From assembly GCA_956465555.1 (NCBI GenBank), contig OY101126.1:476501-540500 (forward strand): DNA of 64,000 nt, read 5' to 3'. Both the position numbers and the translations under genes were made by a program. The notes below the pieces were generated by a model that was given only the letters and a program-made list of their open reading frames with translations, did not search any database and was not told where the DNA came from. This stretch comes from Nitzschia sp. pyKryTriq1 (Eukaryota > Bacillariophyta > Bacillariophyceae > Bacillariales > Bacillariaceae). Below are positions 1-64,000 of the stretch, in pieces. The first letter of the stretch is position 1; each line of letters begins with the position of its first letter.

Positions 1-392
1 CCCTTGCTCAGGGTGTGACTGACGTCAGTATGAGAGACCGCCCGCCCCGTCCGCCCGCCCGCCGGAGAGATCAGATCAGACGTGAGAGCAAGACGATGTT
101 GTTGTCAATAGCTACTAGTAGGTCTACTTGGACGAAGCAAGGAGCAATGGAACAGAACGAAAGCGACAATCCAAGATTCGTGTACTATGCTGATACTGTA
201 CTTGTTTTGCTTGCTTGTCGCCTCCAGCATCTGCAAGTAGAAACTATACAGATACTACGGAGTAGCTACTCCTAGCAGAGAAGCACAACAACATAATAAC
301 CGTTGCCAACTTTCCAGTTTGAGAGCAATGGATCACAAGGATAATACCTGTACCTGTACTAATATTTTCGTTCTCTACTGATAATAAATGAG
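1..392. other. 3' flank of the RCC1-repeat gene
   Basis: This stretch lies downstream of the minus-strand gene that ends at 393. A C/G-rich run of CGCCCG-like units sits at about 39-66. No coding region or RNA gene is recognisable. Confidence 0.5.
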
Positions 393-1622
393 TTAGTCCT
401 CGACAAGACAGCCTGCATGCGCCCATCCTGCTGACATGGCCACTACACGATGGTCCGCGAGAGTATGAATCAGTTTGGCTTGGTTGAGATTCTTTGTATT
501 CGGTCCCAAACCCAAAGATCCAGTTTTTCCAACGCCCCAAACATAGATCTGATGGTCTTCTGATAGTGCCATTGTGTAGTCGTTGCCACATTCGACGTCA
601 ATTATCTTTGTGTGTAGTACTTCTGGGACACGTACGGGTTCCAAGAAAAGACTCGATCCCCAAGTGAACAGTTCGCCACTGTCCGTAACACAGGCAGCAT
701 GTGAATGCCCCGCCGCTACCTTGGTGACAGTTCGGTTGAGTAGTTCGTCAGCATCCAGGAGGTACGGAACTTGTTCCATCGAATACATGTCGACAGCCAT
801 TCCGAACCCTGTTCCGAGCTGCCCTTTGTGATTGCGTCCCCAGCCATAGATAACACCATCAGCTAGCGCCAAAGTAAAGGACTTTCCACCAGCGATTTGA
901 TCGGCCTTTTTCAGAATTTCTACTGGCTCGAGGAAGAGTTGATCCACCGAGGTTTCTCCATTTCCCAGCCGGCCGTAACTCGAGGATCCCGTAGTCAACA
1001 CTTCTCCTTCTCGAGTCAAGACAGTCATGTGTGATTCACCCATGACGGCATCTTTGACATAACATCCATCTTCTACCAAAGATTCGACCAATTTTGGTTC
1101 CAAATAGGATTCGCCATCGCCCTGGCCGAGACATCCCATACCCGCCACCAGCGACCCACCAAATCCAAACGTATACAAATCTCCCTCTCGCGTCACCACG
1201 GCCGTATTACTGGGCCCAAAGGCTACTTTTTCCGCGGCAGGCAGGTTCGGAATTTTTGTCAATTTGGGGACAGGATTGGTGTGGCCGAGGCCCAATTGGC
1301 CCGACTTGTTGGTGCCCGCCACGAGAACGTCACCGTTCTTCAAAATCACCGCCGTATCGGTGGGCCCACACGACACACTGACAATCTCATCTTCCAACTC
1401 TCCCACTTTGGTGGGCTCCCACACAATCTTCTCCGTCGTGTCCTGCAAGAGAGAACCATTCGTATTGGCTCCCCAAGTGTACAGGGACAACGGTGAAGGT
1501 GCGGCTTGGGTTGTGGAAAATGTGCGACTTGCTGCCGCGGCGGTGCGAAGAAAACAAGCAGGCGGACACCGCCGTACCACAAATGCCCCTTTTGTTCTCA
1601 GTACTTGTAGTGAGCCTAGCAT
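393..1622 (-). CDS. RCC1-repeat protein, probably mitochondrial (RCC1L-like)
   Basis: Single-exon gene for 409 aa. After an Arg/Ala-rich N-terminus (about residues 1-40, ending near RTFSTTQ) that looks like a mitochondrial presequence, the protein is a run of RCC1 blades with typical phrases such as LYTWGANTNG, GQLGLGHTNP, GRLGNGETS, YGWGRNHKGQLGTG and VWGVGKTGSLGLG, giving a seven-bladed propeller. The combination of presequence and RCC1 propeller resembles the RCC1L/WBSCR16 family, which in animals works in mitochondrial ribosome assembly and fusion. That role is inferred, and a generic RCC1 protein remains possible. The ATG at 1622 was chosen because it supplies the presequence. Its 3' end faces the window edge. 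Confidence 0.85.
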   Translation of the reverse strand: MLGSLQVLRTKGAFVVRRCPPACFLRTAAAASRTFSTTQAAPSPLSLYTWGANTNGSLLQDTTEKIVWEPTKVGELEDEIVSVSCGPTDTAVILKNGDVLVAGTNKSGQLGLGHTNPVPKLTKIPNLPAAEKVAFGPSNTAVVTREGDLYTFGFGGSLVAGMGCLGQGDGESYLEPKLVESLVEDGCYVKDAVMGESHMTVLTREGEVLTTGSSSYGRLGNGETSVDQLFLEPVEILKKADQIAGGKSFTLALADGVIYGWGRNHKGQLGTGFGMAVDMYSMEQVPYLLDADELLNRTVTKVAAGHSHAACVTDSGELFTWGSSLFLEPVRVPEVLHTKIIDVECGNDYTMALSEDHQIYVWGVGKTGSLGLGPNTKNLNQAKLIHTLADHRVVAMSAGWAHAGCLVED

Positions 1623-2192
1623 ATTCTTCTGGTTCGTCGACGAGCAAAGGGGTTTGTAAGGCGAAGATGAAACAAATAATTATTGTATTGGAACAGGCAC
1701 AAGTTTCAGAAATGGGTTGACATCTCTTTTTCATCATTCACCATCATCGTGGGGTCGGATGAGATGGGATGCGAGATCGCGAAGCGCAAAACGAGATCGA
1801 CGACCCCTTCGACTTTAGGACAACCGCACAGACGCACCATCAAAAACTCACTCATCTTGAAGCGAAGCAAGGACAGACATGCAGACTGATTTTGTCTTTT
1901 CATGTCATCGAATTAGCTCAGCTCCAAGATTCTGCTACACTACGAGAGACTCTCTGGTAGTGAGTGGGAGACTTTACTTTTCCATAGATATAATCAATGT
2001 TTGCAGCAGCAGAGTGGATGGATGACGTAGGCAGACGAGGGTCTCGTGTCGGTATGGTAGTACTATTGCTCTGGTTCAGAATGACCTATACCTACTACTT
2101 TCTGTAGGAGCTACGGTGCTGCTACTAGTATATTTGGATTTCCACAAAAAAATAGCTTATATGGATCATTATCATCATCATCCCTCGAGCAA
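1623..2192. other. intergenic, upstream of RCC1 gene
   Basis: Holds the 5' flank of the RCC1-repeat gene and the 3' flank of the JmjC gene. I see no ORF with protein-like composition and no repeat beyond short TACTAG-rich runs. Confidence 0.4.
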
Positions 2193-3616
2193 TCACTTTC
2201 CTCTGTCAGTATACGGGCTGCTGAACCAATCCAGACGATCGGGAGGATGATACCAATAGTTGAAAGCAAGATGGACTTGACTCTTGTTTTGTTGAGTAGT
2301 AGTGGTGCCGTTGCTTGGTTCGAATGAATTGAAAGACGTCACCTGGTGGAACCATCCCGCTGGCAAGTATAAAATTTGGCCCGCCTTCAATTCCACGATG
2401 TACTCCTTACAAGCTTGGAATTCAGGATATAGGTTCACGTTCACATTATTTGTCGGATCGATTCGAGAAAAGCTATTCGGTCTTTGAACGGCATTCTCGT
2501 CCTCCCCAGTGGCTGTTTCGTCTTCGTCCTCGTCGTCGGAGCTATCGTTGTGGTGAGAAGCCTTGTCCACCAATTCATCAAAGTCATCAGGGCCGTCCAA
2601 GTCAACTATCTCCTCCTCTTCTTCGTCGCTCTGATAGTCAAATCCTTTTCCCAGTACAATTTCTTCCTCGCCCTCGTCGTTGTCACTAGCGCCGTCGTCT
2701 TCGTCATCACAATGGTTGTTGTCGCCATCCGTCGTCGCCCTTTCGACGGGAGTTCCGTCGGCCCTTATCTCTGCCCCGATATATGAAATGACTCCATTAA
2801 AGTGAATTTTCTCAATTGCTCCATACGTGCTCATCGAGTAAGCCGTATCGGGAGAGTAAAGGCGAAACTGTTTGACCCCCTGTACCAATAGGTAAAAATT
2901 ATCATGGTAGTCGTGATGCAAGCCGGACGAGCTTCCAGCCTTGGAAGATCCCATCCAAAGATTGCACGATTCCAGGTTTAGTGTAGATCCCCAGGAGAGT
3001 GTGGACTCTATCTTTTTGGCATGGAGGAGTTGGGCGCATGGAGTTTGAGAGGCAGCGGGAACTTTCTCTTTATCATCGGGTGGTGGTTGTTGAGTGGACA
3101 AATACAAGAGCTCGCCCTCGGGGCATTTCAATTTGTCAACCAGCTGACGCATCGTCATGTGAATCTGTCTCGATTTCGTTCGATTCTGTCCAAACGATTC
3201 GTCGGCAGAAAATCTCTTCTCGACTTGGACAAGCTGCGTGGATGATGTGTGAGACAGGGTGAAGGATGAAAAGGCAACAGTCATGAGTTCGGGCCGAGGT
3301 TTTGTTTTGTTTTCCATAGTTTGAATCAAAAAACTCATAAACCCACCTCCTTTCCAGCTACATCAACCAGATCTTCTGGTGTTAGGTTGAACATAGCGTT
3401 GTTTGGGTTTTGAAGGACACATGGCTTCCTCTTGGATATGAATCGGTCGAAAAAATCACGGGGCTCGATGCTGCTAGCATCGAGTGTCTCGACGACGACC
3501 TTGTCCTTTTGAAACGAATAACCAGTATATTCACAAGGAGATGCACCCGGCAATGTTTTCGTTCGTTTGCGTGTGTTGCTGTTGTCATCGGCGCTGCTGG
3601 CTGTGGATCGCTTCAT
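2193..3616 (-). CDS. JmjC/cupin_8 2-oxoglutarate oxygenase with acidic insert
   Basis: Two exons, 3347-3616 and 2193-3233, around a 113-bp intron (donor GTGGGT, acceptor CAG). The joined protein has 436 aa and reads VAGKE/LVQVEK across the splice in phase 0. The JmjC core shows the iron-binding HxD in GLHHDYHDNFYLLVQG, a following Lys (GVKQFRLY) for 2-oxoglutarate, and the distal His in LPAGWFHQV, as in JMJD7/FIH-type cupin_8 hydroxylases. Between HxD and the distal His lies an insert of about 110 residues that is very rich in Asp and Glu. The start is the ATG at 3616 (MKRSTASS); a GTG three codons upstream is not needed. The basic N-terminus (TRKRTKTL) could be a nuclear signal. The substrate is unknown. 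Confidence 0.85.
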
Positions 3617-4114
3617 TATTTGCACTTTTGGATAGGGAAGCTATACGGTAGCCGTGGGGCATCTACCGCCGGTCGCCAGGATCGGAGCAGCAGCCGTCCA
3701 AGTTCGAGTTGCTGTATGCTAAGGCGATAAAGTGAGAAAATGCAGCCTTTCAGCACATTTGTACTCCTTGAACTTTGTCTTGTCTCCTCTGCTGCTGTGG
3801 TCGAGATGATGAAAATGAGGGGCTCGGAGCATCGAGCATCCGCAATTCTTCGCAAGATAACACACCGGTAGTCTCTCTGCGGAGGCGCGCCAAAATCTTT
3901 CCGACCGATCCGAGCGCATTTTTTAATCTCCGGAAAGCGGCAAGACGAATGCGCCACCCCAAAAATCGACTCCTTCCTCATCATACCGGTGGAGTTGGGA
4001 AATACTAACTACAGAATAGACAACTTGCGAGAGGAGAAAGAAATGGTTGTTTTACTCGTAGTCTACTACGACTTTGTCTACTAAGACTTTTGAATCTCAA
4101 TTTAAAATTGTTAA
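3617..4114. other. intergenic, upstream of JmjC gene
   Basis: 5' flank of the JmjC gene and 3' flank of the next minus-strand gene. No coding signal seen. Confidence 0.4.
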
Positions 4115-5170
4115 TTAAAAGAATACTTTGAGAACATTGTACACCGAAAACCCCAGCAGCCCCAATTTCATCGGATCCGCTTGCTGCAGATTCACCATGG
4201 CCATTTGTGGCGAGAAGGTTCCCGTCATTGGATCCATTCCCAATTGGAAAATAGTTCTTCCAATATTCATAATGGACATGATTTGCCACATTCCAAGTTT
4301 CGAGTACCATGGCTTGGGGGCTTCGATGAATCCATTTCTGGGCAGGTTAATGGGCTGCAAGTCATCGTCATACATACTGGCAGCAGTCGCGGGCGGTGCC
4401 GTTGTCGGTTTGGGCAACGACGTTCCGAATTCTTTGCCAAGTGTCGCATCATCAAATCCAAACTTGTAAGCTTGTTCAATCGATGCCGCCGAGGATGCAG
4501 CAGCAGGGAAAGAACCGGCCGACGACGCGGGGGGAGCTGGCGGCCTGGCGGCAGGCAAGAAAATGGATCGAGCCGAAAGGACTAATAAGAATAGCACAAT
4601 ACCTGCCGCCATTTTGTTACTCAACTTTCCCTGTAGCATGGGCGCTGATTGTTCGATCACAGCCCGGCACCGAGAGGGGAAATTGGCAACAATGAGTCTC
4701 CAGTTGAATTGAATACTTCCATTGACAAAGACATCCGGACCGACAATCAATCCAAGCATCAAAACGATGCTAATCAACATGATCATTCGTGTGAATCCAA
4801 AAAAGTAAATACTCAACAACATCAAAAGTCCCAATCCACCCACCGCATATTCAGGCTTGACGCCGGGCGGAAGCTTGGAGATGGCGAGTTGATAGTACTT
4901 GGAAATTTCCTGTCGGACGCGGGGATCTTTCGTAAGTATCAGGTATTGAGCTTTGGCTTGATCGAGCATGTTTCCCTTGACCAAGTTCTCGGGCTTCAAT
5001 GCGACTGTTTGCTGCGTGCTCGCCATATGGACTAGATACCGACCGCGATCAGCGCTGAACTGGACGACCACCCCCAGCTGCCCGTTCAACAACTCTTGTG
5101 AGGTGTTTTGAACCTTCACAATCACAGAGGGAGGATTTCGTACGAAACCGGAAGGATCGGGAGACGACAT
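4115..5170 (-). CDS. membrane protein with N-terminal SH3-like domain, unknown function
   Basis: 351 aa from the ATG at 5170 (MSSPDPSG). An upstream extension is open but not protein-like. Residues about 20-68 (LLNGQLGVVVQFSADRGRY ... ALKPENLV) form the small SH3-like unit often seen in algal proteins that binds peptides or other domains. Then come a helical stretch (QAKAQYLILTKDPRVRQEI), a hydrophobic region with probably two or three membrane helices (about 107-150), another helix around 190-208 (MAAGIVLFLLVLSARSIFL), an Ala/Pro-rich linker and a weakly hydrophobic C-terminus. I do not recognise the family beyond this and assign no function. Its upstream region carries the 22-bp element also found upstream of the CDP-DAG synthase gene. 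Confidence 0.75.
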   Translation of the reverse strand: MSSPDPSGFVRNPPSVIVKVQNTSQELLNGQLGVVVQFSADRGRYLVHMASTQQTVALKPENLVKGNMLDQAKAQYLILTKDPRVRQEISKYYQLAISKLPPGVKPEYAVGGLGLLMLLSIYFFGFTRMIMLISIVLMLGLIVGPDVFVNGSIQFNWRLIVANFPSRCRAVIEQSAPMLQGKLSNKMAAGIVLFLLVLSARSIFLPAARPPAPPASSAGSFPAAASSAASIEQAYKFGFDDATLGKEFGTSLPKPTTAPPATAASMYDDDLQPINLPRNGFIEAPKPWYSKLGMWQIMSIMNIGRTIFQLGMDPMTGTFSPQMAMVNLQQADPMKLGLLGFSVYNVLKVFF

Positions 5171-5919
5171 GATGTTGTTTTTTTCTTTTGGGGGCTTTGA
5201 GGTACTATGATATGATGTTAGCTTCGATCTGCTCTCTTTCGCTTCAATATTGTGCCGGTAGAGAAAGAAATGATGCAAATGGAGAAGAACAAGATACGTA
5301 TGTAGCATACCGGTACGATTTTAATTTGCAAGCAGACAGCAGAAGAAGACGACCCGTTTCAACATCAGACAGTGCAGAAGGGCGACGATCAGTTTCGAAA
5401 ATCTCGATGCGCGGCTGGCGTGATCCAACCGAATTATAACGCTATTCACACCTGTATTTGCACAGATACAACTGGTGACTCATTCGCACGTGACTGACGA
5501 CTGCTGCTACTACTACTACTACTACTGTTCGTATGAATATGTCGTAAAGCAGCGAAAAAGTGCCTTCGCGCTCACGTAGAAAACAAAACGAAAGTTGTGA
5601 AAAGGACTGGTCAGATATGTATATGCGCTCTATTTGAACGAAAAATCAATTGGTTTACTCATCTCTCTAAAAAAGGGTGACTTACGAAAGGAAAAGATAA
5701 TCTAGCTCTAGTAGAGGTTCTACTAGAGTAGCGATTGTATTTGTATGTAGATCCGCTGAACCCGTTCCATACATGTATCATGCGGTCGACGTGTAGTAAC
5801 AATGAAGCATGCCGCCGTCTTCTCAAAGTAGATGCTCCTTCGCGCGGGTATTAAGATTCTGCTACAAACTCCTAACTGCTCTCTGTTTTCTTGAGTGCCG
5901 CCTTTTTCTTGGCGTCCCC
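5171..5919. other. intergenic with (CTA)n tract and shared 22-bp element
   Basis: Upstream region of the membrane-protein gene and 3' flank of the BAR-like gene. It contains a (CTA)n run at about 5508-5526 followed by the element at 5542-5563. No ORF is supported. Confidence 0.6.
5542..5563 (-). promoter_or_regulatory. 22-bp element shared with 49923-49944
   Basis: The 22 bases here are identical to those at 49923-49944; the core on the minus strand reads CACTTTTTCGCTGC. Both copies are followed on the minus strand by a (TAG)n run and lie about 372-402 bp upstream of the ATG of a minus-strand membrane-protein gene. A regulatory role is inferred from identity and position only. Confidence 0.45.
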
Positions 5920-7301
5920 TCACTTGGTAGCAGGCTTCTCCGACGCTGCCTTCTTCAGTTTGCCGTTTGTGGGCGCAGCAGCAGCAGCAGTAGCCGTAGT
6001 ACTCGCGGGTTTTGGTGCATTCTGCTTGTAGGTGGCTTTCATAGAATCCAGTACGCCAGCAAGCTCGTGGTAGATGTCTGATTCTCGTCCCACTACATAC
6101 AGTGCGCGTGGGGGTTAAGAAAGACGTGAGATGGGTACAAATGAGACCAGCAAGGAATAGCAAAAATGAAATAATTGTACACTCACCTCGATTGCTTTCC
6201 CACTTCATGTAGTTTCGACAAAGCTGATATAGCTCAATCCAGCCATCGTGAACAACCGACTCAATAAGCGCACACAACCGTCCTGCTTCTGATTCATGTC
6301 GTACGAAGGCATCCTTTAACTTTTCTTCATTTCGCTCTAGTTTTGCGACTTGGTTTCGCGGAGACGTCTTTCCTTTTGCCTCTAATTCGTTGGATTTCCT
6401 TCGGAGCCCTGCAACTTTGCCTTCGTAGTGATCTCTATCGCCTTGTAATTTCCGAACAATTGCTAGGTCGCGATCAATTCGTTCTGTGACCGCAAGTTCC
6501 CATTCGATTGCCCATGTCACTACGTGTTTTTCGTACTCTCGTCCATTGGCTATTGATTGCACAGACACAAACTTTTGGACTGCCATCAGGCTCGACCCGC
6601 TCTCTGCCTCGGTTTGTGCCTTTCGCATGGCCTTCAAGGCCGCATCCACGTTCTCAGGTTCTGCTGACTCTTTAATCTGAGCCAAGGCTGCCGTGCTGGC
6701 GTCATCAAGTCCCGACAATTCTTGTTCGAGGGGGCCATTTCGACTCATCATTGCCAAATGTTTCACCAACTGCATGGGCGGTTGGTATGAAGTTAAGCGC
6801 ACATAGTGCATACTGTGAGTCAACAGTCGAGGGGCATCTAGAGAATAGAACATGCGCACGTATGGGATATAAGGTCACGATTCTCACTTACATCTTCTCT
6901 GGCAGTATTCATGTGTCCCGTAGTGTCTGCATAGTTTGTCACCATTGTCACCAGAGTTCTCACTGACGTTCAAACGTGAAAGGGAAGGGGAAAAAATAAG
7001 AAAATTAACACGGTTACGAATACAGGTACCAACGAGAGTGATGAGTATACCTACAACTCTTTCTCATCTTTTCGTATTCTGCCGTAAGTGGGATGAGTTC
7101 GGGGCTTCTATTCTTTGTTGGTGCGGCCTCGTCGACGGCACGCTGAAGACGTTCTTCGATCTTCGCCTTGATGTTCATGGTCGTCGCCGTCGCGGGAGGT
7201 GTTGACGCAACAACATTAGTTTTTGCCGCTGGCTCACCCTCGGTGCTGACAGGAGTGCTCGTAGAAGCACCTGCGTTGTTGTCTACCTTTGCTTTTGCCA
7301 T
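5920..7301 (-). CDS. BAR-like domain protein, four exons
   Basis: Exons 7055-7301, 6892-6962, 6187-6769 and 5920-6092 join to 357 aa with all phases agreeing. A disordered Ala/Thr/Pro N-terminus (residues 1-50) is followed by a long all-helical region: KIEERLQRAVDE, LVTMVTNYADTTGHMNTARE, LVKHLAMMSRNGPL, DRDHYEGKVAGLRRK, AKLERNEEKLKDAFVRHESE and HDGWIELYQLCRNYMKWES. The DHYxxKVxxL and KLERNEEKLxxA patterns are those of BAR domains, which dimerise into curved membrane-binding bundles. An Ala/Lys-rich tail ends the protein. The last intron uses donor GTGAGT and acceptor TGTAG. The first intron can be placed two ways (donor at 7054 or 7050, with matching acceptors), changing one residue (Leu or Cys). 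A role in membrane bending or endocytosis is inferred from the fold. Confidence 0.75.
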
Positions 7302-7866
7302 GCTATTGTTCAATCGGTCTGTAATAATGCGGTCCTTGTTTTTGTGGTTCTATCGTGATCGAAGTTGTGGGCGGATGATTGGTGCGTGACACCTTGTAAC
7401 ATGGGATTTGCGCGATGCTATGGAGCGCGTTTTTCGCTCGTAAATTCGGGCCATCGATCGTTCTCAATCAAGAAGAGTTCTGCGGTTCTCGTCTTTATTC
7501 CCGCCATGGCAGTTCGCCCGCTTCCGATAGATGACAGCGCAGTAGAGGAGACATCACTATTTTTTCTCCGGGCGCAGTCGGAGGAATCGACTACCCCAAA
7601 ATACTGATGTAAGACTGTTACCACTTCGATTCCGGATGATTCGCACTGCTAATAGTCTACTAGTATAATAGTTTTGCAATATTTTTCGTAGAGCAGCAAC
7701 AAAAACTGACTGGCTTTGCTACCGATTGGTGCGTGTCCAAGCCGCTGTGAACTGGGAATTCAACCCATAACTGGCGGCGACTGACTTGGGCAAAGCCCGG
7801 CGGCAGCCAGCAGGCCGACGATTCATCGTTTCGCATATCCTCCCGGGTCCACCTGTTTCTCCTCTA
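7302..7866. other. intergenic, upstream of BAR-like gene
   Basis: 5' flank of the BAR-like gene and 3' flank of the plastid membrane-protein gene. The short ORFs here lack ATG starts or family resemblance. Confidence 0.4.
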
Positions 7867-8610
7867 CTAGGCGATATGGTTCTTTGCCCTAAATTCGGCG
7901 GTATAGATATGTTTGGTCGCCAGGGACAAGACTGTGTGAATGTTCAGGCTGCACACCACAGCCAATACGATACTGGCCACCAAAATGATCTGTCCTCGGC
8001 GATCCTCGTCAGATGTTTTCTCCACCACACTTGCCAAGAAGCTCGTCACAAAAGATATTGACGTAATCAAAAATGTGCGAAAGCCGTATTTTCGAAAAAT
8101 GGCCGTCGCATTTCGAAAGGCCAGATAGCCGGACTCGTTCCCCATCCCCAAGGCTTCCTTGCTATAAATTCCCAACACGTTGAACAAAACGGCGGTAAAG
8201 ACTCCACAGACAATACACAAGATGCTCGAGGCGGTAAAGATGGATTCTAGCCACTGAACCTGACGCGGTCTTTTCCCATCAGGACCCACTTTGATTTCGA
8301 ATTTCTGGCTAGTATAAAGTCTCAAGGAGGCGTTCATGATCAATGCAGTGATCGTAGAATATGTGGCCATACTTTGAATCTTGAGGACTTCTTGACCCAA
8401 GTCCAGGGCGGCTGCTTTAGCGCCACCACGGAGAATAGCGACACCAGTAGCGATAGGAGAAATGGCTTGGAGCCTCGTCGCCGATTTTGCGCTAACGGAT
8501 GCCGCCGATGGTGACATTTGGCGGGGAATCGGAGTAACAAATCCATGTGCGCCACCCAGGACGAGTTGAAGCGTCAAATAGAATGAAAAGAAGAAGCGTT
8601 GGTTGGTCAT
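7867..8610 (-). CDS. plastid-targeted multi-pass membrane protein, unknown function
   Basis: 247 aa, single exon, ATG at 8610. The N-terminus has a signal peptide (FFFSFYLTLQLVLGGAHG) with cleavage before Phe (AHG/FVTPIPR), followed by a Ser/Ala/Arg-rich transit-peptide-like stretch, which is the diatom plastid address. The mature part has about four hydrophobic helices (ATYSTITALIMNASLRLY; SSILCIVCGVFTAVLFNVLG; TFLITSISFVTSFLASV; IILVASIVLAVVCSLNIHTV) and short charged loops. I do not recognise the family. A place in a plastid envelope or thylakoid membrane follows from the presequence and the helices. It is divergent from the Nudix gene, 435 bp away. Confidence 0.75.
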   Translation of the reverse strand: MTNQRFFFSFYLTLQLVLGGAHGFVTPIPRQMSPSAASVSAKSATRLQAISPIATGVAILRGGAKAAALDLGQEVLKIQSMATYSTITALIMNASLRLYTSQKFEIKVGPDGKRPRQVQWLESIFTASSILCIVCGVFTAVLFNVLGIYSKEALGMGNESGYLAFRNATAIFRKYGFRTFLITSISFVTSFLASVVEKTSDEDRRGQIILVASIVLAVVCSLNIHTVLSLATKHIYTAEFRAKNHIA

Positions 8611-9045
8611 CTTGTCTTGGTGGTCGTGTCAACAGATAGAGGGGCAAAGTGGATGTGCACAAACAATGCATTCGAACAGAGTTGGCATCAAGTTGGCACT
8701 CGCTTGATGCTTGTGATGTTGTGAGAAGCGGTGCAGATGCAGGTACCGGTACCAGGTCGTAGAAGCACGATAGAAGTGAAAAGACTGATGTCTGGATGAC
8801 GTCACACAAGGTCTTTTGTATAAAATAATAATATATATGCGGATCTGCGCTGCCATTTTTTTATCAGCCATCACCGCGCTAGCTCAGTAAAAAACAACAT
8901 CCACAAACCACAAATAATTTTTTGGACGATGACGAAGGAACCGAGACTAATGTACTGGTACCTGGTACTGTGCTTTTGAACCATCGAAGCTAAATTAAAG
9001 GTCAGCAAGAACCCTTCGAGATACTGTCTGTTGCCTAAGTGGAAG
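8611..9045. other. divergent promoter region with GTAC palindromes
   Basis: Shared 5' region of the plastid membrane-protein gene and the Nudix gene. Two palindromic clusters occur: GGTACCGGTACC at about 8742-8753 and TACTGGTACCTGGTACTG at about 8953-8970. An AT-rich stretch lies at 8820-8840. Confidence 0.5.
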
Positions 9046-9681
9046 ATGAATCATCGATATTTTGCACGACCTGCCCAAATCTTGCTCCAACGACACGCCC
9101 CAACGATAACGTCGTCACAACAGTTGTCAATGATGAGCTCGGCATCAGTGTCATCATCGCCAACGCCTCTGGCCTACCCTCGGGCCGCCGTGGCAGTAAC
9201 GGTTCAGTCTCAGCTATCCACATCGCCGGTACCTCATTATTTGTTGGTCCAACGGGCCAATCCACCGGATCAAGGCAAATGGAGTCTACCTGGTGGAAAA
9301 ATTCATGTGGGCGAAGGCACATTGGATGCTGCTCAACGAGAAATCACCGAAGAAACACAGTTGGTCACCAAGGATTGTGAATGGCTACGAAATCCTTTCA
9401 TGACGACCGACGCTATTGTTGTGAAAAATGACTCCTCCTCTGTAGAAGAAGCCAACGAGGGCAATCAGCAGGTGGTCTTTCATTACTTGATTGCTCAATG
9501 TTTCGCACGGGCACCCGATGGATTGCCAGGGCTAACGCCCAGTGATGACGCCTTGGATGCCAAGTGGTACACATTGGGGGAGATCCAAGAGAATTTGATG
9601 CCGAATGACCTAGTCTCTGGGGGTGTGGTTCAAGTCATTGAGCGAGCTGAGGAGTTACATGCCAAGGGAGCATTGCTTTGA
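9046..9681 (+). CDS. Nudix hydrolase
   Basis: 211 aa from the ATG at 9046; a TTG five codons upstream is not a plausible start. The Nudix box runs from about residue 84 to 107: GKIHVGEGTLDAAQREITEE, with Gly84, Glu90, Arg98, Glu99, Glu102 and Glu103 placed as in GX5EX7REUXEE, so Mg-dependent hydrolysis of a nucleoside diphosphate derivative is expected. The usual Gly after the Glu pair is Gln here. The core (AVAVTVQ, HYLLVQRANPPDQGKWSLPG) is complete, and the size is normal. The N-terminal 30 residues are basic and Ser-rich (HRYFARPAQILLQRHAP), suggesting import into mitochondria. The substrate (ADP-ribose, NADH or a damaged nucleotide) cannot be read from the sequence. Confidence 0.88.
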   Translation: MNHRYFARPAQILLQRHAPTITSSQQLSMMSSASVSSSPTPLAYPRAAVAVTVQSQLSTSPVPHYLLVQRANPPDQGKWSLPGGKIHVGEGTLDAAQREITEETQLVTKDCEWLRNPFMTTDAIVVKNDSSSVEEANEGNQQVVFHYLIAQCFARAPDGLPGLTPSDDALDAKWYTLGEIQENLMPNDLVSGGVVQVIERAEELHAKGALL

Positions 9682-10357
9682 TTCCAAAGTACTGCTGTAG
9701 CTAGTTGAGGAATCCGTTCTTCTTTCATTGTACGAGTATGTACGTACGGTAGGTGTGTTGCTTGAATTGCGAGCACATGGGCCTCGTACGGCGTAGAAGT
9801 TAGAAGAATAGCGACGAGAAAGTTTAAGACTCTAGTATGATACCCTCATCTATCTCTCTCTCTCTCTCTCTACTGTACACGTAGGGGGGGAATACGAATA
9901 GCCGCGGCTGCAAGTATTTATTTTAGCAGAGGCATACTACTGTAGTTGGGGCAACAACAAAGGGATAGTAGAAAAATGCAAAAAAAGAAACAACGGTCGG
10001 GATTCCAACGTCCTCCCCCACCGTTTTGGTAACGTATGTATACGTCGTCCTCATCGGTTTCGTCGCAATTCGCAATAAAAAATAAAAAGCAGCGCAAGCT
10101 ACACTACGTGTAGCATCGCACACACAAAATAAGGGCGAAGCGGGCATCCACAGTACTGGTACTGTATCTTTTTGTTGTCACTGCCATTGTTGATTTCACC
10201 TTGGCGGCCGACTGTCTCGTATTCTGCAGTCTTGAGCATCGAAGTCCAGAAAGAAATACCGTAGCCAACAGCATAGCGTCTGCGTGCGTGGACATAACAT
10301 GCAAATGATCAGGGAGTGAAACGTGCCGGCTGCTTGCTCTCCATACGTGCCCTAATT
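9682..10357. other. intergenic with CT microsatellite
   Basis: 3' flank of the Nudix gene and 5' flank of the wax-synthase-like gene. A (CT)n run lies at about 9851-9871, followed by a short poly-G run near 9883-9889. The ATG of the downstream gene is at 10358; an in-frame GTG at 10316 was not used. Confidence 0.45.
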
Positions 10358-11665
10358 ATGCAGCAATCCGTGCCGCTCGTTTGCGTGTTGGGCGGCGTTG
10401 CACTGGTATGGTGGCTGCAACCTTGGGTCCTGTATTATCTACTGAATCATCATTTAACCAATGCTGGCGATGACGATTCTGCTAGTAGCAAGAAGAAGAG
10501 GAACGAGAACAAAGGTCGACTGGCTACCGCTGTGTACTTGTGCTTCGCCATGATGGTCACTGGTATCCTGGGATACCAGCTTCATGCCACGCTACGAGCA
10601 AGGAGCATTTCTGTCAAGCCAATGCTTTTCATCGTCCTGTGGTACACCATTGCTATGCAGTTCCTCCGGTACCTTCACTTGCTTTCGGTGGGACCCATGG
10701 CCTTTCGACGTCATTTCGGTTTAACTTCTTTGAAGCGAACTCAACTGTTCATGTGGTCCGCTCCAACGATTCAATTCCTTCCCGATGCCAAGAAGAAAGA
10801 TATTGCTGCAACTGATGATGATTCCACGCTGTTTCTTCATCACTCGGCGTCTTCCAACTTATCCTGGGCGCACTTGAAAGCCGAGTTTCGCACGGCCCTG
10901 TGGGATGTGGTGGGGATGGAAGTCATCTGTGCAGCTGTCCTTCTATTTCACTGGGGAGAGACGCTTCCTCTCTTTCTGCAAGCTCTGATTCGTGTCTATA
11001 TCATGGGCTTCTCGACGTCAGTATTAAAGCTGCTCTTGGAGTGTCCGTCCTACTATTATATCCTTCGGCAGACGCATGCCACCGATGCCGAGATGATTCG
11101 CATCTTTCCAATTTACAATCGACCGCATTTCACGCAGTCTCCCCGTGAATTGTGGCACCGATGGTCCGTCACTGCTGGTTATCATTTGCGACTAGCATAC
11201 TACGAACCGGTCATGCAACGATTTCGATGTCAATATGAACCACTGGACGCTCAAAAGGAGAAGTCGACCCCCGCCAGTACGACCATGTCGCAACGACTCG
11301 TAGCGACGGCAGCCCCCTTTGCCGCCAACTGTCTTTTACATATCACATGGTGGAGCATTGTCGTCAAGGGCGAGCTAGAGTTCATTTATTGGAAATTGTT
11401 GTTCGTCTACCCCTTGCTCAGCTTTGCTATACAAGATATTTTGTCCCAACTGATGATGACCCAAGGTTCGAAGCATCGTCCTCCGACAAAAAACAGTACT
11501 TCTTCCATAACATGCAAAAACGCACCTTCTTGGCAACATTGGATTTTCAATATATTGCTCATGTGGATGGGATTCATCCTGATCGGTGAGCCAATGTCAA
11601 CTGCCCATGGATTGAACTCCGAGTTGACCGCCGTGGCTCGGTCCAATCTGCTACTGCCCCCCTAG
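10358..11665 (+). CDS. wax-synthase-like membrane O-acyltransferase (MBOAT-like)
   Basis: 435 aa with about eight hydrophobic segments. The diagnostic part is at residues about 255-290: NRPHFTQSPRELWHRWSVTA followed by YHLRLAYYEPVM, the F.P...S..EFW..RW..... pattern of wax synthase/MBOAT proteins. Further on, PFAANCLLHITWW carries a His in a hydrophobic setting where these enzymes have their conserved catalytic His. By family it would move an acyl chain from acyl-CoA to an alcohol or sterol in the ER membrane, making wax or other neutral esters. A soluble charged loop (GDDDSASSKKKRNENK) follows the first helix. Substrates are unknown. The start is the first ATG in frame (MQQSVPLV). Confidence 0.7.
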   Translation: MQQSVPLVCVLGGVALVWWLQPWVLYYLLNHHLTNAGDDDSASSKKKRNENKGRLATAVYLCFAMMVTGILGYQLHATLRARSISVKPMLFIVLWYTIAMQFLRYLHLLSVGPMAFRRHFGLTSLKRTQLFMWSAPTIQFLPDAKKKDIAATDDDSTLFLHHSASSNLSWAHLKAEFRTALWDVVGMEVICAAVLLFHWGETLPLFLQALIRVYIMGFSTSVLKLLLECPSYYYILRQTHATDAEMIRIFPIYNRPHFTQSPRELWHRWSVTAGYHLRLAYYEPVMQRFRCQYEPLDAQKEKSTPASTTMSQRLVATAAPFAANCLLHITWWSIVVKGELEFIYWKLLFVYPLLSFAIQDILSQLMMTQGSKHRPPTKNSTSSITCKNAPSWQHWIFNILLMWMGFILIGEPMSTAHGLNSELTAVARSNLLLPP

Positions 11666-12019
11666 CCGCCGCCACCACCAAGCTCAATCTCGTAGATAGA
11701 GATTCCATGGAAGGACTTCGACTTCGTATGCAGTCAACCTTCGTCACTGACTACGTGACTAGCTAGAACACAATAAGTAGTGTGAAGATAAATTTCTAAT
11801 ACAATTTTAGGGTGGATGTCAACGGCACATGTTATGGCCCAGCAGCGTCGGACTGAAAAAGAAGGCCAAAAGCGCGTACGAAAGCAGGGAGGCAGGCTGC
11901 TTTGGATTTTGAAGGGCTTTCGAGAATATCGTTGAGTCGTCGTCTTTCCTCCCAAGTGGTGCGTGCGGCATATGATCAACACATCGAAGAATTCGAAGAT
12001 GATTCATTCTCAAGTCATA
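11666..12019. other. convergent intergenic region
   Basis: 3' ends of the wax-synthase-like gene and the cyclophilin-like gene face each other here. Nothing else is recognisable. Confidence 0.4.
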
Positions 12020-13588
12020 TTACGTTTTCGTGACATGCGTAGCGGTCGCCCTCTTGACGGTGATTGCAGACTGGGCCCCATCTTGCTGGCTTCTTGCCAC
12101 TTCAAGTAGATGTTGGAGCGCATCAAACCCGTCAATAACTTTCCCGACACAAGTCTCGTGTTTATGAATACTTGTATTATCTTGAAGGTTGACGTATATG
12201 CTCAGCATTCCTGTATCTGACTCGCGCAAACCCACCGTCCATGCCTCGTGACCATGTATCGATTGTTCCACAAACTCAACCTTGCCGCCACCAGGATCGG
12301 CTTTTTGCGGCAAAGCATCAAGGATGTGACCCTGCTGCCAGTCAAAGTGAGCCCCGTCCCATACATGTCGTCCAATCTGTTCTAGCCATGTCCATGCCGC
12401 GTGTGGGGTGTCGTGCCACAACAAAATATGGATGTGGTTTGGCCCACTTGTATTGGGTCCAAAATCGAGTTCCAAAATGACTTGAACAGGTCCCTCGCCA
12501 AACTCGGAAATAATATGATTACGTGCCGACTGTTGGATTCGTTTCTGAAGAGTTTCAACTTCATGGTTCAGCTCGCTTTCCATCTGGTACAGTTGTTGGG
12601 TTTGTTTGTGAATCAACTCAAAGTCAACATCTCCACCATTCTTTCCGGCGCCCTCGTTGCCGGGTACTCTGACACCTGATTGGGCTAGCCGACTCAAATT
12701 CTCATGAAGTTGAATGGATTGCTGTTCAATCTTCTGAAGGTGCAGAAGCAACAGCGACTCTTCTTCCTTGAATTGAGAGAGCTGTTCAGCTGCGAATAGA
12801 GCCTTGTGATGTGACTCCCACACCAAGGCAGTCACAGCAAGGACAATAACTACTTGCAAAATGTGCCCAAGTTTCATGCGACTCAGCTTCTGCAAACTAA
12901 ACCACGGCCCTCGACGTCCACTCCTACCATGAGAACGGTACGGCGAATCGTAACTCCCTTTTCGGCTAACCACATCTTCATCGTCACTTTGGGTAGTCGA
13001 GTAAGTTCGCCGCCGCAAGCTTTGCTTTGCTGCTTGTACCATAGATGGCTTGGGGATCAGATCCTGCTGGGTTTGAGGAAGACCGCCTTGCGACTGCTGC
13101 CTAGATCCTCTACCCACCAGACTCATGGCCTTGATCATGCTTGGACTAGACCGGGTGGCAGCACGATTAGGGGCTTCTCTACTCCGCATACCACCAACGG
13201 ACGGTGATTGAGTACTGGAAAAGTCTGGCAACAACGTCCCCGTGCCACTCTCAGCAGCTCTCATGATATTTCGATTGGGTTGTCTGGGTGCAATATCACT
13301 TTGTACTGTTGGCAAATCAGTCATCGTCTTCTGCCGAAGAGGACTCAATCGAGGTGACACCATACTCTGTGACTTATTTATAAACATGGAGGATACCGTT
13401 CTTAGTGAGCTGGGAGCTGGTGCATGCGAAGGCTTGGATGTTGTGCTGAATCGAGGCAGACTGGTGGCACTGGATGGGGAAGGTTCCACAGCAGTTGTGG
13501 TGCCACCGCCACTTAACAGGGTGGATAATGAGCTGCCGGCGTTTGCCGTGTAAGACTGGGACGAGCCCGTGCTTGTCACTCGAGGCAT
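12020..13588 (-). CDS. type II membrane protein with cyclophilin-like luminal domain
   Basis: 522 aa, single exon. Residues 1-235 are disordered, rich in Ser, Thr, Pro and Arg. One membrane helix sits at about 240-258 (GHILQVVIVLAVTALVW). A coiled coil follows (EEESLLLLHLQKIEQQSI; TQQLYQMESELNHEVETLQK). Residues about 360-515 look like a divergent cyclophilin barrel: VQVILELDFGP, IHILLWHDTPHAAWTWLEQI, then GKVIDGFDALQHLLEVA, which matches the usual end of the fold. The Arg/Phe catalytic residues of active cyclophilins are not evident, so a binding rather than isomerase role is likely. With the positive N-terminus cytosolic, the barrel would sit in the ER/Golgi lumen. Membrane-tethered cyclophilin-like proteins of this design recur in diatoms, but I know of no assigned job. 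Confidence 0.7.
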   Translation of the reverse strand: MPRVTSTGSSQSYTANAGSSLSTLLSGGGTTTAVEPSPSSATSLPRFSTTSKPSHAPAPSSLRTVSSMFINKSQSMVSPRLSPLRQKTMTDLPTVQSDIAPRQPNRNIMRAAESGTGTLLPDFSSTQSPSVGGMRSREAPNRAATRSSPSMIKAMSLVGRGSRQQSQGGLPQTQQDLIPKPSMVQAAKQSLRRRTYSTTQSDDEDVVSRKGSYDSPYRSHGRSGRRGPWFSLQKLSRMKLGHILQVVIVLAVTALVWESHHKALFAAEQLSQFKEEESLLLLHLQKIEQQSIQLHENLSRLAQSGVRVPGNEGAGKNGGDVDFELIHKQTQQLYQMESELNHEVETLQKRIQQSARNHIISEFGEGPVQVILELDFGPNTSGPNHIHILLWHDTPHAAWTWLEQIGRHVWDGAHFDWQQGHILDALPQKADPGGGKVEFVEQSIHGHEAWTVGLRESDTGMLSIYVNLQDNTSIHKHETCVGKVIDGFDALQHLLEVARSQQDGAQSAITVKRATATHVTKT

Positions 13589-14469
13589 GATGGCGACGAC
13601 GACTCTTCTTTCTTACTCGAACGTTATTTCAAATCACGTATCGGAAACAGAAATCCTCCGTCACCTCGGAGTTAAGACGGAAGACGGACGTCGAGTTTCT
13701 CCCTCCAATAAAAAATAATATCGAACTATAAAAAGGAGCCAACTGATAGGATGCCCGCTTGTGGGTATTTCTTCAAGTGTTTTCTACTGTCGTGTAGTGC
13801 TTTCGAGTAAGCTTTGCGAGGGTCAGATTGCCTTTCCTCCTTTGTCCGGCCTTTATTGCTCTCTGGACGATGGGTTGGTCTTGGTAGGTGGTAAAAGTCA
13901 CAAATAGCGGCGGCGTTTGGCTGCTTCGAAAGTCGATGGGGTGCGCGGCAAACGGCAAACGATGACCGACCGCTCAAAACGGCATCGTAAGAAACTATAC
14001 GTCACGCTCGATTTGGCTGGATTTTGTTGTTACGCGCGGTACGTGTACGGTAAAATATCAATAGTGACTGCTATTGTCGTGAATGACGGGCCCTTTGGCG
14101 ATGACCCGCAAGAACACCCAGGGCATATTTCCAACTCTGAATCTTCTACTAGTCTATTATCTTGAACAAGCTATGTTGCTTGTCCCCAATAATTGTCGTT
14201 CTCAAATGATTCTACCGACTGCTCTCTGATAATATATGACAAAAGCTCGGCGAGACTCCTCCAACTTCACTCTCTACTACCGTTACTGTATGTACCTGGT
14301 ACAGTACTTGTAGTCTCTACTAGCAGCAGCTAGACGAGAAGCAAATATGCTGTAACTTTTTGAGTGGGTTTGCACATTGAATATGGATCGTCTTAGCAAG
14401 GCTTTGTTCCATGCATAGCTCTCGCTCTTTCAAAACCGAATGTCTATGTCAAGGAACCACGAAGACTTA
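13589..14469. other. intergenic, upstream of cyclophilin-like gene
   Basis: 5' flank of the cyclophilin-like gene and 3' flank of the fucosyltransferase-like gene. A GTAC cluster (GTACCTGGTACAGTAC) is at about 14292-14307. A short ORF at 13917-14165 has an unusual composition and no resemblance to known proteins; I do not call it. Confidence 0.4.
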
Positions 14470-15540
14470 CTAATGCTGCCTCTTGGGGGTTGACTGTCTC
14501 GAAAATGATGAGGAAGAATCCATCCACCATTGATGCTTGCATGTAGCTAATTGGATATCACTGCAAACATCCAGCAGATGTTGAGTCCCCGCCTTACTTT
14601 CTGCCGCAATCGTTGGATCGGAAATATTTCGAGGATCTGGGAGTTTTCCCTTGGCAAAAAGGGCAGGGACGCGCGAAAACTCACTAATCGATCCGATGAA
14701 GACGTCAGCACTCAAAATAGCTCTCCAAACTTCACCTACTGGACCGTCCAAGTGCAAAGTGTAATTCTTTCCACTAAAATCATCAAAAGATTCGTGCGAG
14801 TCTGATTGCGAGAAAATGTGCACTTCGACTGGTCTGCCTGGTTCTTGTTCCCGAGCAAATTTGGTAATCATGGAAGCAAAATACGAGTTCGGTAAATACC
14901 AGTTCGGATAGCAACATGGCGTGACATCCCGTCGTCGAATATGGACGACAATAGAAAAAGGAGATTCCGACTGGTCTGGGTGCGAATGGTGATCAAAATA
15001 GGAGTAGTCCGTGTGATTCTGGATGAACTCTCTCCAAGCCCTCGCACTCATTCGTCGACCATGTTTCTTCTCAAAAAATGTGCTAGGGTAGACACGGGTG
15101 GTGTCACTGTCGGGCGGGGGACATTCGAGGGGTAAAATATCAATCCAACCCACGGACTTCAGTACCTCTCGAATATCATCCTTGTGGACGGAATCCCCGC
15201 AGGCACCCCCGTAGGTAATATTGTTGGCAAAGGCGTAGGAGTGAGCCTTGAGCATGTCAAAAATCACCCAGCCGGCTTGATCTTTTCGGATTTGAGAATA
15301 CACGACCCGTCGATAGGTCTCTTCCGGTATCCGATCGACATTATCAGCTTTCCCCCCTTCCGATACGGCAAGTCCTTCAATTGATGCCGGAGGTCTCATT
15401 TGATCGAGATGCCGTGTCGCACTTTCATGATCAAGCAGCTTCGCGTGCTGATGGTAGGCGCCGATGACGAAGAACAAAGCCAAGCTTCCAAGGTAAATTG
15501 CGAAGTTTTGTCGAGTTTTAGTTGATCGTTTCTTTGTCAT
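14470..15540 (-). CDS. fucosyltransferase-like type II Golgi glycosyltransferase
   Basis: 356 aa from the ATG at 15540, chosen because it gives a short basic N-terminus and a membrane anchor (FAIYLGSLALFFVIGAYH) typical of Golgi enzymes; further Met codons upstream are in frame. The catalytic region includes AGWVIFDMLKAHSYAFANN, then VVHIRRRDVTPC at about 198-209, which corresponds to the HIRRGD-type GDP-fucose site of GT11/GT23/O-fucosyltransferases, and SADVFIGSISEFSRVPALFA, equivalent to their second conserved motif (D..I...S.FS..A). Acceptor and linkage cannot be told. It is divergent from the prolyl-4-hydroxylase gene 429 bp away, so the two may share regulation. Confidence 0.65.
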   Translation of the reverse strand: MTKKRSTKTRQNFAIYLGSLALFFVIGAYHQHAKLLDHESATRHLDQMRPPASIEGLAVSEGGKADNVDRIPEETYRRVVYSQIRKDQAGWVIFDMLKAHSYAFANNITYGGACGDSVHKDDIREVLKSVGWIDILPLECPPPDSDTTRVYPSTFFEKKHGRRMSARAWREFIQNHTDYSYFDHHSHPDQSESPFSIVVHIRRRDVTPCCYPNWYLPNSYFASMITKFAREQEPGRPVEVHIFSQSDSHESFDDFSGKNYTLHLDGPVGEVWRAILSADVFIGSISEFSRVPALFAKGKLPDPRNISDPTIAAESKAGTQHLLDVCSDIQLATCKHQWWMDSSSSFSRQSTPKRQH

Positions 15541-15969
15541 CGGGAGAAAGGGGGTTAGAGTGCTCAAAAATAAGGAAGAAGAGCAGAATTTGCACTTAGG
15601 TTGTGTTGCTGTTGTCAAAGAACACAACATCTCAGGGCAGGGGCGAATAAAAGAAACGAGCAGTGATGCGTTTACGAGTAAAACTGCCATCGGGGCATTT
15701 TCGGAGTTTCGGAGGAACCGATTTTCCTTTTCCCCATGCGGTCTACATTGTTGCGGTCCAATTGATCGAATGTTTCATTCCACGTGGCGGCAAGTGTTGT
15801 CAACGTTGAAGTTGAGTTCCTCGCGATCGTCGCGATGATGATATTATTATGATCCACCGATCGTCCATCCCCGATCCCCGATCCCCGACACTCGTACTGG
15901 TACTGGTACCAGGTACTGATGAAAGATCTCTCAAAGCTCATTTGATTTCAATATTTCGACGATAGTACC
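15541..15969. other. divergent promoter with GTAC palindrome
   Basis: Shared 5' region of the fucosyltransferase-like and prolyl-hydroxylase genes. It has a tandem CGATCCC unit at about 15867-15885 and a GTAC-palindrome cluster (TACTGGTACTGGTACCAG and on) at 15894-15919, about 50 bp before the hydroxylase ATG. Confidence 0.5.
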
Positions 15970-17622
15970 ATGATTGCAATACTTTCTGTTAGTGTTTGGT
16001 TTACGGTGTTGGCTGCTGCGTCGGCTTCTTCTGATACCGCGTTTGGTTTAGGAAAGGGCAAAGTTCCAGAGTGGATCTCCATTCATCGGGATCGTGAAAA
16101 ACTTTCTCAGTACATGGATCTGGCACGACAACGCCATGTGGAATCTATTCAAAAGGCGCGGGATGCCTACTTTCATGGAGGTCCCTCTGACGACTCTGCA
16201 TTTTCGTTAGATTCATTACAGTTTGATGAGCGAAAAATTCAAGCGGCCGGCAGTATCCCCGATTTTGTCGACGAATTGGACCGCAAATGCTTTGTCACGC
16301 AGCATTCCACCCCACTCTTCACCAAAGAAGAATGCAAGGATATGATTGGCAAGGCCGAGGCCCATTTTGCGGGAGGCGAGTGGACGTCATTACCGTCCGG
16401 ACAGTACGATGTAGCGGGATTTTGGATTAAGAGCATTCCAGAATGTCATGCTTGGTTCAATCGGATGGTCCAGGAACGCTTGTTTCCCCTCTTGGTCAAG
16501 AAATTTCCGCATTTCTGTCCCAACATGGAAGATTTAGTTGTGGACAACGCCTACGTATTCAAATACACTCCCGAAACGGGTCGTAAGACGGATGTTCATA
16601 CAGATTCCGGGTGCTTGTCGTTTACAATTTCGTTGAATGGACAGGACGAATACACTGGAGGTGGGACGTGGTTCGAGGGATTACAAGGTGACGATGATGA
16701 TGATTCGTCTGTCATTGAAATGGACGTTGGGGAATGCACTGTCCGACCTGGAGGCGTACGACATTGTGGGCATGCTGTGACTAGTGGCACGCGATACATT
16801 ATTGGAGGCTTTTGTATGAATGCCAACAGGGTGGAGCATGTGCGGATGTTGATGGCTCTGGGAAGTGAGGAGACACAAAAAGGAAATTACAAAAAGGCGG
16901 AAGAAGCCTTGGAGGCTGCCATCGCATTGAACCCCAACTACGATGGCCCCTATTCGCATCTTGCTGATCTCTTGACCAAGCAAGGCAATACTGCCAAGGC
17001 GCAACAAGTCTTGGAGCATTGTTTGGAGCATGTGAATCCCAGGGGAAGCGAAATCGCTTACAGTCTGGGTACATTGTACTTGGATCAAGCCCAATACGAT
17101 AAAGCAACACAATGTATGAATGTGTGCTTAGAAGTGGATGATTGTGATGTGGACGCCATGATGGCCATGTCCCAGGTCTGTGCTGGTCGGCAGGATGACG
17201 CAGGCGAAGAAGCAATGTACCAACGAATCGTCTCGACACCCGGAGCCTCCAAGGAAGTGGCTGGAAAGGCGTATTGTAACTTAGGCGTCCTTCACGCGGG
17301 ATCTGAGAAAGAAATTGAATACTATGAAAAGGCACTGGAACTTGTCCCCGAAAGCTTCCCCTCCCACTACAGTTTGGCCTGTGCCTATGGATCTCGGCAG
17401 ATGTGGGATCCGGCAGTGGTGGCCTTTCGAAAAGCGCTGCTATACACCGAAGACGGATCCGACGACCATAAGCAAGCCCTGCAAAATTTGTATAGGGCCA
17501 CCATGGGCAAGTTACAAGCGGAAAATCCCGCTGGTGCCACCTCAAGAGACGAGATGATGAAAAAGTTCGTGGAGATTATGGGAGAAGAAAACTTTCAAAA
17601 ATTGTCCGCCTTGCGACAATAG
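15970..17622 (+). CDS. prolyl 4-hydroxylase-like 2OG-Fe(II) oxygenase with C-terminal TPRs
   Basis: 550 aa. A signal peptide (MIAILSVSVWFTVLAAASAS) sends it to the ER. The oxygenase domain spans about 105-285: iron ligands His210 and Asp212 in DVHTDSG, distal His265 in GGVRHCGHAV, and Arg275 (TSGTRYI) for the 2-oxoglutarate carboxylate; GGGTWFEG is also typical of P4H/PLOD-type domains. From about 295 to 520 come five or six TPR-like helix pairs (GNYKKAEEALEAAIALNPNY; LYLDQAQYDKATQCMNVCLE; YCNLGVLHAGSEKEIEYYEK). Animal P4H has its TPR before the catalytic domain; here it follows it. Hydroxylation of Pro or Lys in secreted proteins is the expected role. There is no KDEL-type end. Confidence 0.85.
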   Translation: MIAILSVSVWFTVLAAASASSDTAFGLGKGKVPEWISIHRDREKLSQYMDLARQRHVESIQKARDAYFHGGPSDDSAFSLDSLQFDERKIQAAGSIPDFVDELDRKCFVTQHSTPLFTKEECKDMIGKAEAHFAGGEWTSLPSGQYDVAGFWIKSIPECHAWFNRMVQERLFPLLVKKFPHFCPNMEDLVVDNAYVFKYTPETGRKTDVHTDSGCLSFTISLNGQDEYTGGGTWFEGLQGDDDDDSSVIEMDVGECTVRPGGVRHCGHAVTSGTRYIIGGFCMNANRVEHVRMLMALGSEETQKGNYKKAEEALEAAIALNPNYDGPYSHLADLLTKQGNTAKAQQVLEHCLEHVNPRGSEIAYSLGTLYLDQAQYDKATQCMNVCLEVDDCDVDAMMAMSQVCAGRQDDAGEEAMYQRIVSTPGASKEVAGKAYCNLGVLHAGSEKEIEYYEKALELVPESFPSHYSLACAYGSRQMWDPAVVAFRKALLYTEDGSDDHKQALQNLYRATMGKLQAENPAGATSRDEMMKKFVEIMGEENFQKLSALRQ

Positions 17623-17681
17623 ATATCATACATCATTAGTATGGATGGATACAAAAATGTCTAAACAATTCTACCTACTCC

Positions 17682-19064
17682 CTACAATCCTCCCAAAAGT
17701 CCTACCATACCCCCCACGAGAAAACCATGACGAAGCATCTCCTTCATTCGATGCTTTTCTTCGCAGTCATCACTTGTTCCATAATGATGCGTCATGGACC
17801 GCGTATTGGTAGATGATGTGTGTAGCTGCTGCGTCCGTGTGGACGATCGCCAAAAGAATACTGTTAACTCTTTCTTGGCGCTGCTCCTGCTGCTGCGAGA
17901 TGCTGCTACCGAAGGATATCCCGATAGGTGGTAAGACGATTTGCGGCTACCACCAGTCAACAATAGCGTTTGGTTATGCGGAGAGGATGATGGGTGGTGG
18001 AGCATGAGTGTTCGGATCGAATGGCGTACGCGATCGAGTTCCCGGTCGATCTTCCCTGCGACGGATTCATTGAACACGACTTCCAAGCTCCAACGACCAG
18101 ATGCTTTGAGACGGGCGTGGAGTTCGGAGAGTCCATACACCAATAAGGTGGGTTGCCAGACTATAGCCGTCCAAGATAAAAAGAGAGGCGAGACCACCAT
18201 TCCCACACCCGCCCCCACGGCGAACTGATACTTGGAAGGAATACCCTTGAATCCTCGTGGAGCGACATCCCTCCAAGCCGACTGCAGGCGGAGTTGAAGA
18301 TCAGAGAAGCGAGGCTGGAGGTCGCACCAAACGCGATGAAATTGTGATCGCAGTGCCGCGGGTGTCTCCTCCTGGAGAATTCCGATACGATCGAGTGCCT
18401 CCGCCAAAAGCCATGCGGCTAGAGACAACTTGCAGAGACGTTTCGGAAGCAGTACTAGACTCAGGGAGGGCGTGGACGACGAGGCATGTTGGGGACCTAC
18501 TTTGTCGCTAGTGTTGCGAGGCCTTTTTTTGGAAATACGCGCGGGCGATGATATGGAAGCGGTAGGTTCGGCGACGGACCCAACTGCTGTTGAAGAATCC
18601 TGTGGCTGCCGTGGTGCTGACGAAAGAATTTCTGGGATGACAACATGCTGATCACGGAGGGTACCTGTACGTCTTTTACTCAGTCTTCGATCAATGGCTG
18701 CTTCCTCTTGTTCTTGCAGAAATCGTTTTGTCTGTATCCAAATTTTGAGATAGGGATCTTTCAAGATGGGGAGTACGTGCTTGTTGGCGGTTTCTGTGGC
18801 AACCAGGTAGGCTGATACGGCCATATCGACGACTGCTGTGCCAACCGCGGACACCGATAGAGGAGTCTTTGTTGCGGGATTGGATGATGGAGATTCGGTA
18901 CCTCCACCGCGTAATGAGGACAGTCTGGGATCAGAATTGGAACTGGATCTCGGCGCAGTGATGGGAGAGGGAATTATTGTATCATGCTGTCGGGAGGAAG
19001 CAATGCCGATGCTACCGGTACTCGTACAGAGTAGCCAGCACAATGATACACGGGTCGCTTTCAT
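17682..19064 (-). CDS. secretory membrane protein, unknown function
   Basis: 460 aa from the ATG at 19064 (MKATRVSLCWLLCTSTG); the upstream TTG is not a plausible start. A probable signal peptide is followed by a Ser-rich region with SLRGGGTESPSS, two helical stretches (VDMAVSAYLVATETANK and LQEQEEAAIDRRLSKRR), a basic Ser/Pro region (ISKKRPRNTSD), an amphipathic helix series (HRVWCDLQPRFSDLQLRLQS), a hydrophobic hairpin at about 290-325 (FAVGAGVGMVVSPLFLSWTA) and a Gly-rich hydrophobic C-terminus (FLVGGMVGLLGGL). I recognise no family. The N-terminus lacks a clear plastid motif. It ends only 59 bp from the convergent prolyl-hydroxylase stop. Confidence 0.65.
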   Translation of the reverse strand: MKATRVSLCWLLCTSTGSIGIASSRQHDTIIPSPITAPRSSSNSDPRLSSLRGGGTESPSSNPATKTPLSVSAVGTAVVDMAVSAYLVATETANKHVLPILKDPYLKIWIQTKRFLQEQEEAAIDRRLSKRRTGTLRDQHVVIPEILSSAPRQPQDSSTAVGSVAEPTASISSPARISKKRPRNTSDKVGPQHASSSTPSLSLVLLPKRLCKLSLAAWLLAEALDRIGILQEETPAALRSQFHRVWCDLQPRFSDLQLRLQSAWRDVAPRGFKGIPSKYQFAVGAGVGMVVSPLFLSWTAIVWQPTLLVYGLSELHARLKASGRWSLEVVFNESVAGKIDRELDRVRHSIRTLMLHHPSSSPHNQTLLLTGGSRKSSYHLSGYPSVAASRSSRSSAKKELTVFFWRSSTRTQQLHTSSTNTRSMTHHYGTSDDCEEKHRMKEMLRHGFLVGGMVGLLGGL

Positions 19065-19593
19065 CGTTGCTTTGCTTCTTGGGTTGCTGGATATGGCAAA
19101 CAAAGATGGATAATGAGATGGCAGTCAACAGGTGGCAGTTTGATGGATGCAATACGATGCTCAATCATCAATCATGATGTTTATGTTGAGGTGTTTGGCG
19201 GGGAGGGAGTGTTCGCGCTCATCCCTCTGATGCTCTCGAACCTCTCATCTTTTTCTGAGAAGAAGAATATCAGTTTTCAGTTTTGGTGCGCGTGGAGGTT
19301 GGACTTCCGGGTTGGCCGGCGCGCGTCGTCACTCAGGCGACTGATCCGATCATCTTCGATCTTCCCATTCGTCATCGCGCACACGTCACGGTTCGGATCA
19401 ACCAAGACTTGCCGCCAACGCGAAGCCCGGAAAAGGACCTAAAGCAAGAACAACCCAACCAAAGGACTTCTCTCGCCTATGATGCACAATTACACGAGCT
19501 ACCACCACTTGCCTCATCGATTATTCTCATCAAACCACATATCTAACTACTACAGTACTACCTACTAATAGAAGGCTGCGTCCAACAAAGACA
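19065..19593. other. divergent intergenic region
   Basis: Shared 5' region of the unknown secretory gene and the two-domain glycosyltransferase gene. No clear motif beyond AT-rich runs near the second gene. Confidence 0.4.
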
Positions 19594-21753
19594 ATGAAAG
19601 TCAACGCAGCTAAAAACATTCCTTTTCACCACAAAGACAGTGATGTTGAGCTTTGTTGCGACAAACAACATGCCCCCAACACTACACAGCATCATCGTCC
19701 AGAATGTCACCATCATCGATTCCTTTGTCCTTCCATCAACGCCTGTGGACTGAGTCTGATTCTTCTCTTATTAATGACCCAACTCAATGTCTTGATGTTG
19801 GTTTGTGTCATGGACTCGCCGGTACTGGTAGTCGAGCGGCGCGTCCCCGTCTCGTGGAAGGATCATTATTTGTGGCCATTCTTCTCGTCGAGTAAGACAA
19901 CAGACACGGAACCGAAAGTAGAATTTGTTCAAGAAAATCACCAACGATTACAAGAACTCGTTCAAGTCGATTCGATCCTATCGTGGACCAAAACAAGGGA
20001 TGAGTTCTTTCAGGAAATCAATATCACAGCCGTCTTAACGAACGATGTGCTTCCAATCACCAGACTTCACGGACGTCCCAAAGAGGAAAAACTAGAAATC
20101 TGGAGAAAGAAGGAAGGCAACTTTTACCTGTGGGAAGGGAATATTTGCTTTGCAGCTAGAAACTTTTTACAAGCGGGAGCCATCAAACCTCATGTCTTGT
20201 TTACCTATTTGAATGAAAACAGAGGCGCCTTAGGGATGGACGTCAAAAATCGCACGATACAATGGGATCACCTGGCGACACACTGGACCAAGTGGGGATG
20301 CACAGATGAAGAAATCTGGGCCTATCTGGATCATCCGCTTACCAAAGCCGTCTTTACGACACAACATCAGTCGTATTCGCATCCCAAAGTTCATTCTATA
20401 CCGCTTGGGGTGGCGCCGTCCATCAAGGATATGATTGCGAGTGCAGTGCAGCTTCCACCGAAGGAACGAACACAACTCTTGATGATCAATGATAATGGGT
20501 GGAGGTTTCGAGCCGCAGTTAGCCAATATGTCATGAATACCTTTGCTCGACACCGCCCGGATCTTTCGCCCTTGCGGAATACCTACTCGCAAGCGCCTGG
20601 TTCTGCCCAGAAGTACATCGAAGAACTTCGTATCTCCAAGTTCATTCTAGCACCTTCTGGATTAGGATGGGATTGCTATCGAATTTGGGAGGCCTTGTAT
20701 ATGGGCGTCATTCCAATTGTCGAAACCTATGAGAGGCCTGTCGATGCTTGGCGTGAAACACTTGAAGATCTACCAGTTCTTTGGGTCGAACACTACGAAG
20801 ACGTGACACCCGAGCTCCTTGAAACGGAATACGTCAATATTGCTGCTAGAGCCAAAGACTACAACTATGAAAAGTTGACGAAGCAATGGTGGATTGACTA
20901 CATCAAATCCTATTTCGCCGACGACCTCGCTGTATTGCAGCACACAAGAGTGAATGAGCCTGAGGAGTTTTCACAAAGTGAACACAGCATCGAGACAAGT
21001 AAATCAGCATCTCATCTTTTTGGATACTACACGGATAATTCTACGGCCATTCCTCGCATTCTGCATTTTGTCTATGTCACCCCTGGCTTGCCTGAAGAGC
21101 AAGAGGCACTTCCTTCTGATGTTCAACACAACATTCATGAGTGGCAGCGTCTTCATCCCGATTGGATGGTCGTTCTCTGGGACAATGCCGCAGTGCATCG
21201 AGAATTCCCTGATCTCGTTGAATTGGTCAAGCCCATCCCAATCATGAGCTGGATCGCCGATTTGCTGCGCTATCATGTCTTGGAGAAGTATGGAGGAGTC
21301 TACTTGGATGCGGACATTGTGCCGATTCGATCTTTAGATCCACTACGCAATCGCTTTCCGGACTTTACGGCCTGTGAGAAGCCAGAAAGTAATGGGCCTC
21401 GCGTAAGTGAGTCCGAATATACCGTCCAGTATTGCGAATTGGTCAATATTGGTGTGATTGGAGTACCTCCCCACCATCCGGCCTTGAAGGAGATCATGGA
21501 AGTGACCGTGGCTAACACACGCGCCAAACTCTTCCACTTTCCAAATGACGGGGGGCCGTTCGAATTGACAACGTCGGGTCCCCCCATTTGGAGCAAATCT
21601 GCCAAGAAGTTTGACATGACACTCTTGCATCCCAGTCTCTTTTATCCGTGCAACTGGAATGCCAAGGATAAATGTCGGCTCGAACTATGGAAGGATCAAC
21701 CGCATGTCTACGGAATGCATGAGTGGAAAATGAGTTGGTTCTACACAAAGTAA
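19594..21753 (+). CDS. two-domain glycosyltransferase: exostosin-like plus GT32
   Basis: 719 aa, single exon. The cytosolic N-terminus is His-rich, with a membrane anchor at about 50-72 (GLSLILLLLMTQLNVLMLVC). Residues about 130-440 resemble exostosin/GT47-type domains: VFTTQHQSYSHPKVHSIPLG, ISKFILAPSGLGWDCYRIWE and ALYMGVIPIVE. Residues about 480-719 are a GT32 (OCH1-like, Gly_transf_sug) domain: IPRILHFVYVTPGLP, MSWIADLLRYHVLEKYGG and the DxD site VYLDADIVP (Asp572, Asp574), ending in YGMHEWKMSWF. Each half would be a complete enzyme in other lineages, so one Golgi chain could add two sugars in sequence, or one half could only bind. The donors are not readable from the sequence. Confidence 0.8.
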   Translation: MKVNAAKNIPFHHKDSDVELCCDKQHAPNTTQHHRPECHHHRFLCPSINACGLSLILLLLMTQLNVLMLVCVMDSPVLVVERRVPVSWKDHYLWPFFSSSKTTDTEPKVEFVQENHQRLQELVQVDSILSWTKTRDEFFQEINITAVLTNDVLPITRLHGRPKEEKLEIWRKKEGNFYLWEGNICFAARNFLQAGAIKPHVLFTYLNENRGALGMDVKNRTIQWDHLATHWTKWGCTDEEIWAYLDHPLTKAVFTTQHQSYSHPKVHSIPLGVAPSIKDMIASAVQLPPKERTQLLMINDNGWRFRAAVSQYVMNTFARHRPDLSPLRNTYSQAPGSAQKYIEELRISKFILAPSGLGWDCYRIWEALYMGVIPIVETYERPVDAWRETLEDLPVLWVEHYEDVTPELLETEYVNIAARAKDYNYEKLTKQWWIDYIKSYFADDLAVLQHTRVNEPEEFSQSEHSIETSKSASHLFGYYTDNSTAIPRILHFVYVTPGLPEEQEALPSDVQHNIHEWQRLHPDWMVVLWDNAAVHREFPDLVELVKPIPIMSWIADLLRYHVLEKYGGVYLDADIVPIRSLDPLRNRFPDFTACEKPESNGPRVSESEYTVQYCELVNIGVIGVPPHHPALKEIMEVTVANTRAKLFHFPNDGGPFELTTSGPPIWSKSAKKFDMTLLHPSLFYPCNWNAKDKCRLELWKDQPHVYGMHEWKMSWFYTK

Positions 21754-22093
21754 GAGGGAGCGCAGCAAGAATACAGTCTGGTAGTAGAGTTGCGGAATAA
21801 ACATACTGTAAAATAATGAACATGCGAGTGCTCCTAACCAGTAGTACCGGTACCAGCTCTTGAGTCGCTCGGATCTATGGTATCCTTCTGTCATTCTTGT
21901 CCTGAACATGCCAATGGACTGAAATTATCCAAAGCGAGGGGTAAACCAATCAAGCTACAATTGGTGTACTCTAGAAAGGCAAACCTCGAACCATCATGGG
22001 ATCGTCAAGACTACGAGTAGGAGAGAAGAAAAATGATCACTATTTATATGAAGTAAGACATTTTGGCGCGATTGATTCTTTGTCAGATGGCTA
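21754..22093. other. convergent intergenic region
   Basis: 3' ends of the glycosyltransferase and the HAD gene. A palindrome AGTACCGGTACC is at about 21842-21853. Confidence 0.4.
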
Positions 22094-23590
22094 TTAGTCT
22101 CCTCGAAGAATTTCATTGATTGCAATCGGCAATCGCTCCATAGTGTTGATTTGTACATTCACATGTTCTCTGGCCGCTTCGTTCATTCGAATTCGAGCCT
22201 CCAATTCTTTTTTGGTGGTGGTCGACCAACCAGGTTGCTTGATTGAAGTATCAAAACGGAACGGCGCTGTTTGGCCCACCGACTTGGGAAGCTCGACCAG
22301 TATTGTCTTGGCACCGCACGCAGAGCTACCTCCAACATCAAAAGCCAAGTCATCACCCACATGAATCCACACTAGATCGTCGTAATTATCGGGCCACACC
22401 AAGGGCTTGACTGGTTCGTTGTTCTTCAGGGCGTTGATCGCATCCTGAGACTGCTTGAGAATGGCGTACTGGTGACGGGCCGCATCGTAAATCCAAGTCA
22501 ACTCAGCCTTTTCACCAACTTCTCCCAAATCCTGGAAAAACTTTCTGCGTCCTCCCTGATGATCTTCCCAGGACATAACGAAGTCAAAAAACGGAGCTAA
22601 TGTAAACGTCATGAGCAGGGGATTGGCGCGGCCATCTGTAACGGCTCCAATGATCACGTTGGGGTGGTCTTCCTTAATTTGCTTCATCGCATCAATCACA
22701 TGCGGAAAGATATTCCTCTCCGCCGCATGATGACGAGCCATTTCCCACTCAGTCAATACAGATTGGACGACACTTTCCGAAATGGCATTCTTGGCCCACG
22801 TTTGAGCGTGATTTTTGACGGTAGCGGTCAAAGAGTCGACGGGGGTAGCCCAATCATCGGCAACTTCTTGAAGTTTGCGTTTCAAAATAATCTTTTCCAT
22901 TTCGCGTCGAATCGCCAACTCCCGAATTTCAGTATGAGTCCTACAGTTGTTAGTTAGTATGGAGAAACAGAGCGGTTGGCGCAATAGTAGGTGAGATAGA
23001 TCAAGCACCCAACGACAGCGACAACAATTATGGGCAAGTGTTACAGTAAGAGCATATACCAGGTACAATACTTACAATGTAGCGGCCTTTTCGGGGTCTA
23101 CTTTGGCGATTTCCTCTCGGACTTGCTTTCCTGTCTCGACAATATCAAAGGCAGAAAGCCCAGGAAACCCGTATTTCTCCATGGCATCCACAAAGGCATC
23201 TGGGGTGAGGCAAACGAGAACGCGCAGTTTGAGTGAGTACGTACGTATCAAAACAGGGCGGTCAGTCGGAGTACTGTACCAGGTACCGTAAGGTGTTTCC
23301 TGTACCAGGTGCAGGTACAGTATTTGCTACGAGGAGTCTACTGCAAGGAGTTTCTTACCGTTTGCAGCTTTGATCACCGGCTCGATCGGGTAGAGTGTGT
23401 CATCGAGGTCGAAGGTAAGGAGCCCTAGCTCTTGGACTTTCGGTTTGGAGGCAGTCGCCGTGGCTCCATCCGCTTGTGTCGACGCCCAAACTCTCGTGGC
23501 GGTTCGTGAATCATGGGCGGGCACAAAAAATGCGTTGGAAGTGGCAGCCAGTAGGCCTACCAGGTGCAGTACTCGAATTGACGTTTTCAT
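22094..23590 (-). CDS. plastid HAD-superfamily phosphatase-like protein
   Basis: Three exons, 23359-23590, 23076-23199 and 22094-22940, join to 400 aa with matching phases (N/D, TT/G). The ATG at 23590 starts a signal peptide that ends ATSNA/FFVPAHD, the plastid-type cleavage site with Phe. HAD motif I is LLTFDLDDTLYPIEP, motif II is IIGAVTDGRANP, and motif IV is VWIHVGDDLAFDVGG, with a helical cap between I and II. Catalytic Asp nucleophile and acid/base Asp are both present in DLDDT. The protein is longer than most YjjG-like HADs because of the cap and a C-terminal helix (KKELEARIRMNEAA). The natural substrate is unknown. The first intron holds GTAC-rich palindromes at 23272-23325. Confidence 0.85.
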
Positions 23591-24178
23591 TGCTTGATCG
23601 TATGTTGGTTTTCTATCTTTGTCTTTCTTGTTGTCGTTGTTGTTGTTGTTGGTGTTGTTGTGGGAACGAAGATCGTGCGTTGTACTGTAAGACAACGAGA
23701 AACGAGGAGAGAGAACAAGCCATAGAAAAGGAACGGCAACGAAAGATGCTGTCAACAACCATCATACCGTAATCTCGTCATCTCTCGATCTCGATCCTCG
23801 TGTGGAGAGCGATACCGGTAGAAGATGGGAACGCCGCCGGTCCAACCGTGATCCGTCGTCGCCGTCACCGTTATCCTTGCCGTCACCACAGAAATCTGCT
23901 CTGTCACAAATTCTTATTTATCAAAACACGACTTTTAACGTGCATATTTCACTCACCAAGCAGATGTTTTTCGAAGAATAATGCTAAAGAACTTACCAAG
24001 CCTATGTACGGGTTTTCCACCCTCATTTCCGACACCGAATTTTCTACATCCGGTCGCAGGCCAGTCAGTCTTGACTGACGTATGTGACGTATGTGTACTG
24101 GATGAAATCTGACCCGTTCGAGCGAATACACGGTAATACTACCGTACTCCTTCTTCGTACAACATACTTGTACCGTAC
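23591..24178. other. intergenic between HAD gene and LTR element
   Basis: 5' flank of the HAD gene. It has a GTTGTT-rich run at about 23628-23663 and GTAC-rich sequence at 24130-24178 next to the LTR element. No gene seen. Confidence 0.45.
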
Positions 24179-24361
24179 TGCAATACACACGGTCTACGCG
24201 ACTCGTACGACCATAGTCTGCCCGTCGTCGGTAGATAATGTCCTGAAGGATCTCCACGCTAGTGCGCGCCGTGCATGCGCAGACGCCCTAGCCACGACCA
24301 GTCGATGACGTGGTCGGCCCGTAATGACTCGGGTGCGTGTGAGACGCGCGACGTACGACTG
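24179..24361 (+). repeat. left LTR
   Basis: Identical to 24609-24791. Begins TGCAATACACACGG and ends ACGTACGACTG. The flank on its left is GTAC-rich. Confidence 0.75.
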
Positions 24362-24608
24362 AAAAAACGGATCCGGCGGAAACCGTTTCCCATTCCCAAA
24401 ATTCAGGACATGTTGCTAAAGTTGGAAGGACATAAAACAGGATCAAAACACAAAATTCGGAACGGACCCATACAAAGGTCCATACGTTATTACGGAAGTT
24501 CGAAACAATGGAACCGTTCGCGTTCGCGAAGGCATAATTGAAGATACTTATAACCTACGAATGATAACCCCATACAAACGCTCGTAGATCCCAGAACATG
24601 GGGGCGAG

Positions 24609-24791
24609 TGCAATACACACGGTCTACGCGACTCGTACGACCATAGTCTGCCCGTCGTCGGTAGATAATGTCCTGAAGGATCTCCACGCTAGTGCGCGCC
24701 GTGCATGCGCAGACGCCCTAGCCACGACCAGTCGATGACGTGGTCGGCCCGTAATGACTCGGGTGCGTGTGAGACGCGCGACGTACGACTG
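24609..24791 (+). repeat. right LTR
   Basis: Identical to 24179-24361 and preceded by a polypurine-like tract. Beyond 24791 the two copies diverge at once. Confidence 0.75.
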
Positions 24792-26622
24792 GCCCCCGTC
24801 CGTTGCTAAGACTCAACAGAAACTACAAGTCTATGTACTAGACTGCAACTGCCAAACAGGCACCGAAAATAGCTCATCACATAAAATGAGAGTCAAACCA
24901 CATGAAATAGATTCATCTGGTCAACCATGTGAAAGTCATGCAAGATTAATATTTCGCCAAGTCAGCGCAATATCTTTTCTCAACAATTGATTTTGAAACA
25001 AGTAGTTCCAAAATAACCATTCATTTCTAGCTCATAATTTATACTTTCAATCATTCTTGTCGACTACCTCGTGCATAGGGCAGTACATCATGATCCTGCT
25101 CCCTGCTGATCTACCCTATTGTGATTGTAGTCTTAAAATAGTCTACTATAAAGTCTACTATTCGTGAACACGGGTTCTCATCTCCACAATTGTAGCACTC
25201 TCACCCCTTTTCCACACTCATCCGCCAGCACCAAGTCCGCCGCTAACCAGTCAAGTCGATGGGAAAGCTAAAAAGCACATGGCAGCACACACGGCTTCAA
25301 GTCACGGAATGATGCATCTCATAGCAGTAAGCTCACACTAGCTGATAGTTTATAAGATAGCTTTAACTGTACTTCATCTACTAGTTATGCTATTCTAGTG
25401 TCATTCTCCTGTTCCCCCTACCAAGAAGAACAACATTGATCCTCTCCTGTCAACCGAATCTACGCACCACAGACAGACAACTCACAAATTGATTCTTGCG
25501 CGAGTCGATTCATCATCCACTGCCGACGAACATCTACTTTACTATCGTATTGTATAGGTACTGAAAGGACCACGACACCTCCTCTGCCAACAGTTTTGAC
25601 CCTCTCAATTCCTTGTCACTCTTTGTCTTGTCAATTGCTTGCTACCGCAAGACTCTGCTGCCTCAAGATTGTTGGACTGTTACCTCTGATGTACTATATT
25701 ATTGGTATATATTAGTAAGAAGTGAGGACTTCCTAGTACTCATGCAGGCTTTGTCATCATTGTTCTGCCTCTAGTCCAGCAGGCTGAGCTGCTGGTGGTG
25801 TCAATGAAATACCTAACTTCCTATAACAATCGAGCTTCAGCATGATCATGTCTTGGATAGACTACTGTAGAGTAGATTGTTGTTCGTAATCTTGATCATG
25901 GTGCATCATTTGAGTTTGTAGTCGCTCCGCCGCGCCAAATGGTTTACTGTACCGGTATGAGGATCAAGAAGCTTTCTTGAAATCTGAAAACAAATGACTT
26001 TGGACAATAATTCACTCGCTCGCTCGTCATCGCCGCGTCCCATATGCATGCATGCAGATCTCTCTTGGCGTGCGTGGCGGGTCTAAAGCGGGGTGATGGA
26101 CAGACCATGTGTGCTAATGAGAACTCGGACCTTTGTGCAAGACTTTTCAAGAATCTTCCGGCACTCAGATTCGCCAGATAAATATGACATAGTTGAATGA
26201 AGGGGCATATAGTTTTGTCTTGGAAGGGGTTTCGCTATTGCGAAGGAGCACGCGAATTCGTGCTGCTCGGGTCATTGTGTCATTTCGAACGAAATAGCCC
26301 CTATTTATGTGAGTCGAAAATTGAGACGGCCGGCCTTCCAAACTCTCGATAGCCTGCTGACGACCGACGACTACTGTACAAGTACCAGTACTCCTCCAAG
26401 ATTAGTACCGGTACCAGGTACGATCACCCACGACGACGACGACGAGCGACTCCTCCTCTTCCCGGCGGTCAGATCGTAAAAGACGACAATCGCGGTCATA
26501 CACAGTGCTGGCGTTGCAAAAAGAACTTCCATTGTGTTTACTATTGTTTGCAGATCCCGATCACAGCAACTACATTCAAAAATTACGCCATTACACCCCA
26601 ATCGCTATTTGACGGCAGCAAT
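24792..26622. other. long gene-free stretch right of the LTR element
   Basis: About 1.8 kb with no supported coding region on either strand. It is more AT-rich than its neighbours up to about 25900. Short inverted repeats and TACTAG-rich runs occur. From 26100 on it looks like promoter DNA of the cyclase gene, with a GTAC-palindrome cluster (AGTACCGGTACCAGGTAC) at about 26404-26421 and a CGA run after it. A CAG acceptor-like site at 26551-26553 could end an intron in the 5' UTR. Confidence 0.45.
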
Positions 26623-29032
26623 ATGGCAACAACTACCACTGTCCGGTCTGCAAGTCCGGCCATGGGGGGGTCGTCCAGCGGTGGTCATAATCGTCCGACA
26701 TCGAGCTCCAAGCAGTCCAGCAGCCGGGCGCCGCCCGAGAAAAGGGGGGTTTCCAAAACGAAAAGCGACGAGAGTCTGGATTTCATGCACGCGGTGAAAC
26801 CTCCACGCAGCAGTGGGGACAATAATATGTCGGCGTCGGGAAATGCCTCAATGACCAATCGGCAGCGCATCGCGAATTTAGCAGCGAAGCTGAATGACAG
26901 CGCCAGTAGTCTCAAGAGTGGGGGTGGGAGCGAGGAATTAAAAGACGCTAGCTTTTCCAAGCGAGACCGGAAAAAGAACCCGCGACCAGTCCGGAGACGT
27001 CGATCCAAGTCTCCCACGGTTGTCGAGGACGACGACGAGGACGATGATGTCACTATCTCCTCAACTGCTAGTAAACCTAGCTCGGGTAAGAGCTCCCGTG
27101 AAAGCCGAACCACTGGACGTAGTACCGGCTCCTCGCGCCGCGGCTCGTCTCGCAGTCGCAGCAAGAGTCGACATCGGTCTAAGAGTGCGAAATCCCGGCC
27201 CCGCCGTCGCAATCCTCCTTCTCGGACCCCCTCTGGTGAGAGCGGTATATTGCGTAAGGAAGACGGGAGTGGAATGGATTTCAACAATTCCTCGAGCTTC
27301 ATCCCTCCTATCAGTCCGGCAGGGAGCCGAAGCAACGGTCATCGATCGGTGGCTCGCTCTCCAGTAAGTACCAAGTCAGATGCCTCCAAACTGTCCGTGT
27401 CGGAAATGGAACTGCTGAGCTTTCTTAGCCCCGGTGTCGGTGAAAGTCCTACCAATTCCGAGAGACTGTCTCGCAGTGTCCCTGCTGTACAAGTAAACCT
27501 GGAGCATAGTGGACGTGCCAGTCGAACCACTGGTGGTAGACGAGGAGGAAGCAGTCGTCGAGAACGAACTATTGGCGGCAGCAGCTCCCGCTCCAAAGAA
27601 CGTGTACCTTCCACTCGTGACCGAGGCGACGGCAACGTCGTCGCAAGCACTTCTAGTTACAAACGACCACCGCGAACATCTCGTGGCGTCGGTCGGTCGC
27701 AAAGCGCCAGCGTCACCGTTGGAAGCTCCCACGGGCGGTCGAACATGGATGCACTTTTGTCTCCCAGAAAACCTCTTCCTCGCACGCCAGCTCGGAGTAA
27801 AGAAGACCCAGTCAGGGGCGTTCGCCGTGCCAAATCCACTGATGATATGGGCGATCTCAACAGTTATTTCTCTACCACTACTGCTGCGAGCCGTCGCAAA
27901 AAGCCCGGAAGCAGTAGCAAAAGCGTGGCCAGTATGCCCACTGGAAACAGGCGGAACACTCGCAAAATGAGTGATTACGATCCTACCAAACCCCCCAGCA
28001 GCAGATCAACTGTTACTTCAACCGATACCGTAGACAGCGACGAAGAGGATGAATCGATTGATGAATCGTTGGAAGAGTTGAACGACGTCAAGAATAATTA
28101 TCCCACCAGCGGCCGAAGTTTCGGGTCTGCAGCTGATGATGAAGGTTCTTATAGTCAACAGCAACAGTCGTTCAGCAATATGGAAGCTGCCCTTCAGATG
28201 CACATGAACCGAACAGAAAATCTTTTGTTTGATGTTTTCCCCAAGCACATTGCTGAAGCATTGCGAAGCGGGCGTAAGGTTGAACCCGAAAACCACGAGG
28301 TTGTCACCATCTTTTTCAGCGATATCGTCGGGTTTACACAAATTTCCAGTGAATTGGATCCGCTGAAGATTTCGGATATGCTGGACCGGCTCTACAACAG
28401 CTTTGATGCGCTCTCTCATTACCACGATGTATTCAAAGTGGAAACAATCGGGGATGCTTACGTAAGTGGAGATGCGAGGAAGGCTCAAAATTGACAACGA
28501 ATGATTGATTCTCTTCTTCCACTAACAATTTCATGTGCTCTCTCTCATTCCATAGATGGCGGTGACGAATCTCACCAAAGCGCAACCCGATCATTGCAAG
28601 CGGATCGCAGAATTCGCCATTGACGCGATTCGTGTTGCTAACCAAACCCTCGTGGACAAGGAAGATCCTACGAAAGGATTTGTGAACATTCGCGTTGGCT
28701 TTCATTCTGGCCCAGTCGTCAGTAGTGTTGTCGGGAGTCGCAATCCTCGCTTTTGTCTGTTTGGGGATACCGTCAATACTGCCTCGAGGATGGAGTCGAA
28801 TTCGTTGATAAATCGCATCCACTGTAGTGATGCATCGGCCGCATATTTGAAAGAGCAGCATCCAAGTCTGAGACTAAACCCAAGAGGTACTATCGAAGTG
28901 AAAGGCAAAGGAGACATGGAGACATTTTGGGTGAATGAAGATGCGGCCGTCGCAAGTCAGAGAGAAGGTACTAGTCGATCCATTTTCCAAAGGCTGACAC
29001 GAAACAATGTTCGCCGTGGTAGCATGAAGTAG
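26623..29032 (+). CDS. soluble class III nucleotidyl cyclase, guanylyl-type residues
   Basis: Two exons, 26623-28461 and 28556-29032, with a 94-bp intron inside the conserved motif (IGDAY/MAVTNL); 771 aa. Residues 1-515 are disordered, Ser/Arg-rich and SR-like. A short helix ([20 protein letters not shown], about 526-545) precedes the cyclase domain of about 555-745. Metal-binding Asp567 is in FFSDIVGFT and Asp611 in ETIGDAY. The purine-selecting pair is Glu607 and Cys680 ([17 protein letters not shown]), as in guanylyl cyclases, whereas adenylyl cyclases have Lys and Asp. Arg in ASRMES stabilises the transition state. No membrane helix is visible, so the protein should be soluble; it may act as a dimer. 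cGMP formation is inferred from these residues. Confidence 0.88.
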
Positions 29033-30604
29033 GAAATAATTCTAAAACAAGAAACTCATTTAATTGATACATACTCGTATAGTCTAGTAGTATACAATCA
29101 CTGTGCTGTTAAAAGTTGAAATAGTCCACGAGAAAGCTTACGTGCCTTTACGTATTGACGTAGTTCAGCTTCCAGAGCGCGAGCCAGCAAACCAAACGAG
29201 CCAGAAATAAGCAAAAGAGGAGTTGCCAGATTATGCTGCGGACTGAACGGACATACGAGTACACAACAATGACAACAGCAGAACGACAGCAAGATTCATT
29301 CATTCTTCAGCACTGCTGGTGGGGTGGTTCTCTTGCTTGTATCATAATATGTTCAAATAACTACCAGCAACGGACAGACGCGAGATGCATTCACGAGCGG
29401 AGCACGACTCAGGACGCACGATTACTAAAACTCCAAGAGTATCTGAGAAGTGCCAAGATGATGAAAGAAAGTAAAAGACATCTTTCGAAACAAGAATCAG
29501 AACGATAGAGGTGATGGACGAGATCATTTCATTATTAAAAGTAGAGACTAAAAGCTCATAATTTCTAAGAAGCACAACTAAGCATCTAAAACCAGAAATT
29601 GTCAATCACTAGCCCGTACCAGGCATACCAGTACGGTACAGTACCAGTACCAGTACTGTACGCATGTGTTCCAGTACTTGTGCCGGTAGAATACCGGTCG
29701 CTTGACATTGGAATTTGCTTTTGGAACGATCAAGTGGCTCGACACTCGACAGCCAGACAGACGCACGGAGACAGAAGGAAGGCGCGAGTCGAGCGCAGCG
29801 CCAACCAAACCAAGAACCAAGAACCCTCAACTCTTTCGGCTAGACCGATGAAATGTAGTAGTAGCTTGTTATTAAATTTCGTGATTTTCTTCTTGTTCTT
29901 GTTGGGGCTTCTGGATGTTGTGGGTACAGCTCATTGATTGTTTTAATTCTGTTTTCGTCGGTGGCTGTCGTTAGTCTGGCTAGTCGTCGGTTGATTACTC
30001 CATTTCCTAGCTAGTAGTAGTACAGATCGAAATCAGTGGTTAAGGTAGTAGAGAGATGATGGGAGAGAGGAGGTTTTCGTTTGGGTACCAGTTACCAGTA
30101 TCATACATACCACATCAGAGGGAAGAAGTCGATGTAGTCCTTTACGTCTGGCCGGCGTTTCGCGTCGCCCGTTCGTGGAACCTTTCGCGGCGGGCCTCAC
30201 AAAAAAGCAAACATAAAAACGCATTATTCTCACTATGATACGTTCTGCGTACCACATACCTGCTTGCATCCGTCCTGCTGTCGGCGGGCGGGTCGGTCGT
30301 CGGTCATTGTTTGCTGTTGCTTATTCCGACGACTCCCTCCTCCTCGACGACGACGACGACGACGACTCGAGATATTCCATATGCATCGCTTATTTTGCGT
30401 AGTTTGAAAGTCGCTCCAGTTAGCTACAATACCAATACTGCTAGCTACTATAGCACAGTTTACAGTCAGTTCTACCAATAGTAGACAGACAGTGAAATTG
30501 CAAGCTTGTGAAATTTCAAAAGCAACCCTGATCCACTACTCCAAAGCTGCTAGCGTTTATAGTCTAGGTTACCGAGAAACGACAACAGCAGCAGCAGCAG
30601 CAAA
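29033..30604. other. intergenic, upstream of the mannosidase gene
   Basis: About 1.6 kb. A GTAC-rich cluster (AGTACGGTACAGTACCAG and on) is at 29630-29700 and a (GAC)n run at about 30346-30367. A minus-strand open stretch at 29098-29292 has no ATG and no recognised relative. The 5' UTR next to the ATG at 30605 is (CAG)n-like. Confidence 0.4.
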
Positions 30605-33600
30605 ATGCCCATCGAACAACTTCGATCCCGGGCAAATGCAGTGAACAACAGCAGCAATAGTGACCTGTTTGGCGGTGCCGACAACAATGAAGGCTTTGAC
30701 CCCAAAGACAAGGAAGCCTTGAATGCACGGTTGAGTGATCGCCGCCGCCAACGTCGAGAACAGCGACTCAAGAAACAAAGTCCGCCGTCGTCAGCGTCGT
30801 CGACGTTTCAGCAGCAGCAACAACAACTGGGCGGTAGTACTACACCCAATACGACCAAAAAGATGATGGCAAATAACCGGCGAAGGAACTTGTTGCAACA
30901 GCGGAGTAGTAGGCAAAGCACGAATCGGTTGATCTACGGATTGATTGTCTGTATTTTGATCGTCATTTGGTTGATGGGATTTCTGTTTCTCGCCAATCGA
31001 ACCCACACAACTTTGGATCCCCACAAAAATAGCAAGGGTCCCTTCCAACAACTGCGGCAACGTTTCAGTGGGGCAGTGGCAAGCCAGCTGCAAGCGATTC
31101 ACCAACAACAAAAGAACAGCAACAACAACAACAGCCCATCATCATCAGCTATTTCAGTAGTCAAGGGCGATCCCAATCAAGTCATTGATATGCGAGAGTT
31201 GAATGCTCATCTCAAGTTTGACAACGAAAAAGGTGGGGCTTGGACGCAAGGATGGGACGTGGAGCCGGTGCCGATTGGCAGCCATGAAAAGCCACTTCGT
31301 ATCTTTGTCGTTCCACATTCCCACTGCGATCCCGGTTGGATCAAAACCTTTGATGACTACTTTCAATCACAAACCAAGCAAATCTTGTCGACCGTCATTG
31401 AGGCTCTGGACCAACATCCCAAACGAAAGTTCATTTGGGCAGAAATTTCCTATTTTGAATGGTGGTGGAGGGAACAAAAGACAGAAACGCAGGAGGTGGT
31501 GCGTCGACTCTTGGAAAATGGGCAATTTGAATTTGTCACGGGGGGTTGGGTGCAGCCGGATGAAGCGAACACTCAGTTGTATGCCATGGAAATTCAACTG
31601 CAAGAAGGACACGACTTTATTCGGAATACCTTTGGGGAAAAGCATATTCCAAAATATGGATGGTCCATTGATCCTTTCGGATACAGTCCTACCATGGCAT
31701 ACCTCTTGAAAAAGTATGACTTTCGGGCCATGTTGATCCAGCGCGTGCACTATCGTATTAAAAAGGAATTGGCAAAATCCAAACACTTGGAATTCATGTG
31801 GCGACAAACCTGGGACAAGACGGGGGAATACGACATCTTTACCCACGTTATGCCCTTTTATTCCTACGATGTTCCCCATACGTGTGGTCCGAATCCTGCC
31901 ATATGCTGTCAGTTTGACTTTGCCCGGATTCGAGGGGCGACAGAGTTTGTTGGAACTTGTCCTTGGGGCAAGCAGCCCAGCAAGATTCATGATCTCAATG
32001 TGGAAGAACGCGCCATGCTTCTGTTGGATCAATATCGCAAAAAAGCCAATCTGTATCAAAGCAATGTTGTCATTGCGCCATTGGGAGATGACTTTCGATA
32101 TCGAACGCGCCAAGAGGCGGACTTTCAGTTTGAAAATTATCAACGCATCTTTGACTACATCAACGAGAAGGTAGAAGGCGTTGAAATTTCCTTTGGGACC
32201 TTGTCGGAATACTTTCAAGCAGCCATGGGGACCTTTACTCCACCTCTACTCAAGGGCTCCTTCTTTACCTATGCCGATCGTGATGAAGATTATTGGTCGG
32301 GATATTTTACGTCTCGTATCTTTGACAAGGCCTTGGATCGGCAACTGGAACGAGTTCTTTATGCGGCGTCCAGTCTAGGGGCCGACAAGCTGGAACTGCA
32401 AGAGGCCCGCCGAGCGTTGTCTTTATTCCAACATCACGACGGTGTCACGGGAACCGCCAAGACTCATGTTGTTGCAGACTATGCCGCTAAAATCCACAAG
32501 GCAATTCGGCTATGCCAAGATTGGATCATTCAAAAATTCGAAAAGACCAAGAAGGCAAGTGACGGATCATCATCGTCATCTTCGTTGACGAATTTGAAAC
32601 CATGCTGGCAGTCGGACGCTCCTCGAGGATTAAGTTCCAATTTGTGTGGCGAGTCCGGAGATGTGTTGGTCTACAATCCTCTCGGGACAGATCAATTCTG
32701 TGGAGACGTCAAAGTCCCCGGCTGGACCTCGGTCAAGGCAACTTTGCCGTGTGAAATACCGGGTTCTGTACCCGATTCAAAGGCGGGAATACAATTTGAT
32801 CCTCATACGGGTTTCATGACACATCCGGTCAAGGAAGAATGGATGGTGTGGAAGGTCACGATGGGTGGTGCCTACTTGTTCTTTCCTGGGAAATTGACAG
32901 ACTACGAGGAAGATCATTTTGAAATCGAGCAAGGAGGCTACGTCGTAAAAACCAAGCATTGGAAGCGTACCGTCGTGGAAAAGAGTGAGACGCTCAATGG
33001 AGTAACGGCGACAGCCATTGACTTTGTGTATGAAACATTCCTTCAAAACCCCAATGAAGAATGGTTTGTCCGATTCACGGGCAGTCAGATTTTGAACGAG
33101 GGCGTCTTTCATACCGACTTGAATGGCTACAATTTCGATACACATCACTTTCGTTCCGACATGCCGATTCAATCTCAAGTCTTTCCCATGCCGACTCTGG
33201 CTTCGATTGAAGATGAGCATCAGCGCTTAACCATTCTGAGTGAACATGCCCAGGGTACGGCTTCACTTGAAGAGGGGTCGATTGATGTCTGGTTGGACCG
33301 TCGTCTCGCCCAAGATGATGAGCGTGGGTTGGGACAAGGGGTCATGGATAATGTTCCGACACGCACTCGCCTTCGTGTGGTATTGGAAACGGAAGGATAC
33401 CAACATGCCAACCCGGAGTTTGAAATCACCAGCTTTTGCAAACTCATGTGGAAGCAACTCAACCACCCTCTCGAAATGTTTGGGCGATTGAAGGGTGGCG
33501 AATTGTTGCCGATTGCTGATCTGAAACCGGACGAACCACACAAAAGCATCAATAAGGTGAGCAAGGCGTTCTCTTCTGACAAGTACATTATCCCTCCTGT

Positions 33601-34644
33601 CTACATGGTCTATAAGCGAGTCGATTATTTGAAAGAGGCTATCGAGTCGCTTCTCCATTCGGACTTTCCGCGAGATCGTATTCCAATCATAATTTCCCAC
33701 GATGGACATATCGATGCCATGACAGACTATGTGGAGAGTATCAAATCCGATTTTCATGTCATTCAACTATTCCATCCTCATGCGTGTTCGGAACATCCCA
33801 ATTCCTTTCCAGGAGATGACCCAACGTTGAATAAAAACTACCAAGGAGATGAATATGGCAATCCGCGAGACGGAAAGATCACTTGTTGCAAGCATCATTT
33901 TACGTGGTTAATGAATCAAGCCTTTGAGTTGGACGAAGTGAAGGACGCGGATGGGTTCCTCTTCCTGGAGGAAGACTATATTGTGGCACCGACTATTTAC
34001 GAGACGATTGAAGCAGGTCTCGACTATCTGGACAAGAGTGGGAAGCGGGATCACTTCTTTGGCTTGACATTGGACTCCACAGAAGGCTACTCGTACACCC
34101 CCCCCAGTTTCAAAGGATGGATAGAGAAACGATTTGTGACGGGGCCCATGGTACTTCGACGAGATATGTTTCAGAAAATCAAGGACAATGCAAAGGAGTA
34201 TTGCACTTTTGATGAGTACAATTGGTAAGTCATTGAAGACCGGAAATGAGAACCGGCAGCGCTTCGAAGCACAATTTTTGTTGTCTAATCCGCATGTCAT
34301 TCGTGTTCAGGGACTGGTCTATTGTTCATTTGATGGGTCGATCCTTGGTTCCTCATCTCGTTTTGGTCCCCCGCCAACTTCAAGTGGCCCACATTGGCTT
34401 GGAAGGTGGATTGCACGAGGATAGTATCAACAAACAAAAACGAGAAAAGATGGAAAAGATGAAGGCCCTGAAACCCTTCCACGCAAAGCCAACTCCGGGG
34501 ACGATTGTGCAATTTCAGCATCCAATAAGAGAACATGAACATGGATTCGGTGGCTGGGGGCATCCGGCCGACCAGCACCATTGCATGGAGCTCTTTGGAC
34601 AAACACCAAGCTCAACGTGGTCTGAGGTGCTTCATCTTCAGTAG
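30605..34644 (+). CDS. Golgi alpha-mannosidase II fused to GlcNAc-transferase II
   Basis: Two exons, 30605-34224 and 34311-34644, give 1317 aa; the 86-bp intron splits the Trp codon of EYNW/DWS. Layout: Gln/Asn/Arg-rich cytosolic tail; membrane anchor at about 108-131; GH38 domain from about 230, with zinc ligands His240/Asp242 region in VVPHSHCDPGW, nucleophile Asp356 in WSIDPFGYSPT and HHDGVTGT at 610-617; late GH38 motif RRLAQDDERGLGQGV. From about 990 the sequence becomes a GT16 (MGAT2) domain: VYMVYKRVDYLKEAIESL, IIISHDGHIDAM, PNSFPGDDP, ITCCKHHFTWL, FLFLEEDYIVAP, TFDEYNWDWSIVHL and GGWGHPADQHHC. The last part of the usual mannosidase C-terminal region seems replaced by GT16. Man II trims two mannoses and GnT II then adds GlcNAc to the exposed arm, so the two steps sit on one chain. 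Confidence 0.92.
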
Positions 34645-34784
34645 ACTACTACTAGAGTTCCACATTATCATAGCTAAAACAATCTGAAATGTATTTTATG
34701 AGCAACAACGAGTAGCAATAATGCTGTACAGCGGTAGCTGGCCGTGGCAGCGAATAGCAAAGACTACGACCCTTGGCATTTCCT

Positions 34785-35504
34785 TTAGAGACACATGGCC
34801 GATTCTCGGGTATCAGCACCTGTAGTCGGGTTGATTCCCTTCATATCCTCCCTCTCACAGAGTATAGGCTGGACTTTGGGAGGAAATTGTGCATCTGTAA
34901 AGTCGGCATTCTCCACTGTCTCTGTATCCAGAATGCTTTTGCTAAAATAAGTACCCTTGGCAACCGTATCTTTGAGTGAGGCTCCGTCCATGCTTGTGCC
35001 TTCCAAGGAGGCTCCAGTGATATCGGAGCCCGAAAAGTCAACGTTCACAAGATACGATTTGTAAAATCTGCAGCCTTGCAGATTGGACTTGGCAAAGTTA
35101 GTTCCCTTGGCAATAACTTGAGTAAAATCCTTTCCCTTGTAGTTGCCGTTGGAGAAATCTTGCCCCGAAATGTCGAGACCGGCATAATCCAATCCTCCAC
35201 CACTCACAGCCAGAACGCTAGTTGCCGGCACCAGGACGATCGTCAAGAGGGACGCAAGAAAGAAATTCGAAGCAGTTTGCAGCATTTGATGCTGTATCTC
35301 TCTATTACTGTCATTTGGAGCCTCGTCTCGAAGAAAATCAACCTTCGATTCTTCCGGAATCCAGTGCTTCCATAACATCGATAGTTCCATCGAGGAAGAA
35401 GAAGTATTGGTGCGAGAAGAACGCTTCTTTGTCGTTCCGATTGGAGCAAACGCCTCTGATCCGATCACCGCCAACACTGCTATTACCAACGATACTCCTC
35501 TCAT
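34785..35504 (-). CDS. thylakoid-lumen pentapeptide-repeat protein
   Basis: 239 aa. The N-terminus is a classic diatom plastid address: a signal peptide ending SEA/FAPIG, then a basic Ser/Thr-rich stretch. A second hydrophobic signal (FFLASLLTIVLVPATSVLA/VS) at about 82-101 fits transfer into the thylakoid lumen. Residues about 104-205 are pentapeptide repeats of A(D/N)LXX type (LDYAGLDISGQDFSNGNYKG; NFAKSNLQGCRFYKSYLVNV; ASLEGTSMDGASL), forming a right-handed square helix as in plant TL15/TL17 lumen proteins. Two Cys (QPILCERED and the C-terminal MCL) are seen. The precise function of this family in the lumen is unsettled. It is divergent from the MnmA gene. Confidence 0.88.
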   Translation of the reverse strand: MRGVSLVIAVLAVIGSEAFAPIGTTKKRSSRTNTSSSSMELSMLWKHWIPEESKVDFLRDEAPNDSNREIQHQMLQTASNFFLASLLTIVLVPATSVLAVSGGGLDYAGLDISGQDFSNGNYKGKDFTQVIAKGTNFAKSNLQGCRFYKSYLVNVDFSGSDITGASLEGTSMDGASLKDTVAKGTYFSKSILDTETVENADFTDAQFPPKVQPILCEREDMKGINPTTGADTRESAMCL

Positions 35505-36045
35505 GGTTGTTTCTTGAATGGATGGGTTGGGGTGTAATACAATATAATGCAGTTTGGTACGTAGTTGATGACGGAAGGTCGAAGATTTGCCCAGTGCCCG
35601 TCAAAATAACATCATGGTCGCGAGCAGATGATACACAGCTAGTTCAACTTTTACTTCGTGTCTTTGAGTTCAACGCATCTTGGCGATCTCTGTTTTGTCA
35701 GACTGACCCCCCAGTCAAAAATGTTTCTACTCTGGTAATTTTGCCTATATTCACATTCGTGGTACTGTTTCAGGGGTGGTGTAAGGAAACCCGGAAATAG
35801 GTTAAAGGAACCCGGATACATCAAATGATGTCATGACGCGCCTCGAATTTTCGTGGTATTTGAATAATACGACTTCAATCGGTTTGCACGCTCTCAGCTT
35901 CGGGCGCAGCCATGAAAAATATTCCATAGCGGCACAAAGCAGTAAAACTGGACCATAAAATGGAACGAATGACGAATAGCACATCCTACCAAGACTACTC
36001 CATGGCAAAGAGTTTCAGTCTTACTGTTACTAGCACTTCGAAAGA
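35505..36045. other. divergent intergenic region
   Basis: Shared 5' region of the pentapeptide-repeat and MnmA genes. No clear motif or extra gene. Confidence 0.4.
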
Positions 36046-37509
36046 ATGATTCGGAGATGTAGTTCTGCTTCAGTAATGATAGCGAGGAGACAACCCCACC
36101 GAAGAAGAAGAATTGCCGTGGCAATGAGCGGCGGAGTCGACAGCTCTGTGGTGGCACATTTGTTGCGTCAAGAATTCCCAGATACAGAGCTTCTGGGGGT
36201 TCACATGTCCAACTGGGACTATCACACCGAAGACCACACTGATAGTAGTAGCAGTAGTAATGTATCATCCAAGTGCTGGGAACAGGATTGGAAGGACGCC
36301 AAGAACGCTGCGCAGCATGTGGGTATTCCAATTGTTCACACATCCTTTCAGGCGGACTACTGGAATTCAGTGTTTGAACCTTATGTGGATCAAATTGCAA
36401 AGCACAAGACACCGAATCCAGATGTGGACTGCAATCGATATATCAAGTTTGGAGTGCTCAAAGAATTCTTGTGGTCCAAGTACCAAATGGATACCTTGGC
36501 GACAGGGCACTACGCGCGATTGTGGGATCCAGGCCGGGATCACCCGAGGCCGGAATGCTTGCAAGAGATTTTGGATCAGGATCCATCGATCGACGCATTC
36601 TTGTCAAATTCGACTCCGACACTATTGGCGGCAAAAGATTTGAGCAAGGATCAATCATATTTTTTGAGTGGTGTTCCAGGAGATGCGTTATGCAATGTCT
36701 TGTTTCCCCTTGGCGACTATCTCAAGCAACCGCCCAGGCACGAAGTAGAAGAGGACGCCGATTCTTCTTCTTCGTTGCTGACAGTACGACAACTCGCCGT
36801 ACAAGCAAAGCTCCCCAATGCCCATAAACGCGATTCCATGGGTATTTGCTTTGTAGGTAAACGAAAGCATGGTGAGTTTGTCCAAGACTTTTTGGATCCT
36901 CCCAGGCAGGATGCGGTTGGTCAGTGTATCAATGTGGAAGATGGTAGTATCATTACCACATTTGATCCCAATACCCAACCATCTTTACTCTATGCGACGA
37001 TTGGTCAAGGTGCGAAAATTGGGGGCGCCTCTCAAAAATGGTTTGTCGTGGACAAGCCAGATGCTACAACCTTGGTCTTGTGCCCTGGCACGCATCATCC
37101 CGCACTGTACTCGGATAGTTTTGTAGTGGATCGAATCCATTGGATGGCAGGAGAGGAACCACCCTTGCCGTTTGTGGCACAATGCCGGATACGCCATTTG
37201 CAGCCATTGGTGGATTGTGAGATTCGTCGTCGCCCTGGCGGTGCTCCAGGATACGAAATTGTCACTGTGAGACCCTTGAGAGGGATCGCGCCCGGTCAAG
37301 TGTGTGGGATTTACCTGCACGATTTAATTTGTTTGGGAGGTGGATCGATTACACAGCGTGGTGCAACGTATATGGATCTGCAAAAGTCGTTACCTGAACA
37401 GTTGCATCCAGCTGGACGAAACGATCTTTCTACATGCATACTCAAAGAGGCTGGATTAGTCTTAGAAAAGAATGCTACTTGCTCTTGTACCGGTATCCAT
37501 CGTAGTTAA
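36046..37509 (+). CDS. mnmA: tRNA-specific 2-thiouridylase (MnmA/TRMU), mitochondrial or plastid
   Basis: 487 aa. An Arg-rich N-terminus (MIRRCSSASVMIARRQPHRR) suggests import into mitochondria. The PP-loop SGGVDSS is at 28-34 and binds ATP. The first catalytic Cys is Cys128 in NPDVDCNRYIKFG; the second is Cys267 in SMGICFVG; DQSYFL is at 201-206. The central beta-barrel (LYATIGQGAKIGG, FVVDKPDATTLVL) and C-terminal domain (GQVCGIYLHDLICLGGGSI) are complete. The enzyme takes persulfide sulfur and makes the 2-thio group of the wobble uridine of tRNA-Lys, -Glu and -Gln. Compared with bacterial enzymes of about 370 aa, the extra length lies in the presequence, two Ser/Asp-rich loops and a short tail. 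Its stop is 64 bp from the SECIS-like hairpin of the convergent gene. Confidence 0.95.
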   Translation: MIRRCSSASVMIARRQPHRRRRIAVAMSGGVDSSVVAHLLRQEFPDTELLGVHMSNWDYHTEDHTDSSSSSNVSSKCWEQDWKDAKNAAQHVGIPIVHTSFQADYWNSVFEPYVDQIAKHKTPNPDVDCNRYIKFGVLKEFLWSKYQMDTLATGHYARLWDPGRDHPRPECLQEILDQDPSIDAFLSNSTPTLLAAKDLSKDQSYFLSGVPGDALCNVLFPLGDYLKQPPRHEVEEDADSSSSLLTVRQLAVQAKLPNAHKRDSMGICFVGKRKHGEFVQDFLDPPRQDAVGQCINVEDGSIITTFDPNTQPSLLYATIGQGAKIGGASQKWFVVDKPDATTLVLCPGTHHPALYSDSFVVDRIHWMAGEEPPLPFVAQCRIRHLQPLVDCEIRRRPGGAPGYEIVTVRPLRGIAPGQVCGIYLHDLICLGGGSITQRGATYMDLQKSLPEQLHPAGRNDLSTCILKEAGLVLEKNATCSCTGIHRS

Positions 37510-37572
37510 ATCGCTCAACTAGTGGAGTCTCTAGAGAGGACAGAATTAAAATACAAAATCATATCAGCCGTA

Positions 37573-37648
37573 CGCCTCCACCATTTTTCAAGTCGCCACC
37601 AATGCAATGAATTGCATCGGCGGCCACTTTCATTCACGGTTCGAGACG
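37573..37648 (-). promoter_or_regulatory. SECIS-like hairpin in the MsrA 3' UTR
   Basis: The RNA of the minus strand can fold so that CGTCTC (37648-37643) pairs with GAGGCG (37578-37573) and ACC with GGT as helix I. Then an internal loop with ATGA (37633-37630) opposite GA (37589-37588) gives the tandem G.A quartet. Helix II follows, AAGTGGCCGCCGATGC with its partner GCATTGGTGGCGACTT, 16 positions with one G.G mismatch. The apical loop starts with AA. The AA lies about 16 nt from the quartet, slightly more than usual. It starts 54 nt after the MsrA stop, the right place for Sec insertion. Folding was done by eye. Confidence 0.65.
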
Positions 37649-37702
37649 CCAACCTCCAGGGTCGCCTTCTTTTCTGTGTTTCTCCCCCTACTCACTGGTT
37701 TT

Positions 37703-38434
37703 CTAAATCAAGAAGGATTCTTCAGCCCCCGCCATGTTGCTTCTCATACCAGTCGCCTTTTCAATGTACTTTTGATGGTACTCTTCTGCCCGGTAAAAGT
37801 CGCTCGCGGCCTCGACGGCAACCATCTTCCCCAAGGCGCCTCTCGATTGTACTGCTAGTTCTGCTAGTTCTCGCTGCTCAGGAGCGTGGACGAAAATGGC
37901 AGAACGATACTGGAATCCAGCCCATCGGGGGTCAGCAGGAGTATGAACTTCAAAGAATATATCGAGGAGGTCAGTGTACGAAATTACCGAGGGATCAAAG
38001 ATTACCCGAATGGATTCGGCATCTTTGTTGACAAAAACAAGGGCAATGATGATAAGTAAGTGAAGCGAAGACTAGAATGCACAAAATATTACATGTTACG
38101 AATACACTCCGAAAAACTTACAATCTTGGACATTTTGGTAGGTTGGGTTGATGGCGTTTTCGTCTTTGGAGCCACTGTACCCTACCACCGTATCGAGAAC
38201 GCCCTCAACGCAATCAAGTTCGCGTTGCGGGCCCCAAAATCACCCAGCGGCAATCTCCAAGGTCGCTGAAGGATCTTTGGGAGGGGGCAGCAAGGGACAA
38301 ATATCAGTTCCTCCTCGGCGGCTAGATTTGAGTGCCGAAGAAGATGTGAAATGGCTCCCGGTTGGATGCACGACGAAGGAGGTCGCCGACGGGACCACAA
38401 AGGCACCCAAAATTTTCCACAACAGAAGTTTCAT
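37703..38434 (-). CDS. msrA: selenoprotein methionine sulfoxide reductase A, plastid-targeted
   Basis: Exons 38122-38434 and 37703-38022 join in phase 1 (QD/Y) to 210 aa. The N-terminus is a signal peptide ending in SATS/FVVHP, a plastid-type site. Residue 65 is encoded by TGA (38242-38240) and sits exactly at the catalytic Cys of the GCFWG motif, giving GUFWG; the frame runs on without break through CVEGVLDTVVGYSGS, NPTYQNVQDYAESIRVIFD, QYRSAIFVH and FYRAEEYHQKYIEKA, all MsrA hallmarks, to a TAG stop. So the TGA is selenocysteine, not a stop. Sec-MsrA is known from Chlamydomonas and some other lineages. It reduces Met-S-sulfoxide. No C-terminal resolving Cys is present, as is common in Sec forms. 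A SECIS-like hairpin lies 3'. Confidence 0.92.
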
Positions 38435-38788
38435 TGCTTTTTCGTCTCACAGATTGGTAAAGTGTGAGTTGCTGATCTTTTTATACGACCAGTATGATGT
38501 ACGATCGAATCATCATCGTCATCATCGTCCTCGTCCATCGTCGGCAACGAGATTGTTCTTCTGTCATCAGAAAAAGTCGGCATCCGCGATGATCGCCCGC
38601 GAGAAATAATGTGAGTGGCAACTTTGCCACGTCAGCACATCTCCCACCGACGCAACCTCTTGTCAAGTGAGTCGAAGATATTGGACTCATTTGACCTCAC
38701 ATGTGAAAAAAGAACTCTCTCTCTCGTATGTTGTTTTGCAACTTGCAGAAGAAAATCCGTTGTGACTGGTTGTGCCCATTGTTCGGCC
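38435..38788. other. divergent intergenic region
   Basis: Shared 5' region of the MsrA and sirtuin genes. A pyrimidine-rich tract ending GCAG at about 38744-38747 could be a splice acceptor of a 5' UTR exon of the sirtuin. A CATCAT/CGTC-rich stretch is at 38511-38540. Confidence 0.4.
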
Positions 38789-39916
38789 ATGAACTCCGCC
38801 AACATCCTACGGCCGAGACACTCTACAATGAGAATCATGGGACCACAATATCAACGAGCCGTGCCACTGAAGGCGTTGTATCCTGCTGTGTTGTTCTTAT
38901 CCTCGTACGCATCGGCAGAAGAAAAATATCTTTTGGCGAAACAAAAATCCTTTGCTCTTTCCCCATCTTCGTTCGCCTTTTGCATTCCTCCGACCTCCCC
39001 GAAACCATCACTTCAGCGTTCCTTTACTTCTTTGAGTGGTGGGGGTGATGACAGTCGGGAAGAGCCATCTGTGTCGTCGCCGTCTCTGGAATTCGTGGCG
39101 GAACAATTTGCGGCATCAAAATTTCGGAACGTGGTCGTGCTGGTTGGAGCCGGAGCTTCGGTCAGTGCTGGAATCCCAGACTTTAGATCCCCTGGGACAG
39201 GCCTTTACGACCGAATGCAACATTATAATCTACCCTTTCCGGAAGCTATTTTTGAATTGGACTATTATCTCCAAAATCCAGCTCCTTTTGTCGACCTGTG
39301 TAAATCCATTTGGCCTGGACAGGAGGGCGGCCCGAAACCGACAGTGACGCACGCCTTTTTGAAACTTTTGCAAGACAAGAACTGTCTAAGACGGGTATAC
39401 ACTCAAAATATCGATGGGCTGGAGGCACTAGCTGGCGTTTCGACCCCGGATAGACTGGTAGAATGTCATGGTCATTTTCGGACGACATCGTGCGTTTCGT
39501 GTCACGCCTCCATGGATTCAGAACAGTGCTTGGAAAGCATTAAGAAAGGAGAAGCCCCAAGATGCGACAAGTGCAACTCACTTGTTAAACCAGACATTGT
39601 GTTTTTCGGGGAAGAAATGCCCGTCCGATTCCAAGAACTCGTCGATCAAGACACTACTGAGTGCGATTTGTTGCTCGTGATTGGTACGAGCTTGCTGGTC
39701 ATGCCCGTGGCAGGGATACCATCTTGGGTCAATGGGGATTGTATTCGTGTGCTACTCAATCGCGAACGCGTGGGTGCCTTTTTGAATCGAGGTCGTCCCG
39801 GTAGTAAACATCGAGATGTCTTTGTCGAGGGTGACTGTGACGATAGTGTGCGACAGCTATGCAAGCTTGCAGGTTGGGAACGGGAACTGGAAGAACTATA
39901 TTCGAAAGGTCAATAG
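38789..39916 (+). CDS. sirtuin (Sir2-family NAD-dependent deacylase), class I-like
   Basis: 375 aa from the ATG at 38789; Met codons at 38828 and 38837 are alternatives and the GTG upstream is not used. The NAD site is VVVLVGAGASVSAGIPDFRS (115-134), then YTQNIDGLE (204-212), catalytic His227 in VECHGHF, and a zinc site Cys235-x2-Cys238 ... Cys259-x2-Cys262. KPDIVFFGEEMP (268-279) and IGTSLLVMPVAGIP are the SIRT1-3 class signatures. The protein removes acyl groups from lysines using NAD. The first 105 residues are not conserved, include a hydrophobic stretch (LKALYPAVLFLSSYAS) and could direct the enzyme to an organelle, so a SIRT3-like location is possible but not shown. Confidence 0.9.
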   Translation: MNSANILRPRHSTMRIMGPQYQRAVPLKALYPAVLFLSSYASAEEKYLLAKQKSFALSPSSFAFCIPPTSPKPSLQRSFTSLSGGGDDSREEPSVSSPSLEFVAEQFAASKFRNVVVLVGAGASVSAGIPDFRSPGTGLYDRMQHYNLPFPEAIFELDYYLQNPAPFVDLCKSIWPGQEGGPKPTVTHAFLKLLQDKNCLRRVYTQNIDGLEALAGVSTPDRLVECHGHFRTTSCVSCHASMDSEQCLESIKKGEAPRCDKCNSLVKPDIVFFGEEMPVRFQELVDQDTTECDLLLVIGTSLLVMPVAGIPSWVNGDCIRVLLNRERVGAFLNRGRPGSKHRDVFVEGDCDDSVRQLCKLAGWERELEELYSKGQ

Positions 39917-40767
39917 CGCTAGTACAAGACTTCACTAAATTGTAGTCTGGGGGAGCAGGACGTTGGACAGCTTGAGATGAATCTACTTTCGAATGCCGGT
40001 AGGAGAAATTCTTAGAATACTGCTTGGTACTAGTCTGCATTCTTTGGGATTTCTACAGTTATCCTCGGAATGAACCTAAACTCTCTCATCTATTAGAGGG
40101 ATACTTTTACAGGTAAGCATGGGAAAATAGACTTTAGATTGGTATATCGATCTCTAGAGAGAGAGAGAGAGTACTACAAATCGTCGGGAGTATGTGTGGA
40201 AGTACCGTGCCAGTAACTACTTGTACCGGTAAATACAGAACTGGTACCACTTCTTCTGCGCGGGGATAGCGCGCAGATTACGCTTGTTGCTTGGCCGGCG
40301 GGCGGTTCTCGGTTCTCGTGACATTTTTCATTCATCTTCATGTCTGTTTATTTTTCATTATAACCATGACTCACAAGCCATCGCATCAGTCGGAGTCACA
40401 ACCTCCATTACACAGTACACGTACCGTACGAACTTGTACTGTACATACGTACCTGGTACCAGTACGATGATACCACAATCCCACCCGCGCCGCGGCGAGA
40501 CCCGATAAAAACAAACGCACCAGAGAACGGTTCTGTGAAACCCACCACCAACAAGACGCGTCTCCTCAACGGTCAGCTTATTTGTTCCTGCTTTGGCTCA
40601 CATTTTATTTTTATGGAAGCCGTCGCCGACATCGTCCAACCATAGTGGCTTCTCCGACAGTTTGAGCGACCCTCTTCAATTCGGTTGCAGTCCTGTTTTA
40701 TTCTTTGAATTTTCCAGAACATCATCATAAGCAATCTCACAAGGTGGCAATTGTCCAGCCAGCACCG
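39917..40767. other. intergenic with AG microsatellite and GTAC cluster
   Basis: Gene-free between the sirtuin and the next plus-strand gene. (GA)n at about 40155-40171; GTAC-rich clusters at about 40202-40251 and 40412-40470 (CCTGGTACCAGTAC near the end). TTTTCCAG at 40709-40716 looks like a splice acceptor, so the next gene may have an upstream exon. Confidence 0.45.
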
Positions 40768-41589
40768 ATGCCATATCATATTCACGATCAATTATACGCA
40801 AGCATGTTGAGCGACAATGATACTTCCTCATCTCAGGCTGATTGCCGTGACGATGATTCTTTCTTGGGAGCTCGGATGCAATTTCCAAAGGCTCTGATAC
40901 GTCATCAGTCACATCCTGGACCGCTCTCGTCGTCGTCCCAATCTTCAACGAGCGAGAACCAACGCCAATCGACGAGTGCTGCTCCAACGAAAACTCGAAA
41001 TTCTTTGAATCATCTTTCTGGACGGAGCTCGAGTGTCCGCGACAACCGAGCCTCTAAACCAAGGTCATATCATCGAAAACAAATTACTCCGGAAGACGTG
41101 CAGATACAACAGTTGTACTTGGATGCCAAGCGTCACCAAGACGCTACGGCACGAGTGACCCACTTGAAAGACTTCCAAACAATGACCTTTACCCTGCCAG
41201 CGGCCAAAACCTCTCCCACAAGGACATTCAAGCAACCAAAAAGTGACTCTCCTTTCAGGCAATGTTCTTTAATGTCAGTCTTGGCGCCATCTTCGAGGAA
41301 TAAACAACGGAAACAGAACGGCGAATCCATGTTTCGTGGTACGAAGTCCTGGACCTCCTCTGCCGCTGCTGGATCTGTCATTGCCGAAGCCAGTCAGGCC
41401 GACCGATATTACCTTAACAGCTCCTCCTCGAGCAAACAGCCACTACATGGTCGATCTACAAGGAGCATAGCGCCTCGTGGTGTCCTGGATCAGATCGAGG
41501 AAGGAGAGGAAAACAAACGGCGATGGACATCGCTTCTTACCAAGCGGTGGACGACACATCATCGATCGTCGTTAGCTGTGGAAATTTGA
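40768..41589 (+). CDS. Ser/Arg-rich disordered protein, unknown
   Basis: 273 aa from the ATG at 40768 (MPYHIHDQLYASML). Almost all of it is low-complexity: Ser, Gln, Arg, Lys and His, with phrases such as SSSSQSSTSENQRQS and GRSSSVRDNRASKP. Only a short helical part (PEDVQIQQLYLDAKRHQDA, about 108-126) and a following DFQTMTFTLP look ordered. A basic C-terminus ends KRWTTHHRSS. No family is recognisable. A possible acceptor before the ATG leaves open an upstream exon. It is kept because the frame is long, has ATG and shows protein-like codon use. Confidence 0.5.
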   Translation: MPYHIHDQLYASMLSDNDTSSSQADCRDDDSFLGARMQFPKALIRHQSHPGPLSSSSQSSTSENQRQSTSAAPTKTRNSLNHLSGRSSSVRDNRASKPRSYHRKQITPEDVQIQQLYLDAKRHQDATARVTHLKDFQTMTFTLPAAKTSPTRTFKQPKSDSPFRQCSLMSVLAPSSRNKQRKQNGESMFRGTKSWTSSAAAGSVIAEASQADRYYLNSSSSSKQPLHGRSTRSIAPRGVLDQIEEGEENKRRWTSLLTKRWTTHHRSSLAVEI

Positions 41590-42537
41590 GCCCACAGTCA
41601 GTCAGTCTTTGCAGTCGGTCGTAACGAGCCTTTGAAACTGTGTACAGTATGTAATGAATGAACGCGCTAGCAAGAGACACGATGAGAACTTACTTTATCG
41701 GGTGACGTTGGAATGATGGACCCGACCATGATCTCAGAATCTCTTTGTACTACTTTTTAGTTCTGGTGCGATGCTACAACAATAATAATAATTATTATAA
41801 TAGCACCAGCAGAATACCACCCACTGAAAAATCTAGCTAGAGATCTTTTACTCTATTTTAAAAGCTAGCTTTCCACAAACGATGCCCAGCCGAGACCCGC
41901 CCGATCAAAGGTGGTGCGGCAGTACACCACGACGGAGTCATATTCTACAAGAGGAAGTCCTATTCGAAACCGATGAAAATGTGGGATCTCGTAAGCTCGT
42001 TCATTCATTCATGCGCATTCTTGGCCGCAAATATTATGTAAAGTAGTGGTGCAACTCGGGACACACATGACGCAATGAGAAGCAAAAAAGGTGATAGTTG
42101 CAATAGAGAGTGAAGAATCAGAATCCGAGACTGAAAATGTGGCAACCGGCCAGCGCACCTCCCACCGACCGGCGTGCGCGTATCCGATTCGTGCATAATC
42201 ATTAAATATATTCATCTCTGAATAAAAATTCAATTCGTACGGGCTCCGATGTTCGCACCGTTTTTTTGGCGCAGGCAAGAAACAACAACGACATACTCTG
42301 CCTTCAAATTAGCAGTCTGTGCAACTGCAAACTGCAACCAAGCCCCACATGCATTGACTTCATTCATTCATTCGTCATTCGTGATAGCGGCACACATACA
42401 ATAATTGTCTTCCGCATAATCAAGTACGACCCCCCAACTCGTTTTTGGATCTAGAATCATCATCATCTTGGGGTATTTCTTCTTCCTTTGGAGCCATCAA
42501 TCTTCGTTCCATCCAAAGCATAATCATATCTTCCATC
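41590..42537. other. intergenic, nothing recognised
   Basis: About 950 bp between two plus-strand genes. It holds an AT-rich inverted run (AATAATAATAATTATTAT) near 41781-41798 and no supported ORF. CATTCATTCATTC runs occur at 42000-42012 and 42361-42373. Confidence 0.4.
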
Positions 42538-45249
42538 ATGATGAGCAGTCGTCTTCAAAGGACAAGTCAGCACCAGGAACATCGCAACAAGAAAACGCAC
42601 AAAAACGACGATGATATCATGGTGTATGCAGACCTTTACACTGGACCCACAGAGAGTGAATCCTATGAAGATCTAGAGGATAGTAAGAGCATCGGTAGCG
42701 AGAATTCAGAAGGAATCGATTTGCCGATTCCCTCCGGCTATCTCAGTCCCTCGTCCAAAACCAAAAACAAGAGCTTGTCGCCTCTGGGGAAAGCAGGAAG
42801 GTCTGCGTCTTCGACATCATTGCCCATGAAAATGGCAGGAATTAACGACGAAGATCGTCTCTTAATGTTGGCGAAACATCCCAATGCGACCGAGCATCAG
42901 GTAGTACAAACGCTGGTGCGGCAGCAGCAAGCCAAGGCAACTAGAGAGCAGCAGCAACAACAGCAAGTACAGGGAAAGGAACAGCGTCAGCAGCTACGAC
43001 TCCAACAAATACAAAACCATCAACACCAGGTGACTTTTTCTCCTGCCTTTCCCGTCGATGCCGACACGGGCGAAGCGTGGGATCGACAACCCAGTGGTAC
43101 TAGACCGTCGCGTCGGGGTTGTGGTTCCAGCACTAACACCTCCATGACGAGTCGCGCAAGTAGCAGTGCCAGTGCGGCTGCGGCCGGCGACACATCCTTT
43201 GATCGAGCTTGGGCATCCAATGACGATGCTGCTACTGAAGAAGGCGTCCCAGTCAAGCATAACTCGTCTTTGTTGAGATTCTGGCGACGAGTCCTTCCGA
43301 ATCCGTTTGTAGGGAAACCTGAAGAGAGAGATGACTCTGTCGTCTCGAAGCAAGATGCTAGCCTGTCTATTAGTATGGCTTCGGACAAGACGCCCAAGAT
43401 CTCCAACATTGATGAAAAGGCTCGCGCCAAGAGAATTCGTCAACAGCTGGGATATTTAACATGGGGCGACCGGTGGGAGCACTTCCGACACAAGGTCTTT
43501 GGCACACGGCAGGGTCTCATTGTAGTGGCCCTTCTACTGATTCTGATTGCTGCCATTGTGGTCACGGTAATGACTGCTCTAGCCTCACAATCCAATGACA
43601 AGACAGTCAATGCCAACCAGAGCGGAAACACCACCCCACAACTACCGGGTGGAACATTGATTCCTAGATTCGACGGGGACGGGGATGATGTCATGACAGA
43701 CGTACCCACATTATCGCCATCCGGACAGAGCGGGCAGTCCGAAACTGCTGCTTTAGCTTCGACTTCCTCTCCGACACGACGCCCCACGACCGTCTCACCC
43801 ACGGTGATGCCCACATCCCAACCTACTCGGCGACAAACGACGCTAGCCCCTGCGCTTCCAGACCCTACGAGAAGTCCGACGACTCGTCTTCCCACGCCGT
43901 CTCCCACCGAAACACCCACTCTTCGCCCCACAGCTGCCCCCACGGCGCGACTCATCACAGTTGCGCCTACCAAAGCCCCAGTATCGCCCACGCAGCCGCC
44001 CTCGTCCTTCCTTGATAGCCCACCACTGACGGCTCTTGGAGTGGCTCTATCAGGAAGTCAACCAGACCAGCAATTTGGGCAGGCCATTTCTCTCTCAAGC
44101 GATGGAAAAGTTATTGCTGTGGGTGCTCCATCTGCAGCTGTTGGCTTATTGAATACTCGCAATCAGGCTGGAATGGTCCAAGTATTTGAATGGACCGATG
44201 ATAGTGGTGGTTTTTGGCGACCGCGAGGATTTCCTCTGGTGGGGAGAAACGAAGGAGACCAGTTTGGAAGCGCCGTGGCCTTGAGTGCGGATGGATCGAT
44301 TCTCGTGGTATCCGAGCCAATGTACGATGGCCCAGCGGGAGACCGATCTGGAAACGTTCGCGCATTTGTGTATACTGTCAATGCTAACGCCCCTGGCGGA
44401 GGCGAGTACAGAAATCTGGGCCAAGAAATGTATGGATCCGCTGCCTCGGACCACTTTGGACTTTCTCTTTCGATTAGTGCCGACGGGAGAAGGCTGGCAG
44501 TCGGAGCACCATACCATGACAATGGCGGGGCAAACCGTAACGTTTCTGGTCAAGTCATGGTCTTTGATTATCTGCCGACCGCCAATCCAGGTGGAACATG
44601 GACTCCGATCGCGACCATGGCAGGAATCGATCACTTGGACTGGTTTGGATGGAAAGTCGATCTAGCTGATGATGGAAAGTTCCTCTGTGTTGGTGCTCCT
44701 CGAAATCTAGCGTTTGGAGGATATGTTCAGTGCCACGATTTGACGACCAATAGAGCCATGGGCGATGCGATCCGAAACAGAGTCGAGCCTCTCCGCTACG
44801 ATGATAACTTTGGGCATTCGATCAAAGTTAAGAAGGCTAACGACAGCAGCATTTGGGTGGCTATTGGAGCTCCAGGCAAGAACAACAGGGCACTTGATTC
44901 CGGCATGGCGATTGTCTACAAGTACGATGCGGCAGGCGACGAATGGTCGATCCTAGGACAACCTATTTTTGCCGATACTCCTAGAGCACAGGACGAGCTA
45001 GGATTTGCTATCGACTTGTACGACGATATTCTTGTTCTAGGTTCCCCAGGAAGAGCAACAGTTGATCGTTACGTACTTCAAGGTGACGACGCGTCGTCAG
45101 CACTGTGGGAACGACATCCAGCACCGTTGACGGGAGGTGCTGATTCGTCCTTTGGATATGCAGTCAATCAACGAGGCGACCGACTGGCGGTTGGCAGCGC
45201 GGAAACAGGCGGTGAGAACACTGGCATGGTCAATGTGTATCAGCAATGA
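42538..45249 (+). CDS. single-pass membrane protein with FG-GAP/integrin-alpha-like propeller
   Basis: 903 aa from the ATG at 42538 (MMSSRLQRTS); the open frame upstream has no ATG. Residues 1-310 are disordered and cytosolic, with Gln-rich coiled-coil stretches (REQQQQQQVQGKEQRQQL). One membrane helix is at about 325-347 (LIVVALLLILIAAIVVTV). Then comes a Thr/Pro/Ser stalk (350-495: PTRRPTTVSPTVMPTSQPT, repeated PT-x-x-PT) likely O-glycosylated. From about 500 to the end are FG-GAP blades (QFGQAISLSSDGKVIAVGAP; DQFGSAVALSADGSILVVS; HFGLSLSISADGRRLAVGAP; WFGWKVDLADDGKFLCVGAP; ELGFAIDLYDDILVLGSPG; SFGYAVNQRGDRLAVGS), closing an extracellular beta-propeller. A cell-surface adhesion or recognition role is inferred from this design, common in diatoms. 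The ligand is unknown. Confidence 0.85.
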   Translation: MMSSRLQRTSQHQEHRNKKTHKNDDDIMVYADLYTGPTESESYEDLEDSKSIGSENSEGIDLPIPSGYLSPSSKTKNKSLSPLGKAGRSASSTSLPMKMAGINDEDRLLMLAKHPNATEHQVVQTLVRQQQAKATREQQQQQQVQGKEQRQQLRLQQIQNHQHQVTFSPAFPVDADTGEAWDRQPSGTRPSRRGCGSSTNTSMTSRASSSASAAAAGDTSFDRAWASNDDAATEEGVPVKHNSSLLRFWRRVLPNPFVGKPEERDDSVVSKQDASLSISMASDKTPKISNIDEKARAKRIRQQLGYLTWGDRWEHFRHKVFGTRQGLIVVALLLILIAAIVVTVMTALASQSNDKTVNANQSGNTTPQLPGGTLIPRFDGDGDDVMTDVPTLSPSGQSGQSETAALASTSSPTRRPTTVSPTVMPTSQPTRRQTTLAPALPDPTRSPTTRLPTPSPTETPTLRPTAAPTARLITVAPTKAPVSPTQPPSSFLDSPPLTALGVALSGSQPDQQFGQAISLSSDGKVIAVGAPSAAVGLLNTRNQAGMVQVFEWTDDSGGFWRPRGFPLVGRNEGDQFGSAVALSADGSILVVSEPMYDGPAGDRSGNVRAFVYTVNANAPGGGEYRNLGQEMYGSAASDHFGLSLSISADGRRLAVGAPYHDNGGANRNVSGQVMVFDYLPTANPGGTWTPIATMAGIDHLDWFGWKVDLADDGKFLCVGAPRNLAFGGYVQCHDLTTNRAMGDAIRNRVEPLRYDDNFGHSIKVKKANDSSIWVAIGAPGKNNRALDSGMAIVYKYDAAGDEWSILGQPIFADTPRAQDELGFAIDLYDDILVLGSPGRATVDRYVLQGDDASSALWERHPAPLTGGADSSFGYAVNQRGDRLAVGSAETGGENTGMVNVYQQ

Positions 45250-45440
45250 TGAAACTATCATAGTCAAGTGCCAGTGCGGTATAGTTAAATCAAGCCTAGG
45301 ACTTTTGTGCTACTTTCAACTTCTATCTGAAGTTAGTAGACCGAGAAGATAGTGCCGGTATCACTACTCTTTTTGAGTTGATAGTATCAAAACCAGTGCT
45401 AGCTACTGTACTCCTCACTGGAGGAATTAGCGTGTCTGCT

Positions 45441-45567
45441 AAAACTTCCAAACTTCTAAATTTTAGCCAATCATATAGCTTAATAATTCTTACTCACGAA
45501 TTCGTTCACGTGTCGTAGGTGCGAAAAAGTTTGAAAGTGAAAAGGCCTAAAATTTGGAAGTTTGTGG
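45441..45567. repeat. imperfect inverted repeat (MITE-like hairpin)
   Basis: The arm at 45441-45467 (AAAACTTCCAAACTTCTAAA and on) is the reverse complement, with a small gap, of the arm at 45544-45567 (CCTAAAATTTGGAAGTTTG). About 75 bp lies between. The AT-rich hairpin form resembles a MITE or a terminator-like structure; no flanking duplication was clear. Confidence 0.4.
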
Positions 45568-45613
45568 AGACCAAAAGATTCCCTAGCTACACCTCACGCC
45601 AGGTGCAATCCTA

Positions 45614-45682
45614 GAGTACGAAAGGTCTTTGGGGCTCGCTTCGCTCCGCCCCTTCGGTCAGTCGCCTGCACTTCTCGTACTA
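45614..45682. repeat. GC-rich nested palindrome
   Basis: Outer arms AGTACGA (45615-45621) and TCGTACT (45675-45681) enclose an inner hairpin GGGGCTCGCTTCGCTCCGCCCC-like at about 45633-45654 (arms GGGGC and GCCCC). Could be a structured RNA or a remnant of a DNA transposon end; undecided. Confidence 0.4.
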
Positions 45683-46213
45683 AAGAGTAATTCGGTGGTT
45701 GGGAGTAACTGATGGGATTTACTAGTAGAGCTCGGATCCCGTTTCCCCGTTCGTTCAAAACGGGGTTATTTATTCAGTGATGCTATCTATGCACGTGACA
45801 TTCTGAAACATGTACATATTATTATGATGACGACAACAACAACACCAACAACAACATCAGAAAACTCGTGAATGCGGGGCATATCATTATCTTCCCTATG
45901 ACATCGTGCGGACATATTTCATCCACCCCTTTCATAATTGGAATATATAAGGTCACCGAGCGATCCAAGATCGTTCGCCGCGAGATTTCCAAGTTGTCAC
46001 AAAAATGAGAACACTGTTTCACCTTTTTCCACGCGTGGGAATGAAGAAAGGAACGACATCTTCTTCGATACTCGTACTGTACCGGTATTATGCTCCATCC
46101 CTCTCCTTTTCTTGTGGCGGCAAAAGTCAAACTACCATACCCACAAAATACAAATACCAGAAACAACAAGTGAAACACAACACAGAAGAAAATTCCAAAG
46201 TAAAGATTATACC

Positions 46214-46783
46214 ATGGTACACGACACAGCCCCACCAACCTCTCCAGAATTGCCCCCACTCGAGCAGGACCGCCTATTCGTCAAATTGGCCAAAGGAAGC
46301 TCACACGCCACCCAAATGGTCCCTGACTACAAAGAATTCCGCTTGGGTCATGGCGATCCGCTCTTGCAGGCTAGGATGAAGCACGATTTCGTGATGGCGA
46401 GTCCTCGCAGCAAGAAGAAGATGATTCAAAAACTAAAGGACAGCGGAGATATTCACCTGATTCAAAATCTCTCGCCGGTCTCTGGCATGGGGTTCAATGA
46501 TATTGTCCACATCGACAAAGACACTATCATTAGCTTTCCTACTCTTCCATTGGGCACTGACGAAGTACAACCTAAGAACGACATTGGGTTAGACGTGCCA
46601 GTCTTGCCTCGATTGGATAGAGAGGCAACACCACCACAGGATATCGTTAACGAACAGGATCATCTTCCTGATCACGGATCGCCCCTGGCGGGGCTAGGAA
46701 TGAGTGACATCGTCCACGTGGGCAAGGATGTTGTGAGTATCCCGTGCCTTCCACCCGATGATCCAAAAAATGGTGAACTATAA
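46214..46783 (+). CDS. small protein with duplicated D-I-V-H-x-x-K-D motif, unknown
   Basis: 189 aa from the ATG at 46214, which sits in a strong ACCATGG context. The open frame upstream has only TTG starts. A first half is charged and helical (EQDRLFVKLAKGSSHATQMV; KHDFVMASPRSKKKMIQKLK). The second half has the same unit twice: GMGFNDIVHIDKDTIISFP at about 94-112 and GLGMSDIVHVGKDVVSIP at about 165-182. No signal peptide or membrane helix. I recognise no family. TATATAA lies 264 bp before the ATG. Confidence 0.6.
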   Translation: MVHDTAPPTSPELPPLEQDRLFVKLAKGSSHATQMVPDYKEFRLGHGDPLLQARMKHDFVMASPRSKKKMIQKLKDSGDIHLIQNLSPVSGMGFNDIVHIDKDTIISFPTLPLGTDEVQPKNDIGLDVPVLPRLDREATPPQDIVNEQDHLPDHGSPLAGLGMSDIVHVGKDVVSIPCLPPDDPKNGEL

Positions 46784-47162
46784 GAATGGGACTTAGTGTG
46801 GTACGTTGTTGCTACCGCCAGGGTATCACCACAGTTGCGCTGTCCGTCACGTAAAAGTTGTCAGAAGCAGTAGCATCGCGCGGCAGTGTGGTTTTGTATA
46901 GTTCAATGCATAATAGCTTCCTTTATCCGCTTGGCTTCTACCCTGGTCCTTAGAAGATTGTGCTGGTATTTGTTGTTCGTCAAGTTGGCTAGTTTAGCTA
47001 TCACACTGTAATCAAGGCTGCGAGGCGGTCGGCAATCTCGGTTTTCAGATGGAATAGTAAATGTAGAAGTGCTAGTAAAAGAGAGGATAGAGGAAATCTG
47101 ATCTGTTCCTAGTAGCTTTCTAGAAATGTTCAATATGCACTTCTGTATATATGTATTTTCTT
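46784..47162. other. convergent intergenic region
   Basis: 3' ends of the gene above and of the secreted coiled-coil gene. Nothing else recognised. Confidence 0.4.
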
Positions 47163-48134
47163 TTAACAGCCCTCACAGCCATTTAACACTTTCAAAGTCT
47201 CGACCGTGAGCTTGTTCTGGATGTCAACATCATCCTTGAAGTGTGTCTTCTTGAGCATATCTACCTCTTCTTCGAATTCCATTTTCCCTTCAAAGTGCCC
47301 CTCGCCCTTGAAAATAGATATACCCTCGATAGTAATCTCATGGTCAAGCTTGCCCTTCCTTTTATTACTTTCGGATGTTCCCAAATGGACATTGCCATCC
47401 ACTGTCAGCTCACTATCTGCTCCATCAATGTACACTTTGCGATCCAGATGGACATCGCCATCCACTCTTAGTTCACTATCTTGTCCTTCAAGCAGAACCC
47501 TCTTGTCTAAATGCATATCACCATGAATCTTAACTTCATTATCGACCACAAATTCTCGGTCTTTTCCTTCGAAATGCACATCACCGTCCGCTCTGAGTTC
47601 GCTCCCTAGCCCTAGATGTGCTCGACCAAGAATCTCAATGTTGTTTTTAACTTGCATGTCGTGACCAACATCCAGATCAAAGAAAAGGGCGCGTCCAGTC
47701 GGTGCAAGTCCACTTTCCGCTCTCGCAGTATTGTTGACACCAGCGCCGAACGTGGAGTTCCCGAATATTTCGAGGTTTTTACCGACAAACAAGTCGTTTA
47801 GCTTTGTAGAGCCAGTGATGGACACATTCTTGAGCGCTTCAAAAGTTGCGTTCAGCTGGCAGACACCTTCAGTGAAGATGAAGGGACAAGAGGAATCTTC
47901 TTGCATCTCGCGCTGCTCGTGGAGTTCGGATATTTGGGCTTCCAGTGTTCTGATCTTCTCTTCAAGCAAAGGGATGGCCTCCTCTAGTGCGTCCAGCCTG
48001 AATCCAAGTTCGTCGATAAGGCTTGGCTGCCAGCCGGCGGGCTTTCGCAGATTTCCCGAGACAAGACCATTGTTGAAAGCGCATGTAGCAGTGACTAGGC
48101 TAATAACTGCAATCGCAAAACTGAATCGGGGCAT
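47163..48134 (-). CDS. secreted coiled-coil protein with repeated beta-strand units
   Basis: 323 aa from the ATG at 48134, chosen because it opens a signal peptide (FAIAVISLVTATCA); an ATG 29 codons upstream would bury it. A coiled coil follows (LDALEEAIPLLEEKIRTLEA; about 43-78), then from about 100 a series of short repeats with alternating hydrophobic and Gly/Asp residues: KNLEIFGNSTFGAG, VKNNIEILGRAHLGLGSELR, VKIHGDMHLDKRVLLEGQDS, LRVDGDVHLDRKVYIDGADS and LTVDGNVHLGTS. Such D-G-[DN]-V-H-L units suggest a stacked beta-solenoid, as in trimeric surface proteins. The chain ends NGCEGC. Asn-X-Ser/Thr sites are present. An extracellular fibre-like role is plausible, not shown. Confidence 0.7.
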   Translation of the reverse strand: MPRFSFAIAVISLVTATCAFNNGLVSGNLRKPAGWQPSLIDELGFRLDALEEAIPLLEEKIRTLEAQISELHEQREMQEDSSCPFIFTEGVCQLNATFEALKNVSITGSTKLNDLFVGKNLEIFGNSTFGAGVNNTARAESGLAPTGRALFFDLDVGHDMQVKNNIEILGRAHLGLGSELRADGDVHFEGKDREFVVDNEVKIHGDMHLDKRVLLEGQDSELRVDGDVHLDRKVYIDGADSELTVDGNVHLGTSESNKRKGKLDHEITIEGISIFKGEGHFEGKMEFEEEVDMLKKTHFKDDVDIQNKLTVETLKVLNGCEGC

Positions 48135-48597
48135 GTTGTTGTTGTTGTTGTTATTTCCTCGAATCGTGCTTCTTGATTTTGTGAGCACATGATCGATATG
48201 TTCCTGCCACAGGACGCGCATCCGAGCACCTTCGCTGACATCTCATCTGGCGTGCTTATATTGTCCCATACTAACTATCTATTTCGTTTGCATTTATGTG
48301 CCATTACTTCTCGAAGGCATCTCATTTCGATGATGATGATTCATTCTTGTGCACTATGAGCTTCCCAAAAAACCCGAACACATAATCGGAACACATTGAA
48401 AGGGGTGCAGTACTGGTAGTACGGTAGTGTGGAGATGCGAAATCAAAGAGTGGGTTCTCATAATATTTAGCAGATTGAGCGCGACACGCGCGAAGTCGAA
48501 ACCGGTAGCTTTGCGAGATACAGCGAGTATTATTCGTATTCGTAGCTGTGCGTGTACCGGCACCGGTACGTACTTCGTAGCAGGTTTGCTGGATGGA
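48135..48597. other. intergenic, upstream of secreted coiled-coil gene
   Basis: 5' flank of the secreted protein gene and 3' flank of the CDP-DAG synthase gene. GTAC motifs are at about 48408-48425 and 48555-48571 (GTACCGGCACCGGTAC). Confidence 0.4.
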
Positions 48598-49542
48598 TCA
48601 ATATTCCAGATGAAATATATAATCGTAGAGCAGCACTGCTAGGAGGGCAGAATCGAAACGATCCAGTATTCCACCATGGCCCGGCAAGAAGGAGCCACTG
48701 TCCTTGGACTGGCTTTGCCGTTTGATCGAAGATTCCACGAGGTCTCCGGTGATTGCCAGCATCGACAGACTGATCCCCAAGCCGAGGCGATAGGAATATG
48801 ATCCCCAAAGTGCGTCGAATTCAGGAGAAGTCTCGATAGAGGCCCACCGGATCAGTACTGGAATCCCGGATGTAGCCGTCAAGGTTCCACCCAAGACGCC
48901 GCCCAGAAAGCCCTCCATGGACTTGGCGGGAGATATTCTGCGAATCCATTCTGGAACTGGCACCCGTGGAAGCCCGAATTTACTACTGATCCTTCCAACA
49001 AGTAGCGCACCAGTATCACAGTTCCAGACCACTAGCAGCACAGAAATAGTACTGGCAAAGTCGCGGGGCGCCAAGGCAATCCAAACGCGAAAGGGAAGTG
49101 TCACGACTAACATCCCCAAAATCCAATGTCGCCGCTCCATCCAGCCAAAAACGCCCGCCATACAAAACAATAATAAATGTAGAAGCTGATCGTTTCCCAC
49201 TGTCAATGTAGCCAAAAGTACCGATGTAGCGCAGTATAGCAGCCTTGAACGAGTGCTCAAGGGAGCTGCCAAAATTGCTGTCCTCGGGGAAGCCGGTTCC
49301 AGAAGAGTAAATTCCCAGAGACTCAAAGCGTGAGCTCCCATGAAAAATATTCTTGCCAGCATTGGACGGGATAGCATTATCCATACCAGTGGAAATCCAA
49401 TACAGATGGTAGCCAGTCGTCGCGGGAGATCTGACCAAAGGGATTTCTTTGCGCCAGCGATATCGTTTCGGCTGTTGGCAGCGGTCGAGTTGCTCGAGAC
49501 GGCAGAAGCAGAAGCAGAAGCAACACTACTTGTTGCACTCAT
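48598..49542 (-). CDS. CDP-diacylglycerol synthase (phosphatidate cytidylyltransferase)
   Basis: 314 aa from the ATG at 49542 (MSATSSVASAS); the TTG further up is unlikely. About seven membrane helices. The family signature is complete near the C-terminus: GDLVESSIKRQSQSKDSGSF followed by LPGHGGILDRFDS, that is, S-x-x-K-R-x4-K-D-x5-x-P-G-H-G-G-x-x-D-R. ISPAKSMEGFLGGVLGG is the other conserved block. It makes CDP-diacylglycerol from CTP and phosphatidic acid for phosphatidylinositol, phosphatidylglycerol and cardiolipin. The length is that of bacterial or plastid-type CdsA. The Ser/Ala-rich N-terminus (about 1-35) may be an organelle transit peptide; plastid or mitochondrial placement is open. 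Its promoter has the 22-bp element shared with 5542-5563. Confidence 0.93.
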   Translation of the reverse strand: MSATSSVASASASAVSSNSTAANSRNDIAGAKKSLWSDLPRRLATICIGFPLVWIMLSRPMLARIFFMGAHALSLWEFTLLEPASPRTAILAAPLSTRSRLLYCATSVLLATLTVGNDQLLHLLLFCMAGVFGWMERRHWILGMLVVTLPFRVWIALAPRDFASTISVLLVVWNCDTGALLVGRISSKFGLPRVPVPEWIRRISPAKSMEGFLGGVLGGTLTATSGIPVLIRWASIETSPEFDALWGSYSYRLGLGISLSMLAITGDLVESSIKRQSQSKDSGSFLPGHGGILDRFDSALLAVLLYDYIFHLEY

Positions 49543-50140
49543 GATTGTAAGGTTGGGGGAGACAAGCTCTGCACCCTTGATTGCTGACTGTGGACGCAAG
49601 ACGCCGCGTTTCAAAATGGACAGCTTTATGAGTATGACCTGTTATCTACTAGTGTGATTCTTGCGTTGGGGTCATCATCGCCCACAACGGTAATACCACC
49701 GGTAGCATCATCGCTGATGGTCATTGCTGGGACCACGAGAGAGCCTCTCCTTCCCATGCGCATGTCTTTCCATCTTCTTTGCATTCCGTCGGCGAAATCT
49801 TTTGGGGTCGCCGATGATGTTTCTGCCCCGCAAGTTCAATATGACCCCTTATTTTTAGTCGAAGAGATCGCATGATTATTCGATTTTCTCGAAAGGTTTT
49901 CTCTACTACTACTACTACTATATCGTAAAGCAGCGAAAAAGTGCACTGTCTATTGTAGTAGTAGCATACTACTCTTCCCACCATACTCGTATTCTAGTCT
50001 GGTCTGGTATAGTCTAGTCTAGTTGACAATCTCAAATTAAAATTGTCTTTTTCGAATAAAGCTGCAAGCGTTATCGCCGATTCTATCAAATATTGTCTAG
50101 AGTAGATCAAGCTTCTTGGTTCGTACCAAAGTTCCTATGA
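49543..50140. other. intergenic with (CTA)n tract and shared 22-bp element
   Basis: 5' flank of the CDP-DAG synthase gene and 3' flank of the nuclease gene. A (CTA)n run at about 49903-49920 precedes the element at 49923-49944. A TAGTCTGGTCTGGTATAGTC stretch lies at about 49995-50015. Confidence 0.55.
49923..49944 (-). promoter_or_regulatory. 22-bp element shared with 5542-5563
   Basis: Exact second copy of the element at 5542-5563, again beside a (TAG)n run on the minus strand. It is 381-402 bp before the ATG of the CDP-DAG synthase gene. Confidence 0.45.
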
Positions 50141-50950
50141 TCATGATGATTTCATTCTGGCTTTGTAATCTGCTGCGCTTTCGCGCTTGTCGCCTTGCGA
50201 CCACATTCCTTTCTTGCTCGTCTTGGCCTTCTCCATCATTGCCAAGTATGCCTCCTTGCCTTTGCGGCCATAAACCGCCCCCGAACCCAAATACACTTCT
50301 GCCAATCCAGCTTTCAACATCTTCTCGTCCATATAGGATTGCCAAAATGGCAATACGCCTACTTTGACTTGTGCGACTGCTCGTCCATACTGATCTGCTT
50401 GCAGCAGCTGGCAGTATACAATCTTATTCTCGACCATACTGCTCAGATACTTTTTTGCCTCGTCGCCAAAGGGCTGCCCTTCATTCCCGAACTTGGCCGT
50501 TTCCGGTGTATCTATAGTGCAGATTCGAATAGGAAGGGCAACTTCAGACAATTTTTCACCTTGTGCCACTGTGGACGATTGAAAAAATATGGATGGGGTG
50601 TGCCGGAATCGAATGGTATCTCCGTCGCTGACGGACAGAACGCGACCTCGAAGGAATGGGGCTGTATCACCGAAATACTGCGAGGGAATATCTGTGACTG
50701 CCGTGAAACGTCGCCAAGGATTCTGAAAACGACCTGCTTTGAAGCCCAATGCAAAGGAAGTGACCGATAACATACCCACAAATATCTTTTGCGAGTCGCT
50801 CAGTTCCAAAAGGTCGTGGAATCTTTCTCTCGCCTCGGGTGTGATTTCGACGTAGTCTTTGACTGAAGAAGGAACGACCTGAGATGGAAGATTCCATTTT
50901 GACTCATCCTCTGGTTCTTCCTCCCTTCTCGGAAATGGAAACCAACCCAT
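50141..50950 (-). CDS. Lcl3-like staphylococcal-nuclease-fold endonuclease
   Basis: 269 aa, ATG at 50950. A cytosolic stretch of about 52 residues is followed by one hydrophobic helix (IFVGMLSVTSFALGF, 56-70) and a complete SNase barrel (about 100-255). Residues matching the catalytic set are Asp111 (SDGDTIRF), Arg142 and Glu150 (RICTIDTPE) and Arg190 (QADQYGRAVA). GQPFGDEAKKYL and LKAGLAEVYLG are typical too. The membrane-anchor-then-SNase order is that of yeast Lcl3, a mitochondrial membrane protein. Ca-dependent cleavage of DNA or RNA is expected. The basic C-terminus (YKARMKSS) and location in diatoms are undetermined. Confidence 0.88.
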   Translation of the reverse strand: MGWFPFPRREEEPEDESKWNLPSQVVPSSVKDYVEITPEARERFHDLLELSDSQKIFVGMLSVTSFALGFKAGRFQNPWRRFTAVTDIPSQYFGDTAPFLRGRVLSVSDGDTIRFRHTPSIFFQSSTVAQGEKLSEVALPIRICTIDTPETAKFGNEGQPFGDEAKKYLSSMVENKIVYCQLLQADQYGRAVAQVKVGVLPFWQSYMDEKMLKAGLAEVYLGSGAVYGRKGKEAYLAMMEKAKTSKKGMWSQGDKRESAADYKARMKSS

Positions 50951-51408
50951 ACTGAATGCTAAGATTTGATGCTATTTTCCTGTTTGTTGTGACCCCGATG
51001 CTGGTAGAGAGATTGGAATGCACACGGTACTTATACCCGGTACAGTCCACAGTACGGGTAGTCCGTACTGGTACCGCTGGTGCCTCCTGGTACTTGTACT
51101 GTACCGGAGATGAGAGGCAGTCCCCGCCAGCGCAACACAGCAGCACAAAATGAAAGATCGGGGATCCGACTAATAAGCGGACTTCTGAAATCGCCGATTA
51201 GTTTGACCCTAGTGCTAGGTCGGAATGCCAGTAGCTAGCGAAAGCTGCTATATTATTGTCCTGTGTACCTGGTACTATGAACACTAACGTCGATTTGAAA
51301 AGCCGCCAGCTTCTCTATATCCTATATGGAATCAATACTACTCTACTAGTACTGTAGAGTTCCTCCATCGTCATCGTCAGTTACAATGGTCGTAGTAGAA
51401 AACAACTA
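50951..51408. other. intergenic with dense GTAC motifs
   Basis: 5' flank of the nuclease gene and 3' flank of the GTPase gene. GTAC motifs cluster at 51026-51107 (CGTACTGGTACCGCTGG, ACTTGTACTGTACCGG) just before the nuclease ATG, with more at 51265-51277. Confidence 0.5.
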
Positions 51409-53199
51409 CTAGGCGGAGCCACTGCTGACTTCTCTCAGCAACTGACAGCATTTCCAAAGGACGTACCCAAAATGATTGGGATCCTTCAACGAATCGGGTA
51501 CGGTAACCGAAATGGACTTCTTGTATGCTACTTCGTCGACTGGGACAAGCTTGCCGTCGACCACTTTCATCTCGGGGACGCGCCTCTTGAGGTAGAAATT
51601 TGGGTCGTACTTTGATTCCAGATGGAGCTTTAGAAAGCCAAAATGCATATTGAAGATCTCGCTTGAGGCCAAAAGCATGCTTCCAAGAACTAGCGACTGG
51701 TCGGCTTCGGCTTTAGACTTGAATTCGTCCGAGGCAGTCACACCAATCGCGTATTGAAGGACCAATTCTTTCGCTTTGCTGACGATTTTGTCCATCTCTC
51801 TAGGCCACCGAAGAACCTTGAGAGCCTTCGTGTAGTTAAAGAGCTGATCGATGGGGTTGGCAAACGACGCCACTGAGAAATCAGTCTCAAAGTCAGCAAA
51901 TGCCTTCTTGCGTAGACCCTCATAGGAACTCCAGAACGCAGCAGGGAGATGATCAATGGACTTTTGAAGAGCGGTTAGATTCTTGTGAGCCAATAACAAC
52001 TCAGCACCAAGATCCGAGTTGGGTTTCCCTTCTTTCATCCGATCCAGTGCGACTTTAATCTGCTTTTCAATTATGGTCGTCTGATGATCTTCATCGCCGA
52101 TGCAAATCGAAAGCACCTTGATGAAGGTACCAAAGTTGCTCGCATCGATACCATCTTGACGTTGCTCATCTTCGCTCACGGCTTCGAATGCTTTCTTCAG
52201 CTGCTTCTGTTTGTCAAAACGACGCCATTGGCGACCATAACTATCCTTGCCAATCTTGTCGATGAAATCAGAATCCATCTTGCAGAAGTCTTCGTAAGAA
52301 AGGCGAGACCCACAACGGTACACGAAAGCGTGCATCGCCGAGACTGGTACCACTATCGGGAAGACGTCGGTTGATTTTCTTACGTCGGAGGAAGCCAAGA
52401 TAGCCTTCAATGCGTCTTGGCGGTTGCTGACACGAAACAACTTTGCGACGGCGTCTCGAGCCTCGTCCAGAAGCGCCTTCTGCTCATCATTCTCGGGGTC
52501 GTCAACCTTGTTGCTGACGACAATAAGCGGAACGGTTTTGCTTTTCGCCAGATTATCCTTGGCGAGCTTGAGAAGATCGTGCTGCTCTTCAGTATTGACA
52601 CCATGCCTGGCATCCATCACCAACACAACAAGATCTAGCAAGACCACGACAAAAAGTGTGAGACAAAATGTGCACCAACCTAAACCAAATTTGTACTCGT
52701 ACATACCAAATGTGTGCCAATTCTCGTTCACGTAGTCCTTGTACTTCGAGCTCGTTCCGGCTTCGTTGATACCAGGAATATCCACGATGACGAGCTTGGT
52801 GTCGGAACGCATCTTGTGCAATGGAGTGTCCACGGTAATATCAAAGCATCTCGTTTTCACGACATTGCTGTTGCGGAAGCTTGCATTGTCTGCTTTTGTT
52901 TCCTCGAGGGTCGCGTCGGCAGAAAGTTTCTTGGTGACGAATTCAATAGAATCGTCGTCGTCTTCAGACAATGAGTCTGGATCTTTCTTGCATGATGGCT
53001 GATCAATCAACATCGTTGGAGAGTCCTTCGAATCAGATATACGAAACGCGTTGACCACCGCCGTGGTACGTTTCATCGCAACCTCACCATACTCATCGCC
53101 AAACAAAGCATTGATGAGCGTGGTCTTCCCGACCGATACGTAACCAATGACTGCAACGCGGATCTCGAACATGTTGGTAGATTTCAGCTGCGTAAGCAT
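51409..53199 (-). CDS. dynamin-like GTPase
   Basis: Exons 52707-53199 and 51409-52634 join to 572 aa. The 72-bp intron (donor GTATGT, acceptor CTAG) is a multiple of three and has no stop in frame; read through, it would insert a hydrophobic stretch into the GTPase core, while removing it restores WHTFDLVVLVMDARHG. P-loop GYVSVGKT is at 19-26; KRTTAVVNAF is switch I; DIPGIN is G3; NKVDDPENDE is G4. A central insert holds Asp/Glu-rich sequence (SEDDDDS). C-terminal helices (about 300-520) resemble the stalk of dynamin/EHD proteins. The ATG at 53199 (MLTQLKST) was preferred; 53172 is an alternative. Membrane remodelling is inferred from the family. Confidence 0.8.
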   Translation of the reverse strand: MLTQLKSTNMFEIRVAVIGYVSVGKTTLINALFGDEYGEVAMKRTTAVVNAFRISDSKDSPTMLIDQPSCKKDPDSLSEDDDDSIEFVTKKLSADATLEETKADNASFRNSNVVKTRCFDITVDTPLHKMRSDTKLVIVDIPGINEAGTSSKYKDYVNENWHTFGMYEYKFGLGWCTFCLTLFVVVLLDLVVLVMDARHGVNTEEQHDLLKLAKDNLAKSKTVPLIVVSNKVDDPENDEQKALLDEARDAVAKLFRVSNRQDALKAILASSDVRKSTDVFPIVVPVSAMHAFVYRCGSRLSYEDFCKMDSDFIDKIGKDSYGRQWRRFDKQKQLKKAFEAVSEDEQRQDGIDASNFGTFIKVLSICIGDEDHQTTIIEKQIKVALDRMKEGKPNSDLGAELLLAHKNLTALQKSIDHLPAAFWSSYEGLRKKAFADFETDFSVASFANPIDQLFNYTKALKVLRWPREMDKIVSKAKELVLQYAIGVTASDEFKSKAEADQSLVLGSMLLASSEIFNMHFGFLKLHLESKYDPNFYLKRRVPEMKVVDGKLVPVDEVAYKKSISVTVPDSLKDPNHFGYVLWKCCQLLREVSSGSA

Positions 53200-53805
53200 A
53201 GATCGAATGCGATGAACCGCGAAAGTGAGTTCCAGGGTACTAAAATCGAAGCTTCTCACTTTTTATGTTGGATTATTGGTGAAGAGATCCCTTCGCATCA
53301 GGTGTTCACTCAAAAATCTGGGTTTTGGATTTGTGTGCGCATACGTACGAATACTTGTACTGTATCGTTTTGAGCTCCGAAACGCATCTGATTGGCCATT
53401 AAGAAAATTCCCAAGCTATGCAGTATACGTGCAGTAAAAGATGTATGCCCCCGTTGAGAGACTGAGGTCAACCAGAGATCCGTATGTGGGTACGAAGATT
53501 GATTCGTATCTTCTTAAAAAAATTGGCATTGTATTCCGTTGAGTTCATGCTAGTAGAGACTCCTTCGTAGAGATAGCATATCCATACGACAATACAAGTA
53601 AATTGAACGGCTGACGACCTCGCTGATGGGCCGGGATGACACAAAGCACATGTAAACAAGGACTGCTCAGCCCTTCATGACCGTCCCGTTTGACATCTTG
53701 CTCGGCACATGGATGGCAAACGTTCGATTATCGCTGATGCTTCGCCGATCATGACGGTACTGTAGTCTACTTCTAGTTGATTTCCAACTAAAAGCAGCAT
53801 TGTTC
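53200..53805. other. intergenic, upstream of the dynamin-like gene
   Basis: 5' flank of the dynamin-like gene and 3' flank of the reductase gene. No additional gene recognised. Confidence 0.4.
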
Positions 53806-54799
53806 TCACAGGGATATCATTCCACTAACGCGGATTGATTCTCCCGTAATGTAGGAGCTCCGGGGCGACAACAAAAAGGTTACGACGTCGGCAATTTCTT
53901 CCGGCCGACCAAATCGCCCCATGGGTATCTTGGGTAGAATGACTTGCTCTTTGACGGTATCTGGTACTGCTTGCGCCATGGGAGTATCGATAAAGCCGGG
54001 AAGGACGGCATTGATCCGAACATTTCGTTTCGCAGATTCTTTCGCTAGTGCCCGCGTCAATCCCAGCACTCCTCCTTTACTAGCCGCGTAGTTGGCTTGT
54101 CCCAAGTTTCCATACTCGGACACAATCGACCCCAAATTCACAATAGAAAAGGATTCATCTTGTCCTTCAGGACGAGTATAAATACTCGTGGGCGGCGGCA
54201 GCAACAGTTGAGATTGTAAGCTCTGAAATCGTTTCATCCGCTCTTGATCTAAAAAAGCTCGACACGTGAAAAAGGTGCCCTTGAGATTGACGTCAATGAC
54301 GTCATTCCACTCGTCCAGCGTCATTTTGGATATCCAATTATCTCGTGTGATGCCCGCACAATTGACTAACAAAGTTGCCATGGAACGTGATGCACCGCCA
54401 TTGTCGTCGTCATTGTCGTCGTCATTCCCGTTCGCCGCAAAGTGATCCGCTTGTTCGATTAAGGACTTCACTTGATCCCGATCGGTGACATCGCACTCCA
54501 CTATGAGAGAGGACGTTATTTTGTGGGCGGTAGATGGTGTTCCTTTGACAACTAGTGCCATGGAATCTCGATTGCGGTCCGCCAAGACTACTCGACAGTT
54601 CTCTGCCAACAAAGCCTTGGTCACTGATAATGGCATTCGAAAAACGAAAGTGGAGATGTGAGAAATAAAGATGACGGCTGGAACATGTACGGACCAACGT
54701 CTTCCACCTACTAGCTGCACAGCACTCACCGGCGGCACCAATCCCCGACGCGGCTCCCGTCACAATCGCCGTTCTTTGAGCCAACTGTAGCCAGGTCAT
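53806..54799 (-). CDS. short-chain dehydrogenase/reductase, FabG (3-oxoacyl-ACP reductase) type
   Basis: Exons 54730-54799 and 53806-54623 join to 295 aa, the 106-bp intron lying within the nucleotide-binding motif TGAASGIGAA/VTKALLAE (donor GTGAGT, acceptor CAG, phase 1). Gly-rich NAD(P) motif TGAASGIG is at 14-21; LLVNCAGITRDNW is the NNAG-like motif; catalytic Ser is in NLGSIVSEYG and Tyr/Lys in YAASKGG; LPGFIDTPMAQAVPD is the FabG-like substrate loop. It probably reduces 3-oxoacyl chains or a related carbonyl. An Asp/Asn-rich insert (NGNDDDNDDDNGG) sits before the NAG motif. No targeting peptide is evident. It is divergent from the kinase-like gene. Confidence 0.92.
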
Positions 54800-55194
54800 A
54801 GTCAGAAACTACTATTGCAAAGGCTTCGTCGTCTCCAATAACGTCAGTTAGTGTCGACTGAGATGTGTTGGTGCTTAATATATGGATGCTGTTCCATCGA
54901 ACAACAATCAACATCAACCATCAACCATCAACCATCAACTCACTCTCAAACTGTATTCTCGATCGTTTTTGCCTTGCAATAAACTCTAAAAGGAAGGGAT
55001 GTCCCGCGTGCACGCGCGACGAAGGATCTTTTATCTGTCTAACTGTCGACTGACGGACCGATCTGTTATCGGTCGGCTGCCAGACCAAAGATCCATTCAT
55101 TTTATTTTCGCATCTCACCGCTGATCGCAGCAACTGCCTTCTCTCTTGTCTTTTCATTCACCTATTTGTATTTCCATATGTCCATGTCAACTCC
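54800..55194. other. divergent intergenic region with 7-bp tandem repeat
   Basis: Shared 5' region of the reductase and kinase-like genes. Tandem units of CCATCAA occur at about 54913-54940. Confidence 0.45.
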
Positions 55195-56433
55195 ATGAGC
55201 GTTTCAGTTATTGGTACCAGGAGTACCCAAACGTCTCGACTACGGATCAGTTCATGTCGTCTAATGATATGCTGCCTGGTAGTGGTACGAGTAGTAGAAG
55301 GATGGAGCTTAGTACCACCACTGCTGCTTCCATCGATAGGACGACCTGTGGTTAAAAATCCCCGTCGCCACCCAGTGGTGTCGACGACGAGGGATAATCA
55401 TCATGAAGAATTGGCGTCTCTGAAGCAGCTTCAATCAAAACATGCTAGTCGATATCCCCGGCTCCATGAAGTACTCGTCTGGGTTCTTTCGTTCGGCGTG
55501 GCAGTAACCGTCTTCAGTTTGGCATCCGCCGCCCACGCTGCTGCAGCCACCACCACCAACGACGACAGCAGCAAGAACTACCATTGGGATCTATTGAATG
55601 GATCAGTCACCTTGACAGAACCTATCCAACTGAAGTTTCGAGATCGAAGTACGGGCACAGAGCGTTCAGTGACACTGATCAAACCTCAGATTGTCGGTGC
55701 TGGTTCCGGTGGCGCCGTTTTTGCCTTTGATCACGATGATCGTCCACCACAACAGGAGGCTACTACTACGACTACTACGACGACCACAATCAGAAGTGCT
55801 GTCGACACGGGTCCTCCCTTCCAAGAACAAGACTTGTTACTCAAAATTAGTTGGGAGGGTACATCCAAGACGGTACAACGAGAATGTGCCACTTTGCAGC
55901 TATTAGAAGATCGAAAGGTGCACGCTGCCGAACGATGTTTGGGGACATTTGACTATCATTCTCGCGGCAACAAAAAAGGAGAAGAAGAGGACTCGGCTCC
56001 TCGCACCATGATTTTAGTAGGCCCATATGTGCGAGATGCTGTGGCTAGTTTGGCAGAAATCGAAAACGAAGCCGCTCGAATCGCAGCCGTCGATCAGATC
56101 GCCCGAACGTTGGTACAAATGCTTGCGGCCAATGTCATCACCATCGATGTCCAGCCTCTTATTTCGAAGACGACTGGACGAACCATTTTTATTGACATGA
56201 CCGAAGCTCAGGTATTATCCTCGAAAGTTGGATCGGAATATAGTTTCTTGGATCAGACTTTGATTTCGTCCTTCACCTCAGAGATGGTGGCGTTGGTGCC
56301 CGAAGACTATTGGAAGGTTGCCAAAAAGTCCATCTTGGACGAGCTACAGCAAATGAAGAACAGGGGTACCGCGATATCCCAGCAAGCCAGATCTGTCTTG
56401 GAAGAACAAACTCCTTTTCTCTTGGACGACTGA
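55195..56433 (+). CDS. plastid protein with degenerate protein-kinase-like fold
   Basis: 412 aa; ATG at 55195 or, giving a shorter signal peptide, 55264 (MICCLVVVRVVEGWSLVPP). The signal peptide ends at an EG/WSLVPP site, an aromatic +1 residue as in plastid addresses; a second hydrophobic signal (VLVWVLSFGVAVTVFSLA/SAAHA) near 94-115 fits a thylakoid-lumen or membrane location. The rest looks like a kinase fold: glycine loop IVGAGSGGAVFAF, Lys in DLLLKISW, alpha-C Glu in RECATLQLLE, hinge MILVGPYV, a catalytic-loop-like TIDVQPLI with Asp but no Asn, and IDMTEA where kinases have DFG. A Thr run (TTTTTTTTT) and acidic linkers lie between. Activity is doubtful. I do not recognise a named family. 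Confidence 0.7.
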   Translation: MSVSVIGTRSTQTSRLRISSCRLMICCLVVVRVVEGWSLVPPLLLPSIGRPVVKNPRRHPVVSTTRDNHHEELASLKQLQSKHASRYPRLHEVLVWVLSFGVAVTVFSLASAAHAAAATTTNDDSSKNYHWDLLNGSVTLTEPIQLKFRDRSTGTERSVTLIKPQIVGAGSGGAVFAFDHDDRPPQQEATTTTTTTTTIRSAVDTGPPFQEQDLLLKISWEGTSKTVQRECATLQLLEDRKVHAAERCLGTFDYHSRGNKKGEEEDSAPRTMILVGPYVRDAVASLAEIENEAARIAAVDQIARTLVQMLAANVITIDVQPLISKTTGRTIFIDMTEAQVLSSKVGSEYSFLDQTLISSFTSEMVALVPEDYWKVAKKSILDELQQMKNRGTAISQQARSVLEEQTPFLLDD

Positions 56434-56465
56434 AGATATGTGCGGGCATCATGGAATGCGTCTCT

Positions 56466-57908
56466 TTACTTGGCCCAACTTGGCATTAATTCGTCTGGGA
56501 CACGGACATCGATTCCTAAACTGGGGATGCGATAATGATACGACAAGAGACACACGTAATCGGCTAAACGCTCCGTTCCTCGTACCGTTCCACCACTTGT
56601 AGTCTCGGCCACTTGCCAGCGACACTTGTCGCACCAGTCCACTTGTTCCTGCTGCAGCATATCTAGTAGACGACCCTGCTCATCATCAGCATATAATCGT
56701 AGTTCCGTATCATCTGGTGGGTGACCTTTTGGTTGACGTTGTTTGTTGTCACCGATTATTCCTTCCTCGGCAGCATTGACATTATTGTCGCAGCAGTGAT
56801 TGTTGCCCTCGTAAATATACGGTTTTCCACCGTACGCAACGTCTCCAACAATTGGAAGATTCAAGCAACTGGACAAGACGGCACGAATTTGATGCCGTGC
56901 CCCCGATCCCAGCTCGATTCGTACTAAGCTTTCTCCCTGTGAAGCATCAAACCGTATTCTCGTCACTTTTGTAAATGTTTCTCTCCCCTCCGTCTCGTTC
57001 ACACATGCCTTTTTGACCCTATTGTCCCAACAGAGTTTCACCTTGAGTTCTATAGGTTCCGTTCCCATTTCCCCTTGGACGCGTGCGATGTACGCCTTGA
57101 GGACACCGCCGCCGCCCTCTTTTTGTTTGGATGCGGGTGCCAATGCCTGCATGAGTCGGGAGGCTCGTCGCTTGCCTTTGGCCAAGAGCAAAATGCCCGA
57201 GACGGGTTGATCAAGTCGATGGCCAGCTTTATAATTCTCACCCTCCAAGAGGCCCTCGACGGTCCCATGGCCACCCACGTCGTCGTTAACAACGGGCAAT
57301 CCAGCCGGTTTCAAAACAGCGCGATAGGATCCGCGCTCGTCGGGACTCATATAGATTGTCTGGAGCGGACCTCGATCAATCGTACAACGTTCATGAACAT
57401 GTTGGAGTATCTTGAATCGATCTCCCTTGGCCGCAATTCGATTGGGGTCCAGCAGAACGGAAAATTTACAAAACGGGCCCTCGTCTTCTCGGGACGTTTT
57501 ATGGCGTCGCAACTGCACGCGGCCAGCTTCAATTTCTCGGCTATAGTACGAAATGGTATCGGACAATGATGGATTGGATCGGCGATGAAAGGCTTCCGCG
57601 AGGACGACGGCCGCTGTCTTGCCCACATTTGGCAAACGGACCGAGTAGATCATTTCCGTCAGGTACGGTCTCACGTAGCGAATCCCTCGCACCACGACGA
57701 ATCGGGACTTCTTGCGATCCGCCTCATTGATCTGCTGCTGCTGGGGAGGTCTGCCTTGCCTCGTTTCCTCTTCTTCCAACGACGAACAGGGGCGCTTGCT
57801 CATGTTGTGATTATCATTATTGGTGTCAACATACGAATAGTACATACCGGTAACATTGTTCAGCAGCACAATAGGCCAAAGGAAGCACAAACATGTGCCA
57901 GAGAACAT
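56466..57908 (-). CDS. RluA-family pseudouridine synthase
   Basis: 480 aa from the ATG at 57908; the ATG at 57803 (MSKRPCSSLEEE) would give 445 aa and is nearly as likely. Upstream of it, a hydrophobic stretch (LCFLWPIVLLNNV) could be a signal. The catalytic Asp is in KAGHRLDQPVSGILLLAKG, the HRLDxxTSGxxxxA motif of RluA enzymes. Flanking blocks: YRAVLKPAGLPVV, AYIARVQGE, RIELGSGARHQIRAVLSS and LPIVGDVAYGG. It isomerises uridine to pseudouridine in rRNA or tRNA. Between GDVAYGG and the last block there is an Asn/Cys-rich insert (EGNNHCCDNNVNAAEEG), and the C-terminus has a CxxC (VDWCDKCRW). No S4 domain is clear at the N-terminus. It is divergent from the next gene by 178 bp. Confidence 0.88.
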   Translation of the reverse strand: MFSGTCLCFLWPIVLLNNVTGMYYSYVDTNNDNHNMSKRPCSSLEEEETRQGRPPQQQQINEADRKKSRFVVVRGIRYVRPYLTEMIYSVRLPNVGKTAAVVLAEAFHRRSNPSLSDTISYYSREIEAGRVQLRRHKTSREDEGPFCKFSVLLDPNRIAAKGDRFKILQHVHERCTIDRGPLQTIYMSPDERGSYRAVLKPAGLPVVNDDVGGHGTVEGLLEGENYKAGHRLDQPVSGILLLAKGKRRASRLMQALAPASKQKEGGGGVLKAYIARVQGEMGTEPIELKVKLCWDNRVKKACVNETEGRETFTKVTRIRFDASQGESLVRIELGSGARHQIRAVLSSCLNLPIVGDVAYGGKPYIYEGNNHCCDNNVNAAEEGIIGDNKQRQPKGHPPDDTELRLYADDEQGRLLDMLQQEQVDWCDKCRWQVAETTSGGTVRGTERLADYVCLLSYHYRIPSLGIDVRVPDELMPSWAK

Positions 57909-58086
57909 GGCTACCCCCAACGAACGAAGGACAGACAAGAAGTCGAACGAACACCCAAACCTGAAACCGATACCAAGAGAGACGACCGATGGATCTCATA
58001 AGATCATCGAGTCAACTTCGGTATCGCAACTCCCAACTTCGGATTTCTAGATTAATTAGCTTTAAAAGCAACTTTCAAACCATTCA

Positions 58087-58812
58087 ATGGCGCAACCTAG
58101 TAACCCAAAGTGGGGGGATTTCCTCCAGGAGCGGATCCAAAAGGACGGATCATGGGCGAAGACGAAATCGGAGAAACAACTCGACAATCTCGACCCGACG
58201 AACAACACAACAACCGAAACGATGAAGCTCGAGGTGGCAGCCTCAGGTGGAGACGCCGCAATGTTGGTAGCCTTGAACGAGGGGGAAGTAAAATTCGTCC
58301 ATAACATCACCTTGGCGAAGACCCAAGAGGGCTTCGTCTTGGTAGGTGTTACTGGATTGGGTCACCTCGCGACTTTTCTCACCATCACCGACGATGCGAT
58401 TGAAGGGACCTTCACCCCGCCCACTCGCAGGGTAGGAAAAGCTCCAGGTGTAGACGAACTCTTCGGCGCCACGTCATCGGCGACCTTCAAGGCCCTACGA
58501 GCCAGCGGCGACGGAGGCGAACTCGCATCGGGGTACAAAGGAGGGATATTTTGGACCCATCCAGCCTTGTGGAGCGTCATGCCGAACCGCACCGTCATGG
58601 CCTCGGATCTTGCAATGAAGATCATCAATACCTACCCTCACGCATCGGAGAACGTCGACGGGATGCAAGTCTTCGATACAACCAGAGAGCAGAAGGAGCT
58701 CAACGGCCTCATGCAGTGGTTGTGGATGGTATCCCAGAAGATTATCACGAGCATCACCTACGAGATTCCCGACGATGAGGCATATGTTGCCCATGCAGGA
58801 CTCCCAGATTGA
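58087..58812 (+). CDS. hypothetical soluble protein
   Basis: 241 aa, single exon, ATG at 58087. No signal peptide, no membrane helix. After a polar N-terminus with NNTTTETMK, it shows a regular alpha/beta pattern: AAMLVALNEGEVKFVHNITL, FVLVGVTGLGHLATFLTITD, and a Gly/Ala-rich part near GATSSATFKAL. The C-terminal third has helices (LAMKIINTYPHASENV; LNGLMQWLWMVSQKIIT). I recognise no family. Divergent from the pseudouridine synthase, sharing a 178-bp promoter. Confidence 0.65.
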   Translation: MAQPSNPKWGDFLQERIQKDGSWAKTKSEKQLDNLDPTNNTTTETMKLEVAASGGDAAMLVALNEGEVKFVHNITLAKTQEGFVLVGVTGLGHLATFLTITDDAIEGTFTPPTRRVGKAPGVDELFGATSSATFKALRASGDGGELASGYKGGIFWTHPALWSVMPNRTVMASDLAMKIINTYPHASENVDGMQVFDTTREQKELNGLMQWLWMVSQKIITSITYEIPDDEAYVAHAGLPD

Positions 58813-59660
58813 GCTTCTAGGAAGCTAGCTGGAGTCCTGGTTCAAGTCATGCTTTGGTCGTGGAAGTAAGTTGATCTTGTCAACTATTCAAAAGATAGAT
58901 GCTGAAAAGCTCACAATAAATTAGACGAGAGATTGTCAAACATTCTCTAGAGTGGAACGAGTCCACAGCTAGCTAGCTACGTCTACTACTGTCACACTTG
59001 CGGAGACCTGCCAGACCACAGTCGTGTTAGTCAAAGGGCAGGAACAGTACGAGGTATTTCAACACCGAGCAAAGTTGCACAGACAGACTGTTTAGTGCGC
59101 GCAGCGCGAGGGAGGCAATCGAAAATCCGGCTGTAGTCCGAATAAATATCAATATTCGTCAATGAAGTTATAAATGATTAAGAAACGATCGTCGTTATAA
59201 ATATCTTCGTTGCTTTATATATTAAAACTGTGACAATGTCCGAATTGTTAAGTAAAATGGACAAAAAAGAGCCGGGCGGGCAGATTCATTGGGATTTCGC
59301 CAGACGACGAAGTCGTTTGGATTCATTCATTTCACACGTTTTTGTGTGTGTACATCCCCGCCGGCCGAGTATTTTGGCGCGCGAAAGAAAAAACAGCAGG
59401 ACCAAAAAAGGGACGTGTTTTGCTGCTGTTGTTGTGGTTGTTGTGGTTGTGGTTGTTTGTATCTCCATCTCTAAACGCTGCGGTTGTGTTGCCAATAATA
59501 GCAACCTACAGCCTTCCAGCAACATCTATATATCTGTTTCTTCTTTCGGCGGCGTTGGTGTAGATACGTTTGTTAATTCTTGCATTGGTGGTGCAGGCAG
59601 ATATTCTTCCCGTTGTGTTATTTTGAAAAAAGTCTCCATCGAAGCAAGTAAATTGTCATT
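58813..59660. other. intergenic with TTG/TGG-rich run
   Basis: About 850 bp. TGTTGTTGTGGTTGTTG-type sequence runs at about 59423-59458, just 5' of the next gene, probably in its 5' UTR. An AT-rich stretch covers 59130-59230. A short ORF here (59230 on) has no protein-like pattern. Confidence 0.45.
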
Positions 59661-62600
59661 ATGGGCAACGTGGAGTCGCACCCTGAAAAGGATCCTCCCA
59701 AGCCGAGGAGTTTCCCGGGATCGGCGATCGTGGATAGCTTGATCTCCCCCTGTGGTAATTTGAAAGACACCGTCGAAGGAAACTCACCGAAGCAACAAGG
59801 CCTTGCCAAAATATTAAATCAAGCCGAGGCCCTTTGCATTCAGTCGCCTTCCAGCGACAGTGGGGCTGGTCACAGCGACTTCGATCAGGAATATGAAGAC
59901 TTTCGAAAGGAAAAGGAAAATATGGATGATGATGATTCGATGAAGGATCGTTTTCGTCCTCCCAACTCTCCGGGCAATCCGACTTCGGCGCTCTTTGCGA
60001 GGGCTCTAGTCAGCGAAGTGACGGACAACCCGAAGACTATGACTCCCGCTGCCATGGCAGAGCGTGAAAAGAAGCTTCTCAAAGCTCAAGAACGAGCCAG
60101 GACGGCAAAGAAAACAGGAGAACCGTCCAAAGCAGTTGGGGTCCCTGGTGGCGTAGGTACCCCGAGTGTGCTCGGAAGCCTAGCCCATGCACTGACAGGT
60201 ACGACGGATCCTTTGGGGGCGGCGCAAGCACAGGCCCAGACAATTAAGGCCAGTGTGCTGCCGCCTAACAGTATGTCGGAAAATCGGGCTCAAGTGGATT
60301 CCAACGTCTCTTCGAATGGCGAGCTGGTGCCTGGGAAGCATACCATTACCATTGGTTTGAGTATGAGTCGAAGGTCCAGTTCTGGTCATCCTGACACGGT
60401 AACTCGTCAGACTGCCTTTGACTTCAATGAGCTCCAAGATCGTGAATACAAATATGTATCAAGTACGGATAGTAGTGGCTGGAGAGCTGGGGGCGGTGAA
60501 CGTGGCGTGCCGCTCTCTCCTGGACATGCCATGTCGAAGACTGATAGCGCAGAAGACAGTGAGTTTGGGGTCAATGTAAAGCCCCTGGCTCCCGGCACCC
60601 CAACAGGTGCTACCCAGAAGACAGCTGCTCCTGACACGGTACATATTCCCATCATCCACATTGATGCCGAATCGTCAGAAGCTGTTGACCAGATCATCGC
60701 CGCATTGGCCCGTGGAGAAATCTTTATTCCTCACATGGCGGTCATTCCAGAAGCTCTCAGCGTTGATGGCGTTTCTCCACCCGATTTGGTCGTGCGATTT
60801 GGTACCGAGCGCAACGAAGACTTGCCCCCGGATGAGTGGCCGAACTGGTGTTTAGAATTTATGCACAACCAGCTCTATGAATATTTCTATGGATTGGGCG
60901 CAAGATGGTCGAAGCGTCCCTTCTCCATCACGTTAGCAAAGAAAGTTCGATGGAAGACTGTCAAGCATATGAATCGATATTTTGCTCATGCTGAGCGCGT
61001 TATCGATGCATGGAGGGAGAAGGGCCCTCAATATCTAGATCCTCAGTTGGCGTACATTGAAGGCGGCGCCACGCCAGAAGAAGTATCACGGCCACATGGT
61101 ATCTACCTGATGCGAAATGGTGTTCCCACGAACTACTTTGCTCCCAACTTTGATCCTCCTTACACTACCAAGATGACTCGAAGCTTGTTGCTCAATGTCC
61201 TCGGAAAAAGCTGGGACAAGAAGCGCCGTGAGTGGACTTCAGAACCTGTTCCACGCTTGGTCACACCGGGGATGCTGATGACAGCTATGTGTGGGTGTGG
61301 TGATGCCAATGCCGGTGGGTTCATCGCCAATGAAGTCACTCTCAAGAATAAGATTGATACCTCTTCGATTCCCAAAGATGCCATCATTCGATCGGCAGAT
61401 CCTGGTCCAACGAAACGCCCTTCCTCTCACGAACAAAATACTCCTTCCCAGCGGCAGCAGCCGTTTCAGCAGCCCGAACCTCAAACCCCTGCGGCTGACA
61501 CAGATATTGTATCGGAACCTGTGGGTCAAACGCCATCTGCTCACCGACCCACCAAAGAGCGAGGGTCAAAGGATCCGAACGAGGACGCTGCAACTCCTCA
61601 GTCCTTCCAGCAATTGAATTTGCACGTTTCCAGCTCTTCGCACGAGGAAGGCGAGGGCAGTGAAGCAGCGTCTTCCTTACTCTCTCCTCGGTACGCAATG
61701 CCACCAACTCCAGAAGAAAACACGTCGTCTCGTCCACAACAAGACAAGTACGCATCGGAACAAGAGTCCACGAAGCAGGACCCCGATGTTTCGATGGATA
61801 CTTCCGGTACTGGCACGAGCGACTACATTCAAGCATCAGTGACCAATACCAATTCGACGATCATGCACATGAACCTATCTGCAGAAAAGTTCATCAAACA
61901 AGCAGTGGCGCGGGAAGAAAAGAAGGAAGACCCTGAAACGCTGGCATCAGACGAAGATTGGCTGGACTCTGTGGTAAGTACAGTGTACACGAAACCCATT
62001 GAATTCATCTTTATGCAGGTATCAACTAATGTCTCACCATATTTCTTTTTCAGGAAAAGCCCGCACAGTCGCCAGTGGTTGAAAAGAATCGGGTAAAGGA
62101 AGCTCTCGAAAAGGAGCGAGCGCGTCAGATGGCTCTGGTGGCTATGGCCCAGGAGCAGACTTCCAGACCGACCAATTTGATGACTCAGCCCATGGAAAAT
62201 GAGCCAAGCAGGGCACCTCTGAAGGGAGCCAAGAAAATTCCAAAGGACGCGTCGCCGATTATCAACAAGAACAATTCAGGGGTATCATTGGATTACTCTG
62301 TGGACTCGGCGTCCTTCTTGGGGGGCGATGGATCGACCATGGGTGGCTCCAGTCTTTTGGGTGGAAAATTTGCCACCGACGGATCTGGATCTGTCGCGAC
62401 AGCGGCTTCTAAAGGAGCTTGGGCAAATGCTGTCAAGAAACAAGACCCACTTGCGTTGTCCGCCAACGAGTCCACTCCTACTAATGCACGTGACGACGAC
62501 GAAGTGTCTGGTTTCTCACTTCAGGAATCCACCAGTAGCATGGAAGTTGTCCCTACAGATGAAGAGTTGTTTGCGGTCGGTTGGGCCAAGGCTCTAGATC

Positions 62601-62734
62601 CAAAGAGTGGGAGCTATTATTTTTTTACCCTGGATCGCACACAAATTGTGTGGGACAATCCGCTCGCTTCTCGAGGGGCCAGCTTAGATTCTGCTGATAC
62701 AGGATCGCTCCCCCCAGGCTCCGCCGTCATATAA
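59661..62734 (+). CDS. N-myristoylated protein with C-terminal WW-like domain, unknown
   Basis: Exons 59661-61973 and 62054-62734 join to 997 aa (phase 0, DSV/EKPAQS); the 80-bp intron has donor GTAAGT and acceptor CAG. MGNVESHPEK starts with Gly2 and Ser6, a typical N-myristoylation site that would tether it to a membrane. Residues about 350-560 form an ordered domain (GEIFIPHMAVIPEALSVDGV; WPNWCLEFMHNQLYEYFYGL; KKVRWKTVKHMNRYFAHAER; NYFAPNFDPPYTTKMTRSLL) that I cannot assign. The rest is disordered, Ser/Pro/Glu-rich. A WW-like unit lies near the end (GWAKALDPKSGSYYFFTLDR; TQIVWDNPLA), with the first Trp, the Tyr-Tyr-Phe core and the second Trp but Asn-Pro closing. Binding to Pro-rich partners at a membrane is a guess. 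Confidence 0.75.
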
Positions 62735-63178
62735 ATCGGTCATCGATCGATTGTGTAAATTGTTTTTATAATTTCATTTTCGTTTGCACTTGTCCTCGCT
62801 CTATTACTCGTACGTACTCTGCTGCATTTGTGCTCTGTAGGAGTATTAGACTTGACTGGAGGAAACATCTCCGTGCAGGAGAAAGCCAACATTTGATCAT
62901 TCGTCTCCGTGGAATTTGACTTCGTCGTCGACCTCCGAGTGTCTGCTTATATGTGAAGTACCAGTATTAGGAGTAGTATCTTACAGTGATGATCGACCAA
63001 CAAAAGACACAAGAATACTGTCTAGTGCAACAGGAGTACAATGCTTCGTGCACCAGTACGGATGCTGTGTAACTAGCTGGGTATTTCATAAAACAATGAA
63101 GAAAAATGAATGGAGGTTGTCTAGTAGAAAGATGTAGAGGTTTCACTTTTCTGCCGATGGCGGAGGGGATGCTGTCAG
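62735..63178. other. convergent intergenic region
   Basis: 3' ends of the myristoylated-protein gene and the leucine-rich-repeat gene. No gene is seen. Confidence 0.4.
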
Positions 63179-64000
63179 TCATGCTGCAGCTGTAGTGGTC
63201 GACACGTCAAATGCAGCTGGATCATTTGACTCCGCGGCTAGAACTGCTGCGTTATTGCACAGCCCTGGGATTTCCTGGAGCAAATGACGTATGACATCGA
63301 GATCATCGTTGCTTTTAGCCAGGACATCGACCCACTGGCTCATGGAAGCCGTTGGTTCACGCAAGAGGCCACGTCCCGCGCCATTCATTCGTAGATATAG
63401 GTCGATCTGAGCATGCTGAGATGGGGAAGCTGTCACGGACAAATTCTCGATGCCATAATTTAGCTGCAGCATCGTCATGATTTCATTAAAGCCTTGCTCA
63501 CCGATGTCTCGAAGGGAACGCAAGGATAGCGTTTTCACAGAGTAATTTGTTTCCATCGCCTGCATTATGTGGCGGAAGCCATCACTTTCCAACTTGTGAT
63601 AATCAAGGGAGATTGTATGTAGCGATTCATTCTTTCGTATCTGCGACGCGATAGCTTCAAAATGCTCGTCTACCAACTCGAGAAAACTTAGCTGCAAGTG
63701 AGTAAGACTTGGCACCCCCATCAATTTCGAAAGAGTTCCAGGCGATACGAGTCGAACATCCTGACCACTCAAAGCATGACTTCCACATCCAGAAAATTCC
63801 AGTTTTTCAAGCTTTGGCAGTGTCGAGAGTGCCAAGATAAGAGGATCGAGGACATCTGGTTCAGTGTTCGCCCAATCATTGGCAAAGAAGTTTGTCATGG
63901 AGATTACCCTCAGAGATACGTGGCTGCGAAGGGCGATACCCAGGCCAGATATGAAAGCTGGGTTTGCTGCCGTCACTTGCATGTCTTCGAAGACCAGCCG
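63179..64000 (-). CDS. leucine-rich-repeat (RNI-like) protein, cut by window edge
   Basis: The frame is open from the right edge (RLVFED before the first Met at 63982) to a stop at 63179, so this is the C-terminal part, about 273 aa. It shows RNI-type LRRs: LPKLEKLEFSGCGSHALSG, VPSLTHLQLSFLELVDEHFE, NESLHTISLDYHKLESDGFR, NYSVKTLSLRSLRDIGEQGF and NYGIENLSVTASPSQHAQID. The repeats are followed by NRLM-like helix sequence (LYLRMNGAGRGLLREPTASM), a composition frequent in diatom LRR proteins that begin with other domains. The Ala-rich end (VSTTTAAA) is low-complexity. Protein-protein binding is the only role that can be inferred. Confidence 0.8.
   Translation of the reverse strand, partial: RLVFEDMQVTAANPAFISGLGIALRSHVSLRVISMTNFFANDWANTEPDVLDPLILALSTLPKLEKLEFSGCGSHALSGQDVRLVSPGTLSKLMGVPSLTHLQLSFLELVDEHFEAIASQIRKNESLHTISLDYHKLESDGFRHIMQAMETNYSVKTLSLRSLRDIGEQGFNEIMTMLQLNYGIENLSVTASPSQHAQIDLYLRMNGAGRGLLREPTASMSQWVDVLAKSNDDLDVIRHLLQEIPGLCNNAAVLAAESNDPAAFDVSTTTAAA

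Follow-up and report, generated by a model that had tools for sequence, protein, structure and literature searches.

Organization of the fusion gene

The window, which is the whole stretch of DNA analysed here (64,000 nucleotides of Nitzschia sp. pyKryTriq1), lies on contig C12 of an assembly of 40.65 Mb in 20 contigs. On its plus strand, one gene encodes a GH38 mannosidase II (Man II) followed by a GT16 transferase (MGAT2, GnT II). The first-pass annotation had placed this gene at 30605–34644 and these limits are right, with the ATG at 30605 and the stop codon TAG, which ends the Man II/GnT II frame, at 34642–34644; another in-frame TAG is located 5′ of the ATG, at 30560. As read in the window, ORF 30605–34228 (+) runs from the ATG through GH38 and then GT16 without any stop. 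The final stretch of the gene appears as a separate entry in the ORF list because of a putative 86-bp GT..AG intron at 34225–34310, which was called because its removal restores the GT16 motif YNWDW. After splicing of this one predicted intron, the product has 1,317 aa. The GC content at the third position is alike in the two parts of the gene (0.517 for GH38 and 0.514 for GT16 exon 1). The features are:

30605–34644, plus strand: whole gene from start codon to stop codon, with its single intron; putative bifunctional Man II/GnT II of 1,317 aa
30938–30994, plus strand: hydrophobic segment, residues 112–130 (Kyte-Doolittle)
31301–32275, plus strand: GH38 catalytic domain, residues 233–557 (Pfam and alignment to Drosophila GMII)
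32291–32536, plus strand: alpha-mannosidase middle domain, residues 563–644 (Pfam)
32861–33325, plus strand: Glyco_hydro_38C, residues 753–907 (Pfam)
33485–33589, plus strand: linker of 35 residues (961–995), from the GH38 end HPLEMFG to the GT16 start; these limits were drawn by us, and the Pfam MGAT2 match already begins at residue 991
33575–34584, plus strand: GT16/MGAT2 domain, residues 991–1298, with the intron inside (Pfam)
34225–34310, plus strand: putative GT..AG intron of 86 bp within the GT16 domain (predicted from the sequence)

Domains and conserved residues

Four Pfam domains above the cut-off, in a continuous frame, place mannosidase II and GT16 on the same chain, as had been claimed. 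Three belong to the mannosidase, namely Glyco_hydro_38N (residues 233–557, E 1.1e-78), Alpha-mann_mid (563–644, E 5.7e-20) and Glyco_hydro_38C (753–907, E 9e-9), all above the gathering cut-offs. The fourth is MGAT2 (991–1298, E 5.1e-43), which scored 148 bits against a cut-off of 27 and was covered from 24 to 349 of its 349 positions, up to the profile end. The linker has no further Pfam domain. Residues 112–130 reach 2.92 in the 19-residue Kyte-Doolittle window and are the sole segment above 1.6 in the protein. This segment, preceded by a basic N-terminal stretch, is predicted to be a type II membrane anchor, in the layout of a Golgi protein.

In the alignment to Drosophila GMII, residues H240, D242, D356, D496 and H611 of the fusion correspond to H90, D92, D204, D341 and H471 of the fly enzyme, which we take to be the zinc ligands, the nucleophile and the acid/base, and the set HDDDH is complete (5/5). 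The alignment to human MGAT2 (5vcm, whose residue numbering presumably has an offset of 28) matched E1123, D1124, D1208 and H1234 to E260, D261, D347 and H374, which we assume to be the metal and base positions.

These residues were followed in 120 rows (the query and P0002–P0120, from the best 120 of 1,983 relatives). All five GH38 residues are present in 98 of the 120; in 21, at least one of the five is gapped, mostly through shortened gene calls; one row, the unfused P0081, has S at GMII position 90. The GT16 positions vary, with N at D261 in four and Y at H374 in three of the 120 listed rows, some of which are perhaps truncated or misaligned. Many of the listed rows are gapped at the GT16 positions, as the domain is absent or the gene call is short. 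Loss of the GH38 site in fused members that have an unfused neighbour was considered and is not supported: no fused row among the 120 carries a substitution there.

Relatives carrying the fusion

The search of other genomes for a GH38 gene with a GT16 tail, proposed in the first-pass annotation, found the fusion to be widespread. Among the best 120 of 1,983 relatives, which include the exon-1 protein of the window (P0001), GT16 (PF05060) occurs on a GH38-type chain in 88, P0001 included, and is absent in 32; two of the 88, P0093 and P0115, have PF05060 without PF01074. The same division into 88 and 32 came out of a phmmer search that used the GT16 domain as query. Fused homologues were found in Nitzschia sp. 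Nitz4 (73% identity), N. inconspicua (67%), Cylindrotheca fusiformis (62%), Seminavis robusta (58%) and Mayamaea pseudoterrestris (56%), and also as an MMETSP transcript model of 1,275 aa (55%). Both ends of the linker could be measured in 73 of the 120 listed rows, and in these it has 26–135 residues (median 61), lengths that point to flexible tethers.

In Cylindrotheca fusiformis (P0026/P0070) and in a member of the Bacillariaceae (P0030/P0092), a fused and an unfused GH38 gene have consecutive gene models, and Seminavis P0028 (fused) and P0075 (unfused GH38) come from contigs of equal size. Likewise, the fused P0068, on a contig of 15,049 bp, and P0114, an unfused GH38 with ordinary motifs, come from contigs of equal size; in P0068 the motifs near the GH38 site are altered (HCDVGRHRTF, AVDGTGGHS), and the five key positions still align. 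Near-identical stretches were seen by eye in some of these four pairs, a pattern that suggests tandem duplication, perhaps with gene conversion too. In the metagenome protein P0077 (1,720 aa), which is fused, a partial sulfotransferase domain (1012–1131) lies between GH38 and MGAT2, and the protein is a fusion of three domains or else an artefact of gene calling; P0088, which is close to P0077, has no such stretch between the domains.

C-terminal end of the mannosidase

It had also been suggested that the transferase takes the place of the usual mannosidase II end here. By sequence, the end is shorter: the match to Drosophila GMII spans residues 183–643 and 828–929 of the fusion, and the final aligned residue, 929, corresponds to 898 of 1045 in the fly, so that 31 residues remain before the linker versus 147 in the fly chain. 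The GH38 end is shorter by about 115 residues in this alignment, and the full-length C-terminal region of Drosophila GMII, which is not a requirement of the family, is not found in the fusion. The mannosidase is accordingly classed with the diatom form and not as an exact GMII.

The replacement itself is doubtful. Half of the GT16-less listed relatives (16/32) are equally short, ending 2–30 residues past the HPLExxG point (7 residues in C. fusiformis P0070, 8 in Seminavis P0075 and 12 in P0114), which argues that the transferase is not simply a substitute for a lost mannosidase end. Ten of the 32 have tails of 78–183 residues with no GT16 match, and the exact HPLExxG pattern is missing in the other six. 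C-terminal tails without a GT16 match are present in P0096, P0105 and P0107 (by Pfam also for P0096 and P0107). Metagenome gene calls may break at introns, which makes the status without GT16 uncertain there, and some GT16-less relatives are probably broken gene calls; P0089, counted among them, has an end that by eye resembles a GT16 start. The unfused copies may themselves derive from fused ones, so that the end may have been lost before or after the fusion.

Suggested origin and possible splitting of the fusion

Free-standing GT16 proteins with a hydrophobic segment of their own were found in Epithemia clementina (P0160) and Attheya (P0169), as well as in P0140, P0164, P0165, P0188 and P0217. 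The GH38 (P0096) and GT16 proteins (P0160 and P0179) of Epithemia clementina belong to the same families as the fusion and are close to the fused proteins. Unlike the fusion, they are encoded on different contigs (760,818, 889,264 and 675,126 bp, respectively); P0160 carries its own hydrophobic anchor segment and P0179 begins within GT16. GH38 without the transferase is also present in Amphora. In addition, the unfused GH38 P0078 and the free GT16 P0140 both come from contigs of 7,163 bp and are perhaps neighbours.

A first GH38 tree took in the 101 of the 120 listed rows that fill at least 85% of the GH38 columns, together with Drosophila GMII. A quick GT16 tree used 89 domains, picked for good coverage and unambiguous status among the 187 proteins with a match; it placed the Epithemia-type group among the fused ones and gave Attheya no firm position. 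More careful trees were then made from hand-picked rows. In the GT16 tree of 36 rows, from which P0166 (a possible partial model), P0071 and the free-standing P0169 and P0140 were left out, among others, the Epithemia-type group again fell inside the fused group. In the GH38 tree of 33 rows, whose root rests on one very long branch, the Epithemia- and Amphora-type GH38 without GT16 also fell inside the fused group. None of the 200 bootstraps of either tree (0%) set all fused rows apart by a single branch, with AU p values of 0.035 for GT16 and 0.084 for GH38; the second does not reach 0.05, and both are suggestive only, as the tests were made after the pattern had been seen in the earlier trees and the groups were named afterwards.

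Both trees join the unfused Epithemia-type group in one branch with the fused proteins around Mayamaea; this pattern suggests a single old fusion, later split in that lineage. To judge from these placements, the fusion seems to be of old date among diatoms, and one lineage has probably split it again. The fuller history, in which the fusion arose once, early in diatoms, and later divided in the Epithemia lineage to give two genes, with the freed GT16 regaining an anchor, is the one we lean towards, with some reserve. If it is true, the Epithemia split would be a natural test of whether the covalent coupling of Man II and GnT II alters glycan processing.

Genome context

The assembly, whose completeness is unstated, has two MGAT2 matches, and the fusion is the only one above the cut-off; the other is a sub-threshold match on contig C4, within a GnT I match. 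There are three GH38N matches, one being the fusion and the others on C3 and C7. Over their longest stretches, these two loci share about 28% identity with the fusion and, on this measure, are not close copies of it. GnT I is encoded on C4, GH47 matches are found on C16 and C1, and the assembly also has three GH20 and 11 GT10 matches. The capacity to make complex-type N-glycans, read earlier from the fusion, is upheld in part: the assembly encodes GnT I and GH47 beside the fusion, but also has the three GH20 matches, and the predicted gene set allows complex-type processing.

Elsewhere in the window, the chain encoded at 19483–21750 (+) combines an RXYLT1_C/exostosin-like region (371–450) with a Gly_transf_sug DXD sugar-binding region (544–622), and is possibly a second glycosyltransferase fusion. 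The gene at 36034–37506 (+) encodes tRNA_Me_trans and its C-terminal barrel, and presumably is tRNA 2-thiouridylase-like.

Proposed function and alternative explanations

We propose that the gene very probably encodes a Golgi type II bifunctional Man II/GnT II which carries out two successive steps of N-glycan processing. That the two enzymes belong to successive steps agrees with the first-pass annotation, both families having been identified with the key positions of each kept. After the action of GnT I, the luminal GH38 domain would take off the two outer mannoses; GT16, tethered to it, would next put GlcNAc on the freed alpha-1,6 arm. The anchor would hold both domains in what is presumed to be the Golgi, and the fusion would keep both steps together at equal dose. 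Substrate channelling between the tethered domains, which the first-pass annotation took the fusion to imply, is a conjecture. Both activities and their order of action are inferred from the sequence of the protein.

The variable length of the linkers among the listed rows, and the lack of a further Pfam domain in the one found here, would suit a locus giving two products, in which a transcript or translation boundary, or proteolysis of the linker, yields separate enzymes. Yet no stop, evident intron or second hydrophobic segment lies between the domains, and 88 of the 120 listed relatives have both domains joined, one of them the MMETSP transcript model, so that we regard separate products as quite improbable. 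It is somewhat less improbable, though still unlikely, that a single domain is active and the other serves as a scaffold. The unfused GH38 beside the fused gene in some diatoms (P0026/P0070, P0030/P0092 and Seminavis P0028/P0075) and the altered motifs around the GH38 site of the fused P0068 fit this idea. Against it, the other two GH38 loci of the assembly are only distantly similar, a second GT16 above the cut-off is absent from it, and the fusion retains 5/5 GH38 and 4/4 GT16 positions. As for an assembly or gene-model artefact joining two genes, which had been named at the outset, the chance is negligible: an identical join occurs in assemblies of other species, at about 48–77% identity, which rules out chance or mis-assembly, and the same architecture is already in print (PMC12507850).

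A bifunctional Man II/GnT II therefore is our preferred reading, and on this view two steps of N-glycan processing may be coupled within a single chain in the Golgi of diatoms. For recombinant glycoproteins from diatoms, one gene edit would then remove or change both steps, with the separate genes of the Epithemia lineage as a comparison group. This work shows the published diatom fusion in another species, as the only GT16 above the cut-off in its assembly and widespread in its relatives.

Comparison with known systems

The first-pass annotation was aware of no standard N-glycan pathway in which one chain holds both enzymes, but such a chain has been published for Phaeodactylum tricornutum and other diatoms. 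The fusion architecture is not new, and the gene is a further case of a published diatom kind. A 2025 review (PMC12507850) describes a bifunctional Man II/GnT II of P. tricornutum, a type II membrane protein with the human GnT II catalytic residues, and predicts homologues in Fragilariopsis cylindrus, N. inconspicua, S. robusta, 'Bacillariophyceae sp.' and M. pseudoterrestris. According to the review, the diatom enzyme still awaits biochemical data, and P. tricornutum RNA-seq, for which Ovide 2018 is cited, suggests a single transcript; a term search of the main text of that paper (PMC6156597) gave no mannosidase, GnT, glycosyltransferase or N-glycosylation. Literature listings named no other report of the fusion. 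Passages of PMC7864949, PMC7773692, PMC7140410 and PMC9826595 mention Man II or GnT II and not the fusion; the first lists P. tricornutum Man II with a length of 1,498 aa and no domains other than GH38, and puts a question mark for Thalassiosira oceanica.

Regarding the glycans, PMC7773692 reports that P. tricornutum GnT I is active in CHO Lec1 cells and that terminal GlcNAc was not detected in PNGase-released P. tricornutum glycans. The review cites a 2021 study for GlcNAc-terminated oligomannosides in P. tricornutum, and argues that hexosaminidases could strip terminal GlcNAc (PMC12507850).

The P. tricornutum Man II/GnT II, as described in PMC12507850, resembles the fusion in having GH38 towards the N-terminus, GT16 at the C-terminus, a type II anchor and the GnT II catalytic residues. 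Compared by description, the two are known to differ in length (1,453 aa versus 1,317 aa here) and species, and not in kind. Drosophila GMII (PDB 1qwn and others) shares the five matched positions H90, D92, D204, D341 and H471 with the fusion, but is without a transferase. Human MGAT2/GnT II (PDB 5vcm) aligned with 303 residues of the query (E 1.4e-22, 90–412 of 419), and the EED motif, YNWDW and the H positions are kept. The human enzyme is a separate chain with a membrane anchor of its own, whereas the GT16 domain described here is tethered to GH38.
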